From Veillonella montpellierensis DSM 17217 (GTDB lineage Bacteria; Bacillota; Negativicutes; Veillonellales; Veillonellaceae): 64,000 nucleotides of DNA. Position 1 is the stretch's first letter. Every line of letters starts with the position of its first letter. The stretch spans positions 39,683-103,682 of the forward strand of contig NZ_KE384563.1 in NCBI RefSeq assembly GCF_000426745.1. Reading direction: 5' to 3'. The translations under genes and the position numbers were made by a program. Positions 1 through 64,000 of this stretch are shown here, one piece after another. Under the pieces are notes generated by a model. That model worked only from the letters and a program-made list of their open reading frames with translations, had not been told where the DNA came from and did no database searches.

Positions 1-1215
1 AGTACATTTGTTATTATAGGTGATATGTTGAAATAATGCAAGTCTTTTTTTTTAAAGATTTTGCTCGTCTTTTATAGTCGTTACCTATGTGTGACATAGA
101 CGGCTAATAGTACCTGTAAAAAGTACGTTTCTATCTATTCATTAGGTGATTAAAAATCAATACTATTTGCGCTATGTTGATATATCTACGTCTTAGTTGT
201 TACACATATGTTACACATCGAGAAGTATTCTGATACAACTTGGTTTGGGCTTTTGAAGTCAAGAGTAGTCTTTGCTGTATTGTTATATCTTGTTTCATGT
301 TTTCTACTTATTTGATGAATTTTTTTTCGCTTGTAAAAACTTTTCTACCATATAAAATTTTTCCATCTTCTTTATGACTTCTCTCAACGTTACCATGCTG
401 CCATGGTGAGTAAGGACATTTCTTGCCTGAAAGTTGCACAAGAATCGCCTGATGCGCAGTATCGTTTAGTGCTATATTCATTATACAAGCACAGTAAGAA
501 TGACTCGTTGAACAATCGAGTAAAATTTAGTAAATATAGTCTATTAATTATAATATATACATATATATTGTAATTTTAAAATGGAGAAAGTGAGTAATAT
601 ATATCATAAATGCATAATTATAGGTATGCTATGATTGAAATGCTTATGACAAAAATTCATAATACGATTATTTTTAGTAAGGTCTGATACCATGTTTATT
701 AATAACCTCTATAGATAGGCATGACAGTAAAACGTCAAAAAAATAGATGGTTACTTATGTTGTGATAGAAATGATCAAAAATTTTTCTTTCTAAGTGGCA
801 GATTCTGAGAATAGCTATATGTGTGTATACGATCTAAAAATTTATAAAAATATGATAATTACTATCAATAATAAGGGATAAAGGACCCTTGTATGAGGTA
901 ATAAATATAAATTAAACTGTTGTGGTTACAAAAAAATAATCTCGATGGTTTACTTGTCATAGAGAAGATGCTAGAAATTTTGCGTTTTTAAATGAATGAA
1001 GGAATGTTGATTAATACAGTTATTTACAATCATTGTGATAAATCCTATTAAAAATACAGACTATTAAAGTTTGACATGTAAAATACCGTGGCTAGACGAA
1101 AGAAATGTATTACATCAAAAATGTTCGTACTGGATAGATAAATGTCTATAAATGGTGGATATGATAAAGCTTCTCATAAATGAAAATGGCTTGATAAAAC
1201 GGCATAGTATGTGCC
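1..1215. other. Long gene-free AT-rich stretch
   Basis: I see no convincing coding region on either strand: every frame is broken by frequent stops and no ribosome site is followed by an open frame of useful length. No tRNA-like or terminator-like hairpin stood out. It may be the far upstream region of the fumarase genes or eroded DNA. A promoter-like pair for the fumarase genes lies at its right edge. Confidence 0.4.
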
Positions 1216-1244
1216 TTGAATGACCCTATTTAGCATGTTATGAT
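1216..1244 (+). promoter_or_regulatory. Putative sigmaA-type promoter of the fumarase genes
   Basis: TTGAAT at 1216-1221 and TATGAT at 1239-1244 are separated by 17 bases, close to the housekeeping consensus. The predicted transcript would start about 55-60 bases upstream of the first fumarase start codon. This is a pattern match only. Confidence 0.45.
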
Positions 1245-1309
1245 AATTTCATAGAGTTGATTTATGTTCAGTGTTTTGACTAAATCATGTTAATTGAGGA
1301 GGGATTATT

Positions 1310-2152
1310 TTGCGTACAATTAATGTTGCAGAAATTACAAAAGCGGTTAGACAATTATGTATGGATGCTGCTTACTACTTACCACAAGATATTTATGAAG
1401 GATTAAAAAAAGGTCGTGAAACAGAAGAATCTCCAGTAGGTTGCGTTGTATTAGACCAAATCATTAAAAACGCAGAAATTGCTCGAGAAGAAGATCGCCC
1501 ATACTGCCAAGATACAGGCATGACATTAGTATTCCTTTCAATTGGTCAAGATGTACATCTTGAAGGTGGAGATCTTACTGAAGCCGTTAACGCTGGTGTA
1601 GCAGCAGGGTATGTTGAAGGATATCTTCGTAAATCCGTTGTAGCTGAACCATTGTTCAATCGTAAAAATACTGGTAACAACACACCAGCTATTATTTACA
1701 CTGAAATCGTACCTGGCGACAAGATTGATATTCAAGTAGAACTTAAAGGTTTCGGTTCTGAAAATAAATCTGATGTAGCTATGTTAGTTCCTGCAGATGG
1801 TGTAGAAGGCGTAAAAAAAGCCGTACTTGATATTGTAAAACATGCGGGCCCAAATCCTTGCCCTCCAATCGTACTTGGTATCGGTATTGGCGGTACTATG
1901 GATAAAGCGGCAGTTATGTCTAAAAAAGCGTTACTTCGTCCTATCGATGTACCTCATAAAGACCCTGAATACGCTAAACTTGAAGAAGAAATTCTTGGCA
2001 TGGTAAATAAAACTGGTATTGGACCGCAATTAGGTGGTACTACTACTTGTATTGGTGTAAATATTGAATGGGGTCCTACTCATATTGCAGGTCTTCCTGT
2101 AGCTGTTACCATCATGTGTCATGCAGCGCGTCATGCACACGTAGAACTTTAA
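1310..2152 (+). CDS. fumA: Fumarate hydratase class I, alpha subunit
   Basis: N-terminal subunit of a two-subunit, oxygen-sensitive Fe-S hydro-lyase that interconverts fumarate and malate in the cytoplasm. The 280 residues match the usual length of the alpha (TtdA/FumA-N) subunit. Cys66, Cys184 and Cys247 sit in motifs expected for the three 4Fe-4S ligands (RPYCQDTG, NPCPPIVLG, TTTCIGV), and GFGSENKSD lies near residue 148. Translation starts at a TTG preceded by a strong GAGGAGGG site. The beta subunit begins 19 bases downstream, so the two form an operon. In a lactate/malate fermenter it serves the reductive malate-fumarate branch. L-tartrate dehydratase is the main alternative, because the families are closely related. 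Confidence 0.93.
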   Translation: MRTINVAEITKAVRQLCMDAAYYLPQDIYEGLKKGRETEESPVGCVVLDQIIKNAEIAREEDRPYCQDTGMTLVFLSIGQDVHLEGGDLTEAVNAGVAAGYVEGYLRKSVVAEPLFNRKNTGNNTPAIIYTEIVPGDKIDIQVELKGFGSENKSDVAMLVPADGVEGVKKAVLDIVKHAGPNPCPPIVLGIGIGGTMDKAAVMSKKALLRPIDVPHKDPEYAKLEEEILGMVNKTGIGPQLGGTTTCIGVNIEWGPTHIAGLPVAVTIMCHAARHAHVEL

Positions 2153-2171
2153 TTGATAGGAGGAACTCAGA

Positions 2172-2732
2172 ATGGCTGAAACAATTCGCATTAACACTGA
2201 AGATTATAATGAAGAAGTATCTCGTAAATTAAAAGTAGGAGATAGCGTATTATTCACTGGTAAAATTTATTCAGCTCGTGATGCAGCTCATAAAGTTATG
2301 ACAGAAGCATTGGCACGTGGTGAAAAATTACCAATTGATTGGACTAATAAAATTGTGTACTATTTAGGACCAACTCCTGCAAAACCTGGTGATCCAATTG
2401 GTTCTGCTGGTCCTACTACATCTGGTCGTATGGATGCGTACACACCAACAATGCTTGATCAAGGTATTAAAGGTATGATCGGTAAAGGATCTCGTAAACC
2501 AGAAGTTGTAGAGTCTATGAAGAAAAATGGTACAACTTATTTTGCTGCTGTTGGCGGTGCTGCTGCATTGATTGCTAAATCTATTAAAAAATATGAAGTA
2601 TTGGCATATGAAGACTTAGGCCCAGAAGCATTGGCAGAATTGACTGTTGAAGATTTCCCATGCATCGTTGTAGGCGATACTGAAGGTAATAACTTCTATG
2701 AAATCGGTCAAAAACCATATAAAAGAGACTAA
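2172..2732 (+). CDS. fumB: Fumarate hydratase class I, beta subunit
   Basis: C-terminal subunit that completes the class I fumarase active site with the upstream alpha subunit. It has 186 residues, normal for the separate beta (TtdB-like) chain. The motif TSGRMDAYTP near residue 83 and GMIGKGSRKPE near 100 are hallmarks of this family, followed by AAVGGAAALIA. An AGGAGG site lies 8 bases before the ATG. It is co-transcribed with the alpha gene, and a hairpin terminator follows about 50 bases after the stop. As for its partner, tartrate dehydratase cannot be fully excluded from sequence. Confidence 0.93.
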   Translation: MAETIRINTEDYNEEVSRKLKVGDSVLFTGKIYSARDAAHKVMTEALARGEKLPIDWTNKIVYYLGPTPAKPGDPIGSAGPTTSGRMDAYTPTMLDQGIKGMIGKGSRKPEVVESMKKNGTTYFAAVGGAAALIAKSIKKYEVLAYEDLGPEALAELTVEDFPCIVVGDTEGNNFYEIGQKPYKRD

Positions 2733-2784
2733 TTGTAGTATTTATTAATACGTAGTTTTACATCATTAAGTGCTATCAAACTGT

Positions 2785-2824
2785 TAATCGGCATGAAGGT
2801 ATTAACCTTTGTGCCGATTTTTTG
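2785..2824 (+). terminator. Intrinsic terminator after the fumarase genes
   Basis: The arms AATCGGCA and TGCCGATT enclose a loop that can itself pair in part, and a run of T follows. It is placed correctly to end the fumA-fumB transcript. Confidence 0.8.
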
Positions 2825-3238
2825 TGCTGTTTGTAAAGCACTAGGCAGAACTAATAAGAAGTGCCATACATATAATTTGCTATGGAAAAGGAAACGTGTT
2901 GTGAGATACAAACATTAATTTATATGGAATGGCATTTAAACCATGTAGTTAAAGTATGTTGTATCACTCACATAAGAAAGATGCTGCATATCATTGTTAG
3001 TAGTATCATCATGGGACTAGTAAGATAAGAGTTTTTTACAGTAATGATAGACATATGGGGCTGAGTAGTATCTTATCGATTTAGGGGGAAGTATTTTAAA
3101 TTTTTAATACTATTTTTCTAAAAAATACGGCGTCACATAATTATAAAAATAAACTATTTTTACCTTTAATGGATACGTAAAGTATGATAGGATATAACGT
3201 AGTGGATATATAATTCCATATAAACATTTAGAGATGAG
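2825..3238. other. Gene-free spacer
   Basis: About 410 bases between the fumarase terminator and the UPF0340 gene. Only short stop-riddled frames occur. I see no clear RNA structure. It presumably carries the promoter of the next gene, but I could not pick a convincing -35/-10 pair. Confidence 0.4.
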
Positions 3239-3256
3239 ATGAAAAGAGGGGTTGGT

Positions 3257-3916
3257 GTGGGACCTAATAAGAGAGTCTGTCACGCTCAGGCAGAAGAAAA
3301 TAGGGATGACTACCCAGTGCAAATGACTTGTATGAAACAAGAAACGAGTCCCGATGATGAAAAACGTCGCTGGTTAGATACGATTACTGGTGCTACAAAG
3401 CAGGCGGTCATAGAGTTAATCGAAGTGGCCAAGTTAAGAGAAGGAAGTCGATTGATTATCGGCTGTTCGACTAGTGAAATTGCAGGATATCATATTGGTA
3501 AAGCATCTAATTTACATGTGGCAGAAGCTGTATATACTGGTTTATATGATGTGACACAAAAGCAGGGTATTCAATTGGCCATTCAATGTTGCGAGCATTT
3601 GAACCGTGCATTGGTCATTGAAAAACAGACGGTTACTACCGAAGAAATTGTCAATGTGATACCTCAACCCAAAGCGGGAGGGTCGTTAGCTACGGTGGCC
3701 TATGAACGATTTAAAGACCCTTGCGTAGTTGAGTTTATTCGTGCTGATGCGGGTATTGATATAGGCGATACTTTAATCGGCATGCATCTTACACATGTGG
3801 CGGTGCCAGTTCGATTATCTGTTACAACGATTGGATATGCCCATGTGACAGCAGCGCGCACACGCCCTAAAAGCATTGGCGGTAGTCGTGCCATATATAA
3901 TGAAGAATTAGGATAG
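3257..3916 (+). CDS. UPF0340 (YwlG-type) family protein
   Basis: Member of the UPF0340 family, whose function is not established. The core matches the family well: IIGCSTSEIAGYHIGKA, then QCCEHLNRALVIE and GGSLATVAYERFKDPCVVE, ending in RTRPKSIGGSRAIYN. I prefer the GTG at 3257 because an AGAGGGG site lies 8 bases upstream. An ATG at 3239 in the same frame has only a weak site. The family core starts near residue 40, so an N-terminal tail of about 35 residues precedes it in either case. It stands alone, with no obvious operon partner. In Bacillus the homologue is near glyA and upp, a context not seen here. Confidence 0.85.
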   Translation: MGPNKRVCHAQAEENRDDYPVQMTCMKQETSPDDEKRRWLDTITGATKQAVIELIEVAKLREGSRLIIGCSTSEIAGYHIGKASNLHVAEAVYTGLYDVTQKQGIQLAIQCCEHLNRALVIEKQTVTTEEIVNVIPQPKAGGSLATVAYERFKDPCVVEFIRADAGIDIGDTLIGMHLTHVAVPVRLSVTTIGYAHVTAARTRPKSIGGSRAIYNEELG

Positions 3917-4073
3917 CTAAATCTATGGGATTGTCGTTGTCTACGATGAACGATGATTAGCGGATGGATTGAGCTACTTTTTATGAATATAAATTGTAGA
4001 TTGTATAGATGATTAGACTCTAGATACTAGATATACTAGAAATATATAGTGAGATGTATGTGTAGGAGGAATT

Positions 4074-5678
4074 ATGGAAGAATTCATACCATATCTGGTC
4101 ATTGCAGTTGTGGTGATTATCTTTTTTTTAATTTGTTATTGGCTATTTAAATCGCCACAATCGAAAGATGCTAGATTGCGTCAAACTAATGGAAAAAGAG
4201 CGGGCGAGAAACGATATAAGGCACAATCGAATCGTCAGGAACGGGCGAACAGTATGCCGTATAGACGTGATGATACACGTACATCGATGAATACATATAG
4301 TGAAACTACGACTGATGATGAAAACACATCGCTATCTAATCGAAAACATGCTATCGAAGAGGCAGATCGCATGGTGGGAAATCGATTAACGGGGAGCCAT
4401 ACAACCGTAGTGCCTAAGCAGTTAGTAGAAGAAATGCCCGCAACCGATGGGGTGGAAGACGATGTAGAACGCGACTTTTATAGCCCTATTGATGAACCGT
4501 ATGATGATATAGACATAGATAGTAATGATACAGAAACATCCGCCACATTAGTCATGCCTGCGGTAGATACGCAACATAGAAATGTACCAATGGATGAAAC
4601 ACGTGTGATTTCTACAAGTGCTATGTGGGATACGCATTCTATGGGAGAAACCTGTGGCGTAGCAGATGCAAGTAGAATGGGTATGGATCATAACAAAGAC
4701 GCCACTGAGTCGATGGTGCCTAAATCTCATGTTGATATCGCCATGGCTCCGTTTCTCCATTATTTTGGAGGCGTTAGTGAAGCAACACGTAAGGTTGTTA
4801 CAGAGATTACAACGGATGCATTGTATCACTTAGATGTGACACATCCTGAAGAGGCACAAGCTTTATTAGAAAGTATTGTTGTACAAGAAGCTATGCTATG
4901 TATGCAGAAAGCCTATGCGGCAACACCAACGTTTTGGATGAAATCGGCAGCACTAGAAGCGTTTTTAGATGTAGTGCAAGAACCAAAATCTAGTACGCCT
5001 TATTTAGTGGCCTTTGATGCATTACGTATCTTACCACATTTGACACTAGGTCACTTTCAAATTATGGCCATCATTTTGCTGTTGCAATATTCTCGTAATT
5101 CTAATAATTACACCTTAGATTATTTTCAACATTATGTAGAAAAATATATTGAACCATTTATTTCGGATATTCCACGAGATAATTCGGTATTCCGTCAATT
5201 AGAATATTTGCGTTGTAGTATGCCGGAACGGGAACAAATTACCTTTGCCCACTTAATGAGTAATTCCTATCCATTCGTATTCAACTTTAGAGGATTTACC
5301 ATTGAGGAATTAGAACGTGCTATGGGTGGAGAAACCTTACCAACATCGTTTGTTGTTAAAAGTATGAATTCTTCATTGTACAAACTTGCTATCGTAGATG
5401 AATCAATGGCACAAGCCTTATTCCGTCAAGCACATATTAACGATATAGATATACAACAACGATTAATCGGATTAATGAAATCGAAACCTACCTCATTCTC
5501 TGGGGCAGAGGCTCGCAATATTTTAGAAAAAATTTCTCCTGTGTTGCTCGATTTGGCAGATATATTTGATAGCGGCGAATTATCGAATATATCCTTAACC
5601 TTGTTGGGGTTATATTTAGGACGAGCTCATGTGAAAGCTACCATCGGTGAGGAATTTGACATTAGCCGTTGGTTCTAA
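4074..5678 (+). CDS. Unknown membrane-anchored protein with helical C-terminal domain
   Basis: I do not recognise this family. The 534-residue product starts with a single hydrophobic helix (about residues 6-25, rich in V, I and F) followed by a basic stop-transfer stretch (KSPQSKDARLRQ). A polar, acidic linker of about 190 residues comes next, rich in D, E, T and S. The C-terminal portion, about 225-534, is predicted by eye to be mostly alpha-helical, with regular leucine-rich segments such as ILPHLTLGHFQIMAIILLLQ. No catalytic motif is visible. The topology suggests an inner-membrane anchor with the soluble domain probably cytoplasmic. A strong AGGAGGA site precedes the ATG, and the gene seems monocistronic. 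Confidence 0.75.
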   Translation: MEEFIPYLVIAVVVIIFFLICYWLFKSPQSKDARLRQTNGKRAGEKRYKAQSNRQERANSMPYRRDDTRTSMNTYSETTTDDENTSLSNRKHAIEEADRMVGNRLTGSHTTVVPKQLVEEMPATDGVEDDVERDFYSPIDEPYDDIDIDSNDTETSATLVMPAVDTQHRNVPMDETRVISTSAMWDTHSMGETCGVADASRMGMDHNKDATESMVPKSHVDIAMAPFLHYFGGVSEATRKVVTEITTDALYHLDVTHPEEAQALLESIVVQEAMLCMQKAYAATPTFWMKSAALEAFLDVVQEPKSSTPYLVAFDALRILPHLTLGHFQIMAIILLLQYSRNSNNYTLDYFQHYVEKYIEPFISDIPRDNSVFRQLEYLRCSMPEREQITFAHLMSNSYPFVFNFRGFTIEELERAMGGETLPTSFVVKSMNSSLYKLAIVDESMAQALFRQAHINDIDIQQRLIGLMKSKPTSFSGAEARNILEKISPVLLDLADIFDSGELSNISLTLLGLYLGRAHVKATIGEEFDISRWF

Positions 5679-5935
5679 TCAGTAGAACTTGTATCAATCT
5701 ATGATGCCACATTTTACTGATAGTGTAGGTATTGAGAAATATAGTGACAGAAAAAGCGATACAACGTATAACTTGCTGATAGTATAGTTATGGTGAAACT
5801 AACATGGGCAAGGTAAAGAGTAGATGATGATAGGCTATTTATAAATGATACCATCTTATAGATAGATATCAACGCGGCTATAGAAATGTTGGTTTATCTG
5901 GTGTGGAGAGCGTTATATAATAAAAACCATATAAA

Positions 5936-5976
5936 AGCACTGAGTCTAGTACTCTTACTAGACTCAGTGCTTTTTG
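5936..5976 (+). terminator. Perfect 16-bp hairpin with T-run
   Basis: The arms AGCACTGAGTCTAGTA (5936-5951) and its exact complement (5956-5971) are separated by CTCT and followed by five T residues. It fits a strong intrinsic terminator, most simply for the 534-residue membrane protein gene ending 257 bases upstream. A transposase-like fragment lies directly downstream, so the repeat could instead be related to a former element end. Confidence 0.8.
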
Positions 5977-5982
5977 TTTGTT

Positions 5983-6242
5983 TTGGTGGATATTTTAGGC
6001 TTATAGGACAAAAAGAGTTGGTAAAAATACTCGAAACTCTTGAAATCTTAAGGAAAATTAGTGTTATATCTTCTTTAGAAAATGAATTTTCGGAGGTAGA
6101 TATAATGAAGAGGGTTATCCGTCCTGTTTGCAATAGTATTTGTATGAAATATAGCAAGAATAAATCAGGTTCTCAGAGATGGTTTTGTAAAGAATGTTCA
6201 TCTATAACGACTCAGTTAGGTGGAGATTGCATGCTTATATAG
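5983..6242 (+). pseudogene. Remnant of a transposase N-terminus (zinc-ribbon type)
   Basis: The frame encodes KRVIRPVCNSICMKYSKNKSGSQRWFCKEC, which resembles the N-terminal zinc ribbon of insertion-sequence transposases (pattern CPxC...KYGKNKSGxQRWxCKxC). The first CxxC pair appears damaged (PVCNSICM) and the protein stops about 15 residues after the second pair, so no catalytic domain remains. No downstream continuation is seen before the convergent regulator gene. I read it as the decayed 5-prime end of an IS transposase, perhaps of the IS1249/IS256-related or ISL3-like type; the family is not certain. The left boundary is approximate. Confidence 0.5.
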
Positions 6243-6325
6243 AGATGGTAAATGAGTTGTATGTCTTAGAAACATGGTAAGCCTAGGTATAGGTGTTAGA
6301 AATGATTTACGTACATGCATACATA

Positions 6326-7042
6326 CTAGAAACGGTATTCTAAAATAGTATCTAATTCTTGTAGATGTACTGTTTTACCATGAATGGCAATGATATGTTC
6401 ATCTCGTAGACGACCTAGCTCACGGCTTAAGGCAGTGCGGCATACATTGAGGGCGTCTGCCATTTCTTGGCGTGAATGTGGTAGTTCCAATGTCGTGGAT
6501 TGTTGCATCGTGTACAGATCGGTTAAATAGGCAAAAATTTTTTCTCGCATACCTTTCAACGTTAAATAATGAACTTTTTTAGTCAGTGTTAATGCTTTTT
6601 CTGACAGATCATGGAGCAAATTAGTTAACATCTTAGTTTGACAATATTGACAATTTGGCAACGTTTGGATAAAACTGTCTAGCGGTATAAAGAGTACAGT
6701 AGTAGGTTTTGTTGTTTTAATCGTAGCCGGCCATAAGGGGCGAGCAGTAAATAGTAAGGCTTCTCCGAACATAGATGATTGTGTTAATTCTGTCATAATC
6801 ACTCGCTGGCCAAGTACATTTTCACGAGTTAATAGGGCACTACCTTCTACTACGATGCCGATACCTTCCATGGGATCTCCAGAAATAGCGATAAAGTCAT
6901 GTTTTTGATAGTTTTTTAGTAAAATAGGAACAGATTGCAAATAGGATAATAACTCATCGCGCTGTAAACCGCGAAATAGAGGACAAGCAGCAATGGCTTC
7001 ATAATGACTCTCTAGTAATGAAATCGTTGAATTTTTTACCAT
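6326..7042 (-). CDS. Crp/Fnr-family transcriptional regulator, probably HcpR-like
   Basis: A 238-residue regulator with an N-terminal cyclic-nucleotide-binding-type beta-roll (about residues 15-130, with GIGIVVEGSALL and GEALLF in the expected places) and a C-terminal Crp-type winged helix (about 150-230). The recognition helix lies in SRQEMADALNVCRTALSRELGRL. It lacks an Fnr-style Cys cluster. It is transcribed away from hcp across a 379-base gap. Crp/Fnr regulators beside hcp are typically HcpR, which controls hydroxylamine reductase and nitrosative-stress genes in anaerobes. The palindrome at 7340-7355 is a plausible target. The family assignment is firm; the HcpR role is inferred from context. 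Confidence 0.85.
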   Translation of the reverse strand: MVKNSTISLLESHYEAIAACPLFRGLQRDELLSYLQSVPILLKNYQKHDFIAISGDPMEGIGIVVEGSALLTRENVLGQRVIMTELTQSSMFGEALLFTARPLWPATIKTTKPTTVLFIPLDSFIQTLPNCQYCQTKMLTNLLHDLSEKALTLTKKVHYLTLKGMREKIFAYLTDLYTMQQSTTLELPHSRQEMADALNVCRTALSRELGRLRDEHIIAIHGKTVHLQELDTILEYRF

Positions 7043-7421
7043 ATATATCTCCTTTTATGCGTGTTAGATATTTTATACGATTACATATGTTGAAAGCTAG
7101 TTATAGTAGAACACGAAAGGTGGATACCACAGGACATGAATCGTATGACACGGGTAGCGATTAGATAATACGTGTATAATAGGTCAATTATACATTGGTA
7201 CTATTGTATAAAAAATCGTATACAGATCTCTGATTGGTCATAGCCATGATGGTAGTATGAAACTTTCAGCATATAAAATATCAGATGTAGCTGAAGCTAC
7301 AGATTTTGTTCTATGATTATAGTACACTATATTCGTAGTTATGACAAAGGTCATATCGTACAAGATATGAATAAGAATGAATAGTATATAAAGCGAGAAA
7401 GTCTCGTGAAGGAGGATCATT
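7043..7421. promoter_or_regulatory. Divergent intergenic region between the regulator and hcp
   Basis: This 379-base gap must hold promoters for both the leftward regulator and the rightward hydroxylamine reductase. Apart from the TGAC-N4-GTCA palindrome listed separately, it contains no open frame worth calling and no clear terminator. Confidence 0.5.
7340..7355. promoter_or_regulatory. Candidate HcpR/Crp-type operator upstream of hcp
   Basis: TATGAC-AAAG-GTCATA is a perfect 6+6 palindrome with a 4-base spacer, matching the TGAC-N4-GTCA core typical of Crp/Fnr and HcpR sites. Its centre is about 75 bases upstream of the hcp start codon. If the transcript starts near 7389, the site would sit at about -41.5, the position of a class II activator. 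The promoter itself is not clear. Confidence 0.5.
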
Positions 7422-8999
7422 ATGAGTATGTTTTGCTTTCAATGTGAACAATCAGCAGTACCAGGTGGTTGTACAGTACAAGGTGTTTGCGGTAAGAGTG
7501 AATCAGTTGCCACATTACAAGATCAAGTAACGGCGGCATTGATAGGATTAGCACGTGCTTGTAATGCGCATCGGGCTACAAGAGAAGCGATTAATATATT
7601 AAAAAAAGGTCTATTTATTTGTGTAACGAATGTAAATTTTGATGATACATCGATCAAAGCCTTTTTGGAAGAGGTACATGCGTGCCGAGATAGTATCGAT
7701 ACATCGATAGCAGATTTTGATTGGGAAGCACTTTGGACGGGAGATGAAGATATTGTATCCTTGCGCTCTACCTTATTGTTAGGATTGCGTGGTATGGGTG
7801 CCTATGCTTGGCATGCGGCGATATTAGGGTATAATGATGAACAGGTAGATGCTTGGTTCGTTAAGGGATTAGTGGAAGTGGCTACTGATCATTCTCCTGA
7901 AGAATGGTTAGACTTATTGATGGAATTTGGTAATGTTAATTTAGCGTGCATGGGTTTGTTGGATGCTGCTAATACAGAAACCTATGGTACACCAGAACCA
8001 ACAACAGTGCCTTTGACGGTAGAACCAGGACCATTTATCGTGGTTACAGGTCATGATTTACATGACTTGAAAATGTTATTGGAACAAACGAAGGGGACAG
8101 GCGTTAATGTGTATACCCATGGGGAAATGTTACCATGTCATGCATATCCAGAATTAAAAAAATATCCACAATTAAAAGGAAATTTTGGTACAGCATGGCA
8201 AAATCAGCAACAAGAATTTGATAACGTGCCAGGGTGTTTCTTGTTTACTACCAACTGTATTATGCCACCAAAAGAAAGTTATCAATCCCATATTTATACT
8301 ACCGATATGGTGGCTTTCCCAGGGTGCTCTTATATTCCTACGAAAGAGGACGGAACGAAGGATTTCTCGCCTATCATTGCACATGCTAAACGATTGGGAG
8401 GCTATCAAGAAGCACAAGAATTTACAGGTATTAATGGAGGCCACGAAGTGACTACTGGTTTTGGCCGTGGTACAGTTCTTAGTGTGGCGGATACAGTTAT
8501 CGACGCAGTAAAAGCAGGACAGATTAAACACTTCTTTTTAGTGGGCGGTTGTGATGGTGCTAAAGTAGGTCGTAATTACTATACTGAATTTGTTAAACAA
8601 ACACCAGCAGATACCGTTGTGTTAACGCTTGCTTGTGGTAAATATCGATTTAATGACCTTGATATGGGGACTATTGGGGGACTACCACGTATTATGGATA
8701 TGGGTCAATGTAATGATGCGTATTCAGCCATTCAAGTGGCATTAGCGTTAGCAAATGCCTTTGATTGCGATGTGAATGAGTTACCGTTGACACTCGTTTT
8801 ATCTTGGTACGAACAAAAAGCGGTTTGCATTTTATTGACTTTATTAGCATTAGGTATTCGCAATATCTATATTGGGCCATCGGTTCCTAAATTTTTCTCA
8901 TCCAATGTGTTGCAAATACTAGTGGACAAATTCCAATTACATCCGATTACGACACCTGAAGCGGATATGAAAGAAATACTAGGCTCTCATCAATCATAA
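7422..8999 (+). CDS. hcp: Hydroxylamine reductase (hybrid cluster protein, prismane), class I
   Basis: Cytoplasmic Fe-S protein that reduces hydroxylamine and/or nitric oxide and protects anaerobes from nitrosative stress. The N-terminus has Cys5, Cys8, Cys17 and Cys23, a CX2CX8CX5C spacing typical of class I (strict-anaerobe) Hcp rather than the CX2CX11CX6C of enterobacteria. Hybrid-cluster motifs follow: HGEMLPCHAYPEL, FTTNCIMPP, AFPGCSYIP and FLVGGCDGAK, plus the late LSWYEQKAV. At 525 residues the length is normal. An AAGGAGG site lies before the ATG. No hcr reductase gene is adjacent; electrons must come from elsewhere. A terminator follows at about 9200. Confidence 0.96.
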   Translation: MSMFCFQCEQSAVPGGCTVQGVCGKSESVATLQDQVTAALIGLARACNAHRATREAINILKKGLFICVTNVNFDDTSIKAFLEEVHACRDSIDTSIADFDWEALWTGDEDIVSLRSTLLLGLRGMGAYAWHAAILGYNDEQVDAWFVKGLVEVATDHSPEEWLDLLMEFGNVNLACMGLLDAANTETYGTPEPTTVPLTVEPGPFIVVTGHDLHDLKMLLEQTKGTGVNVYTHGEMLPCHAYPELKKYPQLKGNFGTAWQNQQQEFDNVPGCFLFTTNCIMPPKESYQSHIYTTDMVAFPGCSYIPTKEDGTKDFSPIIAHAKRLGGYQEAQEFTGINGGHEVTTGFGRGTVLSVADTVIDAVKAGQIKHFFLVGGCDGAKVGRNYYTEFVKQTPADTVVLTLACGKYRFNDLDMGTIGGLPRIMDMGQCNDAYSAIQVALALANAFDCDVNELPLTLVLSWYEQKAVCILLTLLALGIRNIYIGPSVPKFFSSNVLQILVDKFQLHPITTPEADMKEILGSHQS

Positions 9000-9706
9000 G
9001 ATATAGAGTAAGGTACTCTTATTTTCAATATATCGATATTGTAATAGATTCATCATAAAATATATAGCATGTTACAGTGCATCGCGTATGGTAGGATACG
9101 TTGCAAGTATCATAAGTTATCTACTATGTTTCAGTGTATAAAGGTTTATATGACGATACACTACGATATAAGAGAGAACTGCTACGCATAAAGAATTGAA
9201 AGGCACCTCATACACTTGTTATGTGTGAGGTGCTTTTTTATGGAGTGATTTATATAATTATCATCGTTGTTTAACATTCATGGATTAGAGGTATAGCACA
9301 TGGTTCGATACCACTGAACATAGTAATATAAAAGAATCCACCGTAGAAAGATTTGATGATACACCAGATAGTGTACCTAGGTGGTAAGACAGTCAAAATG
9401 AATGGATAAAAAAGATTGAAAATTTTCATTGACCTATGTGGTTAGAAAAGCCTCATTATGCATGCATTCCTCATGTCACATTAAAGAAACATCGCTAATG
9501 CGTGTGCGGCGGAAACTATAGCATTTTAACTAGCGAAATAGGTATTATTATGGATACGATGGATTGTCAATTCTATTGATGTGGTGCAGTATAGATATCA
9601 TTTGCGTGAGAGGGCGATGGTAATTTGTGGTAAAACATATAATGGCGAGCTAGTTATAGACTTTTACTACGGTTATTTATATAATGAAAGCGATAGGAGG
9701 TGCTGT
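9000..9706. other. Gene-free spacer between hcp and sdaAB
   Basis: About 700 bases. The hcp terminator is at 9200-9240. The rest holds only short frames. The serine dehydratase frame is open for 42 codons upstream of its real start, but that extension has no homology-like content. Confidence 0.45.
9200..9240 (+). terminator. Intrinsic terminator downstream of hcp
   Basis: GCACCTCATACA pairs with TGTGTGAGGTGC (one wobble pair) around a short loop and is followed by a T-run. It lies 200 bases after the hcp stop, leaving a long 3-prime untranslated region or a separate small transcript in between. Confidence 0.8.
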
Positions 9707-10372
9707 ATGAATAGTATTTTTGATATCATTGGTCCCGTTATGATTGGACCGTCTAGTTCTCATACTGCAGGAGCCTCTCGGTTGGCTAACATGGCACGAT
9801 ATATTTTTCAAGAGCAACCTGCGAGAGTGGATATGACCCTATACGGATCATTTGCTAAAACCTATAAAGGACATGGTACGGATAAAGCGTTATTAGCAGG
9901 CTTGTTAGGACTTTGCGCCGATGATGAACGCATTCGAGAAGCGTACACACTAGCAAGTAAGAGTCATTTGTCATATCGCTTTATTGAATCGCCGATTGAT
10001 GTAGGTCATCCTAATGTAGTGCGATTTGATATGTATAATGCGGATGATTCGCATCATGCTTCTGTGGTAGGCAGATCCTTAGGAGGCGGACGCATTTTAG
10101 TTACTGAAATTGACGGTATGGCAGTGGACATTACAGGTGATGAAGAAACATTAATTATTTTGCATAATGATAAACCGGGTGTTATTTTCGGCGTATCTGG
10201 TGTATTAGGTCAGAAACAAATTAATATTTCCGGCATGCGTGTATTTAGAAAAAATAAACATGAAGAAGCTGTTATGGTGATTACTACAGACTCGCCTGTG
10301 GATAAAGCGTCATTAGGAGAAATTCGTAATCTGCCAAATGTGACCGATGTATTAATGTTTGCTAAACTTTAG
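9707..10372 (+). CDS. sdaAB: L-serine dehydratase, iron-sulfur-dependent, beta subunit
   Basis: One of two chains of the Fe-S L-serine deaminase, which converts serine to pyruvate and ammonia. The 221-residue product begins MNSIFDIIGPVMIGPSSSHT, the standard N-terminal signature, and ends with an ACT domain (about 148-221; ILHNDKPGVIFGVSGVLG). I place the start at 9707 because AGGAGG lies 6 bases upstream and it matches the family. The frame is open further upstream without support. The alpha subunit follows after a gap of about 300 bases that shows no gene. Pyruvate from serine fits the amino-acid and organic-acid metabolism of the window. Confidence 0.94.
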   Translation: MNSIFDIIGPVMIGPSSSHTAGASRLANMARYIFQEQPARVDMTLYGSFAKTYKGHGTDKALLAGLLGLCADDERIREAYTLASKSHLSYRFIESPIDVGHPNVVRFDMYNADDSHHASVVGRSLGGGRILVTEIDGMAVDITGDEETLIILHNDKPGVIFGVSGVLGQKQINISGMRVFRKNKHEEAVMVITTDSPVDKASLGEIRNLPNVTDVLMFAKL

Positions 10373-10688
10373 TGATGAGTAGATGGTTATCTAGCGCGAG
10401 CTATCTGGTTCTACATTGCGGTGATACGAGGTATCGATTGCATAGAATATGTAGTTCATATGATATAGGGCTTACTAGATAGGTAAACGCTTGATGCATT
10501 TACTTTTAGTTGTTAGTCATTGTATAGATGTACATGATAATAGAACGTGTGTTGTTAGGCATAGTGAAAGATAGATGGGCACTCATTGCGCCCATAGTAT
10601 AGTTGGCGAGGAATAGGCCAGCATACGAGAAAAGTAGTTATTAGAGAGATAGGGGTTGTACTAATTAGATATGACGATGGGTGATACT

Positions 10689-11561
10689 ATGAGATATCAG
10701 TATGAAACAATAGCAGATATTATTGAATTAGCACAAACGGAATCCATTTCTTTTAGTGAAGTCGTTTTACGGCAAGAAATGGCACAATATGAGAAATCTC
10801 GTGAAGATGTTATCAGAGAAATTCAACGACGGTTACAGATTTTTGAAGAGTCCGTTCAATCGGGGTTAGATAATATTGATCGTACGCAAAGTGGCATGTC
10901 GGGTGGTCAAGCGGCTAGGTTATTAGGCAATACGCCACGGTTTATGAGTGAACTCGCCTATCGTGCGATGACTTACGCCATTGCGGTCAATGAGGCGAAT
11001 GCAAAAATGTATCGTATTGTAGCATGCCCGACGGCCGGATCATGTGGTGTGTTACCAGCCTGTTTAAAAGCAGTGGGAGAAGCCTATACATTGCCAGAAT
11101 CTGCCTATATAGATGGTTTTTTAGCGGCTGCTGGCATTGGCAATGTGATTACGGAACGAGCTTGTGTGGCAGGTGCGGTTGGTGGTTGTCAAGCTGAAGT
11201 GGGCTCAGCAGCGGCTATGGCGGCAGGAGCAGTAGTAGCTATGATGGGGGGGAAACCTTCGACCGTAGGCCATGCAGTGGCATTATGCTTGAAAAATATA
11301 TTAGGCTTGGTGTGCGACCCCGTAGCAGGACTAGTGGAAGTACCTTGTGTTAAACGAAACGGTGTGTATGCCGTGCATGCATTGACGGCGGCAGAATTAT
11401 CCATGATGGGGATTGCCTCTCAAATTCCTCCCGATGAAGTGATTGAAGCAATGAATGAGATTGGACGGGCCTTGCCAAGCACGTTGCGAGAAACGAGTGA
11501 AGGCGGTTTGGCGAAAACTATGCATGGCGAATTAATTGCAGAACGAATTAGAAATTTATAA
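10689..11561 (+). CDS. sdaAA: L-serine dehydratase, iron-sulfur-dependent, alpha subunit
   Basis: Catalytic-cluster chain of the two-subunit serine dehydratase. Motifs include VACPTAGSCGVLPACLKAV, TERACVAGAVGGCQAEVGSA and LVCDPVAGLVEVPCVKRN, which supply the Fe-S cysteines. The 290-residue length is normal. An in-frame ATG lies at 10671, but the ATG at 10689 has GGGTGAT just upstream and matches family N-termini better (MRYQYETIADIIELA). Unusually, about 300 bases separate it from sdaAB, whereas the genes are often nearly contiguous. A small hairpin (ATGGGC/GCCCAT near 10573-10593) lies in that gap, without a T-run. Confidence 0.93.
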   Translation: MRYQYETIADIIELAQTESISFSEVVLRQEMAQYEKSREDVIREIQRRLQIFEESVQSGLDNIDRTQSGMSGGQAARLLGNTPRFMSELAYRAMTYAIAVNEANAKMYRIVACPTAGSCGVLPACLKAVGEAYTLPESAYIDGFLAAAGIGNVITERACVAGAVGGCQAEVGSAAAMAAGAVVAMMGGKPSTVGHAVALCLKNILGLVCDPVAGLVEVPCVKRNGVYAVHALTAAELSMMGIASQIPPDEVIEAMNEIGRALPSTLRETSEGGLAKTMHGELIAERIRNL

Positions 11562-11818
11562 GTCCATAGAGTTTATATACTAGTGGCAAGGTGTTTCTTT
11601 TAACACTCGTTTTCGTAAAAAATAATTTTTATGGATACCTATTTTACATGTCCTATGCGTATTGTCTATAATGAATTATGTAATCTTGTTGAAGAAAGAT
11701 ACATAGTATCACGATAGGCATACGCATTTTTAATGCATAAAACATATTCCTGTAGTACAATAAAATAATAGTTACTAGTTGTATCGATGTGAGTCTTATT
11801 CTTGGTAGGAGGTGACGT

Positions 11819-13276
11819 ATGAATATATCAATTATGTGGAAAGGGGCTAATCGTATTTTAGCGGCCCTTACTGCAGCTGGTTATGAAGCATTTATTATTG
11901 GTGGCGCAGTCCGTGATATTGTGATGAAGCGAGAACCGCATGATTTTGATATTGTTACCTCTGCTAGACCAGATACGGTTGTACAGATTATGGAACGCAA
12001 CGGCTACCAAACGACTGGACTCGTAGGAAAATCATTCGGTGTTGTAGTAGTTATCACGCCAGAAGGTCACTATGAAGTGGCTACGTATCGTCGAGAACAA
12101 TATGGAAAAGATAGTCATCGCCCTACTTCTGTGGCATACGCAGATTCCTTGGAAGAAGATGTTAAGCGACGGGACTTTACTGTCAATGGGATGGCCATGA
12201 ATGAAACTGGGCATATTATCGATTTAGTAGGCGGCGTTCATGCGATTTCTCACAAACGGTTGGAAACAATCGGTGATCCTCATAGACGCTTTCAAGAAGA
12301 TGCATTGCGTTTGTTTAGAGCGTGTCGTTTCGTGGCCAAATTAGACTTTTCACCTAGTGAAAGTTTGGTAAATGCTATGCCATCTGCTTTTTCACGCGTA
12401 GAAGGACTTTCATTAGAACGGGTGAAAGCAGAGATAGAGACATTATTGTTGGAACCGTTTGCTGAAAAAGGCTTAGATTTACTAGTGCAATCAAGATTGG
12501 GAAACTGCGCTTGTAAAGTTGTGCGCCATGGACAAATAGAAATGGTCCCTATTTTGCCAGAGCTATATCATTTGGTGAATTTACCGCAAGAAAAACGGTA
12601 TCATGAATTTGATGGATGGCATCACACCTTGGCGGTGGTTCATGCTACACAACCAGATTTAATTTTGCGATGGGCCGCATTATTGCATGATGTGGGTAAA
12701 GGGTTACCAGAGGTGCGAGGCATTCGTAATGGAAAAATTACGGATTGGGGCCATGATGAAGCTGGTGCCGTGTTAGCACAGCAGATACTATTACGGTTTG
12801 GATACGATAAAAAATTCGTCAGTCGAGTTGTATGGTTAGTGCAAAATCATATGCGCTTTCATTATTTTGTCAGTCATCCAGAGGCGAATGCGGAAAAGTG
12901 GATGCGCAAAGAAGCCAATAGTGGATCTTTTCGATATAGCCGCGAATTACAAGAAGCATGCGAGCAACAATCGAAAGTGTGTGTAGCTGATATTATCGGT
13001 ACGGGCAAGTCGGAGCAGATGGTGGATGATACGGTGACATTTGGAAAAAAATTAGCGCGTATCGCAAAGAGTATACCTATTCATACGCGGGATTTACAGT
13101 ATGATAGAGAGCTATTGACAGTGATGGGGGATCGCGTAGGAGAATTATTACCCCATGTATTACATCAAGTGCAGTCTAAGCAGGTAAAAAACACACCAGA
13201 AGCACTGATGCATGCAGTGAAACGTAAATTGATGAGGGATACGATTAAACAAGAGGAGATAGAAAATGGAGAATAA
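11819..13276 (+). CDS. cca: CCA tRNA nucleotidyltransferase with HD domain
   Basis: Adds or repairs the 3-prime CCA of tRNAs. This is a class II nucleotidyltransferase of the bacterial PcnB/Cca type: FIIGGAVRDIVMKREPHDFDIVTSAR (about 25-50) carries the GG and DxD catalytic motifs, DSLEEDVKRRDFTVNGMAM gives the flexible-loop and RRD region, and an HD phosphohydrolase-like motif occurs in RWAALLHDVGKG (about residue 285). At 485 residues it is somewhat longer than the short Bacillus form because of the HD region. A very strong AGGAGGTGA precedes the ATG. Its 3-prime end overlaps the PBP gene by 11 bases, suggesting translational coupling. A poly(A) polymerase role is possible. Confidence 0.93.
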   Translation: MNISIMWKGANRILAALTAAGYEAFIIGGAVRDIVMKREPHDFDIVTSARPDTVVQIMERNGYQTTGLVGKSFGVVVVITPEGHYEVATYRREQYGKDSHRPTSVAYADSLEEDVKRRDFTVNGMAMNETGHIIDLVGGVHAISHKRLETIGDPHRRFQEDALRLFRACRFVAKLDFSPSESLVNAMPSAFSRVEGLSLERVKAEIETLLLEPFAEKGLDLLVQSRLGNCACKVVRHGQIEMVPILPELYHLVNLPQEKRYHEFDGWHHTLAVVHATQPDLILRWAALLHDVGKGLPEVRGIRNGKITDWGHDEAGAVLAQQILLRFGYDKKFVSRVVWLVQNHMRFHYFVSHPEANAEKWMRKEANSGSFRYSRELQEACEQQSKVCVADIIGTGKSEQMVDDTVTFGKKLARIAKSIPIHTRDLQYDRELLTVMGDRVGELLPHVLHQVQSKQVKNTPEALMHAVKRKLMRDTIKQEEIENGE

Positions 13277-15221
13277 AGACGTTAATCGCATACAAAAACG
13301 GTTACACATTTTATATCTATGCATTCTATGCTTTATTTTCTTATTAGTAGGCCGCTTGTTTCAGTTGCAAATTTTTGATGCCCGTGAATTGATTGGTAAA
13401 AACAATGCACAAGTAGAAGTGGATCGTAAGTTGCAATCGCCTAGAGGGACCATTTATGATCGCAATGGCAATCCATTAGCCATGAGCATGATGACGAAAT
13501 CCCTCTATGCTGATCCGGCGATGATTAAAAAAACACCAGAGGAAATCGCTGAACTGTTAGCACCGTATGTAACGATTCCTAAAGATGAAATCGCAGCTCG
13601 TCTTAGACAGGACACAGCTTTTGTATGGTTAGATCGCATGATGGATCCAGATAAATCAAAAGCGGTACAGGAGATTATGGCACAAGAGGGCTTGGAAGGA
13701 CTTAATTTTGTGGAAGAAAGTCGGCGCTTTTATCCAAATAGTGAATTGGCAGCACAAGTATTAGGATTTGTTGGTACAGATGATAAGGGATTAGATGGCC
13801 TTGAAATGGTGCTAGATGACACGATTAGAGGAACGATTGCAGAGGAATTAATTGCTACTGATGCTAAAGGAAATGCTATATTTGGTTCTGTCATGTCTAA
13901 ATTTTTACCCAATAAAGGGGAAAGTGTGACCTTGACCTTAGATTCTACGGTACAGTTTATAGCGGAACGAGCGTTAGATACTGCTATGGCTACTACAAAA
14001 CCAGCCCATGCGAGTGTTATCATTATGGACCCTAAGACGGGGGAAATTTTGGCCTTAGCTAATCGACCTACCTACGACCCTAATCATTACGAAAAAGGGT
14101 CGAAAGAATCTTTTAAAAATATTGCAGTTACTAACTTGTACGAACCGGGATCTACGTTCAAGCCAATCATTGCATCGGCGGCACTAGCTTCTAATAAGTG
14201 GAGCCTTGACACAGTGTATCACGATGTAGGCTATATTAAGACGAATGACCATGTTATGAAAAACTGGAATGGAGAAGGTTATGGGGATGTGCGATTGTTG
14301 GATATCCTTAAATTTTCTATCAATACAGGGATGGCGAAAATCGGCATTACGACAGGTCCTAAGATTTTAGTGGACTATGTGAAAAAATTCGGGTTCGGAC
14401 AACCTACGGGGATTGAATTGCCTGGCGAAGGGGAAGGTATTTTATTTGAAGCGGATCAGATGGCAGATGTCGATACGGCCTCTATGTCAATCGGTCAAAG
14501 TATTGCAGTTACGCCACTTCAAATGGTGCGTGCTTTTGGGGCGATTGCTAATGGTGGTAAAATGATGAAACCACATATTATCAAGTCCTATAATAATTCA
14601 GATGGTTCTGTTGTGAGTACTACAGAACCAGAAGAAGTAGGACAACCAATTCCGTCATCAGTAGCTCAGACAATCGTAGATATTCTAGAAAAAGAAGTAT
14701 CCGAAGGGGGCGGTCACAATGCCATGGTAGAAGGATATCATTTTGCTGGCAAAACGGGGACTGCTCAAAAATTAAATACTGAGTATGGCGGATATTTAGA
14801 TGGTCGCTATATAGCATCATTCATAGGGTTTGGTCCCGTAGAAGACCCTCGGTTTGTGGCGTTAGTGGTAATTGATGATCCTAGTCAAGGCTCTATTTAT
14901 GGCGGACAAATTGCAGCACCAGTATTTAAGGATATTATGTCCCAATTAGTACGATACTATCAAATATCTCCATCTGTGCGCGAACAAGAAAAGACGACAA
15001 AAGTAGAAAAACGGTCATTGCCAACTGTCACTAAACAAGGGAATGAACGCATCGTGATTCCTGATTTTACGGGCTATTCTTTCGGTGAAGTTAGACAGTG
15101 GTTACATGAGGCGGGTCTTGCCTTTATACCTGATGGTACGGGATATGCCGTATCACAAGATATACCGGCTGGCACAGAAGTAACCGACGATGAAACAGTT
15201 CGAGTTGTCTTTTCCCATTAA
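13266..15221 (+). CDS. Class B penicillin-binding protein (FtsI/SpoVD type) with PASTA domain
   Basis: Peptidoglycan DD-transpeptidase acting in the periplasm or at the septum. The product of 651 residues has a short cytoplasmic tail, one membrane helix (about 14-36), a dimerisation domain starting RGTIYDRNGNPLA, and the transpeptidase domain with EPGSTFKP (SxxK), FSINTG (SxN) and AGKTGTAQ (KTG). A PASTA domain occupies roughly the last 65 residues (IPDFTGYSFGEVRQWLHEAG). It starts inside the end of cca with GAGGAG upstream. It is a division-type PBP by length and motifs, but there is no mraY/mur cluster here, so it may be a second paralogue (SpoVD-like) rather than the main FtsI. I therefore leave the symbol open. 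Confidence 0.92.
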   Translation: MENKDVNRIQKRLHILYLCILCFIFLLVGRLFQLQIFDARELIGKNNAQVEVDRKLQSPRGTIYDRNGNPLAMSMMTKSLYADPAMIKKTPEEIAELLAPYVTIPKDEIAARLRQDTAFVWLDRMMDPDKSKAVQEIMAQEGLEGLNFVEESRRFYPNSELAAQVLGFVGTDDKGLDGLEMVLDDTIRGTIAEELIATDAKGNAIFGSVMSKFLPNKGESVTLTLDSTVQFIAERALDTAMATTKPAHASVIIMDPKTGEILALANRPTYDPNHYEKGSKESFKNIAVTNLYEPGSTFKPIIASAALASNKWSLDTVYHDVGYIKTNDHVMKNWNGEGYGDVRLLDILKFSINTGMAKIGITTGPKILVDYVKKFGFGQPTGIELPGEGEGILFEADQMADVDTASMSIGQSIAVTPLQMVRAFGAIANGGKMMKPHIIKSYNNSDGSVVSTTEPEEVGQPIPSSVAQTIVDILEKEVSEGGGHNAMVEGYHFAGKTGTAQKLNTEYGGYLDGRYIASFIGFGPVEDPRFVALVVIDDPSQGSIYGGQIAAPVFKDIMSQLVRYYQISPSVREQEKTTKVEKRSLPTVTKQGNERIVIPDFTGYSFGEVRQWLHEAGLAFIPDGTGYAVSQDIPAGTEVTDDETVRVVFSH

Positions 15222-15291
15222 CATATATGTTTAGCTAGATTTCATCAAGAAATCATTCGTAGTTGGGTATAATGAAATCATGTTTTTTAGC

Positions 15292-15314
15292 GTGTATTGC
15301 TTTGGTCAATACAC
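15292..15314 (+). promoter_or_regulatory. Short hairpin in the folD leader
   Basis: GTGTATTG and CAATACAC form an 8-bp stem with a 7-base loop about 43 bases upstream of the folD start. No T-run follows, so it is not a normal terminator. A TATAAT-like box lies about 20 bases before it. Confidence 0.35.
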
Positions 15315-15356
15315 ATATAGTAAATGGTTAGTTAGTTGAGAGATGGAGAGATAGTT

Positions 15357-16214
15357 ATGTTGGAATTAAGAGGTAAAGCTGTTGCAGAGGCACATAAGAA
15401 AATATTATTAGAAAAGTTAGGGGCATTGAAAGAAAATAATACGATTCTTTCTATGGCGATTATATTGGTAGGCGATGATAAAGCGGCTGCTATGTATGCT
15501 AAATTTATGGAAAAAACTGCGTTACAAATAGGATTCAGTTGTCGACGTATTACATTGCCTACAACAGCTACACAAGAAGAGGTAATTGGCGTCGTGCAAT
15601 CATTGAATGAGGATCCTAGTATTCATGGCATTTTACCATTAATGCCTATGCCAAGTCATATTCATACAGATGCTATTATCGATACATTGGCACCCAAAAA
15701 AGATATTGATGGACTCACCACTTACAATATAGGGCGCATGACTTGTGGCAAACCAAGTTTAGTACCATGTACAGCTAAGGCGTGTATGGCGATATTAGCA
15801 CACTATAACATCTCTGTGGCAGGTAAAAAAGTTGTTGTTGTAGGTCGCAGTCAAGTGATTGGAAAACCGGTGGCATTAATGGTATTGGCACAACATGGGA
15901 CAGTGACTATTTGTCACTCCCGTACGGCTGATTTGCCTGGCACCGTGAAAGATGCAGATATTGTGATTGCTGCGGCTGGCAAGGCGCATATGATTACTGC
16001 GGATATGGTAAAAACAGGCGCTGTTATTATTGATGTGGGCATTAATGATTTAGATGGCACCACTATAGGCGATGTAGATTATACAAATGTAAGCAAAGTA
16101 GCTAGTGCGATTACGCCTGTACCAGGTGGAGTAGGATCAGTGACTACGACTATGATGCTAGAGTCTGTATATGAAGCGTACCAACTACAAAAGGCAGGGG
16201 ATATACATGCATGA
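15357..16214 (+). CDS. folD: FolD-like methylene-THF dehydrogenase/cyclohydrolase with altered active site
   Basis: FolD normally oxidises 5,10-methylene-THF and hydrolyses methenyl-THF to 10-formyl-THF. The whole fold is present in 285 residues: VVVVGRSQVIGKPVALMV (dinucleotide-binding region, about 160-178), KDIDGLTTYNIGRM, and ITPVPGGVGSVTTTMML near the end. Two catalytic positions differ. The motif YxxxKxK reads YAKFMEK (Y47, then Met51 where the essential Lys is expected), and the GILVQLPLP motif reads GILPLMPMP (Leu95 in place of the Gln). The Asp of DIDG is kept. Start at 15357 follows GGAGAG; a TTG at 15336 is less likely. The gene overlaps hypA by 8 bases. It is probably dehydrogenase-only or has a changed role. 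Confidence 0.88.
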   Translation: MLELRGKAVAEAHKKILLEKLGALKENNTILSMAIILVGDDKAAAMYAKFMEKTALQIGFSCRRITLPTTATQEEVIGVVQSLNEDPSIHGILPLMPMPSHIHTDAIIDTLAPKKDIDGLTTYNIGRMTCGKPSLVPCTAKACMAILAHYNISVAGKKVVVVGRSQVIGKPVALMVLAQHGTVTICHSRTADLPGTVKDADIVIAAAGKAHMITADMVKTGAVIIDVGINDLDGTTIGDVDYTNVSKVASAITPVPGGVGSVTTTMMLESVYEAYQLQKAGDIHA

Positions 16215-16548
16215 AATGTCGATAGCAGAGGGAATTGTTGATATTGCACTCGACACATTACAGAAAAATAATGGGACGGTGGTTCATAGTATTCAATTGA
16301 ATTTAGGTCGTATGAGTGGTGTTGAAAAAGAGGCACTCTTGTTTTGCTTTGATGCCGTTACTAAGGGAACACCTGCGGAAGGGGCAACACTTGCCATCAC
16401 AACCTTGCCAATCGTGGGTCATTGTGTGGATTGCGATAAGGAATTTCCCGTTGAAAACTATCGGTTTGTATGTCCCTATTGTAAAAGTCATATGATTGCT
16501 ACCGTAAGTGGCCGTGAATTACAAGTGACATCCATTGATATGGATTAA
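16207..16548 (+). CDS. hypA: Hydrogenase nickel incorporation protein HypA
   Basis: Small nickel and zinc metallochaperone that works with HypB to load nickel into NiFe hydrogenase (or urease in some bacteria). The 113-residue protein begins MHEMSIAEGIVDIA, placing the Ni-binding His at position 2, and carries a zinc site of two CxxC pairs (CVDCDKEF and CPYCKS). The true ATG at 16207 follows AGGCAGGGG inside the folD 3-prime end; the frame is open upstream but MHE is diagnostic. No hydrogenase structural gene is in the window. HypB follows after 150 bases with a hairpin in between. Confidence 0.95.
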   Translation: MHEMSIAEGIVDIALDTLQKNNGTVVHSIQLNLGRMSGVEKEALLFCFDAVTKGTPAEGATLAITTLPIVGHCVDCDKEFPVENYRFVCPYCKSHMIATVSGRELQVTSIDMD

Positions 16549-16607
16549 TATTTTATTAGATTTGTCATGCAAAAAAAGATAAAATAATATATGATATAGA
16601 TAAGGTA

Positions 16608-16648
16608 AAAGTTACTAGTCCATGACCTCGGGTCTAACTAGTAACTTT
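16608..16648 (+). promoter_or_regulatory. Strong hairpin between hypA and hypB
   Basis: AAAGTTACTAGT (16608-16619) pairs perfectly with ACTAGTAACTTT (16637-16648); the loop contains a second mini-stem GACC/GGTC. Only a short T stretch follows, so it could be a weak terminator or attenuator that sets the hypA:hypB ratio, or an mRNA-stability element. Confidence 0.5.
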
Positions 16649-16698
16649 GTTAGTATAGTAATTTAATAGATACATAGAATACTAAGAGGCAAATACGT

Positions 16699-17349
16699 AT
16701 GGAAGTACCAGTAATGACAAATGTGCTAGCTAAGAATGATGCCATAGCACATAGTTTAAAAGAAGTATTTAAGGATAAACATATTTTTGTATTTAATTTA
16801 TTAGGTTCTCCAGGGGCGGGGAAAACGTCTTTACTAGAGGCTACATTAAAAGATTTAGTGAAAGACTATCGATTGGCTGTCATTGAAGGTGATTTATTTA
16901 CATCAAAAGATGCAGAACGAATTCATGCATTGGGTATACCTGTATTGCAAATCAATACAGTAGGAGGGTGTCACTTAGATGCACAGATGATAGAAAATGC
17001 ATTGCAAGAATTAGATTTAGATGCATTAGATATGATTATTATTGAAAATGTAGGTAATTTAGTATGCCCTGCAGAATTTGATATTGGGGAACATATGAAA
17101 GTGACTGTATTATCCGTTACAGAAGGGGAAGATAAACCGCTAAAATATCCTCTTATTTTCAAAGAGGCTGCTGCGGTTTTAGTCAATAAAATTGATTTAC
17201 TTCCGTATATTCCCTTTAATAAAGAAGTGGCGTTACGAGATATTCATAATTTAAATCCCCATGCAAAGATTTTCGAGATTAGTTGTACAACAAAGACTGG
17301 TCTCGATGCGTGGACATCATGGTTGCGGCAGCAGTTAGATAAACGGTAG
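16699..17349 (+). CDS. hypB: Hydrogenase nickel incorporation GTPase HypB
   Basis: SIMIBI-class GTPase that drives nickel delivery from HypA. The P-loop is GSPGAGKTSLLEA (about residues 35-47). It is followed by VIEGDLFTSKDAERI, then ENVGNLVCPAEFDIGE and the base-recognition motif NKIDLLPY. At 216 residues it is the short form: it lacks the N-terminal CxxCGC nickel site and the His-rich stretch found in some species, so it probably depends more on HypA. The start at 16699 has an AGAGGC site; the ATG at 16714 is an alternative. The downstream lipoprotein gene begins 9 bases after the stop, so they are probably co-transcribed. Confidence 0.95.
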   Translation: MEVPVMTNVLAKNDAIAHSLKEVFKDKHIFVFNLLGSPGAGKTSLLEATLKDLVKDYRLAVIEGDLFTSKDAERIHALGIPVLQINTVGGCHLDAQMIENALQELDLDALDMIIIENVGNLVCPAEFDIGEHMKVTVLSVTEGEDKPLKYPLIFKEAAAVLVNKIDLLPYIPFNKEVALRDIHNLNPHAKIFEISCTTKTGLDAWTSWLRQQLDKR

Positions 17350-17358
17350 AGGTATAAT

Positions 17359-19437
17359 ATGCATAAAAGACAATGGTTAGTAGCAGTTATTTTGAGTAGT
17401 ATGGTAGGTGCATGTAGTAGTTTGTCTATGGCTACATCGGAAGGCAATCAACAGGGATTAGTAGAACTAGCACCAAAAGAAGCGGCCCATCATCAGGTAC
17501 AACTTGACAATACGAAGCCCCATACAAGTGACACATCTCATAAAAGTATGGATACCACATCATCTTTACAAGAGGATCACAAACATGGGGTTATGCATGA
17601 TGATTTTGATTTAGCAAAAGTGGGTACCGATATTACGGCTAATAATTTATTTCCCATTGAAGGCTCTGACTTTTCCATGAATGGCTATTCCCTAGGTGAT
17701 GTATATAGAGGGGCTAAAATCGTCAATCAACATGCAGCATTCTTACTTTCAGAGAAAGAAAGAAAGGATGAGGAAACAAAGAAAAAGGACACGATGAATA
17801 CGAATCAGTCCTTAGCGGAGCGATTGGCGGCAAAGCGAGATAAACATGAAGGTCGTAAGGATGGGCATGACAAAGTTACATCTGATACGAATGAACATAC
17901 TGATTCTGTTACGTCAACACAGAAAGAGTTGAAGAATAGTCAAGAAGATAAGGATGGGCATGCAACGGAGGCATCTCGGGTAAATCAGGATGAAAAGTCT
18001 TGCAATAAGGATAAAAAACAGTCACTTGCTAAGACAGCACCGACAAAGATAAAAAGCACTACAGAAGAGAAGACTGTTGATAGGAACGATAGTAGTGAAG
18101 GTCAAGACATAGGCTCTTGCGAGAAAGAGTTGGATCATGATCGCATGCAGCCTAAGGGTAAGGTGGAACCAAGCGTAGATGACAATAAGACGGCTAAGAA
18201 AAAGGAAACATCCCTATCAGGACATCTTGTGTGTGCCGTACCCGCTATGGAAATGATGGAAGAATCGTCTTCAACGATGCATAGTGAAATGAAGAAAGGT
18301 GTAAAGAATATTAGTTCTGGTGAAGATGAGCATGTCCAGCATACAACGGTAAAGGATAAGAAAGTGGCGGATCTCAAGACAGATTCTTCTAAGAAACATA
18401 CACAGTCTACTAATGCAAAGCAAGCTACTAAGCATAGTCATAGTGAAAAACAACAGCCTACGGCAAAGGATGAAGAGAAGGTAAAAGATAGTTTTACCTT
18501 GCCAGAAGGTATTGGTTGGCATGATGTGTTACAGGTTAAGAGTAATGATAATTTTACGACCTATACAATGATAGGCTCTACTATTACTACCTATACAGGG
18601 GTTGAATCAAAGCGGTTTGCTCATCAACGCTTGCGTGGGCAAGGAGCACATTATTTTTATTCAAAGGATGGTACAATTACTAATATCCATGTAGAGCATG
18701 GAGAGGGAACTACTGTACGGGATATCGGTATTGGTAATACACGAGGCGAAACATTGTTTGCCTATGGAGCACCTAATGTGATTTGGCGCGATGCGAATAC
18801 ATCGGATTTGCTATTTCTCTATGAAGGGCATAGTCAGTTTTATGATATACGAAATGATCGTGTCACTCGCGCACCGCGTATGACACAAGATGCGGCTTCG
18901 CAAATGAAAAATAAGAGATATTTGTTATTCACATTCCATGATGATAAAATTAAGGCCATTGATATGATTGATGGGCAAGTGTGGCCACGATTAGGTGCGC
19001 CTAATCTAAGAATGAATCATTTTCAGGCGGGACAATTAACCTCGGAAGATTTTGTATTGCGTGGCTTACAGTTAAATGATACTTTCCATGGTAGTGTAGA
19101 TGGAGAATGGAAAACGAGAGGCACTGTATTTAATTCAGATTTTATTTCCTATCGAGATTACGCAGTAGGCATTGACAAGAAACAATGTATTAATCGCATA
19201 TTTTTAAATGGTAATTCGTCGACCACACGACGTGGAGTAACTATTGGTGACACTAAGTATTTACTATTATATATGTATGGGGAACCAACACATATTGAAA
19301 CGGTAGATGGTGAACATATATATGAATATAAAAATCCATTTGCAAATAATAGTTACTTGTTGTTTACTATAGATAAGAAGGATAAATTTATTAATATGGT
19401 TATGGTATCGGATCGTCCTGCCAGTCGGCTACGATAA
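17359..19437 (+). CDS. Large lipoprotein with charged linker and repeated BamE-like C-terminal motifs
   Basis: Not a family I can name. The N-terminus (MHKRQWLVAVILSSMVGAC) is a lipoprotein signal with the lipobox VGAC, giving acylated Cys19. Residues about 130-375 are a disordered, K/E/D/T/S/H-rich linker. The C-terminal 310 residues contain two related units (about 395-540 and 565-690). Each has a glycine-led motif (GIGNTRGETLFAYGAP; GVTIGDTKYLLLYMYGEP), then an acidic segment and a YLLFT...DMI/MVM strand. The pattern resembles BamE/SmpA-OmlA repeats, but that is my inference. A periplasmic or outer-membrane location is likely. AGAGG precedes the ATG, and it directly follows hypB. Confidence 0.8.
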   Translation: MHKRQWLVAVILSSMVGACSSLSMATSEGNQQGLVELAPKEAAHHQVQLDNTKPHTSDTSHKSMDTTSSLQEDHKHGVMHDDFDLAKVGTDITANNLFPIEGSDFSMNGYSLGDVYRGAKIVNQHAAFLLSEKERKDEETKKKDTMNTNQSLAERLAAKRDKHEGRKDGHDKVTSDTNEHTDSVTSTQKELKNSQEDKDGHATEASRVNQDEKSCNKDKKQSLAKTAPTKIKSTTEEKTVDRNDSSEGQDIGSCEKELDHDRMQPKGKVEPSVDDNKTAKKKETSLSGHLVCAVPAMEMMEESSSTMHSEMKKGVKNISSGEDEHVQHTTVKDKKVADLKTDSSKKHTQSTNAKQATKHSHSEKQQPTAKDEEKVKDSFTLPEGIGWHDVLQVKSNDNFTTYTMIGSTITTYTGVESKRFAHQRLRGQGAHYFYSKDGTITNIHVEHGEGTTVRDIGIGNTRGETLFAYGAPNVIWRDANTSDLLFLYEGHSQFYDIRNDRVTRAPRMTQDAASQMKNKRYLLFTFHDDKIKAIDMIDGQVWPRLGAPNLRMNHFQAGQLTSEDFVLRGLQLNDTFHGSVDGEWKTRGTVFNSDFISYRDYAVGIDKKQCINRIFLNGNSSTTRRGVTIGDTKYLLLYMYGEPTHIETVDGEHIYEYKNPFANNSYLLFTIDKKDKFINMVMVSDRPASRLR

Positions 19438-19468
19438 GATGATACACTTCATTATTAAGGAGGTACCT

Positions 19469-19936
19469 ATGATTTCAGCACAAGATGTAAAAGCAAGATG
19501 GGAATCGATTCAAAATGATGATGAACGTATTTTGTTTGTTGTAGGTGGGCCAGGCAGTGGCAAAAGTAGAATTATTCGCGAGTTAGCAGAACAACGTGGA
19601 TGGAAGTACATGGAAGCAAAACATTTGATTGATGCAGATTTTTTAGAAGTGCCTAGGGAAGAACGGCCTGCATTAGCCGAAGAAAGCATACGTCGTGCTC
19701 TAAATATGAATATTGTAGAAGTAGCGTTAGTGGATGGCATTAATGTTCTTTTTGCACCAATTTTAAATTTAGAACCTATTGAATTGCTCCGTAAACTTAG
19801 TACGACCATTCCTATTGTAGTGGGGTGGCGCGGCCACTTAGAAGGTAATACATTATACTTAGAACATAATGGAAATACGAAATATGCCTCCTTTGAAGTA
19901 CAAAACTTAAATCATATTATTACCATTGATGAATAA
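19469..19936 (+). CDS. BrxF-like P-loop ATPase, isolated from any BREX operon
   Basis: A 155-residue single-domain P-loop protein. Walker A is GGPGSGKS (26-33) and a Walker B-like segment is VALVDGINVLFAP (85-97). LEPIELLRKLS and the closing PIVVGWRGHLEGNTLYLEH then match what I recall of BrxF from BREX type 3 phage-defence systems. None of the usual partners (brxC, pglX, pglZ, brxH, brxA) is nearby; the gene closes a run of hyp and lipoprotein genes. AAGGAGG precedes the ATG at 19469; the open frame begins 10 codons earlier without a site. Alternative: a generic small ATPase with convergent features. Confidence 0.75.
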   Translation: MISAQDVKARWESIQNDDERILFVVGGPGSGKSRIIRELAEQRGWKYMEAKHLIDADFLEVPREERPALAEESIRRALNMNIVEVALVDGINVLFAPILNLEPIELLRKLSTTIPIVVGWRGHLEGNTLYLEHNGNTKYASFEVQNLNHIITIDE

Positions 19937-20111
19937 AGATGGTATATAAAATTTGCATAGATATTGTAACTAAATGTAATAAAATCATTTTTTAGTGGTG
20001 CACAACTACTATTGTTGTATGTGTATAAGGTAATACATATATGATATATATATCATGAAAATGAGTTATGTATCATAGAAAATACTATATAATATGCAGT
20101 ATACAATATAT

Positions 20112-20149
20112 CTGCCTAGTTATAAATCATTATAACTAGGCAGTTTTTT
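20112..20149 (+). terminator. Perfect 14-bp terminator after the BrxF-like gene
   Basis: CTGCCTAGTTATAA (20112-20125) and its exact complement (20130-20143) enclose ATCA and are followed by six T residues. It lies about 175 bases after the stop of the BrxF-like gene and before the cstA promoter. Confidence 0.9.
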
Positions 20150-20234
20150 CTATTCTTTTATGAAAGGTAGATACACTGAAAAAAATAATATATGAAAATA
20201 AATCATAATATAATACCGAAATATGAAATAATGG

Positions 20235-20263
20235 TTGACATATTACAAAATTAAGATTAATAT
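20235..20263 (+). promoter_or_regulatory. SigmaA-type promoter of cstA
   Basis: TTGACA at 20235-20240, a 17-base spacer, and TAATAT at 20258-20263. The predicted start near 20270 gives a leader of about 65 bases before the cstA start codon. The -35 box is a perfect consensus. Confidence 0.7.
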
Positions 20264-20335
20264 TATAACTGTATTAGATTTCAAGAGCATTGGCGTTTGA
20301 AATTCTATAGTACTTGTATGTTGGAGGTGTTATTT

Positions 20336-22168
20336 GTGGTAATGAATGGTATTTATTTAGTCATTGCATCAGCCTGTATCTTGATGTTAGCATATAGGTT
20401 TTATGGTGCATTCTTAGCCGCTAAAGTATTGACATTGGATCAGTATCGTTTGACTCCATCGGTAGTACATAATGATGGACATGATTATGTACCAACGAAT
20501 AAGTGGGTTACCTTTGGTCATCACTTTGCAGCGATTGCTGGAGCAGGGCCATTAGTAGGTCCTGTTATTGCCGCACAATTTGGTTATTTGCCAGGTGCTT
20601 TATGGATTCTTATTGGATCTGTTATGGCTGGCGCGGTGCATGATATGGTTATTTTATTTGCATCAATTCGTTATGATGGTAAATCAATTGCGGACATCGC
20701 TAAAGAAGAAATTAGTAAGCTAGCAGGCTTAGGTGCTATGTTGGCAACGTTGTTCTTGCTTATTATTACCTTAGCAGGGATGGCTGTTGTAGTAGCGAAT
20801 GCATTGCATAATTCTCCATGGGGATTCTTTTCCGTTAGTATGACGATTCCTATTGCTATTTTTATTGGTATTTATTTACGTTGGATTAGACCTGGTAAAA
20901 TTCAAGAAGCTACTATTATTGGCGTGTTACTTATTTTTGCAGCGATTATTTATGGTCCTGTTGTTGCAGAATCTTCCTATGCTTCCTGGTTTACTTATGA
21001 TTTACAAACGATTGAAATTATGTTAGCTGTGTATGGTTTCTTCGCAGCAGCTTTGCCAGTATGGTTATTATTAGCGCCCCGTGATTATCTATCTACGTAC
21101 CTCAAAATTGGTACTATTGGGGCATTAGCATTAGGCATTATCATTGTTATGCCAGTTATACAAATGCCAGCTGTCACTCCGTATATTTATGGTGGCGGCC
21201 CTGTATTGAAAGGCTCTGTATTCCCATTTATCTTTATTACCATTGCGTGTGGTGCTTTATCTGGATTCCATACAGTTATTGCGACAGGTACTACACCTAA
21301 GATGATTACGAATGAAAAAGAAATCTTGCCAATCGGTTATGGTGCTATGTTGACAGAAGGGTTTATTGCTATGATGGCATTAATTGCGGCCACTGCATTA
21401 CATCCGGATGATTATTTTGCGATTAATAGTACAGCAGAATCTTTCAAAGCCTTAGGCTTGCAAGTGCATGAATTGCCAGTATTGTCTCATATGGTAGGCG
21501 AAGATTTGATGCATCGTCCTGGTGGAGCCGTATCATTAGCTGTAGGGATGGCTCACATATTCTCTAAACTTCCTAATATGGAACAATTGATGGGATATTG
21601 GTATCATTTCTGTATTATGTTTGAAGCGTTGTTTATTATGACCTTAATCGATGCAGGGACTCGTGTAGGGCGTTATTTATTACAAGAATTATTGGGGCGT
21701 TTCTATAAACCGCTTGGCAATGTTAATTGGAAACCTGGTGTGTATGGATGTGCCGCTTTAATTTGTCTTACATGGGGATACTTAGTATTGCAAGGTAACA
21801 TTGGTATTATTTGGCCACTATTTGGTGTATCGAATCAATTACTAGGTACTATGACATTAGCTGTTGGTACTACTGTTATTATGCGACTTGGCCATAAACG
21901 TTATGCATGGGTTACTGGTGTGCCATGCGTATTAATGGCAATTGTAGCTATTGCTGCGGACTATGAAAATGTATTTAATAGTTATATTCCAGCAGGTAAG
22001 TGGACATTAGTAGCATTTAGTGTCATTATGTTTATTATGATATTAATCGTTTTAGTAGAAGCTGTTCGTAGTTGGATTCGTTTATCGCGTATACCACAAG
22101 ACTACAGAACACAAGAAGAAATTGAAGCTGAAACATTAAAACAATTACATGCACAACAAAATGCATAA
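20336..22168 (+). CDS. cstA: CstA-family carbon starvation protein (pyruvate/peptide transporter)
   Basis: Polytopic inner-membrane transporter. CstA family members are known as pyruvate and peptide transporters. The N-terminal motif YVPTNKWVTFGHHFAAIAGAGPLVGPVIAAQFG is diagnostic, and many hydrophobic helices follow. The product is about 610 residues, close to the shorter Firmicute CstA/YjiY forms. I choose GTG 20336 since GGAGGTG lies 6 bases upstream; ATG 20342 is possible. It has its own promoter and is flanked by terminators, so it is a single-gene unit. In a lactate-using anaerobe pyruvate exchange is a plausible role, but substrate cannot be read from sequence. Confidence 0.92.
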   Translation: MVMNGIYLVIASACILMLAYRFYGAFLAAKVLTLDQYRLTPSVVHNDGHDYVPTNKWVTFGHHFAAIAGAGPLVGPVIAAQFGYLPGALWILIGSVMAGAVHDMVILFASIRYDGKSIADIAKEEISKLAGLGAMLATLFLLIITLAGMAVVVANALHNSPWGFFSVSMTIPIAIFIGIYLRWIRPGKIQEATIIGVLLIFAAIIYGPVVAESSYASWFTYDLQTIEIMLAVYGFFAAALPVWLLLAPRDYLSTYLKIGTIGALALGIIIVMPVIQMPAVTPYIYGGGPVLKGSVFPFIFITIACGALSGFHTVIATGTTPKMITNEKEILPIGYGAMLTEGFIAMMALIAATALHPDDYFAINSTAESFKALGLQVHELPVLSHMVGEDLMHRPGGAVSLAVGMAHIFSKLPNMEQLMGYWYHFCIMFEALFIMTLIDAGTRVGRYLLQELLGRFYKPLGNVNWKPGVYGCAALICLTWGYLVLQGNIGIIWPLFGVSNQLLGTMTLAVGTTVIMRLGHKRYAWVTGVPCVLMAIVAIAADYENVFNSYIPAGKWTLVAFSVIMFIMILIVLVEAVRSWIRLSRIPQDYRTQEEIEAETLKQLHAQQNA

Positions 22169-22298
22169 TACATTATAAACATCTATACCAGCTATACGTA
22201 TAAGTAGTAACTTAGATACGTGGCTAGGCGAATGCCTAGTAGAACTACATATCTATACGTATAAGTAGTCATGTAGTATAGGATGAAAGTAAAAGATT

Positions 22299-22334
22299 AG
22301 CAAGTAGCAACTATATAGTTGCTACTTGCTTTTT
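22299..22334 (+). terminator. Intrinsic terminator of cstA
   Basis: AGCAAGTAGCAACTA and its complement form a near-continuous palindrome followed by TTTT. It ends the rightward cstA transcript about 130 bases after its stop. Confidence 0.85.
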
Positions 22335-22627
22335 ATCCTTGTATGAAAATAGATGCACCCTAGTTAAACTAGGGTGGGAGTAAAAACTTTAGAGAATAAG
22401 ACATAGATCGTGATAGGCTTGGATGCTATAGGCTCCAAGCCTATAGTACTTCTGATTGTTATAGTGATTGTAACGATACTATACATAAAAGTATCATAGG
22501 AGTGTAATTAATTACGTAACATAGTAGCCTTATGATACTAGGAAATAGGTTAGCTAGTTATGATAGTCAATGTAACATAAGATGGTGTACATGATACAAT
22601 ACATGGTCACCGTGTAGGTCTAGCGCA

Positions 22628-22672
22628 CAAAAAAGTAGCAGATAGCTGATTATAGTATCAACTATCTGCTAC
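22628..22672 (-). terminator. Intrinsic terminator of lldP (minus strand)
   Basis: GTAGCAGATAG (22635-22645) and CTATCTGCTAC (22662-22672) form an 11-bp stem. Read on the minus strand the second arm is followed by a run of T, correct for ending the leftward lldP transcript about 55 bases after its stop. Confidence 0.85.
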
Positions 22673-22724
22673 CGTTAGCAGTTATGAATCATTTAGTATA
22701 GTTTATCTGTTCTTTATGTATTAC

Positions 22725-24353
22725 TTATAGAAGAATGTCATAAAGCTGGAATACTAATTGTAGACCAAAGTAGGAAATTAATCCATCAGCAATTAAGAAT
22801 AGTAAGAAGTATCCTACTACAGCTTGCATGATAGAACTTGCTTCGATGGATTTGTTTAGTTTGTCGGCTTCACTAGCATTCACGTTGTTTTCCTTAACAA
22901 ATGCGGCAAGTGCAGGTCCCACAGCGCCAATTGCGATAGCAATGGATTGAGGAGAGAACATTTTGCCGATGCCGGCAGCACCAGAGTTAATACCTGCTAA
23001 CCAAAGTGCTAAATGTGGATGTGATGGATCTAATTGAGCAGCAGCGGCTATTTGTAGTGGTCCAAATAGTACATTGGCATTTGTACCAGAACCTGTTAAG
23101 AACGCACCTAAGGCACCAACTACAGGAGCAAACGCTGGATACAAGGAGCCTGTAGCAGCAACTAAGGCATTCGCAATATCGATAGTCATACCGCTATATG
23201 TCATTAATTTTGCAGTAATAACAACGGCGATAATAGTAATATATGTGAATTTTAATCCTTTGAAAGTATTTCCTAATACATTAAATATTTCACTTGCTTT
23301 TGCTTTTTGTACGAAACCACCGATGAAAGCAGAAATAAAAATCATAATACCAGGAGTGGCAATCCAAACGAATGTGTAAGGTTTAGCTCCTTCACCTTGA
23401 TAGATTGGCACAGATGTTTTAATGGAAGCTAAAGGTCCATTGATAGCTGGAATTAATTTTGATGTACATAATAACAATAAGAAAATTAAAATAAATGGGC
23501 AAGTAGCAATTAACCCTTCTTTGAAGGAAATTTTTGTTGTAGGTGCTTCTACTTGGTATTCAGGTTCATTGTTAGGCATAATTTTGGCCATAATAATGAT
23601 GATAGCCATGATTATGATGGAAGAACCGATAACAGATAATTCAGGGCCCATGAATTTATTAATAAGTAATTGAGGAATAGCTAATGCAAAACCACATAGT
23701 AAAGTGATAGTAAATACGCCTTTAATAGCGCGGATACCACCAGCGATAATAGCTACAATAAAGAATGGGGTAATTACATTTAGAATAAATAATTGAGCGG
23801 AAATGAATGTACCTAAATGTAATGGATCAAGTGTTGTCAAAGCAGCTAATGTAGTTGTTGGAATACCGATAGAACCATATGTTGTTGGCACAGAGTTAGC
23901 AACTAAGCAAGCTACAATAGATTTTAATGGATTGAATCCAACAGCGACCATCATAGCTGCAGGAATAGCTACAGCGGTACCAAAACCAGCCATACCTTCC
24001 ATAAAGTTACCGAAACCCCACACTAATAACAATGCGAGAACACGTTTGTCGGAAGTTACAGAAGAAAGCATAGTTTTTATAGTTTCCATAGCTTTCGTAT
24101 GCACTACTAGGTTATAGGCAAAAATAGCAGCAGTAATAACTAGTAGAATAGGCCAAATGGCAAGCGCGGCACCTTCAGCTGCACCTGATAGCATGATAGC
24201 AGGACTTTTGTCATAAAATGAAGGTATTATAGCAATAATGAATGATACGATAGCAGCGATAGAACAAGCTTTCCATGCAGGAATTTTTAATATAGCCAGT
24301 GCTAACACTAACCAGATGATAGGTATAAGTGCAATTAATACCATAAGTGACAT
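22725..24353 (-). CDS. lldP: L-lactate permease
   Basis: Inner-membrane lactate/proton symporter of the LctP family, 542 residues with about 13 hydrophobic helices. Family motifs are present: WGFGNFMEGMAGFGTAVAIPAAMMVAVGFNP near residue 115, SVPTTYGSIGIPTTTLA, and GAFLTGSGTNANVLFGPLQ near 415. The start codon follows a GGGTGAATT site on the minus strand. The upstream gene on the same strand is a type-2 malate/lactate dehydrogenase, so uptake and oxidation of lactate are linked. A 414-base gap with a hairpin lies between them, so lldP probably also has its own promoter. Confidence 0.96.
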   Translation of the reverse strand: MSLMVLIALIPIIWLVLALAILKIPAWKACSIAAIVSFIIAIIPSFYDKSPAIMLSGAAEGAALAIWPILLVITAAIFAYNLVVHTKAMETIKTMLSSVTSDKRVLALLLVWGFGNFMEGMAGFGTAVAIPAAMMVAVGFNPLKSIVACLVANSVPTTYGSIGIPTTTLAALTTLDPLHLGTFISAQLFILNVITPFFIVAIIAGGIRAIKGVFTITLLCGFALAIPQLLINKFMGPELSVIGSSIIIMAIIIIMAKIMPNNEPEYQVEAPTTKISFKEGLIATCPFILIFLLLLCTSKLIPAINGPLASIKTSVPIYQGEGAKPYTFVWIATPGIMIFISAFIGGFVQKAKASEIFNVLGNTFKGLKFTYITIIAVVITAKLMTYSGMTIDIANALVAATGSLYPAFAPVVGALGAFLTGSGTNANVLFGPLQIAAAAQLDPSHPHLALWLAGINSGAAGIGKMFSPQSIAIAIGAVGPALAAFVKENNVNASEADKLNKSIEASSIMQAVVGYFLLFLIADGLISYFGLQLVFQLYDILL

Positions 24354-24767
24354 GATAATTCACCCTTTCCATAATAAATATAAACTTTTATATATACGAT
24401 ATATTAGATTTGCTTTGTGAATTACTTTAAGGCTATAGACATATTTGTATAGGCACATAATAATAGCAGTAGGTATAATACGCATGATACATACTATACC
24501 TCTAAATAATTGATGGACTATAGCAAAAAAAGTTATCACTGTGAGTAAAAAAAATTTAACTATAGATACAGTTTATAATTAAATAAAAGTTATTATATTA
24601 TTGATTCCTATAGTTAGTAATATTTTACACGATACTAACATAACATAAATGAGAATAATAAGGGGAAATAAACCTGAGTTTATTTCCCCTGTTTGGTATA
24701 TAATACTCGTTTATTAGAAGTATACTCAGATAATAGCTGAATTTATGACTTCTGCTATCGTATAGTA
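24354..24767. other. Spacer between the lactate dehydrogenase-like gene and lldP
   Basis: No gene. A 12-bp hairpin lies at 24662-24689, and a 13-base motif shared with the upstream region of the dehydrogenase gene lies at 24571-24583. The lldP promoter should be in the right half, read on the minus strand. Confidence 0.45.
24662..24689 (-). terminator. Hairpin after the Ldh2-family gene
   Basis: GGGGAAATAAAC and GTTTATTTCCCC form a perfect 12-bp stem with a 4-base loop about 80 bases downstream of the leftward dehydrogenase gene. The minus-strand tail is TTATT, a weak U-tract, so it may be a partial terminator that allows read-through to lldP. Confidence 0.6.
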
Positions 24768-25901
24768 TTAGTAGTTACCTTTAAACATTGTTTGAGGTGC
24801 TTTTGGTACATAATCACCAAAGTATGATTTAAAGTCTAAGCCTAATTCATTGCAAAGATCTTGAACTTCTACCATTGTACCTTCGATAATTGGCACACCT
24901 TCTTTAAGAACGCGAGCTACAGATTCATGTTCTTTTTCACCATGAGTGTAGATACGAGGTTGACCGTCAGCTTTAGGAGCATCACGAAGTTCTTGTAAGA
25001 ATGTGCTGAAATGAGCTTTGATTTCAGCAGGGTCACCAAAGAATGCTGGGTTGATAGCCATGAAACCATGACAAATGTTGGAACGACCATCTTTCATACA
25101 TTTATTGGATGTACCACCTTGAGAAAGAATGGAAGCGAATAATTCGGCAATCATACCGTTACCATAACCTTTATGGGAACCAGAGATTTCAGTAGCTCCG
25201 CCTAAAGGTAAGATACCGCCACCTTCATGACGAGAAATGTTGCCTAATACTTCAGCTGCATTAGTAGAAGGAACACCTTCTTTATTTACAGCCCAACCAT
25301 CTGGAGTAGCTTTACCCATTTTGTTGTACATTTCTAATTTACCGCGAGTTACTACAGTTGTAGAGCAGTCAAAGAAGAAATCTACTGGATCAGCAGGTAC
25401 AGTCCAAGCAAGTGGGTTAGAACCTAACATAGCTTTACGTGCATAAGTTGGAACCATGATTGCTTCGGAGTTAGTACAAGAGAAACCAATCAAGCCTTGG
25501 TCACTTGCCATTTTAGCGTAGTAACCAGCGATACCATAGTGGTTGGAATTACGAACAGAAACGATACCAACACCGGATTTTTTAGCTTTTTCGATAGCCA
25601 TTTCCATAGCTTTGTGACCGATAAGTTGACCCATGCCATCTTCACCGTCGATAACTGCAGAAATTGGAGTTTCGAAAACTACTTTGCCTTTAGAGGCGAT
25701 TTTAATCAAGCCAGAAGTAATACCTTTGTGGTAACGAACCATACGTTGCATACCATGGGATTGAATACCAAATAAGTCGGAAGTTAGAAGTACATCTTGA
25801 ATGATGTCAGCTTCTTTTTCAGTGAAACCGAATTTTTGGAATGCATCCATGGAAAGTTTTTTTAGAGTTTCATAAGGAAAATAAACGATATTTCCAGCCA
25901 T
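24768..25901 (-). CDS. Ldh2/YlbC-family malate/L-lactate dehydrogenase
   Basis: Type-2 malate/lactate dehydrogenase (Ldh_2 family, NAD(P)-dependent, not the Rossmann-fold LDH/MDH). Typical segments are TSDLFGIQSHGMQRMVRYH (conserved SHG), NSNHYGIAGYYAKMA, MLGSNPLAWTVPA and GSHKGYGNGMIAELF. The 377 residues are slightly longer than the usual 330-360. The ATG at 25901 follows AGAGGTT; a TTG two codons upstream is in frame but less likely. It sits upstream of lldP on the same strand, pointing to lactate. Malate is equally possible, and a transhydrogenase reaction between the two is an attractive inference for this genus. Soluble, cytoplasmic. Confidence 0.88.
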   Translation of the reverse strand: MAGNIVYFPYETLKKLSMDAFQKFGFTEKEADIIQDVLLTSDLFGIQSHGMQRMVRYHKGITSGLIKIASKGKVVFETPISAVIDGEDGMGQLIGHKAMEMAIEKAKKSGVGIVSVRNSNHYGIAGYYAKMASDQGLIGFSCTNSEAIMVPTYARKAMLGSNPLAWTVPADPVDFFFDCSTTVVTRGKLEMYNKMGKATPDGWAVNKEGVPSTNAAEVLGNISRHEGGGILPLGGATEISGSHKGYGNGMIAELFASILSQGGTSNKCMKDGRSNICHGFMAINPAFFGDPAEIKAHFSTFLQELRDAPKADGQPRIYTHGEKEHESVARVLKEGVPIIEGTMVEVQDLCNELGLDFKSYFGDYVPKAPQTMFKGNY

Positions 25902-27291
25902 TGTCAAAACCTCTTTTCAAAATATAATAATGTACCTAGAATGCTACGGCAAGAAATGTAAATATCAACTAATCGTTTATAATTAAACGCTCCACATTAG
26001 ATGATATCCTCTTGCGTGCTTCCTTTAATTGACAATGTCAGTATAGCATAGAATACAACATTGTTGAATAGTGTTTGACAGCGAATACCCTTACTAAATA
26101 TGCATAGAACTAGCAGTTTTGACGAAAAAAAGACGGTGCTATTCAAGAGAAAGTAAGAATTAATCAACGTTAATTCAATGATGAATTTTAGTTATAGGTA
26201 ATCTAACTATTTGTATTGTCAACGTGCATTTTTATGAAAAACATGAGTTTTTTGCATAGATTATACCTAAAATAGATGATAAATATAAAAATACATTCTT
26301 ATAGCATTGGTAGAGAATATAGAGATATTTAAAAATATAAATTGGGTTATTTTTATTCTTGTTAATGAATAAAAACTCTGTATTGCGTTGTGGACATCAC
26401 TTTCTTAAATATATCGATATGTAATTCGTTTCAAGAAAGACTATTAATTTAGTATATAGTAAATGTATTTATCAATAAGTTAAATAATAAATGGGAAAAT
26501 TGAGCCATACGTATTACATAGAGATACTAGTTAGATGATGTGATAGAGTATAAAACTTAGAGGCTGGTGATAGAGTATATAAACCATATATATCAACCTA
26601 TTTTATGATTTTAGATCCCTGCAGGTTGAGTATAGAGGTAAGTGATCATTATGCCACCGTAAGTTCTGCTATTATACGAATTGTTTTGTGTGCTAGAAAT
26701 AGTTGTAAAGCATTATATAAAAGTAAGAAGAGATACTTAATAGCGTGTAATGGTTGGCGTAGGTCTGAGCATTGCTATGCATCATATTTAATTGTTAGTG
26801 CATAATTATAGTTAAGTTATAGCATGTATAGTCATGAAATTATATTGATTATCTATGACTAACCATAGAGAATATCTACTATACGCTGTGGTGGAACGTA
26901 TACTATGATGAAGAAGCTAATATAGTGTTAATGATACACAACAATCGTTGGGTCTATCATTCATACATTGAATCTTGATGGATTCTATTAGTGATAGAAT
27001 TCCATAGTTTAATAGGCAACAGTACTCTATACGTTAGCATATAGTATTCATATATTTATTAGTATTTGGTGAAGATATAGAATGCAATGCTACTATAAAA
27101 TTTGATTATGATATACATTATAGATTGTCATATGTGAAACTTTAGTTTATACTATATAAAATAACTACTGTTGATAGAATAGATGATTCGTACTCCATAT
27201 GTTCTTACATGTGTTGTTATAGACATTATTTTCTAAGTAAGTAGAGATTATGTGGTAAATCATATATGTGTTATTGTAGAGGAGCATTGTT
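25902..27291. other. 1.4-kb gene-free divergent region
   Basis: This region separates the leftward dehydrogenase gene from the rightward brnQ. A 66-codon frame at 26605 lacks a ribosome site and looks random in composition. A palindrome CGTTTA-ATTA-TAAACG lies at 25974-25989, near the dehydrogenase promoter region. Nothing else could be identified; the length is unusual for this window. Confidence 0.4.
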
Positions 27292-28647
27292 ATGAAAAGT
27301 TCTCAAAATTTATCTGGCCGTGCGTATGTGGCGATTGGACTTATGCTGTTCGCCTTGTTTTTCGGCGCGGGCAATTTGATTTTCCCTGCCGCCTTAGGGC
27401 AACAGGCAGGTGTTAATGTGTGGTGGGCGATTATAGGTTTTATACTTACTGGTGTAGGACTTCCACTATTAGGTGTATTGGCAATGGGCCATTCTGGTTG
27501 TAAAAATACTGATGAATTAGCAGGGAGAGTTCATCCTTGGTATGGTCGAATTTACACAGTGCTATTGTATTTAGCCATTGGACCTATGTTCGCCATTCCT
27601 CGTACAGGGACTGTATCTTATGAAATTTCAGTTAAACCCTTTTTGGATGCCAGCATGTATTCACTTGAAACATGGTTTCTATTATTGTTTTTCTTGATTT
27701 CTTTATGGCTATCGATTAATCCTGCTAAATTAGTAAATCGCATTGGTAAAGTGTTAACGCCTTTATTGTTATGTGCCATTTTATTACTCATTGTAAAATC
27801 TTTAATAAGCCCTATGGGAAGTTATGATGTAGCACAAGAGGCCTATGCCACACCAATGATTGCTACAGTACAAGGCTTTTTAGATGGTTATAACACGATG
27901 GATGCATTGGCATCGCTGGTATTTGCTATTTTAGTGATTGATTTTGTTAAGTTGAGTGGCGCTACAAGTCGCGAAGAAATTACAGCATCTACAATGAAAG
28001 CCGGTATGATTGCCGTAGGACTACTTGGCTTTGTATATATATTTATTGGTAATATTGGTGCTACTAGCGTGGGGCAATTGGGTCTTTTAGAAACGGGAGC
28101 TCCTGTTTTGGCTGAAAGTGCGAAGTACTTTTTCGGTAACTTAGGGGCCGTAATCTTAGCCGTTATTGTTCTATTGGCTTGTTTGACTACTAGCATTGGG
28201 CTTATTACATCATGTGCTAGTTACTTCCATCAAATTTATGGTCGTATTGGATATAAAACATATGCCGTTATTTTTACACTTGTATCTTTTGTAGTTAGTA
28301 TGTATGGATTGAAAACTATTATTTCTGCGGCAATTCCAATTTTAATGCTCTTATATCCATTGACGATTGTGCTTATTTTCTTGGCACTAGCACATAATAT
28401 ATTTGGTGGACGCCGCTGTGTGTATGCCGTAACTATGGCATTTACTTTGGTTTCAGGTGTTGTAAGTGGTTTGGAAACGGCAGGTTTTGCACCAGCAACG
28501 GTAGAACTTTTATTTAAAGAATATGTGCCACTACATAGTGTTGGCATGGATTGGTTACCACTTGCCATTGTAGGCTTTATTATTGGATTAATTGTAAAAG
28601 CAATGACAAATGGAACAGATTGTGGAAATGAGAGAAGGGCTAATTAA
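27292..28647 (+). CDS. brnQ: Branched-chain amino acid transport system II carrier protein
   Basis: Sodium- or proton-coupled uptake of leucine, isoleucine and valine (LIVCS family) in the inner membrane. The 451-residue protein has about 12 hydrophobic helices and the family start GLMLFALFFGAGNLIFPAALGQQAG, with YLAIGPMFAIPRTGTVSYE near residue 100. AGAGGAGC precedes the ATG. Its stop codon overlaps the start of the next gene by one base (TAATG), so the two are translationally coupled. Confidence 0.95.
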   Translation: MKSSQNLSGRAYVAIGLMLFALFFGAGNLIFPAALGQQAGVNVWWAIIGFILTGVGLPLLGVLAMGHSGCKNTDELAGRVHPWYGRIYTVLLYLAIGPMFAIPRTGTVSYEISVKPFLDASMYSLETWFLLLFFLISLWLSINPAKLVNRIGKVLTPLLLCAILLLIVKSLISPMGSYDVAQEAYATPMIATVQGFLDGYNTMDALASLVFAILVIDFVKLSGATSREEITASTMKAGMIAVGLLGFVYIFIGNIGATSVGQLGLLETGAPVLAESAKYFFGNLGAVILAVIVLLACLTTSIGLITSCASYFHQIYGRIGYKTYAVIFTLVSFVVSMYGLKTIISAAIPILMLLYPLTIVLIFLALAHNIFGGRRCVYAVTMAFTLVSGVVSGLETAGFAPATVELLFKEYVPLHSVGMDWLPLAIVGFIIGLIVKAMTNGTDCGNERRAN

Positions 28648-29714
28648 TGAATACTAATTTTTTACCTAATTATACGATTGGTGGTCATGAGGCATATGAA
28701 GCAGTACCACATATTGTAAGACCTGTGGGAAAACGTGTTTGTATTATTGGGGGAAAAACAGCATTATCTAAGGCGATGCCTATTTTGCGACCTATTTTAG
28801 TGAACAGTGATTTGGAAATCACTGGTGAAATTGTATATGGTAAAGAATGTTGCTATGAACGAGCTGATGAAATTGCATCTATGCCAGAAGTGCAAGATGC
28901 GGATGTACTTTTTGCTATCGGTGGGGGACGCGCAATCGATACTGTGAAAATTGTATCGGGGCGACTTGGAAATAAACCATTTTTTACATTCCCTACGGTA
29001 GCGTCAACCTGTGCAGCCACTTCGAAGGTAGCTGCTACATATACACCAGATCATATCTTTCGCGATGCTTATTATTTGGATCGCCAAGCAATTCATTGCT
29101 TTATTGATGCACAAATATTAGTAGAAGCGCCTGTTAAATTTGTTTGGGCCGGCATGGGAGATACGATTGCTAAGCATTATGAACCAGAATTTTCTTCTAG
29201 AGGGCAAGCATTAACCTACGAGTCTGAATTAGGTGTTACTGTATCGCGCCTATGCTCAGAACCTATTAAGCGAGATGGGGTTGCTGCCTTACAATCGGCT
29301 AAACGAGAAGAACGATCCGAGGCATTTGATCAGATTTGTTTAGCCATTATTGTAACCACTGGAATTGCCTCAACGTGTTTGATAGAAGGATATAATAGTA
29401 ATTTGGCACATGCTATTTGCTATGGTGCGTCTACCTTTGAAACGGTGGCGACAAGACATTTACACGGGGAGATCGTTTCTTATGGCGTACTTGTGCTTTT
29501 AACGTTGGATAAACAAATTGAAGAACGAGATACGTGGCTTGCTATTTATAAAGAAATGGGGTGGCCTACGTGTTTGGGAGATTTGGAGTTAGACGTAGCC
29601 GCAATCCCAGCTATATTAGATAAAGCTATGGCTGTACCAGATACGAATGTGAGTGCTTACCCCGTCACACGCGATGCTGTGGAAAAAGCGATATATGAAT
29701 TGGAAAGAGTATAA
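28647..29714 (+). CDS. Iron-containing alcohol dehydrogenase family protein (GldA/HcxA-like)
   Basis: A 355-residue cytoplasmic dehydrogenase of the glycerol dehydrogenase-like branch. The nucleotide motif is IGGGRAIDTVKI (about 91-102), and metal-ligand positions are visible in GMGDTIAKHYE (Asp), NLAHAICYG (His) and RHLHGEIVSYG (His). The nearest characterised relatives I recall are glycerol dehydrogenase and E. coli YbdH/HcxA, which reduces 2-oxo acids. The one-base overlap with brnQ makes a link to amino-acid-derived 2-oxo acids more likely than glycerol, but this is inference. A terminator follows immediately. Confidence 0.85.
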   Translation: MNTNFLPNYTIGGHEAYEAVPHIVRPVGKRVCIIGGKTALSKAMPILRPILVNSDLEITGEIVYGKECCYERADEIASMPEVQDADVLFAIGGGRAIDTVKIVSGRLGNKPFFTFPTVASTCAATSKVAATYTPDHIFRDAYYLDRQAIHCFIDAQILVEAPVKFVWAGMGDTIAKHYEPEFSSRGQALTYESELGVTVSRLCSEPIKRDGVAALQSAKREERSEAFDQICLAIIVTTGIASTCLIEGYNSNLAHAICYGASTFETVATRHLHGEIVSYGVLVLLTLDKQIEERDTWLAIYKEMGWPTCLGDLELDVAAIPAILDKAMAVPDTNVSAYPVTRDAVEKAIYELERV

Positions 29715-29726
29715 TTTATATGATTT

Positions 29727-29766
29727 ATGCCATCTAATGGAGATTCTATTAGATGGCATATTTTTA
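29727..29766 (+). terminator. Terminator of the brnQ operon
   Basis: TATGCCATCTAAT (29727-29739) and its complement (29748-29760) form a 13-bp stem followed by TTTTT, starting only 13 bases after the stop codon. Confidence 0.9.
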
Positions 29767-30334
29767 GAATTATAGGACAAAACGTGTTGTTTTAAATGCT
29801 GATAGAACTAGAAAATACCTAGCTTCATCGGCATTTTATCTTTTTTGTGAACTTTAAAGGGCGTACACAATGTGTTGCAAAAAAGCTGAAAACACTTTCA
29901 TTTACTGACCTAAATAGGGTTTTATCTTTCTAGAAATATATTTTTTTATGTAGTTTTAGAAAAAAGAGGGTATTTGAACTATGTATCTAGTATGTGGCGC
30001 CACGTTGTTAGATGCAGAATACTTTATTACATACAAGAATCTTTCGCTACATAAAGGAAATATCTAATTAGAATATACAAACAAGCTAGGTAATGATTCA
30101 TTTTGCATAGATAGGAGTTATGAAAAGAATTCATTGTATAACACATTATGCGGATCTACTATAGAATTAGTGAATAATTACTAGTAAGAGTATCAAGGAG
30201 GAGTAGAAAAAATTAGGAAAATTTGTTAGTATAATGAATAGAAATTATTGGAACTTAAAATATTATATATGCAGAGAACTATCTATTGGTGTAGTCGTGC
30301 ATAGTGATAATTCAGTGATGATAGAGAGGTTTAT
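29767..30334. other. Gene-free spacer
   Basis: About 570 bases after the brnQ operon terminator. Only short broken frames are present, including an AAGGAGGAG at about 30196 that is not followed by a useful frame. A TATAAT-like box near 30231 may serve the following small gene. Confidence 0.4.
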
Positions 30335-30577
30335 ATGCATGAAATTGTAGTAGGAGGATTATACCGTCATTTTAAAGGAATGCTATATTATGTTTCTAAT
30401 ATTGCTATTCATTCTGAAACGGGTGAACCCTTTGTAGTATATCAACAATTGTATGGGGAACGAAAAACCTATATACGTCCGTTAGTCATGTTTGCTAGTG
30501 AAGTGGATCATGAAAAATATCCAGAAGTAACTCAAAAAGAAAGGTTTAAACTGCTGTCTGGAAGAGATGAGAGATAA
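30335..30577 (+). CDS. DUF1653 family protein
   Basis: Small 80-residue cytoplasmic protein of the DUF1653 family, whose role is not known. It has the typical opening GGLYRHFKGMLYYVSNIAIHSETGEP and the closing QLYGERKTYIRPLVMFASEVD. The start has only a GAGAGG site. The HAD phosphatase gene begins 15 bases downstream, so they are likely one transcript. Confidence 0.85.
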   Translation: MHEIVVGGLYRHFKGMLYYVSNIAIHSETGEPFVVYQQLYGERKTYIRPLVMFASEVDHEKYPEVTQKERFKLLSGRDER

Positions 30578-30592
30578 CGATTAGGAGGTACT

Positions 30593-31372
30593 GTGGAACA
30601 AAAACTTTTCTTTTTTGACGTGGATAATACATTGGCTGTTTGGCCAGATTGCCATATTCCTGATAGCGCTATATATGCATTGGCACAATTGCAACAAGCG
30701 GGGCATCGTGTGGCATTAGCTACAGGCCGTATTCAAAAGGATGCAGCTAGATTTGCGGCACGCTTGGGGTTGACAGATTTTGTGGCAGATGGGGGCTATA
30801 GTGTTACGATTGATAATACAATACATTGCATGCAAGGCTTACCCCATGATACATGTCTTAACTACTTGTCCATGTTGGAAGAAAAAAATGTGTACTGGGC
30901 GGTTACTGACAGTAATGAGTTGCGTCGCATTACGCCTTATAAGGAAATTTTGGAATGGCATCCTGAATGGGATGTATTTCACACTGTTGTTGATCCGTCA
31001 TATGATTATCGACAATCAAAGCAGTTTTACAAAATTTATGTATTTTTTAAGCCAGGGGAAGAAGAGGCTAAACAAATTACGCATATGACAGAAAAATTAA
31101 TCCGTTATGGTGAAGGCTGCCTTTTGTTTGAACCTATGGATAAATCACGGGGCATTTATAAAATGCTTAATTATTTTGGTATGCGTGAGGATCAAGTCGT
31201 TGTGTTTGGTGATGGTTATAATGATTTATCTATGTTTAATCCGGCATGGACTAATATTGCCATGGGCAATGGTAGAGAGCCGTTAAAAAAGGCCGCAGAT
31301 TATGTAACGGCTTCTTGTGATGATGATGGTATTTTGAAAGCTTGCCAACATTTTGGATGGGTCGATACATAG
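30593..31372 (+). CDS. Cof-type HAD-superfamily phosphatase
   Basis: Haloacid dehalogenase-type phosphatase of the Cof/YbiV class, probably acting on sugar phosphates or nucleotides. Motif I is FFFDVDNTL (nucleophile Asp9), motif II is ALATGR, and motif IV is VVFGDGYNDLSMF with a large alpha/beta cap between. The 259-residue length is typical. Translation begins at GTG after a strong AGGAGGT. The substrate cannot be deduced. Confidence 0.88.
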   Translation: MEQKLFFFDVDNTLAVWPDCHIPDSAIYALAQLQQAGHRVALATGRIQKDAARFAARLGLTDFVADGGYSVTIDNTIHCMQGLPHDTCLNYLSMLEEKNVYWAVTDSNELRRITPYKEILEWHPEWDVFHTVVDPSYDYRQSKQFYKIYVFFKPGEEEAKQITHMTEKLIRYGEGCLLFEPMDKSRGIYKMLNYFGMREDQVVVFGDGYNDLSMFNPAWTNIAMGNGREPLKKAADYVTASCDDDGILKACQHFGWVDT

Positions 31373-31435
31373 ATATTTGATGATATAGATAGTGATAATG
31401 TACAAGTGGTCCTTCGTGGCTACTAGTAAAGGATA

Positions 31436-32077
31436 ATGATGAATAGTAAACAAATTTTATGTGTTATGATGTTAGTAATTATGGCCGTGATAAGTTCTGC
31501 TTGTAGTCTAAATACAACGCAGATGAGCGTTCAGTCAAAAGGCACTGTAGAAAGCACGGGCATGCCTAACTTTACACCAGAACCAATAGCAGATAGTTAT
31601 GCCACATTTAATACAAACATGGGAACATTCAAAGTTCGCTTATATGGGTCCAAAGCACCAATTACGGTGAAAAATTTTGAATATTTAGTGAAGCAAGGAT
31701 TTTATAAGGGGCTTACATTTCATCGTGTTATTGATGGATTTATGATTCAAGGCGGCGATCCGGCTGGCAATGGTACAGGCGGACCTGGCTATGAAATACC
31801 AGATGAGTTTTCTAATGATTTGCACTTTAACCAAATGGGTGTGTTAGCGATGGCTAATCGAGGCCCTAACACAGGGGGATCGCAATTTTTTATTACCTTA
31901 GCACCTACGGATTGGTTAGAGAATAAACATACTATTTTTGGTGTCGTTGTACAAGGTATGGACGTGGTTATTAACATTGGAAAAGTACCGACTAATGAGC
32001 AAAATAAACCTAAAAAGCCAGTTATTATTAACTCTATTGTTTTAGAACCAATTCCAGAAACTAAATCGAGTAAGTAA
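31436..32077 (+). CDS. Cyclophilin-type peptidyl-prolyl isomerase lipoprotein
   Basis: Prolyl cis-trans isomerase exported as a lipoprotein. The N-terminus MMNSKQILCVMMLVIMAVISSAC has a lipobox SSAC with acyl Cys23. The cyclophilin domain (about 55-205) includes VKNFEYLVKQGFYKGLTFHRVIDGFMIQGGD, followed by GTGGPGYEIPDEF and GGSQFFITL. The Arg of FHRVI and the QFFITL motif are catalytic-site markers. It probably folds proteins in the periplasm. It stands close to, but not overlapping, its neighbours. Confidence 0.93.
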   Translation: MMNSKQILCVMMLVIMAVISSACSLNTTQMSVQSKGTVESTGMPNFTPEPIADSYATFNTNMGTFKVRLYGSKAPITVKNFEYLVKQGFYKGLTFHRVIDGFMIQGGDPAGNGTGGPGYEIPDEFSNDLHFNQMGVLAMANRGPNTGGSQFFITLAPTDWLENKHTIFGVVVQGMDVVINIGKVPTNEQNKPKKPVIINSIVLEPIPETKSSK

Positions 32078-32153
32078 CAAGCAACATGAGTAGGCATGAC
32101 TTGTAAAAATGATTATGTAATAGAGTACTGATATATACTTATATAGGAGTAAC

Positions 32154-32417
32154 GTGAATTATACATATATAGTGGAATGTAGTGATCATACATATTATAC
32201 AGGATGGACAACAGACTTAAAGCACCGCATGAAAGCACATAATGGTGTAATCGCAGGTGGTGCCAAATATACGAGAATACGTCGACCTGTGCAGCTTGTA
32301 TGGTATGCAGTATTTTCTACAAAGCGTGAAGCACAAGCAAAAGAATATGCGATTAAACAACTTTCTCGTAAGGATAAAGAAAAACTGATCGAAACTTTTA
32401 CCGGTGACGATTTGTGA
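32154..32417 (+). CDS. GIY-YIG nuclease superfamily protein
   Basis: An 87-residue single-domain GIY-YIG protein of the YhbQ/UPF0213 type. The motif appears as YTYIVECSDHTYYTGWTTDLKHRMKAHN, with the catalytic-type Arg in KHRMKAHN and the late Glu in KREAQAKEYAIKQL. The first triplet is YIV rather than GIY, as in many members. GTG start after AGGAG. DNA repair or turnover is suggested by the family, but the role is unproven. Confidence 0.88.
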   Translation: MNYTYIVECSDHTYYTGWTTDLKHRMKAHNGVIAGGAKYTRIRRPVQLVWYAVFSTKREAQAKEYAIKQLSRKDKEKLIETFTGDDL

Positions 32418-32589
32418 TAAAGCATGATTATGAGATGGAGTTGATAGGTTGGTTAGCATGCATTCTGCTAATGGTGCGATAGAAATTATAAAAGAAACTA
32501 AGATATAGAAGTCAAATCATCTATTATATGATATACTATAAAAGATTAAGTAAAAAAAGTAGGTTTCCATAGGTCAAGGGAGGAATCGG

Positions 32590-33048
32590 ATGAAACAGGT
32601 GTTAGTGTCTGTTAAAAGTATTCAGCGAGACCGTGATGGCGAAGACACCGTTGTAGAACTAATTTCATCGGGTCGTTACTATGAGCGACAAGGTGTAAAA
32701 TACATTATATATAATGAAAGTGAAGTTACGGGATTAGAGGGCGTTAAGACAACTATTAAAGTCTATCCTAATTCCGTTGTTTTATTGCGTACCGGTGATG
32801 TCAATATGCGTCATCAATATGTGCTCAATGAAAAGCATGAATCTGTATATCAAACACCGTATGGACAACTTCATATGGCAGTATATACACATGAGTTTAA
32901 TGTATCTATTCAAGATGGCATAGGAAGTGTTCACTTAGGATATGATATTTCAGTAGATGGAGAATGGCAATTTTATAATCAATTAACAATTACATTGCGG
33001 GAGGATACAGAAAATGGATATGAAAGAAATTCTAAAGGAAGGGATTAA
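32590..33048 (+). CDS. DUF1934 (YwiB-like) calycin-fold protein
   Basis: A 152-residue protein of the DUF1934/YwiB family, predicted beta-barrel (calycin-like); function unknown. Characteristic pieces are YIIYNESEVTGLEGVKTTIKVYPN and QTPYGQLHMAVYTHEFNVSI. It overlaps the start of argS by 35 bases, the same order as ywiB-argS in Bacillus, so it is probably coupled to argS expression. A GGGAGG site precedes the ATG. Confidence 0.87.
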   Translation: MKQVLVSVKSIQRDRDGEDTVVELISSGRYYERQGVKYIIYNESEVTGLEGVKTTIKVYPNSVVLLRTGDVNMRHQYVLNEKHESVYQTPYGQLHMAVYTHEFNVSIQDGIGSVHLGYDISVDGEWQFYNQLTITLREDTENGYERNSKGRD

Positions 33049-34678
33049 TACAGCCTTACAACAAGCAATTCAAAAAGGTCATTTACCAGAAGGTGTGTAT
33101 CCAGAAGTAGTACTAGAAGTGCCACCGCAAAAAGAGTTTGGAGATTTTTCGTCGAATATTGCCATGCAGTCAGCACGTGTGGCCCGTAAAAATCCAAAAA
33201 TGATTGCAGAAGCGATTATGGAAGAAATGAAGTTTGACTGGTTAGACCATGCAGAAGTGGCTGGTGCAGGGTTTATTAACTTTTACTTGCAATCTGATGT
33301 AGTATATGACACATTAAAACATATATTAACTACAGGTAAGGAATATGGTAATCAACCGCTTCGTGAAACTGATACAATTCAAGTTGAATATGTAAGTGCA
33401 AACCCTACGGGACCATTGCATGTGGGACATGGCCGAGGTGCTGCCTACGGCAGTGCATTGGTAAATTTGTTGCGTGCTAGTGGATATCATGTGCAAGCAG
33501 AATATTACATCAATGACGCAGGCAATCAGATTAATAATTTAGCTAAATCAGTGGAAGCACGGTATCAAGAATTGTTAGGTAATAGCGTGGAATTTCCTGA
33601 AGATGGGTATCGTGGGGCAGATATTGTGGATACTGCTAAATCATTGTTAGCCACATATGGCAATCAATTAGCAGCCATGACGGTGGAAGAACGGCATGCA
33701 TTTTTTAAAGAAGAAGCATATAAATTAAAATTAGATGCTTTAAAAGATACATTGGGAAAATTTAATGTTCATTTTGATAAGTGGTTTAGTGAACGCACAT
33801 TGCATGATTCTGGAGATGTGATGGCAGCCATTAAAGAATTACAAGACAAAGGCGCTATTTATGAAAAAGAAGGTGCATTGTGGTTGAATTCTACTGCCTA
33901 TGGTGACGACAAAGATCGTGTGGTTATTCGTGATAATGGGGTACCTACTTATTTGGCAGCGGATATAGCATACCATCGCAATAAATATCAACGAGGCTTT
34001 AAAGAAATGATAAATATTTGGGGGGCTGATCATCATGGGTATGTGGCTCGTGTGAAAGCGGCTATGTCCTCCTTTGGCTTTGATGCAAATCGACTAACCG
34101 TATTGTTGTTACAAATGGTGGCATTATTCCGTGATGGACAACTTGTTAAAATGTCGAAACGGACTGGTGAATCCGTTACACTCGATGAATTGATGGAAGA
34201 AGTAGGCGTTGATGCAGCGCGATACTTTTTCTTAATGCGTTCCTTAGATAGTCAATTAGATTTTGATATTAATTTAGCAACATCTCATAGTAATGATAAT
34301 CCTGTGTACTATATACAATATGCCCATGCACGAATTCACAGTATTTATCGACAAGTTAGTGAAGCAGGCATTTTTTATGGCGATTGGAATCACACTGATT
34401 TTACCGTATTAACGGCGGAATCTGAATTAGAATTGATTAAAAAATTAGGCTCCTACGAAGAGGAAGTACAGGTGGCAGCTAAATTACGAGCACCACATCG
34501 AATTTCTCGTTATTTATATGATTTGGCGGGTATGTTCCACTCATTCTATCGCCAAGGCCGTATCATGGGTGTGGATAGCCAATTACAACAAGCACGCTTA
34601 GGATTGATTACGGCAATAGCTTTGGTGTTGGAGCATGGACTTAATATATTAGGCGTATCGGCACCAGAAAAAATGTAA
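33014..34678 (+). CDS. argS: Arginine--tRNA ligase
   Basis: Class I aminoacyl-tRNA synthetase charging tRNA-Arg. The 554 residues contain the N-terminal Add-1 domain, the HIGH signature as PTGPLHVGHGRGAAYGSAL (about 127-145), ADHHGYVARVKAA, and the KMSKR signature as VKMSKRTGE. The anticodon-binding helical domain occupies the end (LRAPHRISRYLYDLAGMFHSFY). The start overlaps the DUF1934 gene; an ATG two codons later is an alternative. Confidence 0.97.
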   Translation: MDMKEILKEGINTALQQAIQKGHLPEGVYPEVVLEVPPQKEFGDFSSNIAMQSARVARKNPKMIAEAIMEEMKFDWLDHAEVAGAGFINFYLQSDVVYDTLKHILTTGKEYGNQPLRETDTIQVEYVSANPTGPLHVGHGRGAAYGSALVNLLRASGYHVQAEYYINDAGNQINNLAKSVEARYQELLGNSVEFPEDGYRGADIVDTAKSLLATYGNQLAAMTVEERHAFFKEEAYKLKLDALKDTLGKFNVHFDKWFSERTLHDSGDVMAAIKELQDKGAIYEKEGALWLNSTAYGDDKDRVVIRDNGVPTYLAADIAYHRNKYQRGFKEMINIWGADHHGYVARVKAAMSSFGFDANRLTVLLLQMVALFRDGQLVKMSKRTGESVTLDELMEEVGVDAARYFFLMRSLDSQLDFDINLATSHSNDNPVYYIQYAHARIHSIYRQVSEAGIFYGDWNHTDFTVLTAESELELIKKLGSYEEEVQVAAKLRAPHRISRYLYDLAGMFHSFYRQGRIMGVDSQLQQARLGLITAIALVLEHGLNILGVSAPEKM

Positions 34679-34798
34679 ATGGCACTTTCTACGACGTATC
34701 ATAGGAATTCTAATGATTAATTGGTAATTAGAGATAACAAATTTAGAAAATTAGTATATAATAAAATGTATGAGATTTGATGTATGACAATGACATAG

Positions 34799-36451
<1,653 letters not shown>

Positions 36452-36465
36452 TGTATTGTAAAGAT

Positions 36466-36502
36466 AATAGGACTATTTTGATTCGTGAATAGTCCTATTT
36501 TT
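36466..36502 (+). terminator. Terminator of pyrG
   Basis: AATAGGACTATT (36466-36477) pairs with AATAGTCCTATT (36488-36499) and runs into a stretch of T. Confidence 0.85.
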
Positions 36503-36562
36503 CATAGCTCTTTTATGAAGAAAACCATCGAATTACTACTGGTTAGATAGAAAAAGTAATTA

Positions 36563-36592
36563 TTGACAATGTTTTTTATAGACCGTTATAAT
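36563..36592 (+). promoter_or_regulatory. Consensus sigmaA-type promoter of the S1-domain gene
   Basis: TTGACA (36563-36568) and TATAAT (36587-36592) are both perfect matches with an 18-base spacer, about 100 bases upstream of the S1-domain gene. Confidence 0.75.
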
Positions 36593-36692
36593 GATACAAC
36601 AAGTAGTTTTTAGTTAGTAGTCATGTACTATAAAGTGAGAAAGCTGAGAACTTAATTATTGATGTATAATCTTGTGGAGGAAAGAAGTTAGC

Positions 36693-37169
36693 ATGGCTAT
36701 TGAAGTAGGCAATGTTCTAGAAGGAACAATAACAGGAATTACCAAATTTGGTGCCTTTGTAGATTTAGGAGAAAAACAAACAGGACTGGTTCACATTTCT
36801 GAGGTTTCTAACGAATATGTAGAGAATATTAATGATTTTTTAAAAGTGACCGATCAAGTAAAAGTAAAAGTGTTAACGGTGGAAGGTAATAAAATCAGTT
36901 TATCCATTAAACAAACACAACCAAACACGGTTTCTGCTAAAGAAGAGGGAACGGCTAGAAACTTTGATAGTACTTCTACAAGAGGGTATGTAACGGATAA
37001 AGGCCTACGGCGAGATAGCTTTGATAAAAAACGAACAGCGAGTCGAAGCGGTCAATTGTCGTTTGAAGAAAAAATGAAACGCTTTTTGAAAGACAGTGAT
37101 GAGCGTTTAACCGATATAAAACGTAATACCGAATCTAAACGAGGCGGTCGAGGTGGCCGTAGAGGTTAA
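36693..37169 (+). CDS. S1 RNA-binding domain protein (YabR/GSP13-like)
   Basis: A 158-residue protein with one N-terminal S1 OB-fold (about 1-75; VGNVLEGTITGITKFGAFVDL and GLVHISEVSNEYV) and a basic, probably unstructured tail ending KRGGRGGRRG, an RGG-like RNA-binding tip. It presumably binds RNA or the ribosome, like the small Firmicute S1 proteins YabR/YugI. The ATG at 36693 is preceded by TGGAGG; the frame is open 7 codons upstream. It has its own strong promoter, suggesting high expression. Confidence 0.88.
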   Translation: MAIEVGNVLEGTITGITKFGAFVDLGEKQTGLVHISEVSNEYVENINDFLKVTDQVKVKVLTVEGNKISLSIKQTQPNTVSAKEEGTARNFDSTSTRGYVTDKGLRRDSFDKKRTASRSGQLSFEEKMKRFLKDSDERLTDIKRNTESKRGGRGGRRG

Positions 37170-37170
37170 T

Positions 37171-37210
37171 AAACAAGAGGTGACAGTTAGATGTCATCTC
37201 TTTCTTGTTA
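37171..37210 (+). terminator. Terminator of the S1-domain gene
   Basis: AAGAGGTGACA pairs with TGTCATCTCTT (one wobble) directly after the stop codon; the flanking AACAAGA and TCTTGTT extend the symmetry. The T-tract is interrupted by C. Confidence 0.7.
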
Positions 37211-37357
37211 TAGGGTGAGCAAATGAGTTATAGAGCTAGTAGATAGTAGAGAAATATAATAGATAATTCATGCATAAGGAATATGCTAAGTTCATTTAAA
37301 TTGTAAATGAAGCGTACTAATATGCATGTTAATCGATTAAATTGTTAGGTGTAGGGT

Positions 37358-38266
37358 ATGATGAATGTAAATGGTATAGGTAAAAAAGTCGCTATTGTTG
37401 ATATGGGGTCTAATTCGATTCGTTTATTATTAGGTACATTACAAAAGGGTGTATGGCATAATGAACCAAAGCGATTATGGACTACACGCTTAGGCGATAG
37501 ACATAGGGATGGTTCTTTGAAGAAAGAACGCATGGAGGCTAGCTTTGAAGCACTTTCAGAAATTTATACGCTAGCGCAAATGTATGGAGCTAGTGATATA
37601 TATGGATTTGCCACTAGTGCTGTGCGAGAGTCGACGAATGGAAAGACATTTTTGACAATTGCGAAGAGTTATTGTCCGATGCATACGCGTATATTGACGG
37701 GAGAGGAAGAAGCGTACTATGGATTTCAAGGCGCTTTGCAAACCTATTTGCCGGATGGAAAGCAACATGCCCTTATAGATGTAGGTGGTGGTAGCACTGA
37801 AGTGGCCTTAGGATCGATACAGGGCGTTGCGTGGAGCACATCATATTTGGCTGGTGCAGTACGATTACAATCGGTTTCTGAAGAAGGACCGCAAGCGGTG
37901 TGGGAAGTAACACAAAGTATGTGGCTATCTATGCCGATGAAAGAACCGTTTGGCGTGGTTGTTGCTATTGGTGGTACTGCTACCACATTAGGGGCTATTG
38001 ATGTAGGAGTGGATGTCTATGATCCTTTACGTATTCAGGGACATATGATGAGTCGAGAAACGATAGAAGGCCTTGTCATGAGACTTAGATATATGTCTAT
38101 GGAAGAAAGAAGACAAGTGGTAGGATTACCAGAAGGCAGAGCAGATATTATTGTGAGCGGCGGAGAGATTATTACATCATTTTTAGATTTTTACGGCATT
38201 TCAGCAATATATATTAGTGATACAGATGGTATGGAAGGCATACAAGCATCTTTGTATGAGTTATGA
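37358..38266 (+). CDS. Ppx/GppA-family phosphatase
   Basis: Exopolyphosphatase or pppGpp phosphatase of the ASKHA fold, 302 residues, so only the catalytic Ppx-GppA domain and no C-terminal HD domain. Motifs: VAIVDMGSNSIRLLLG (phosphate 1), YGFATSAVRES, GEEEAYYGFQGAL, ALIDVGGGSTEVALG (phosphate 2) and VVAIGGTATTLGAI. The start has no strong ribosome site; a GTAGGG lies about 9 bases upstream. Substrate (polyphosphate or pppGpp) cannot be decided from sequence. Confidence 0.9.
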   Translation: MMNVNGIGKKVAIVDMGSNSIRLLLGTLQKGVWHNEPKRLWTTRLGDRHRDGSLKKERMEASFEALSEIYTLAQMYGASDIYGFATSAVRESTNGKTFLTIAKSYCPMHTRILTGEEEAYYGFQGALQTYLPDGKQHALIDVGGGSTEVALGSIQGVAWSTSYLAGAVRLQSVSEEGPQAVWEVTQSMWLSMPMKEPFGVVVAIGGTATTLGAIDVGVDVYDPLRIQGHMMSRETIEGLVMRLRYMSMEERRQVVGLPEGRADIIVSGGEIITSFLDFYGISAIYISDTDGMEGIQASLYEL

Positions 38267-38490
38267 TGAATGTATAGTGTGTCGTGCATAAAGTGATACT
38301 TTCATCGTGAACTGTCATATCCGATAGACGTGATGTATCAAGAAAAGCGTATGTACATAACATAGATACGATACTGATAGTAGCCAACGCGTGTATGAGA
38401 GTATATCGTTGCTATAGTCTGTTCTTCTATAAGGATTTGATAGATGTGATGGGCGTAGTAGATGATTAGAGAAAGTGGGGTTTTGTATAT

Positions 38491-40008
38491 ATGGTTCAGC
38501 TTTGCGTGGAAACAATTCGTCATACTTGTGAAAGAGAGCATTTATTCGATCAAGTGTCACGTATATTAGTGGCCTGTTCTGGAGGACCAGACTCAATGGG
38601 GCTCTTATATATACTACAAGAACTATATCCACAGTGTCATATAGGCGTTGTGACTCTAGATCATCAGTTGCGCTTAGAAAGTGGCGAGGAACTCTCCTTG
38701 GTAGAAAGAATAGCACAGAAAGAAGGCTGGGACTTTTATGGACAGTCCGTAGACATTACGTCGTTGGCAGAAAAAAAGGGACTTTCCATCGAAGAAATGG
38801 GACGCATTATGCGCTATAAAATCTTTCAAGACATTGCTACTCTTCATGAGTATGACTGTATTGCCGTTGCTCATCATAAGCGCGATCAAGCGGAAACGAT
38901 ACTGGCGCATATGATACGTGGTTGCGGACTCAATGGCTTGCAAGGTATGAAATATCGCACCGATTCAGTGAGCGGCATACCCATCATACGACCGTTGTTA
39001 GATGTGACAAAAGAAGAACTGGTGGAATATGTAGAAGCGCATCATATTCCCTATGTAATCGATCACTCTAACTTTGATACGCAGTATACGCGTAATCGCA
39101 TACGTTGGGACGTGCTCCCCCCTATGGAAACGATAAACCCAAAGGCGGTGGATGCCATACTTCGATTAGGTCACTTGGCACAACAGGCCTATATGTATAT
39201 CGATAAAAGAGCGCAAGAAGCGTTAGAAGCATGTGTATTGCTATCGGATCAAGAAAAAAATGATAGACATAGGAATAGTACTACTACGGATAGCGATGCC
39301 TTACCCTTCCATGAGAAACGAGCGATAGGGCAGCAGCAACATGATGCGTATCCGCTAGAAAGTTGTTCCTACATTAGTTTATCAAAAACTGGTATGCGTC
39401 AGTTGGATAGAGCGATGTTGCCCTATGTGTGGCGGCGAGCGTTTTCCATGATTAAAACGGCCTCTATCGATGGAGAGCTGGTGGCTCGTCGTTTGGAAGA
39501 AGTGCATGAAAAGCAACTATGTACGTTACTAGGTAGTAAAGAAGTAAAAGTTTTTGCTATAGGACAGATGAAAGTTGTAGCGCAATATGATAAAATAGTA
39601 ATCGGTGTTGCCTCTGTTGTTGATGAGGTTTTCAAGTCTAGCGTGCAGCAACTAGTGACCATTGAGAAGGTGTGTATACAAGATACTGCGCCTAGCATGT
39701 TAGATAATAATCAATTTTGTATACCTTATGAGTGGGTAACGGATGCGATTACAATACGGAATCGTGCACCAGGTGATCGTATTATTTTATTAAATGGACA
39801 GGGACAACGAATTGGTAGTAAAAAATTAAAGTCCTATTTAATTGATAGAAAAATACCGACCTCAAAGAGGGATGTGTTATATTTTATAGCGATTGGACAT
39901 CAATTGGTATTGCCTTATAGAAACAATTGTGCACTACGCGTAGTTGATAGCACTGCGAGCGCATACTATGTAGGAACCATTAAGGAGACGGATCATAATG
40001 TTACATAA
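38491..40008 (+). CDS. tilS: tRNA(Ile)-lysidine synthase
   Basis: Converts C34 of the CAU-anticodon tRNA-Ile to lysidine, an essential modification. The PP-loop ATP pyrophosphatase motif is VACSGGPDSMGLLYIL (about 28-43), followed by VAHHKRDQAETILAHMIRGCGLNGLQGM and the conserved HSNFDTQYTRNRIR. The C-terminal TilS domain ends in RNRAPGDRI and KSYLIDRKIPTSKRD. At 505 residues it is a full-length Firmicute form. It overlaps hpt by 11 bases, giving the classic tilS-hpt-ftsH order. Confidence 0.95.
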   Translation: MVQLCVETIRHTCEREHLFDQVSRILVACSGGPDSMGLLYILQELYPQCHIGVVTLDHQLRLESGEELSLVERIAQKEGWDFYGQSVDITSLAEKKGLSIEEMGRIMRYKIFQDIATLHEYDCIAVAHHKRDQAETILAHMIRGCGLNGLQGMKYRTDSVSGIPIIRPLLDVTKEELVEYVEAHHIPYVIDHSNFDTQYTRNRIRWDVLPPMETINPKAVDAILRLGHLAQQAYMYIDKRAQEALEACVLLSDQEKNDRHRNSTTTDSDALPFHEKRAIGQQQHDAYPLESCSYISLSKTGMRQLDRAMLPYVWRRAFSMIKTASIDGELVARRLEEVHEKQLCTLLGSKEVKVFAIGQMKVVAQYDKIVIGVASVVDEVFKSSVQQLVTIEKVCIQDTAPSMLDNNQFCIPYEWVTDAITIRNRAPGDRIILLNGQGQRIGSKKLKSYLIDRKIPTSKRDVLYFIAIGHQLVLPYRNNCALRVVDSTASAYYVGTIKETDHNVT

Positions 40009-40543
40009 CGATGTGAAAAAAGTACTATTATCAGAAGAAGAAATAAAAAAACGGGTACAAGAATTAGGGGAGGCGATTTCTCAAGACTATAAAGGAGAAG
40101 AACTTGTACTTGTCTGTGTCCTTAAAGGGGCGGTTGTATTTTATACAGATTTAATTCGCGCCATTGGTAATGATGTAGATGTGTCGCTAGATTTTATCTC
40201 TTGTTCTAGCTATGGTAATGGCACTGTTAGTAGTGGAGAAGTACGGATTATGAAAGATTTAGATCGATCCGTTGAAGGCAAACATGTGTTAGTAGTAGAG
40301 GATATTGTAGATACAGGCACTACATTGCATTATCTACTAGATAACTTGAAAGCTCGTCAAGCTAAGTCTGTAAAATTAGCAACCTTATTAAATAAACCAG
40401 AACGGCGTAAAGTGGAAGTACATGTAGACTACAATGGATTTACCGTGCCAGATTATTTCGTGATTGGCTATGGTTTAGATTATGCAGAACGTTATCGTCA
40501 GTTGCCATATATTGGGATTTTGAAAGAAGAAATATATCAATAA
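39998..40543 (+). CDS. hpt: Hypoxanthine phosphoribosyltransferase
   Basis: Purine salvage enzyme turning hypoxanthine or guanine plus PRPP into IMP or GMP. The 181 residues contain the PRPP-binding signature VLVVEDIVDTGTTLHYLL (about 96-113), LVCVLKGAVVFYTDLIRAI, and the base-contact VPDYFVIGYGLDYAERYRQLPYIG. Translationally coupled to tilS (11-base overlap) with AAGGAG upstream. Confidence 0.96.
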   Translation: MLHNDVKKVLLSEEEIKKRVQELGEAISQDYKGEELVLVCVLKGAVVFYTDLIRAIGNDVDVSLDFISCSSYGNGTVSSGEVRIMKDLDRSVEGKHVLVVEDIVDTGTTLHYLLDNLKARQAKSVKLATLLNKPERRKVEVHVDYNGFTVPDYFVIGYGLDYAERYRQLPYIGILKEEIYQ

Positions 40544-40592
40544 GTACTATCTACCAGCATAGCTTTTACTAGAGTGAACACTACTATCTTGA

Positions 40593-40621
40593 TTGTCTAG
40601 TTCTATCAAATGTGATACAAT
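40593..40621 (+). promoter_or_regulatory. Putative promoter of ftsH
   Basis: TTGTCT (40593-40598), 17-base spacer, TACAAT (40616-40621), in the gap between hpt and ftsH. Pattern match only; ftsH may also be transcribed from upstream. Confidence 0.45.
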
Positions 40622-40700
40622 AGCAAAAGGTATATCTGCATAATTTATGAGATAGATAGTAAAATGATATAACAAGTATAATAATGAAAGGAGTCATACA

Positions 40701-42623
40701 TTGGGCCGATTTACAAAAAATGTCCTTTTGTATTTACTGATTATTGTAGCAGCGGTAGCAGCTATAGACATGTTTGCTAGCTCTACTTCTAATAAACCAG
40801 AGATTAGTTACTCTGGTTTTATGCAACAAGTAAAAACAAAGAATGTAGAAAGTGTTTCCATTACAGATAATCACTCGATTATTGGTAAATTAAAAAATAA
40901 TGGTACGGAATTTACAACCTATGCACCGACAGATGCTACGTTGATTCAACAATTAACAGAAAATGGCGTAGAAATTACAGCAAAACCACCGGAACAACCA
41001 TCTATATGGATGAGTTTACTGACATCTATTTTGCCAATCGTGTTGTTAGTAGCTGTTTGGTTTTTTATTATGCAACAGACGCAAGGTGGCGGTGGCCGTA
41101 TTATGAATTTTGGCAAAAGTAAAGCCAAAATGATGGAAGGTAATACGAATGTTACGTTCAAAGATGTGGCTGGAGCTGATGAGGCAAAACAGGAATTACA
41201 AGAAGTTGTTGATTTCTTGCGTAATCCAGCAAAGTTTAATGCCATCGGAGCCAAGATTCCTAAAGGAGTGTTATTATTTGGCCCTCCAGGGACTGGTAAA
41301 ACCTTATTGGCTAAAGCAGTAGCTGGTGAAGCGGGCGTTCCTTTCTTTAGCATTTCTGGATCTGATTTTGTGGAAATGTTTGTCGGCGTTGGAGCTTCTC
41401 GTGTGCGTGACTTGTTCATGCAAGCTAAAAAAAATGCACCTTGCATCATCTTCATTGATGAAATTGATGCAGTTGGTCGTCAACGTGGCGCCGGGTTAGG
41501 TGGCGGTCATGATGAACGAGAACAAACATTGAATCAATTATTGGTAGAAATGGATGGGTTTGGTGCGAATGAAGGTATTATTACTGTAGCAGCTACTAAC
41601 CGTCCTGATATTTTAGATCCTGCATTATTGCGCCCGGGTCGATTCGATCGCCAAATTACTGTAGGTCGTCCCGACTTGCGTGGTCGTGAAGCCATTTTAC
41701 ATGTACACGCTAAAAATAAACCATTAGCCGATGATATTGATTTGAAAGTGATTGCTCGTAAGACACCTGGATTTACAGGAGCTGATTTGAGTAACTTGCT
41801 AAATGAAGCAGCTTTATTAGCAGCTCGTCACAATAAAAAAATTATTTCTATGGATGAGTTGGAAGAAGCTAGTGAAAAAGTTATGATGGGTCCTGAAAAG
41901 CGCAGTCATATTGTGAATGAAAAAGAACGTCGATTAACGGCGTATCATGAATCAGGACATGCCATTGTGGCTCATTTATTACCAGAGGCAGATCCAGTCC
42001 ATAAAGTAACGATTATTCCACGCGGTGGTGCCGGTGGTTATACATTAATGTTGCCAGAGGAAGAAGTAAACTTTAAGACGCGTTCCCAATATTTGGCGGA
42101 TATTCGTGTAGCTTTGGGGGGACGTTGTGCAGAAGCCCTTATTTTACATGAAATTAGTAGTGGCGCTTCTAATGATTTACAACAGGTGACCAACATTGCT
42201 CGGACAATGATTACTCGTTTGGGTATGAGTGATGAATTAGGACCAATGGTATTTGGTGAACATCAAGAGCAAGTATTCTTGGGACGTAATTTAGGCCACG
42301 AACGAAATTATGGCGAAGCAGTGGCGGAAAAAATTGATAAAGAAATGCATGCTATGGTAGCTGATGCCTATAATGATGTAATGGAATTATTAGCGAATAA
42401 TATTGACTTCTTACATAATATGGCGCATGCTTTATTAGAAGAAGAAACGATTGATCATACACAAGTGGAAAATTTGTATAAGTATGGTACTGTTACATCG
42501 CCAGAGGTAGATGAATCGAAAGATGCTAAACATGCATTAGAAGAAGCGGGCATAGTAGTGCCTAAAGAAATTATTACACCTGGTGTATTAAAAGACACTA
42601 CATCAGAGGCAGATAAATCATAA
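40701..42623 (+). CDS. ftsH: ATP-dependent zinc metalloprotease FtsH
   Basis: Membrane-bound AAA+ protease for quality control. Two membrane helices flank a small extracytoplasmic domain (about 6-24 and 104-124). The AAA module has Walker [15 protein letters not shown], Walker [17 protein letters not shown], and the second region of homology [22 protein letters not shown]. The protease has the zinc motif [14 protein letters not shown]. Length 640 is normal. A TTG start follows AAAGGAG. A perfect terminator lies 45 bases downstream. Confidence 0.98.
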
Positions 42624-42667
42624 GCATGAGTCATTGGGCTATGAATATAAATTATTGTTCTTAAAAA

Positions 42668-42720
42668 GACTATCTCTATATGATACTATCATATAGAGAT
42701 AGTTTTTTTATATGTGCCAT
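42668..42720 (+). terminator. Terminator of ftsH
   Basis: ACTATCTCTATATGAT pairs perfectly with ATCATATAGAGATAGT around a tiny loop, followed by seven T residues. One of the strongest terminators in the window. Confidence 0.92.
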
Positions 42721-43115
42721 TCATAGAATGTCAATTAGATGTAGAACGTATTACTATGAATGACATAATCTACTTGTGTAGGTTTAGTGGGGTGTATTAC
42801 TAGTAGTCAATGCTATTGATAGTGATGGGGCGTAAGCAATGATATAAATATAGATATAGGCAAGTGTACTAGATAGTCTGTAGGCCTATTAAGGCGCGTG
42901 TTACGATTCATTTCACATATCTATACATAGATATGTGAAACATTGTAAGGAGGTTACTATTCTAGATAGTCGTTATAGGGGAAAGGTTTATTTTTCTATT
43001 GCGTATAGATATATATTTTGGGCTATTTCTAATAGTGGTGATAACTGGTAAGGCATAGGACAGGATACAATTTATATAATTTCCTATGAATAGGAGTCTA
43101 TCAGCTCATAAAAAC
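42721..43115. other. Gene-free spacer with an isolated hairpin and ribosome-site-like motif
   Basis: No convincing gene. A perfect 13-bp inverted repeat lies at 42911-42940, and an AAGGAGG follows at 42947 with no ATG, GTG or TTG start at the right distance. The frame after an ATT there runs only about 30 codons. Confidence 0.45.
42911..42940. repeat. Perfect 13-bp inverted repeat
   Basis: TTTCACATATCTA and its exact complement flank TACA. There is no T-run, so it is unlikely to be a terminator. It could be an operator or an RNA hairpin. Confidence 0.6.
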
Positions 43116-43145
43116 TTGATTTACATTTCTATTTTATTGTAGAAT
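43116..43145 (+). promoter_or_regulatory. Putative birA promoter
   Basis: TTGATT (43116-43121), 18-base spacer, TAGAAT (43140-43145). The predicted transcription start falls in the palindrome at 43150-43169. Confidence 0.5.
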
Positions 43146-43149
43146 CGTA

Positions 43150-43169
43150 TTGTAAACTTAAGTTGACAA
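43150..43169. promoter_or_regulatory. Palindrome at the birA start, possible autoregulatory operator
   Basis: TTGTAAACT-TA-AGTTGACAA is a near-perfect inverted repeat with one mismatch, overlapping the predicted +1 and lying just before the ribosome site. The half-sites resemble BirA half-sites (TTGTnAAC), but the spacer is 2 rather than about 15 bases. Confidence 0.4.
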
Positions 43170-43183
43170 AAAGGAGGGGTATT

Positions 43184-44161
43184 ATGAGAGACATGGTTTT
43201 AGATCTATTAAGAGCTAAGAATGGAGAATTTGTATCTGGACAAGATATGTCGAACACGTGTCATGTATCTAGAACAGCAATTTGGAAACATATTAAAGCA
43301 TTACGCGATAAGGGGTATGTAATTGAGTCTTTTACTAAAAAAGGATATCGTCTTATAGAAGAACCAGATCTACTAAGACCTAGCGATGTACAAAAAGATT
43401 TACATACAAAGTACTTTGGTCAACATTATATATACATGGATAGTACTGATTCATCGAATCGTGAAGCTAAATTATTGGCACAAGAAGGTGCACCAGAGGG
43501 GACAATTGTGGTGGCGGAAACGCAATCAGCAGGGAGAGGTCGATTGACACGAGGTTGGTTTTCTCCTTATGGCAAAGGTATATGGATGAGTTTAATTTTG
43601 CGCCCTAAATTTTCACCCATAGAAGCGCCTAAATGTACGTTAATGGCTGCAGTAGCGTTAACAAAAGCTTTTCATGCATTAGGACTAGAAGCAGCTGGGA
43701 TAAAATGGCCTAATGATATTTTAGTGAAAGGGAAAAAAATAGTTGGCATTTTAACAGAAATGAGTGGCACTATGGAAGAAATTTCCTATATCATTATGGG
43801 CATGGGGATTAATATTAGTGTGGAAAAAAGTGAACTGCCTGAAGATATTAAGGATATTGCTACGTCATTTGCGATGGAAGGTGTAACGGTTGATCGCAAG
43901 GTTGCGTTACAAACTATTTTACAAGAACTAGAAAATCAGTATAATAAAGTGGTTAGTGGTGGATTTGATACGACTCTTGAAGAGTGGAAACAGTTAAGTG
44001 TTACATTGCATCAAGATGTAGAAGTTAGAGCCCCAGGTAATACCTATGTAGGTCATGCTATCGATATCGACCGAGATGGTAATTTAATAGTTCGCTTGCC
44101 AAATGGCAAAACAGAACGTATTATAGCAGGTGATGTATCTATACGACCAGCTATGAAATAG
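43184..44161 (+). CDS. birA: Biotin--protein ligase / biotin operon repressor
   Basis: Bifunctional BirA: biotinylates carboxyl carrier proteins and represses biotin genes. The 325-residue protein has an N-terminal winged helix (about 1-60; [29 protein letters not shown]) and the ligase core with [18 protein letters not shown] (GRGR loop), [21 protein letters not shown] and a C-terminal SH3-like domain. The ATG at 43184 follows AAGGAGGGG; the frame is open 7 codons upstream. It heads the birA-coaX-dusB run. A periplasmic biotinyl-like protein at 58.4 kb is not a likely substrate, since it lacks the lysine. Confidence 0.95.
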
Positions 44162-44171
44162 GAGGATTATA

Positions 44172-44939
44172 ATGTTATTAGTAATAGACGTGGGAAATAC
44201 CAATATTGTATTGGGTGTGTATGATCATGAACATTTAGTAGGACATTGGCGAATTTCCACGGATCGAGTTCGTACGACAGATGAGTACGGTGTTATTATT
44301 ATGAATTTATTCTTTCATGATAGAAAGGTAAATGTTAGCGATATTACATCGATTATTATTTCGTCGGTTGTACCCCCATTGATGCCAACCTTGGAGCATG
44401 TGTGCTTACGCTATTTTAACGTAAAACCATTAATTGTAGGACCTGGCACCAAAACAGGCATGGCTATTAAGTATGATAATCCTCGCGAAGTAGGAGCTGA
44501 CCGTATCGTTAATGCGGTGGCCGCTTTTGAAAAATATGGTGGACCTAGTATCATTATCGATTTTGGTACGGCGACTACCTATTGTGCCGTTTTAGAGAAT
44601 GGGGACTATATGGGTGGTGTCATTGCACCAGGTGTTAATATCTCAGCAGAAGCACTATTCCAACGGGCTGCTAAATTGCCGCGCATCGAAGTGCGTGATC
44701 CAGGTAGAGTCATTTGCCGTAATACTGTTTCCTCTATGCAATCAGGCATGTTTTATGGATATGTGGGACAAGTAGAAGGCTTGGTTAATCGTATGAAAAA
44801 AGAATTACCAGAAGGTGTGACCGTTATTGCCACTGGTGGATTGGCTAATTTAATTGGCAGTGCTACAGATTGCATTGATTATGTAGAACCTATGTTAACA
44901 CTAGAAGGATTACGGTTAATCTATGAAAAAAATCAATAA
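44172..44939 (+). CDS. coaX: Type III pantothenate kinase
   Basis: First step of coenzyme A synthesis, 255 residues of the ASKHA fold. Signature motifs are [18 protein letters not shown] at the N-terminus, [30 protein letters not shown] and [21 protein letters not shown] precedes the ATG, 10 bases after birA. It overlaps dusB by 17 bases. The birA-coaX-dusB order is common in Firmicutes. Confidence 0.97.
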
Positions 44940-45912
44940 AAAACGTTGGCATATTGGGAATGTGGAAATTCAAGGACAGGCTATTTTAGCACCTATGGCA
45001 GGTGTTAGTGACATAGCCTATCGGTTACTAGCCAAAGAACATGGAGCGGCCCTTGTGTGCACAGAAATGGTTAGTGCCATGGGGCTTAAATATAATAATG
45101 ACCGTACGCATGAATTGTTGCGGATGGAAGATGGGGAACATCCTGTATCGATGCAAATATTTGGTTCTGACCCTAGTGCGATTGCATTGGCAGCCCAAGC
45201 GGTTGAAAGAGCAGGGGCTGATATTGTAGATATTAATATGGGATGCCCCGTAAAAAAAATCGTGTCTTCCGGTGATGGATCTGCATTGATGAAAACACCA
45301 ACCCTTGCGTGGCAAGTGGCTAAGGCCGCTGTTAAGGCTGTATCCATACCCGTTACGGTAAAAATGAGAATAGGATGGGATGAAGATCATAAAAATGTAG
45401 TTGACTTGGCTAAAGGTATGGCTGATGTGGGAGTCGCGGCTCTTGCTATTCATGGTCGAACCAGGGAACAAATGTATAGTGGTAGTGCTGATTGGTCTTT
45501 TTGCAAGGTGGTTAAAGAAGAAGTGGATATACCAGTGATTGCCAATGGTGATATAGTTGATGCTAAAAGGGCACTTGATGTGCTGACATATACTGGGTGT
45601 GATGCGGTCATGATAGGACGCGGTGCGCAAGGTAATCCGTGGATTTTTGATCAAGTAAATCAGTATTTAGCAGATGGCACATTACTAGCAGAACCAACAG
45701 GCATGGAAAAATTAGACATGTTGTTGCGGCACTTTCATCTATTATGTAACTATAAAGGCGACATGTTAGCCGTTCGTGAAATTAGAACGCATGCAGGATG
45801 GTATATTAAAGGCTTACCAGAAGCAGGCAGGTGGCGTAATTTGATTAATACGGTAACGACAGTATCACAGTTTGTAGAAACGATTCATCAATATAGAAGT
45901 TTATTAGGTTAA
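44923..45912 (+). CDS. dusB: tRNA-dihydrouridine synthase
   Basis: FMN-dependent reductase of tRNA uridines, 329 residues with a TIM barrel and a C-terminal helical domain. Motifs: [45 protein letters not shown] with the catalytic Cys, [19 protein letters not shown] and [13 protein letters not shown]. It starts within coaX and lacks a terminator before the greA promoter; the hairpin at 46054 lies beyond that promoter. Confidence 0.95.
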
Positions 45913-45989
45913 ATTGATGAGCTGTAGTATAATAGACTACAAATGGTTGACTACGCTAGATGTATTACATATGTGCTTATGGATTAGCA

Positions 45990-46018
45990 TTGACAATAAA
46001 ATTGTATCTAGCTATAAT
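45990..46018 (+). promoter_or_regulatory. Perfect consensus promoter of greA-lysS
   Basis: TTGACA (45990-45995), exactly 17 bases, TATAAT (46013-46018). Predicted start near 46025, about 90 bases upstream of greA. Confidence 0.8.
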
Positions 46019-46053
46019 AATATAGATTAATTATATATTTATTATATGATTGT

Positions 46054-46081
46054 AAAGGTGTCATCATTGTGACACTTTTTC
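46054..46081 (+). terminator. Terminator-like hairpin inside the greA leader
   Basis: AAAGGTGTCA pairs with TGACACTTTT (one wobble) around a 6-base loop and runs into TTTTT. It lies downstream of the perfect promoter at 45990-46018 and upstream of greA, so it may end dusB transcription and also act as an attenuator for greA-lysS. Confidence 0.65.
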
Positions 46082-46115
46082 CTTTTATAGACTTTAGGAA
46101 AGTGGGATTGTAAGA

Positions 46116-46589
46116 ATGGCTGATGTAAAAGAAACTTTATTAACAGCTGAAGGGCTAAAAAAATTAGAAGAGGAATTGGCTTATTATAAATCTGTGCGCC
46201 GTATTGAAGTGGCAGAACGTATTAAAATTGCCATTGAATATGGGGATATTAGTGAAAATTCTGAATACGATGATGCGAAAAATGAACAAGCGTTTATTGA
46301 AGGTCATATTTTTGAATTAGAAAACAAAATAAATACAGCAAAAATCATCGACGAAAGTGCAAAAGGTGATGTGGTAACTGTAGGTAGTAAAGTTAAATTA
46401 TTAGACACATCGTATGATGATGAACTTGAATATGTAATTGTAGGATCCTCTGAAGCAGATCCATTTAATAATCGCATTTCTAATGAATCTCCTGTAGGCA
46501 GTGCCATTTTAGGTAAACGCAAAGGTGATAATGTAGAAGTCATTACTCCGGACGGCCCTGTTACTTTTAAAGTATTGGCGATTAATTAA
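46116..46589 (+). CDS. greA: Transcription elongation factor GreA
   Basis: Binds RNA polymerase and stimulates cleavage of backtracked RNA. The 157-residue protein has the N-terminal coiled coil with the acidic tip [21 protein letters not shown] (about 46-66) and a C-terminal FKBP-like domain ([21 protein letters not shown]). It has its own consensus promoter with a terminator-like leader. LysS follows after 51 bases. Confidence 0.97.
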
Positions 46590-46640
46590 GTAATGCATCA
46601 TAGTGGCGAGTGGTACAGTGTACGTACAAGGAGGTAACAA

Positions 46641-48149
46641 ATGAGCGAGGAAAAACAAATTCCACAGACGGAATTAGAAAATTTGAATGATCAAATGATA
46701 GTGCGTCGTGATAAATTAGCTCAATATGAAGCAGATGGGGTATATCCATTTGGACAACGATTTGTAGCGAAACAGCATGCACAAGAAATTAAAGATGATT
46801 TTATTAATTTTGAAGATCAACCTGTGACCATGGCGGGCCGATTGATGACGATTCGATCACATGGAAAAACAGCATTTGCTAATATTCGTGATTTGTCTGG
46901 CGATATACAAATATATTTTCGTAAAGATGTATTAGGGGACGATAACTATAAACATGTTAAAATCCTTGATATTGGCGATATCATTGGCATTGAAGGCCAT
47001 GTTTTTAGAACGCATACAGGTGAAGTGACTGTTAAAGTATCGAAATTAACACTATTATCGAAAGCGCTACGTCCATTGCCAGAAAAATGGCATGGTTTAA
47101 AAGATACAGAATTACGATACAGACAACGGTATGTGGACTTAATTGTCAATCCAGAAGTGCGTGATACGTTTATAAAACGAACACAAATCGTTGCGAAAGT
47201 GCGCGAATACTTAAATGGACAACAGTTTATGGAAGTGGAAACACCAATGATGCATGCTGTTCCTGGTGGCGCGGCAGCACGTCCATTTATTACGCATCAT
47301 AATGCATTAGATATTGATATTTATATGCGCATCTCACCAGAATTATACTTAAAACGATTAATTGTTGGCGGGTTAGAACGTGTGTATGAAATTAATCGCT
47401 CATTTCGTAATGAAGGTATTGATAATCGTCATAATCCTGAGTTTACTATGATGGAATCATACCAAGCGTATGGCAATTATGAAGATGCGATTCGTTTGAC
47501 TGAAAATATTGTAGCCTATTGTGCTAAAGAAGTATTAGGCACTACTAAGATTAACTATCAAGGTACTGAAATTGATTTGACCCCACCATGGAATCGAATT
47601 ACTATGGCAGAAGGTGTGAAAAAATATGCTGGCGAAGATTTTGATGCAGTGGAAACGGTAGAAGTAGCTAGAGCTATTGCTGACCGCTTGCATGTTGCTT
47701 ATGGACCTAATGATGGCATTGGTAAAATTATGAATCTTTGCTTTGAAGAATATGTAGAGGAAAACTTAATCCAACCAACCTTTGTGTATGGCCATCCAAA
47801 GGAAATTTCTCCATTAGCTAAATTGAAGCGTGAAAAACCGCTAACAACAGAACGATTTGAAGCATTTGTTTATGGTCGTGAATTGGCCAATGGCTTTTCT
47901 GAATTGAATGATCCAATCGATCAAAAAGAACGATTTGAAGCACAATTAAAAGAACGCGAAGCTGGTGATGATGAAGCGCATCGTATGGATGAAGACTATG
48001 TAGCAGCGTTGGAATATGGGTTACCTCCAACAGCTGGATTGGGTATTGGTATAGATCGTCTAGTTATGTTCTTAACTGATTCCGCTTCTATTCGCGATGT
48101 ATTGTTATTCCCATTAATGAAACCAGAAGTGGCAGACCCAACTGAATAA
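46641..48149 (+). CDS. lysS: Lysine--tRNA ligase (class II)
   Basis: Class II synthetase charging tRNA-Lys; 502 residues. An N-terminal OB-fold anticodon-binding domain ([22 protein letters not shown]) precedes the catalytic core with motif 1 near [21 protein letters not shown], motif 2 [20 protein letters not shown], and motif 3 [22 protein letters not shown] site upstream. Part of the greA-lysS unit; a terminator follows. Confidence 0.97.
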
Positions 48150-48262
48150 ATGTTTATTGCTTCGTATAGTAATAGTTATTGCTCTTTTAAGCTACTATAG
48201 GTATAGCGTATCTATGTGTCTTAGACAAGAGGTAATGATAGAAGCGTAGATGAAGATAGTGT

Positions 48263-48296
48263 AGTGTAGTCCTTATTATAAGGGCTACACTTTTTA
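48263..48296 (+). terminator. Terminator of greA-lysS
   Basis: AGTGTAGTCCTTA and its near-complement TAAGGGCTACACT (one wobble) form the stem, followed by TTTTT. Confidence 0.85.
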
Positions 48297-48497
48297 TATA
48301 GTTATGAATGTGAAAATAGGTACAAGTATCGGATTATACTAACATGTGAGTTATAATTATTTTTATAAACTTATGTATATGGAAAAAAGTTAGAAATTAA
48401 CAGTAATCTGATAGCATCTGGTGGATAGTTGATAATTACTTGTGCCACTGGTGCGTATGTAGTTGATTGAAGATTGTATAGAGTAGGAGACCGTAGC
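48297..48497. other. Upstream region of the decarboxylase gene
   Basis: AT-rich, no gene. With the stretch back to the lysS stop it makes a gap of about 350 bases. I could not choose a clear promoter. Confidence 0.4.
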
Positions 48498-50678
48498 GTG
48501 AAACCACTAAAAATTGCGTATTCAAAAATAGGAGCAACTTTATTTTCTCCATTGATTGAAAGAGAGTGTGTGCCCTTAGAGACAACCGACTTTTCTGACG
48601 TGGCAGCGATTGTCATGACAGATCAGGATATCACTCATTTTGAAAGGATACATGCGTTAGACATTCCTGTTTTTTTAATACGCACATCCTCTCAAAGAAC
48701 ACAATCGCATCTATTGCGACATAGGGCCCATATCATTGATACTGATGTGGCACAAAGAAAGTCATATATGAAAGACATTGCTAGCGCCGCTACAGAGTAT
48801 GAAAAGAAACTATTACCTCCTTTTTTTGGCGCATTAATGGAGTATGTAGAGTCACAACCAGTGCAATTTGATTGTCCAGGACATCAAGGGGGACGCTTTT
48901 ATACGCGCCATCCTGCAGGTAAAGCGTTTGTTGATTTTTATGGAGAGACTATATTTCGCAGTGATCTATGTAATGCAGATGTAGCATTAGGTGATTTACT
49001 CATTCATGAAGGGCCAGCTTGCCGAGCGCAACAAGAAGCGGCTCGTGTATTTAATGCAGATAAAACTTACTTTGTCCTCAATGGCACATCGGCGGCGAAT
49101 AAGATGGTGCTCAATGCTGTCTTAACACCGGGAGATATTGTTTTATATGATCGAAACAATCATAAATCAATTAGTCATGGAGCTCTTATACAGGCTGGCG
49201 CAACACCAGTATATTTGGAAACGGCTAGGAACCCATTTGGTTCCATAGGGGGAATTTTAGAACATTGCTTTGATGAAACATACATCAGAGATGTAATAGG
49301 AAAGCGGGACCCTATTAAAGCCCAAGAAAAAAGACCAGTACGTTTGGCAGTTATTCAATTAGGCACGTATGATGGTTGTATCTATAATGCACGGCAAGTG
49401 ATTGATGCCATTGGTCACTTATGTGATTATATTTTATTTGATTCTGCTTGGGTGGGGTATGAACAATTTATCCCCATGTTGAAAGAGTGCAGTCCATTGT
49501 TGTTAGAATTGGGCCCTGAGGATCCAGGTATTTTAGTAACCCAATCTGTTCATAAGCAACAAGCTGGATTTTCACAGGCGTCACAAGTGCATAAAAAAGA
49601 TGCTCATATAAAAGGACAAGCACGATATATTAATCATAAACGATTTAATAATGCGTTTATGATGCATGCGTCTACATCTCCTTTTTATCCGCTATTTGCA
49701 TCATTAGATGTGAATGCTAAGATACATGATGGTGAAATGGGACGACAATTATGGAAAGAATGCGTAGAACGTTCTATTGATGCACGCAAGGCAGTCCTTT
49801 CACAGTGCCATTATATACGCCCGTTGATTCCCCCAATGGTACATGGTGAGTCGTGGCAAGATGGCACTACGCGTGCTATGGCTGAGGATATTTCTTATTT
49901 TTCACTTACTCCAGAGGCTAAGTGGCATTCTTTTAAAGGATATGGTAGCGGCCAATATTGTATGGATCCATGCAAATTACAGCTCATTACACCGGGCATT
50001 AATGTGGCTACAGGTGATTATGAAAGTTTTGGCATACCAGCCACGATTTTAGCAAATTATCTTCGAGAACACGGAGTGATTCCAGAAAAATGTGATCTTA
50101 ATACGATTTTATTTTTGATGACGCCTGCTGAAAGTGCGGATAAAATGAATCGATTATTGGCCGCTTTGGTACAGTTTGAGACAATGATTGACCAAGATGT
50201 ACCCATGAAAGAGGTATTGCCATCACTGTATGAGGCCTATCACTATAGGTATCGAGACTATACAATTCGCCAATTGTGTCAGGAAATGCATGATTTTTAT
50301 AAAAATCGTGGCATGAGTAGTTTGCAAAAAAGATTATTCTTATATGACTATTTACCAGAGTACGTGACTACACCACAAGTGGCAAACATTGCCTTTGTAC
50401 GTGGAGAAGGAGAGTTAGTGCCCCTAGCTAACATAATGAATCGCATTGCCTTAGAAGGCGCTTTACCATATCCGCCAGGTGTTATTTGCGTACAACCTGG
50501 CGAACGATGGTCTGAAACAGCTAGAGACTATTTTCTCGTGTTAGAAGCAGGTCTTAATCAATTCCCAGGGTTTGCACCCGAAATGCAAGGTGTATATATA
50601 AGACGTACGGCAGAGGGAACTAGAGAGATTGAGGCATATGTATGGAAGAAAGAATCGGCTCCTTTCTTAAATAGATAA
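48498..50678 (+). CDS. Orn/Lys/Arg decarboxylase (fold type I)
   Basis: PLP enzyme forming cadaverine, putrescine or agmatine. An N-terminal wing domain (about 1-105) precedes the catalytic domain with PVQFDCPGHQGGRFY, VLNGTSAANKMVLNA, YDRNNHKSISHGALI and the PLP lysine in TQSVHKQQAGFSQ (Lys353 from the chosen start), then a C-terminal domain. The GTG at 48498 follows TAGGAG; a TTG 24 bases upstream is less likely. At 726 residues it matches inducible CadA/SpeF/AdiA-type enzymes. In Veillonella, cadaverine or putrescine is covalently attached to peptidoglycan, so this enzyme may feed wall synthesis; acid resistance is the alternative. Substrate is not readable by eye. Confidence 0.9.
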   Translation: MKPLKIAYSKIGATLFSPLIERECVPLETTDFSDVAAIVMTDQDITHFERIHALDIPVFLIRTSSQRTQSHLLRHRAHIIDTDVAQRKSYMKDIASAATEYEKKLLPPFFGALMEYVESQPVQFDCPGHQGGRFYTRHPAGKAFVDFYGETIFRSDLCNADVALGDLLIHEGPACRAQQEAARVFNADKTYFVLNGTSAANKMVLNAVLTPGDIVLYDRNNHKSISHGALIQAGATPVYLETARNPFGSIGGILEHCFDETYIRDVIGKRDPIKAQEKRPVRLAVIQLGTYDGCIYNARQVIDAIGHLCDYILFDSAWVGYEQFIPMLKECSPLLLELGPEDPGILVTQSVHKQQAGFSQASQVHKKDAHIKGQARYINHKRFNNAFMMHASTSPFYPLFASLDVNAKIHDGEMGRQLWKECVERSIDARKAVLSQCHYIRPLIPPMVHGESWQDGTTRAMAEDISYFSLTPEAKWHSFKGYGSGQYCMDPCKLQLITPGINVATGDYESFGIPATILANYLREHGVIPEKCDLNTILFLMTPAESADKMNRLLAALVQFETMIDQDVPMKEVLPSLYEAYHYRYRDYTIRQLCQEMHDFYKNRGMSSLQKRLFLYDYLPEYVTTPQVANIAFVRGEGELVPLANIMNRIALEGALPYPPGVICVQPGERWSETARDYFLVLEAGLNQFPGFAPEMQGVYIRRTAEGTREIEAYVWKKESAPFLNR

Positions 50679-50988
50679 TATTAGTGATAGCATGTATAGT
50701 AGACACATTTGAGGGCCCCTATACAGACGTAGTGCAGCTGGTAAGATATGGATCTCTTTGGACAGGCAACCTACTTATTTAGTACAATATATAGATAGAA
50801 AGATAATTACTAGCACGAAGGTAAGGGGCTATCCTATCAATAGTATATGGATGATTGATTTAGAGTTCTTAGTTTGCAGTATGTATTAGGGGCGTATCTT
50901 CTGTAGTAGGCATAATAGATTTTGTATAGATGCAGTTAGATTGAAAGTGTATATAAGACAGTCAATACAAATAAGGGAGCATGGGACA
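50679..50988. other. Gene-free spacer before the CDF gene
   Basis: About 310 bases without a credible frame or strong hairpin. The CDF frame is open for 16 codons upstream of its chosen start, without support. Confidence 0.4.
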
Positions 50989-51939
50989 ATGAACGTTGTA
51001 GAAGCGCGGCAATCAATTGAGCAAAAATTACTGATACAGTCCACAGCGTTGATGAGTTTAGTTGCCATTAGTGGTACGATTATGGGGATTGTTACGGGAT
51101 CGAGTGCCGTATTACTAGATGGGGTATTTTCTTTTGTCGACGTAGTCATTAAGGTCATGATGCTGATGACATCAAAATTAATTGCTCGCGAAACGAGTAA
51201 GCGATTCCAATTTGGTTTTTGGCAATTTGAACCATTGGTGTTGGCCGTAGAAGGTTTATTCATTTTAGTCATCGTTTTATACGCTTTATCAAGTGGTGTT
51301 ACCGATCTTCTGAATGGGGGCCGCGTAGTAGATTTTGGACCAGCTATCTTTTACGCCATCTTTTTTACTATTGCTGATGCGGCGTATTACTTGTATGTAC
51401 ATCGCATTAATAAAAGTTTGCAATCAAATCTTATCAAGTTTGATAATATTAGTTGGTCCGTTGATGCGTGGCTAGAAGCGGCTATATTAATTAGTTTTGT
51501 TATGGCGGCTGGATTAGAATTTACGGACTATGCAGTGTATGCTAAATATATAGACCCTATTGTATTAATCGTATTAGCGTTACAAATTTTGCCATCGGCT
51601 ATCAAAATACTCATTCCATCGACAAAACAAATCTTAGGATATGCACCGCCTGCATTGCATGATGAAGTGCAAACGATTATGGATGAGTTCATGCAGCGGT
51701 ATCAGTTTAAAGACTATGTGAGTAGTGTTCAAAAATATGGAAATGCTCGAATTATTGAAATCGATATTTTAATTCCTAAAGACTTTCCACAACAGAGCAT
51801 TGTTGAGTTGGATCGCATTCGCAATGAAATTGATGCAGAAATTGGAGGCAATCCTACTGAAAAATGGGTAACCATATCATTTACTGCCACGAAACGATGG
51901 ATGGCAAAGGATTATTTGCTAGATGAAGAGGATGATTGA
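50989..51939 (+). CDS. Cation diffusion facilitator family transporter
   Basis: Inner-membrane metal-ion/proton antiporter of the CDF superfamily, 316 residues. Six hydrophobic helices are visible between about 25 and 205, with the helix-2 pattern SSAVLLDGVFSFVDVVIK (the Asp positions correspond to the metal site) and a second acidic site at SWSVDAWLEA. The cytoplasmic C-terminal domain (about 215-316) fits the CDF dimerisation domain. ATG 50989 follows GGGAG at some distance. Metal specificity (Zn, Mn, Fe) is unknown. Confidence 0.85.
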   Translation: MNVVEARQSIEQKLLIQSTALMSLVAISGTIMGIVTGSSAVLLDGVFSFVDVVIKVMMLMTSKLIARETSKRFQFGFWQFEPLVLAVEGLFILVIVLYALSSGVTDLLNGGRVVDFGPAIFYAIFFTIADAAYYLYVHRINKSLQSNLIKFDNISWSVDAWLEAAILISFVMAAGLEFTDYAVYAKYIDPIVLIVLALQILPSAIKILIPSTKQILGYAPPALHDEVQTIMDEFMQRYQFKDYVSSVQKYGNARIIEIDILIPKDFPQQSIVELDRIRNEIDAEIGGNPTEKWVTISFTATKRWMAKDYLLDEEDD

Positions 51940-52084
51940 GGATAGCAGTGATGACAGAATGTTACTGTCTATCGATTGGTATAGGTTCCTAGATGACGAA
52001 GGGTGTTAGATCGGCTACTAGTCGAAATAAGTAGTTTATGGTAAACTAAAATGTAATTGGATATTTCCATTAAGAGGCAGATAA

Positions 52085-53392
<1,308 letters not shown>

Positions 53393-53442
53393 TTGTAGTG
53401 ACAACCATTGTAGTTAGCAAGAAAGTATGAAAGTGTATATAT

Positions 53443-54087
53443 ATGAAATTTTTTATTGATACAGCGAATATTGAAGAAATTAAAACAGCCTATGCTATGG
53501 GATGTATTAGTGGTGTTACCACCAATCCATCGTTAATTGTGAAAGAACATCGTGATTTACAAGCGGTCATCAAAGAGATTTCTCAGTTAGTTGATGGTCC
53601 AGTCAATGCAGAAGTCATAGGAACGACAGCGCTTGAAATGATTGAAGAAGGTCGCGCAATTAGTCAATGGAATGATAATGTGGTCGTAAAAATACCAATG
53701 ACTAGAGAAGGGTTACAAGCCGTGTCCGTTCTTCACAAAGAGAACATTAAGACAAATGTAACTTTAATATTCTCTGCAAATCAAGCTTTATTGGCGGCCC
53801 GTGCTGGTGCATCTTATGTAAGCCCATTTGTAGGTCGCATTGATGATATAAGCATGGATGGCATTACATTGATTAAAGATATTGCACAGATCTTTCAGTT
53901 ACATAACATTGATACTGAAATTATTGCAGCCAGTGTGAGAACACCGCTTCATATAACTCAATGTGCTAAAGCGGGTGCTCATATTGCGACAGTACCTTAT
54001 CAAGTCTTGATGAAAGCCTTGACACATCCATTGACAGATGCAGGAATTGCTAGATTTTTAGAAGATTGGCATACAGCAAATCAATAA
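53443..54087 (+). CDS. fsa: Fructose-6-phosphate aldolase / small transaldolase
   Basis: A 214-residue member of the TalC/FSA (MipB) family. It starts [31 protein letters not shown], and the Schiff-base lysine lies in [11 protein letters not shown] (near residue 85). Whether it acts as transaldolase or F6P aldolase is not decidable by eye; Bacillus homologues are transaldolases. Next to glpX, as often in Firmicutes, supporting a role in sugar phosphate interconversion for anabolism. Confidence 0.92.
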
Positions 54088-54194
54088 GTGTATAATAGAA
54101 TTAATGAGTGTGTACTAGGACTAAAATACTATAGTGATTGTACTATAGAGAATTAATGATTATATACATAAGCATATGCTTGAGGAGGCAAATT

Positions 54195-55160
54195 ATGGAT
54201 CGTTCTTTATCATTGGAATTTGTTCGTGTAGTAGAAGCTGCCGCATTAAATAGCGCTCGTTTGATAGGCCGTGGTAAGAAAGATGAAGCTGATGGACTAG
54301 CAGTTGATGCTATGCGTCAAATGTTTGACACTGTTAACATTACGGGGACAGTGGTTATTGGTGAAGGTGAAATCGACGAAGCGCCTATGCTCTATATTGG
54401 AGAAAAAGTGGGCCGTGGCGGTGAAGTCGTTGATATTGCTGTGGATCCTATTGAAGGTACTAACTTGATTGCTAAAGGTCAAAATGGTGCCATCGCAGTA
54501 TTGGCAATTGCTCCGAAAGGATGTTTATTACACGCACCAGATATGTATATGCAAAAATTATGTGTAGGTCCACGTGCGAAAGGTGTTATTGATTTAGACG
54601 CATCAGTAACAGAAAACTTAACACGAGTAGCAGAAAAGATGGAACGTAGTATTGATGATATTACTGTTGTTATGTTAGATCGTGAACGCCATTATGAAAT
54701 TATGAAAGAATGTCGTCAAGCTGGTGCCCGTATTCGCCTTATTACAGATGGCGATGTAAACCCTGCTATGGAATGTTGTTTTGAAGGTTCTGGTGTACAT
54801 ATGGTAATCGGTACAGGTGGGGCTCCAGAAGGTGTATTAGCAGCGGCTGCTTTAAAATGTGCTGGTGGCGATATGCAAGCACGATTACTTCCAGAAAATG
54901 AAGAACAAATTGCTCGCTGTCATGCCATGGGAATTACTGACGTCAATAAAGTGTTGACTTTGGATGACTTAGTTGGCGGCGATGATGCAATTTTTGCTGC
55001 CACAGCGATTACACCAGGTAATATTTTGAATGGTATTCGTACATTTAATGGTGGCATGAGAACACATTCTGTTGTTATGCGTTACAAAACAGGAACCACT
55101 CGATTTGTAGATACAATTCATAATTTAGATAAGAAATTAAAAAATTTGAAAGCTAAATAA
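54195..55160 (+). CDS. glpX: Fructose-1,6-bisphosphatase class II
   Basis: Gluconeogenic phosphatase converting FBP to F6P, 321 residues. Motifs include MDRSLSLEFVRVVEAAALNSARLIGRGKKDEAD, TVVIGEGEIDEAPML, VDPIEGTNLIAKGQNGAIAVLA (metal and phosphate site) and LITDGDVNPAMECCFEG. The ATG at 54195 follows GAGGAGG; the frame is open upstream without support. In an organism living on lactate, gluconeogenesis is needed for wall sugars; murA follows. Confidence 0.95.
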   Translation: MDRSLSLEFVRVVEAAALNSARLIGRGKKDEADGLAVDAMRQMFDTVNITGTVVIGEGEIDEAPMLYIGEKVGRGGEVVDIAVDPIEGTNLIAKGQNGAIAVLAIAPKGCLLHAPDMYMQKLCVGPRAKGVIDLDASVTENLTRVAEKMERSIDDITVVMLDRERHYEIMKECRQAGARIRLITDGDVNPAMECCFEGSGVHMVIGTGGAPEGVLAAAALKCAGGDMQARLLPENEEQIARCHAMGITDVNKVLTLDDLVGGDDAIFAATAITPGNILNGIRTFNGGMRTHSVVMRYKTGTTRFVDTIHNLDKKLKNLKAK

Positions 55161-55190
55161 TTGATAATGGTATCAAGTGATATGCTAGAG

Positions 55191-55237
55191 TGAGTATCAT
55201 GAAATGATAGTGTAACTGCATTTTATGATACTCATTT
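55191..55237 (+). terminator. Terminator of glpX
   Basis: TGAGTATCATGAAATG pairs with CATTTTATGATACTCA with one mismatch, followed by TTT. Two more hairpins follow within 90 bases. Confidence 0.65.
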
Positions 55238-55248
55238 AGATAATAAGG

Positions 55249-55323
55249 ATAATGCGGACTGTACACATAGGTGTCTACAATCCGCATTATTAGTTTGAAC
55301 ACGTGCACTAGTACAAACGTGTT
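55249..55323. repeat. Two further hairpins downstream of glpX
   Basis: ATAATGCGGA (55249-55258) pairs with TCCGCATTAT (55281-55290); then AACACGT (55298-55304) pairs with ACGTGTT (55317-55323). Neither has a T-run. The rest of the gap to murA (to 55685) has no gene; a TATAAT-like box lies near 55612. Confidence 0.55.
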
Positions 55324-55685
55324 AAGTATAGAAATTAACGATTAAGTTGCTCAGTGGGGCACAGTATATATTCCTTATGATATGCGTTATACATTATATA
55401 CTATGTATAGTACTACAATCATAGTACATATTTTTTGTTTTAATGAGATGTATAAAAAGATATAATCAAGACTCATCATTGCATGAGCAATATTACTAAA
55501 TGAGGCCTGTAAGCTACTAGTTTGATGTATATAGGTGAGGAACATCGTCACAAGGATTCCTTTGGAAATTAAAACGCATAATACTTGATGATACGAGTCA
55601 AATAATAGTATACTATAATGTAGTGAATTATGATGAACAAACTGAAACGTTACTATAGAAATGGGATTAAATAGGAGGAACTCTG

Positions 55686-56948
55686 TTGGAAAAGCTTATT
55701 ATTAAAGGTGGTAATCAATTAAAAGGTAGAGTACGAGTTAGTAGTGCAAAAAATGCCGTCTTACCAATTATTGCGGCTACTATGTTAGCCACAACTCCTA
55801 GTACGTTACTAGAAATCCCAAAATTAGATGATGTGTTTACGATTTGCGATGTCATTGCATCATTAGGTGTGCGTGTGACGTTTAATCGCGATACAGATGA
55901 AATTAACTTTGATGCTTCGCAGTTAACCGCTATCGAAGCTCCTTATGACTTGGTTCGACGCATGCGAGCTTCTTTTTTAGTAATGGGGCCACTCTTGGCA
56001 CGTAAAGGAGAAGCTAGAATTTCTCTGCCTGGCGGGTGTGCTATCGGTAGTCGACCTATTGACCTACATTTGAAAGCGTTTGAAGCACTAGGCGCTACCA
56101 TCGAATTAACTGAAGGATATGTGTATGCCCATGCACCAAATGGATTACGAGGCAATACAATTTATCTCGATTTCCCAAGCGTTGGTGCTACGGAAAATGT
56201 TATCATGGCGGCCACATTAGCAGAGGGAAAAACCATTATTGAAAATGCAGCCGAAGAACCTGAAATTGTCGATTTGGTTACCTATTTGAATAGTATGGGG
56301 GCCAATATTAAAGGGGCTGGTACTAACATTATCCGCATCCAAGGGGTTAAAGAACTTAGCGGAGCGGTACATACGGTTATTCCAGATCGTATTGAAGCTG
56401 GTACCTATCTGATTGCGGCAGCTATGGCTAGTGGCGATGTGTATGTGGAAAACGCTTTGTCAGAACATTTAAAACCAGTGGTGGCTAAATTAAAAGAAGC
56501 TGGTGTTACCGTAGAAGAAGATGTAGATGGCATTCGCGTCATTAGTGATGGAAACCTCAAAGCGGTTGATATTAAAACATTGCCATACCCAGGATTTCCT
56601 ACGGATATGCAAGCGCAATTTATGGCGCTAACAACGATTGCTACAGGTACTAGCTCTGTGACAGAAACTGTATTTGAAAATCGGTTTATGCATGTGGAAG
56701 AATTGCAAAAAATGGGAGCTCACATACGCATTGAAGACAGAAAAGCCATTATTGATGGGGTTGATCACTTGACAGGTACCCGTGTTCGTGCCACCGATTT
56801 GCGAGCTGGAGCAGCATTGGTGTGTGCAGGCTTAGCGGCCAAAGGTTCTACTGAAATTGATCATTTACATCATATCGATAGAGGCTATGATGATTTGGTA
56901 GGTAAATTGAAAGGGTTAGGTGCTGACATTGTTCGGGTGGACGAATAA
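55686..56948 (+). CDS. murA: UDP-N-acetylglucosamine 1-carboxyvinyltransferase
   Basis: First committed step of peptidoglycan synthesis: adds enolpyruvate from PEP to UDP-GlcNAc. The 420 residues contain [20 protein letters not shown] near the start, the fosfomycin-target Cys in [17 protein letters not shown] (near residue 118) and [15 protein letters not shown] start after AGGAGG. The 3-prime end overlaps the mreB-like gene by 29 bases, so wall precursor synthesis and shape protein are coupled. Confidence 0.97.
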
Positions 56949-58104
56949 GAAAAAAGCGAAGACTCTAACCATAGACGATAGGCGTAAAGCACGACGAGCA
57001 AGGCAAACACAAATGATTGCTAAAACAACGCCACAAATGACCATGAAAAAAGAAACAAAAAAATACAGAAAATCTCTTTTCGATATTGTAAGTCGTGTAG
57101 CTACTTATGATGTGGGCATTGATTTGGGAACGGCCAATGTGTTGATATATGTAAAAGGAAAAGGTCTTGTCTTAGATGAACCAGGTTACGTAGCACGAGA
57201 CATTCACACAAAGGAAGTCTTAGCAGTTGGTAAAGAAGCGCAACATATGTTAGGACGCACACCGCAAGGAGTGGAGGTTATTCGCCCAGTACAGGCGGGC
57301 GTTATTGCCGATTATGATACTACTGAATTTATGCTACGCTATTTTTTAAAAAGTGTAGTATCTATTTCTGCGATTATACGACCTAGAATTGTAGTATGCG
57401 TGCCATCAGGTGTTACACCAGTGGAAAAAAGAGCGGTCTTAGAAGTTTTTTTGCGAGCCGGTGCTAAGAAAACGGTACTCATTGAAGAACCTTTAGCAGC
57501 TGCGTTGGGAATAGGCTTTGATACTGTGAAAGAAGCAGGTGCTATGGTAGTAGATATTGGTGGTGGTACTACAGACATTGCCGTAGTATGTACTACGGGC
57601 ATTGTTGTGAGTGAATCATTACGCTTAGGTGGCGATATGTTTAATGAGTCAATCATTCGCTATATCCGTCGAAAACGCAAATTAATTATTGGTACCTGTG
57701 CGGCGGAAGCATTGAAAATATCTATTGGTACTGTAGATCGTCATGCGAAAAGCAATGAAATGATTGTTCGTGGTCGTGATAGTGCTTCCGGATTGCCAAA
57801 GGCAATTATGGTTACGTCTAGCGAAATTCAACGAGCTGTAGAAGGACAAGTCATGACTATTATAGAAGGTATTAAGCGGATTTTAGAAAAAACACCACCA
57901 GAATTAGTGGCTGACATTGCCGATCATGGCATTGTCTTAACCGGTGGTGGTGCTCTTATGGATGGCTTAGATCGATTAATTACACGAATCGTTGGAATCG
58001 CTACGTACCTAATGGACTCACCACGCTATGCAGTGATTAAAGGAACGGCTAAGGCTTTAGAAGAAATGTCTGATTTACGAGATAGTCTAGATGAATTGCA
58101 ATAG
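56920..58104 (+). CDS. mreB: MreB/Mbl-family actin-like protein with basic N-terminal extension
   Basis: Bacterial actin homologue that organises wall synthesis at the inner membrane. The ATPase phosphate loops are present: [32 protein letters not shown] and [14 protein letters not shown]. MreB is usually about 335-345 residues. Here a 394-residue frame begins with GTG inside murA and gives about 60 extra N-terminal residues, strongly basic ([20 protein letters not shown]). ATGs at 57013 and 57043 would shorten it but lack ribosome sites, whereas GGGTTAGG precedes the GTG. The murA-mreB order parallels murA/mbl linkage in Bacillus. Presence in a presumed coccus is notable. Confidence 0.9.
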
Positions 58105-58153
58105 GCAGAGTAGTTTATGAAATCATAGGTTAATTAGCTTACTTATTACTACC

Positions 58154-58194
58154 AATGGATTACAATAAATTTTTATTTGTTGTAATCCATTTAT
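58154..58194 (+). terminator. Terminator of murA-mreB
   Basis: AATGGATTACAA pairs with TTGTAATCCATT around an AT-rich loop; the T-tract after it is short. Confidence 0.6.
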
Positions 58195-58388
58195 ATATAA
58201 GTACTTATACTATTTCGTTTGTATTCTATGACGATTAAGCGTGGCGTATATAAAATAACTCTAGTATAGAATTATTTTTTGCTATATAATGTAATATATG
58301 GTACTAATTATAGAGTGATAAGTTTTATAAGTATAATACATATAAGTTCATCATGTTATAGCCTGTATGGGTATGACTGGAGGTATAT

Positions 58389-58679
58389 ATGAAAAAGAAT
58401 ATAATTATGGCGGTAGTAGCCGTATTGACTGCTATTGGGATTATGCCAGCTATGGCACAGCCAGTGCAACAATTTACAGTATTAAGTGGAACTGTAGCCA
58501 CAGTATTACCGGTAGGTACTGCTGTCACAGAAGGTGATACATTACTCACCATAGAAACATTAGCAGGTCCTATGGCAGGTGCAAAAGCCACTGTAGATGG
58601 CGTTATTAGTGCTGTAGAGGCACAAATAGGATCTTCCGTAGAACGAGGTCAAGTAGTTGTTACTATTGAAAGTAAATAG
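58389..58679 (+). CDS. Exported small biotinyl/lipoyl-domain-like protein without attachment lysine
   Basis: A 96-residue protein with a cleavable signal peptide (MKKNIIMAVVAVLTAIGIMPAMA, cut after AMA) and a single barrel-sandwich-hybrid domain: PVGTAVTEGDTLLTIETL...ATVDGVISAVEAQIGSSVERGQVVVTIE. In biotin carriers the turn holds AMKM; here it reads LAGPMAGAK, so no biotinyl or lipoyl lysine is in place. A periplasmic location is predicted. A GGAGG site precedes the ATG, and the next gene starts 15 bases after its stop. It resembles the hairpin domains of membrane fusion proteins as much as carriers. Function unknown. Confidence 0.82.
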   Translation: MKKNIIMAVVAVLTAIGIMPAMAQPVQQFTVLSGTVATVLPVGTAVTEGDTLLTIETLAGPMAGAKATVDGVISAVEAQIGSSVERGQVVVTIESK

Positions 58680-58694
58680 AGAGGAGAAATAAGA

Positions 58695-60542
58695 ATGAAA
58701 TTACCTCATTCTTTGCGTCGGTATGGAAAAGGTGTACTGGCGCTTTTCTTCTGTTGGTCTGTAGCGGTACAGGCGCAAGCTGTTGATTTTATGCCTGTGG
58801 CTGATGTAAAAACAGGCATGGAAGGAATTGCGAAAACTGTACTTGTAGGAGATACAATCTCTACATTTAATGTCAAAGTATTAGGCATTATGAAAGATAA
58901 AGGGCCATCAGGAGATTTGATATTAGCAAAATTTTCCGGTCCTGTTATGGATAAAACAGGGGGTATTGCGCATGGTATGAGCGGTAGTCCTGTATACATT
59001 AATGGAAAATTAGTCGGTGCCGTAGCCTATGGCTGGGGATTTGCAGATGGTACGATTGGCATGATTACACCGATTGCGGATATGGTCAAACTGTGGAATA
59101 TACCCTACGAAAAAGAAATGGCCCATCAATGGCAAGATGGTCAATTAATTCCTATGGGGACACCGTTAATGGCCTATGGATTTGATCGGGATGCATTGGA
59201 TTATATGGCGAAGAAATTACCACAATATCATTATGATATGTATGATACGGCAGCGGCCAATGGAGATGATGTGGTTAAACCTTTAGTCCCTGGTGGATCT
59301 GTAGCAGCATTATTAGTGGATGGCGATTTGAAATTAGGTGCAATTGGTACCGTTACCTATGTGGATGATGATAAAGTTGTTGCCTTTGGACATCCTTTCT
59401 TAAAACATGGTAGCACTAATTATTTCATGCACAACTCTAGTATCTTTACAGTAGTAAAAAGTGTGGAATCAGCTTTCAAATTAGGATCTATGGGTGCTGA
59501 AGTAGGCTCTGTTGTCGAAGACCGTGGTAGCGGTATTGCTGGTACGGTAGGTCGTATTCATGCAGGTATTCCCGTACGTATGGTCATTCGCGATTTAGAT
59601 ACAGGTAAGGAACGAACTGCCTATGTAAAAGTTATTGAATCTAGCGATATGACGCCATCATTAGCATCCACATCGTTATATACATTTTTAAATAAAACCT
59701 TAGATAGATCTGGAGCGGGAACGGCGACCATATCATATACCATTACGCCGCGTAATACGGGAATTGTTCCTTTTACAAGAAAAAATATGTTCTACTCTGC
59801 GGATTCTATTAGTATTAAAAGTGTAGATGAATTTTATAATGTCATCGATGTACTAATGAATAATCGCTTTATCGATTATGATATTTCTGATATTACGATT
59901 CATGTAGATGTGATGGAAGACAAGAAAACGGCTAAAATTGTTGATGCCACCGCATCTCCTGTCATCGTTTCACCAGGCGATACGATTTCTGTTAATGTAA
60001 AATTATATCCATTTAGAGGCACACCATTTACAAAAGAAGTGCTATACACTGTTCCTAAAGATCAGCCATTGGGCGATGCCGTGTTAGAAGTACGTGGTGG
60101 TGGCGTTGTACCATTACCATATGTATTTGAAAAACAAAAATATAATTTAACAGATGAAATTATTCGGCGCTTGAAAACGTATAAAGATTTTAATGAATTT
60201 TATAAGGAATTATTGACAACTGACTCGAATCAACAAATAGTAGTTGAAATTTTAGACTCTGGGGTTAGCATGGTAGACAGTGAAGGCACATCTTCTAAAA
60301 AGACTGCTAAAATCGATGGTGTGGAATCAAATAAATTACCAGGCACTATTACTAAAAAGGGAAATAAAGATAATTTACATAAGGATACAAAAGAGGAACG
60401 AACCTATGTGAATACAGACTATATTATTCAAGGTGATGGTCAGTTTAACATTCAAGTTATGACGCCGGATAAGCGAGATAAAATGTTGGCGAAAAAGAAA
60501 AAAGAAGCAATACAATTGGCAAAAATGAAATTGGAAACATAA
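58695..60542 (+). CDS. SpoIVB-type peptidase S55 domain protein
   Basis: A 615-residue exported protein. The signal peptide spans about 1-29 (cut near AQA). The S55 region reads MPVADVKTGMEGIAKTVLVGDTISTFNVKVLG, followed by GGIAHGMSGSPVYINGKLVGAVAYGWGF, where GMSGSP (94-99) carries the presumed nucleophilic serine, and VVAFGHPFL further on. SpoIVB acts in sporulation in Bacillus, but longer S55 proteins like this occur widely in non-sporulating diderms. The last 60 residues are lysine-rich. It lies between the small exported domain and mlaE with short gaps, so an envelope role is likely. PDZ is not evident. Confidence 0.87.
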   Translation: MKLPHSLRRYGKGVLALFFCWSVAVQAQAVDFMPVADVKTGMEGIAKTVLVGDTISTFNVKVLGIMKDKGPSGDLILAKFSGPVMDKTGGIAHGMSGSPVYINGKLVGAVAYGWGFADGTIGMITPIADMVKLWNIPYEKEMAHQWQDGQLIPMGTPLMAYGFDRDALDYMAKKLPQYHYDMYDTAAANGDDVVKPLVPGGSVAALLVDGDLKLGAIGTVTYVDDDKVVAFGHPFLKHGSTNYFMHNSSIFTVVKSVESAFKLGSMGAEVGSVVEDRGSGIAGTVGRIHAGIPVRMVIRDLDTGKERTAYVKVIESSDMTPSLASTSLYTFLNKTLDRSGAGTATISYTITPRNTGIVPFTRKNMFYSADSISIKSVDEFYNVIDVLMNNRFIDYDISDITIHVDVMEDKKTAKIVDATASPVIVSPGDTISVNVKLYPFRGTPFTKEVLYTVPKDQPLGDAVLEVRGGGVVPLPYVFEKQKYNLTDEIIRRLKTYKDFNEFYKELLTTDSNQQIVVEILDSGVSMVDSEGTSSKKTAKIDGVESNKLPGTITKKGNKDNLHKDTKEERTYVNTDYIIQGDGQFNIQVMTPDKRDKMLAKKKKEAIQLAKMKLET

Positions 60543-60577
60543 CTTGATAAGACGTATCCGATAAGCGAGGAGGCTTT

Positions 60578-61339
60578 ATGCACTGGTTAGAGGTAATTGG
60601 TCGTTGGACATTAGAACGATTGGAACAAATAGGTAGTGCTATGTTACTTGTAGTAGATACCTGTAGCCAATTAACAATGATTAATTGGCGTCATACAATA
60701 CAACAAATGGCATATCTAGGCGTGGATTCCTTGCCGATTATTAGTTTAACTTTAGTGTTCGCCGGTGCAGTTATGACGTTACAAATGGCAGATGTATTAA
60801 TTACCTATGGTGCCCAAAGCACTGTAGGTGGCATTATGGCCATTGCTATGGGACGTGAATTGGGCCCCATTTTGGTGGGCGTCGTGTTAGCAGGTCGTGT
60901 AGGGGCGGCTATTACTGCTGAACTAGGTGCTATGAAAGTAACTGAACAAATTGATGCGTTACGCGTGATGGCTACGAATCCTGTAGGATATTTGGTAGTT
61001 CCACGCGTCGTTGCCTGTATGATTATGGTGCCAATTTTATCATTCTATGGCGTCTTGATTGGCGTTGGCGGTGGTTGGTTTGTAGCTACCTATATAAAAG
61101 GATTAGCCAGTCTAACCTATACGACGTCGATACAAAATTTGGCGGTGATAACAGACTTAACATATGGCCTTATAAAGGCGAGTGTGTTTGGTGCCGTTAT
61201 CGCTCTCGTAGGTGCTTATAAAGGGATGTACACTGGCAGTGGGGCTAGAGCAGTAGGTAATTCTACGACTAGTTCGGTGGTGACGAGCATTATTTTAATC
61301 TTTATATTAAATTACTTTTTATCCGTTTTATTATTCTGA
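60578..61339 (+). CDS. mlaE: MlaE-type ABC transporter permease
   Basis: Inner-membrane permease of the Mla/MCE phospholipid transport system, 253 residues with about 5-6 hydrophobic helices. The family motif EQIDALRVMATNPVGYLVVPRVVA and the upstream MGRELGPILVGVVLAGRVGAAITAELG are diagnostic. GAGGAGG upstream. It is followed after 8 bases by the ATPase gene, so mlaE-mlaF-mlaD form an operon. Confidence 0.94.
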   Translation: MHWLEVIGRWTLERLEQIGSAMLLVVDTCSQLTMINWRHTIQQMAYLGVDSLPIISLTLVFAGAVMTLQMADVLITYGAQSTVGGIMAIAMGRELGPILVGVVLAGRVGAAITAELGAMKVTEQIDALRVMATNPVGYLVVPRVVACMIMVPILSFYGVLIGVGGGWFVATYIKGLASLTYTTSIQNLAVITDLTYGLIKASVFGAVIALVGAYKGMYTGSGARAVGNSTTSSVVTSIILIFILNYFLSVLLF

Positions 61340-61347
61340 GGTTCATT

Positions 61348-62088
61348 ATGATTGAATTTAAAGATGTAGTCATGGCATATGATGAGCGGGTTATATTAAA
61401 TCATATTAACATAACAATTTTAGATGGAGAAACAGTAGCTATCTTAGGAGGCAGTGGTAGCGGTAAAAGTACGTTGTTACGCTTATTAATAGGATTAGTA
61501 AAGCCTACATCGGGACAGATTTTAGTGGATGGACACGATATTACACATATGTCTGAAGCGGAATTTAATCGAGTACGGCAACGGATGGGTATGGTATTTC
61601 AATATTCTGCACTCTTTGACTCCTTAACGGTAGGTGAGAATGTAGCATTTGGCTTAGTTCGTGAAGGCCACAGAAGTGCTGATGATATTGCTAAGATAGT
61701 AAGAGAAAAGTTGGATTGGGTCGGACTAGGAGGGTATGAAACATATAAACCCAGTGAACTATCAGGGGGCATGAAAAAACGCGTTAGCTTGGCGCGAGCC
61801 ATTGCTTTTGACCCTATGTTGATTTTATATGATGAACCTACATCAGGATTAGATCCAGTAACCTCGAATGCTATTAGCATGCTGATTCGTAATATGCAAG
61901 AACGATTGAATTGTACGTCTGTTGTTGTGACGCATGATATGAAATCGGCGTTTTATATAGCGGATCGGATTGCTTTGTTAGATAAAGGGCAATTCATAGA
62001 AGTGTCGAAGACGAAAGACTTTCAACAATCTACGAATGTTCGCGTACAGCAATTTATTCATGGTGATATAGCGTTCGAGGAGAACTAA
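61348..62088 (+). CDS. mlaF: MlaF-type ABC transporter ATP-binding protein
   Basis: ATPase partner of MlaE, 246 residues. Walker A GGSGSGKSTLLRL (about 34-46), Q-loop VFQYSALFDSLTVGENVAF, signature LSGGMKKRVSLARA, Walker B MLILYDEPTSGLDP, and the switch His in VVVTHDM. The order permease-ATPase (mlaE before mlaF) is the reverse of E. coli. No mlaB (STAS) gene is seen. Confidence 0.95.
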   Translation: MIEFKDVVMAYDERVILNHINITILDGETVAILGGSGSGKSTLLRLLIGLVKPTSGQILVDGHDITHMSEAEFNRVRQRMGMVFQYSALFDSLTVGENVAFGLVREGHRSADDIAKIVREKLDWVGLGGYETYKPSELSGGMKKRVSLARAIAFDPMLILYDEPTSGLDPVTSNAISMLIRNMQERLNCTSVVVTHDMKSAFYIADRIALLDKGQFIEVSKTKDFQQSTNVRVQQFIHGDIAFEEN

Positions 62089-62104
62089 AAGGGGGGATAC
62101 ATTC

Positions 62105-63442
62105 GTGCCGATGACAACAGAAGCTAAAGTAGGTATCTTTACATTAGCAGGCATTGTATTATTGATTGTGACCATATTGTTTGTAGGGCGTGTGTCATTA
62201 TTCCATGAACCACAGATGACATTAGTGGGAACGTTTTCTAATGCATCAGGATTACAAGCAGGAAGTGCCGTCAATTATTCTGGCGTGCGTATCGGTAAAA
62301 TTGACCGAGTTGATATTGGTACTTCAGGTGTTGTGATTACGATGACGGTAGATAAAAAAACGCTGATACCGACAGATTCTACATTCACAATTGAGTCCGA
62401 TAGCATTTTGGGCGATAAATTCATACAAGTACAACCAGGAAAGGCGACGACGTATTTTCATGATGGCGATCATTTTAATGGCCACGTAGATGATATGAAG
62501 CGTGCTTTTAAAAAAGTGGAAAATTTAATTGACAGTAGCGATAAGACATTAAAAGCTATTAATGGCATCATTGGCGATCACGAAACACAAGGCGCTTTGC
62601 GAGATACATTGCGCACGACATCGACGATAGCTGATAATATGGCTATGTTAACGGCACAGATGAATAGCGCACTGGCACAAAATTCAGGAAATATCAATCA
62701 GATTACTTCGAATATGGTTGAAGTCACTCGTAATGTAAATTCTTTAACAACGGAATTAAATCGGACAGCGACACAATTTGATCATGATGGACAAGCTGGA
62801 CAGCAGATGCGACAAATATTAGATAATCTAAAAGATACTACAGATACTGTAAATACAATGGCGCGTTCTATGTCTTCCATAGTGGATGATCCACAAGCAC
62901 AGCGCGATATTAAGGAAACATTACATAATACGGCACAAATTTCTAAGCGGATTAATCAATTGACTGGAGGCAGTGTGTATAAGGATTCTACCACAGCGAC
63001 TAGTGATGAAGGTGAACACATGAATACGCAGAATCGTGGAACCATGTGGTCAGAAAATTCTGTAGAATTGCTATATAATTCTCATAATCATAGATATGGA
63101 GTAAATGGTAATGCAAGACTATTTTTAAGAAATGGAATGCTCGAGATAGGTGCTTTTAACATAGGCGATAACACATCATTGAATGCCAATTATGGTAAAT
63201 TCTTAACTGACCGATGGTTGCTTCGAGGTGGTTTATTTGAAGGCGACTTAGGTGCAAGTCTCGATTATGGTGTAGGTACTCCTTTTTCCATTTCGGCGGC
63301 GATGATTAATCTTAATCATCAACGGTATCGGATTCGTAGCGAATATAAATTGTTTGATGATACGTATGGTATTATACAAATTACAAGGCCCTATAGTGAT
63401 CCCCTAGGAGGAAACTATTTTGGTGTTAAACATGTATTTTAA
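62105..63442 (+). CDS. mlaD: MCE-domain protein (MlaD-like) with beta-rich C-terminal region
   Basis: Substrate-binding MCE protein of the Mla system. Residues about 10-30 form an inner-membrane anchor, about 36-112 the MCE domain (GTFSNASGLQAGSAVNYSGVRIGKI), about 130-290 a long helical region, and about 318-445 an alternating hydrophobic/polar beta-strand-rich segment that ends in aromatic Phe (YFGVKHVF), like outer-membrane barrel strands. E. coli MlaD has only about 180 residues and no barrel. In Veillonella parvula such a trans-envelope MlaD has been described, so this gene agrees with that system. GTG start after AAGGGGGG. Confidence 0.92.
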   Translation: MPMTTEAKVGIFTLAGIVLLIVTILFVGRVSLFHEPQMTLVGTFSNASGLQAGSAVNYSGVRIGKIDRVDIGTSGVVITMTVDKKTLIPTDSTFTIESDSILGDKFIQVQPGKATTYFHDGDHFNGHVDDMKRAFKKVENLIDSSDKTLKAINGIIGDHETQGALRDTLRTTSTIADNMAMLTAQMNSALAQNSGNINQITSNMVEVTRNVNSLTTELNRTATQFDHDGQAGQQMRQILDNLKDTTDTVNTMARSMSSIVDDPQAQRDIKETLHNTAQISKRINQLTGGSVYKDSTTATSDEGEHMNTQNRGTMWSENSVELLYNSHNHRYGVNGNARLFLRNGMLEIGAFNIGDNTSLNANYGKFLTDRWLLRGGLFEGDLGASLDYGVGTPFSISAAMINLNHQRYRIRSEYKLFDDTYGIIQITRPYSDPLGGNYFGVKHVF

Positions 63443-63456
63443 GTGAAATGGAGATG

Positions 63457-64000
63457 ATGAATGTGCATAAGAAAGCGGCCACATTGGCACTTATATTATC
63501 GATAATGACCACTAGTGCATTGGCAGCGCCTAGAAATCATACAAGTTTAGAAGATTACCAAGAGAAGGCGTTACACATAACACAACAAGTGGTAGCTGAT
63601 AAAGTAATAAGCGACAAGGCAATCCCTCAGGTGGTTACTTTGGATGAAAATCGTGCTGTCGCATGGACCCTTCAAAATAATCGCTCTATTAAAGAAGCAA
63701 ACTGGTCTTATGAAGCGGCAAAAGCGGGTGTACGTGTGCAAGGGGCAGCAAAAAATCCTGTAGTTACCTACCAATATAAAGCTAGCAAAATGCAGACGAC
63801 GGATGTGCAACCTATTGATATGGCAGCTAGTCATACCTTGGATATACAGGTTCCTCTGTATACCGGCGGCAAGATAGAATCAGCTCTTGCTGGTGCACGA
63901 TATCAACGGGAAGGGGCACAAGCTGCAGTGGTAGAAGCAAAACAAGCAGCTAAATTAAAGGCCGTTACAGATTATTATGGACTGATAAAAGCAAGAAATA
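63457..64000 (+). CDS. tolC: TolC-family outer membrane efflux protein, 5-prime part
   Basis: The gene runs off the window, so only about 181 residues are visible. A signal peptide (VHKKAATLALILSIMTTSALA) is followed by VTLDENRAVAWTLQNNRSIKEANWSYEAAKAGVRVQGAAKNPVVTYQY, then PLYTGGKIESALAGARYQREGAQAAVVEAKQAAKLKAVTDYYGLI, the usual repeat-containing TolC/OEP N-half. ATG 63457 lies very close to the GGAG site; GTG 63463 has better spacing. It follows mlaD by 14 bases. It would form the outer-membrane channel for efflux or secretion, and its place in the Mla cluster matches the outer-membrane gene cluster of Negativicutes. Confidence 0.93.
   Translation, partial: MNVHKKAATLALILSIMTTSALAAPRNHTSLEDYQEKALHITQQVVADKVISDKAIPQVVTLDENRAVAWTLQNNRSIKEANWSYEAAKAGVRVQGAAKNPVVTYQYKASKMQTTDVQPIDMAASHTLDIQVPLYTGGKIESALAGARYQREGAQAAVVEAKQAAKLKAVTDYYGLIKARN

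Follow-up and report, generated by a model that had tools for sequence, protein, structure and literature searches.

The window, a 64,000-nucleotide stretch of a Veillonella genome, carries a folD gene, and the locus raises the question of whether its product still has both activities of bifunctional FolD, 5,10-methylene-THF dehydrogenase and methenyl-THF cyclohydrolase. In the bifunctional enzymes a Lys acts in the cyclohydrolase reaction, a Gln positions this Lys and an Asp binds the pterin (PMC3338484). A preliminary description of the window had placed Met at the catalytic Lys and Leu at the Gln, with the Asp, the nucleotide region and the PVPGGVG motif intact, and all of this was confirmed by the translation and the codons (Table 1).

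Active site of the window FolD

The Y-x3-K-x-K motif reads Y47-A-K-F-M51-E-K53 in the translation, its first Lys (human Lys56) having become Met, and the counterpart of GILVQLPLP is G91-ILPLMPMP, with Leu95 at the Gln site and Pro94 at the Val site. K115-D116-I117-D118-G, the nucleotide motif GRSQVIGKP and PVPGGVG are kept; after the last, the usual P-M-T is replaced by S-V-T and a further Ile by Thr264, differences that are group-wide. The ATG start codon agrees with that of Veillonella orthologues (MIELRGKAV...), and an alternative, longer frame opens at a TTG at 15336.

Both Pfam domains matched at full length (PF00763, 103.9 bits, cut-off 32.8; PF02882, 204.5 bits, cut-off 27), and the AlphaFold model, with a mean pLDDT of 93.4, had FolD structures as its nearest folds (TM 0.94 to 3l07; rmsd 1.2-1.4 Å). 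The protein resembles the bifunctional FolD of E. coli and the DC domain of human MTHFD1 in fold (TM up to 0.94), length, the equivalents of Tyr50 and Asp121, the GRS motif and PVPGGVG, but differs from them in S-V-T for P-M-T and in Met51 and Leu95 where they have Lys54 and Gln98, the dyad by which a bifunctional FolD is recognised. Against the NCBIfam models for bifunctional FolD its best score was 286.4 bits versus 445, and it fell under the cut-off for all 25 models listed. Folate-binding Tyr47 and Asp118, together with the complete nucleotide site (GRSQVIGKP and PVPGGVG), supply what a monofunctional dehydrogenase requires. Arg164 and Ser188 are also retained, and we take Ser188, matched through the CHS-T motif, to be the equivalent of MTHFD1 Ser197. 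Since MTHFD1 Ser197 binds the 2′-phosphate of NADP (PMC9173628), NADP+ is the likelier cofactor and probably the one used.

Table 1. Positions in the window of folD, its diagnostic codons and the genes that follow it
Feature	Position	Strand	Remark
folD	15357..16214	+	285 aa; without the cyclohydrolase dyad; sole FolD of the genome
Tyr47 codon	15495..15497	+	intact substrate-stacking Tyr, equivalent to E. coli Tyr50
Met51 codon (ATG)	15507..15509	+	site of E. coli Lys54, the cyclohydrolase general acid/base (role: PMC3338484, PMC5688156)
Leu95 codon (TTA)	15639..15641	+	site of E. coli Gln98, which positions Lys54 and Tyr50
Asp118 codon (GAT)	15708..15710	+	intact pterin-binding Asp, equivalent to E. 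coli Asp121
hypA	16207..16548	+	first 8 nt shared with the end of folD (16207-16214)
hypB-like GTPase (CobW/HypB/UreG)	16699..17349	+	next gene of the folD-hypA run

The E. coli enzyme offers a guide to what such replacements cost. With K54N cyclohydrolase activity is undetectable and dehydrogenase activity about 19%, and with Q98H the two are about 1% and about 8%, respectively (PMC5688156). Because these single mutants lost most of their dehydrogenase activity, the natural enzyme would need other adjustments, or may be slow. FolDs with a hydrophobic residue at each dyad site (hydrophobic-pair FolDs) are best separated from those with the classical Lys and Gln at positions 51, 95, 264 (Ile to Thr, Asn or Ser), 167 (Ile to Val), 261 (Pro to Ser) and 262, and positions 167, 261, 262 and 264 are presumably candidate sites of changes that restored the dehydrogenase rate. 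The preliminary description had named a compensating Lys in the same pocket as evidence against its reading, and the alignment contained no position at which hydrophobic-pair FolDs conserve a Lys that FolDs with the classical Lys and Gln (K/Q) do not. Lys49 of the window FolD was rejected as a substitute because it is not conserved among relatives.

FchA and the folD neighbourhood in Veillonella

The genome (1.87 Mb in 40 contigs, 99.98% complete) was surveyed by family searches and in two 20-kb stretches. PF00763 returned the window FolD and nothing else, which excludes a second, bifunctional FolD, and PF04961 returned a single protein (E 4.8e-63), the 206-aa product of an fchA gene that lies 16 bp downstream of fhs on the same strand of contig C3. 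The search for a second folD or an fchA that the preliminary description had proposed thus found the separate enzyme that it predicted, directly after fhs and in a genome with one FolD. Its wording that such an enzyme must exist was too strong, since methenyl-THF hydrolyses spontaneously and E. coli FolD mutants without cyclohydrolase are viable, growing slowly (PMC5688156).

A separate FchA enzyme has already been described (PMC7219735). The best solved relative of the protein found here is the methenyl-THF cyclohydrolase 7vg4 (E 2.9e-39), which is not homologous to FolD and represents the activity presumed missing from the window FolD. The best and only NCBIfam match of the Veillonella protein was the equivalog NF045657, at 203.7 bits and under the cut-off of 275, so that the name FchA rests on Pfam, on similarity to 7vg4 and on adjacency to fhs; the PF04961 family includes cyclodeaminases as well. 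Downstream of fhs-fchA, a regulator-like protein and a nucleobase permease-like transporter were identified by eye at 7238-8569 and 9151-10758 of L363 (contig C3), and these neighbours may hint at a purine-linked use of the formyl-THF pathway.

The altered dyad recurs across the genus. Met/Leu was present in all 14 Veillonella genomes sampled and in the FolDs of V. infantium, V. rogosae, V. tobetsuensis, V. atypica and V. agrestimuris (67-69% identity), several of which coincide with genomes among the 14. Between V. infantium and V. rogosae, the sole unsaturated pair, dN/dS of folD was 0.008, indicating purifying selection; values for the remaining pairs were low too, but with synonymous sites near or beyond saturation. 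The recurrence of Met/Leu across the genus and the low dN/dS rule out a sequencing error or a pseudogene. Every genome sampled from the order has one FolD, of the hydrophobic type wherever the sites were read.

Gene order around folD is also kept in Veillonella (serine dehydratase-cca-pbp-folD-hypA-hypB), and this order, together with the 8-nt overlap of folD and hypA, makes it probable that folD is co-translated with the nickel-hydrogenase maturation genes. Farther along, positions 17359-19437 encode a 692-aa secreted-looking protein without a Pfam match; its Veillonella homologues have 471 and 506 aa, and the window copy adds a long stretch rich in Lys, Ser, Thr and Asp. A plasmid search with the window gave no match.

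We conclude that the window FolD is very probably a 5,10-methylene-THF dehydrogenase that no longer has methenyl-THF cyclohydrolase activity and is partnered by FchA. The enzyme would oxidise methylene-THF to methenyl-THF and release it, and FchA would hydrate the methenyl-THF to 10-formyl-THF for use by Fhs and purine synthesis, in a pathway that would be reversible. With FchA in place, the site shared by dehydrogenase and cyclohydrolase would have come under relaxed selection and the dyad could have been replaced as a unit, after which a clade of hydrophobic-pair FolDs would have spread with FchA retained.

FolD types, fchA and their history

Our sample comprised 200 genomes from the class and 299 from the phylum; we extracted their FolD genes and read both dyad positions in about 300 genomes, low-scoring FolDs nearly completely and high-scoring ones by sample. 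Outside the reading were eight or more genomes from the phylum that lack fchA and have PF00763 scores in the middle range (e.g. G253, G284, G295, G301, G346, G384, G424 and G465); against the hydrophobic-pair profile their FolDs score like K/Q proteins, which suggests that they are K/Q. Four types of FolD were found: the classical K/Q, a K/E type, the hydrophobic pair, and a set with KDVEG for KDVDG. Hydrophobic pairs include Leu/Met, Ala/Phe, Met/Leu, Met/Met, Ile/Phe and others, and the Lys and Gln sites change jointly (L/M 36, A/F 33, M/L 28, M/M 19). Across the main alignment, the equivalent of Asp118 is invariant in all 155 proteins with a hydrophobic pair. The preliminary description had called the Lys and Gln nearly invariant in bifunctional FolD, and this fails here, the K/Q pair being gone in whole Negativicutes families and many other Bacillota; the window FolD is therefore a member of a subfamily and not an oddity.

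Genomes with a hydrophobic-pair FolD carried fchA in 156 cases and lacked it in two (141 to 1 in the main set, 15 to 1 in a supplement). Both exceptions are MAGs, G513 (94% complete, 210 contigs) and G115 (92% complete), and the congeners of the latter, G079 and G118, carry fchA. Among genomes with only K/Q FolD, 23 had fchA, 15 had a weak PF04961 match and 63 had none (61 in the main set, two in the supplement). For the main set the association of hydrophobic pair and fchA gave a Fisher p of 8e-29, a value that ignores kinship and does not express the strength of independent evidence. By family, 38 of the 39 with a hydrophobic-pair FolD were wholly fchA-positive; of the 56 with a K/Q FolD, 18 were wholly positive and 25 wholly negative. 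The putative division of labour between FolD and FchA recurs in over 150 further genomes of bacteria, mostly of Bacillota.

The two genes are also frequently neighbours. Outside Negativicutes, both coordinates were listed for 45 hydrophobic-pair genomes, and in 35 of these folD and fchA shared a strand and were no more than about 250 bp apart (manual count); in five MAGs of Treponema, fchA directly precedes folD. The Veillonella linkage differs, with an fhs-fchA pair in place of folD-fchA. Five genomes, all with fchA, have both a K/Q and a hydrophobic-pair FolD, among them G092 (L040/L005), G006 (L041/L020) and G010 (L042/L008). In family f12 the only listed genome with a strong fchA, G195, has a FolD (L025) that stays K/Q, and from this case the gain of fchA may precede the loss of the dyad.

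In a FolD tree built with the motif columns removed, 47 of 50 hydrophobic-pair representatives formed one clade (SH-aLRT 84) that spans Negativicutes, many other Bacillota and Treponema; this main clade is old. Two further hydrophobic-pair FolDs (Leu/Met and Leu/Leu), from fchA-positive genomes, nest within the K/E clade (support 99 and 98), so dyad loss arose at least twice. Because most hydrophobic-pair FolDs are monophyletic, their co-occurrence with fchA stands for many fewer independent events than 158. A test of dyad loss against fchA on phylogenetically independent pairs yielded a single pair and had no power, so that dependence is argued from the retention of fchA throughout this large clade, from gene adjacency and from the mechanism.

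The remaining types form groups of their own. K/E FolDs (GIMVELPLP, with Lys kept and Gln changed to Glu) comprise L032, L114 and L338-L347 (e.g. L341, L342, L343 and L347). Their genomes have fchA in 22 cases against one without, often directly downstream, and the K/E protein may be an intermediate form or one that is tuned differently. The KDVEG clade of FolD-like proteins (L044, L262, L264, L268, L272, L277, L278, L285, L287, L294, L296, L313 and others) has Gln/His, Gln/Gln or Ile/Gln at the Lys/Gln sites, in genomes with or without fchA. It is often a second copy beside a K/Q FolD, in tandem in G323, G331 and G350.

Alternative explanations and significance

We considered whether the window FolD might keep a useful cyclohydrolase through other groups or a bound water, with FchA serving mainly elsewhere, for example in the cyclodeamination of formimino-THF during purine or histidine breakdown. 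The cyclodeaminases within PF04961 and the permease-like gene a few genes from fhs-fchA fit such a role, and simulations of MTHFD2 could not settle the Lys as the base (PMC9173628). The window enzyme, however, alters both of the sites at which one change each left E. coli FolD with no detectable or about 1% cyclohydrolase, the hydrophobic-pair alignment offers no substitute Lys, and fchA adjoins fhs here and folD itself elsewhere; we regard retained cyclohydrolase as improbable. The loss of about 80-90% of dehydrogenase activity in the E. coli single mutants (PMC5688156) could instead be taken to mean that the protein was put to use in a different reaction on a pterin or folate and lost methylene-THF dehydrogenase as well. 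That would leave a genome whose sole FolD, with Tyr47, Asp118, the nucleotide site and the FolD fold intact, no longer served its pathway, in an order whose sampled genomes each have a single FolD, of the same type where read, and we give this reading very little weight.

Two other explanations concern the cause of the dyad loss and its link to fchA. Carolacton, a natural inhibitor, hydrogen-bonds Lys54, and K54N and Q98H, which alter exactly the dyad, are resistance mutations in E. coli, K54N being fully insensitive (PMC5688156); the dyad might have been lost as the inhibitor's anchor, with FchA merely making the loss tolerable. We found no link between these anaerobes and carolacton exposure, and the change is old and clade-wide, so escape from the inhibitor seems highly unlikely; it addresses why the dyad was lost, not what the enzyme does, and is compatible with a dehydrogenase-only FolD plus FchA. 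The association with fchA could also be a historical accident of one old fchA-bearing clade rather than functional dependence, as the single main clade and the lone independent pair would allow. Against this, fchA has practically never been lost across a clade of 39 families and two phyla while K/Q lineages are often without it, folD and fchA are adjacent in most genomes, and the second origin, within the Lys/Glu group, is likewise fchA-positive. We therefore judge an accident unlikely, if somewhat less so than the other three alternatives.

Monofunctional methylene-THF dehydrogenases are already known biochemically. PMC6443876 cites an NADP-dependent one from Peptostreptococcus productus, also an anaerobic member of Bacillota, which is like the window FolD in expected activity. 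Yeast MTD1 (1edz; references in PMC11064299) is a NAD-dependent dehydrogenase of the FolD family without cyclohydrolase; it is eukaryotic, NAD-linked and very distant from the window FolD (E 1.5e-9 for a partial match), and we imply no shared origin for the two losses. A survey of 43 acetogens termed folD bifunctional, though most of the genomes also have fchA (PMC10103890). Our literature search found no paper that describes the residue signature or ties dyad loss to fchA; most subscription journals lay outside it, and an earlier description is possible.

The preference for a dehydrogenase-only FolD is well supported by these comparisons, the mechanism is ordinary, and the value of the finding would lie in reannotation at the level of the subfamily. 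With more reserve, we think it reasonably likely that hydrophobic-pair FolDs form an ancient, widespread subfamily that depends on FchA and is insensitive to inhibitors of the carolacton type, that the Lys/Glu proteins are a further fchA-linked variant, and that sequence alone can separate dehydrogenase-only from bifunctional FolD in anaerobes. Because FolD is usually annotated as bifunctional, one-carbon models probably give the cyclohydrolase step to the wrong gene and deem fchA redundant in Veillonella and the other Negativicutes, in many further Bacillota and in Treponema of the gut; a two-residue test at the Lys and Gln sites would correct the annotation. If the reading as a dehydrogenase partnered by FchA is true, fchA would bear the cyclohydrolase flux in organisms with a hydrophobic-pair FolD, and inhibitors of FolD that use the Lys as their anchor, such as carolacton, would be ineffective on these organisms. 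In evolutionary terms, the family would offer a clean case, repeated at least once, of a shared active site that drops one of its reactions after a second enzyme has come to cover it.
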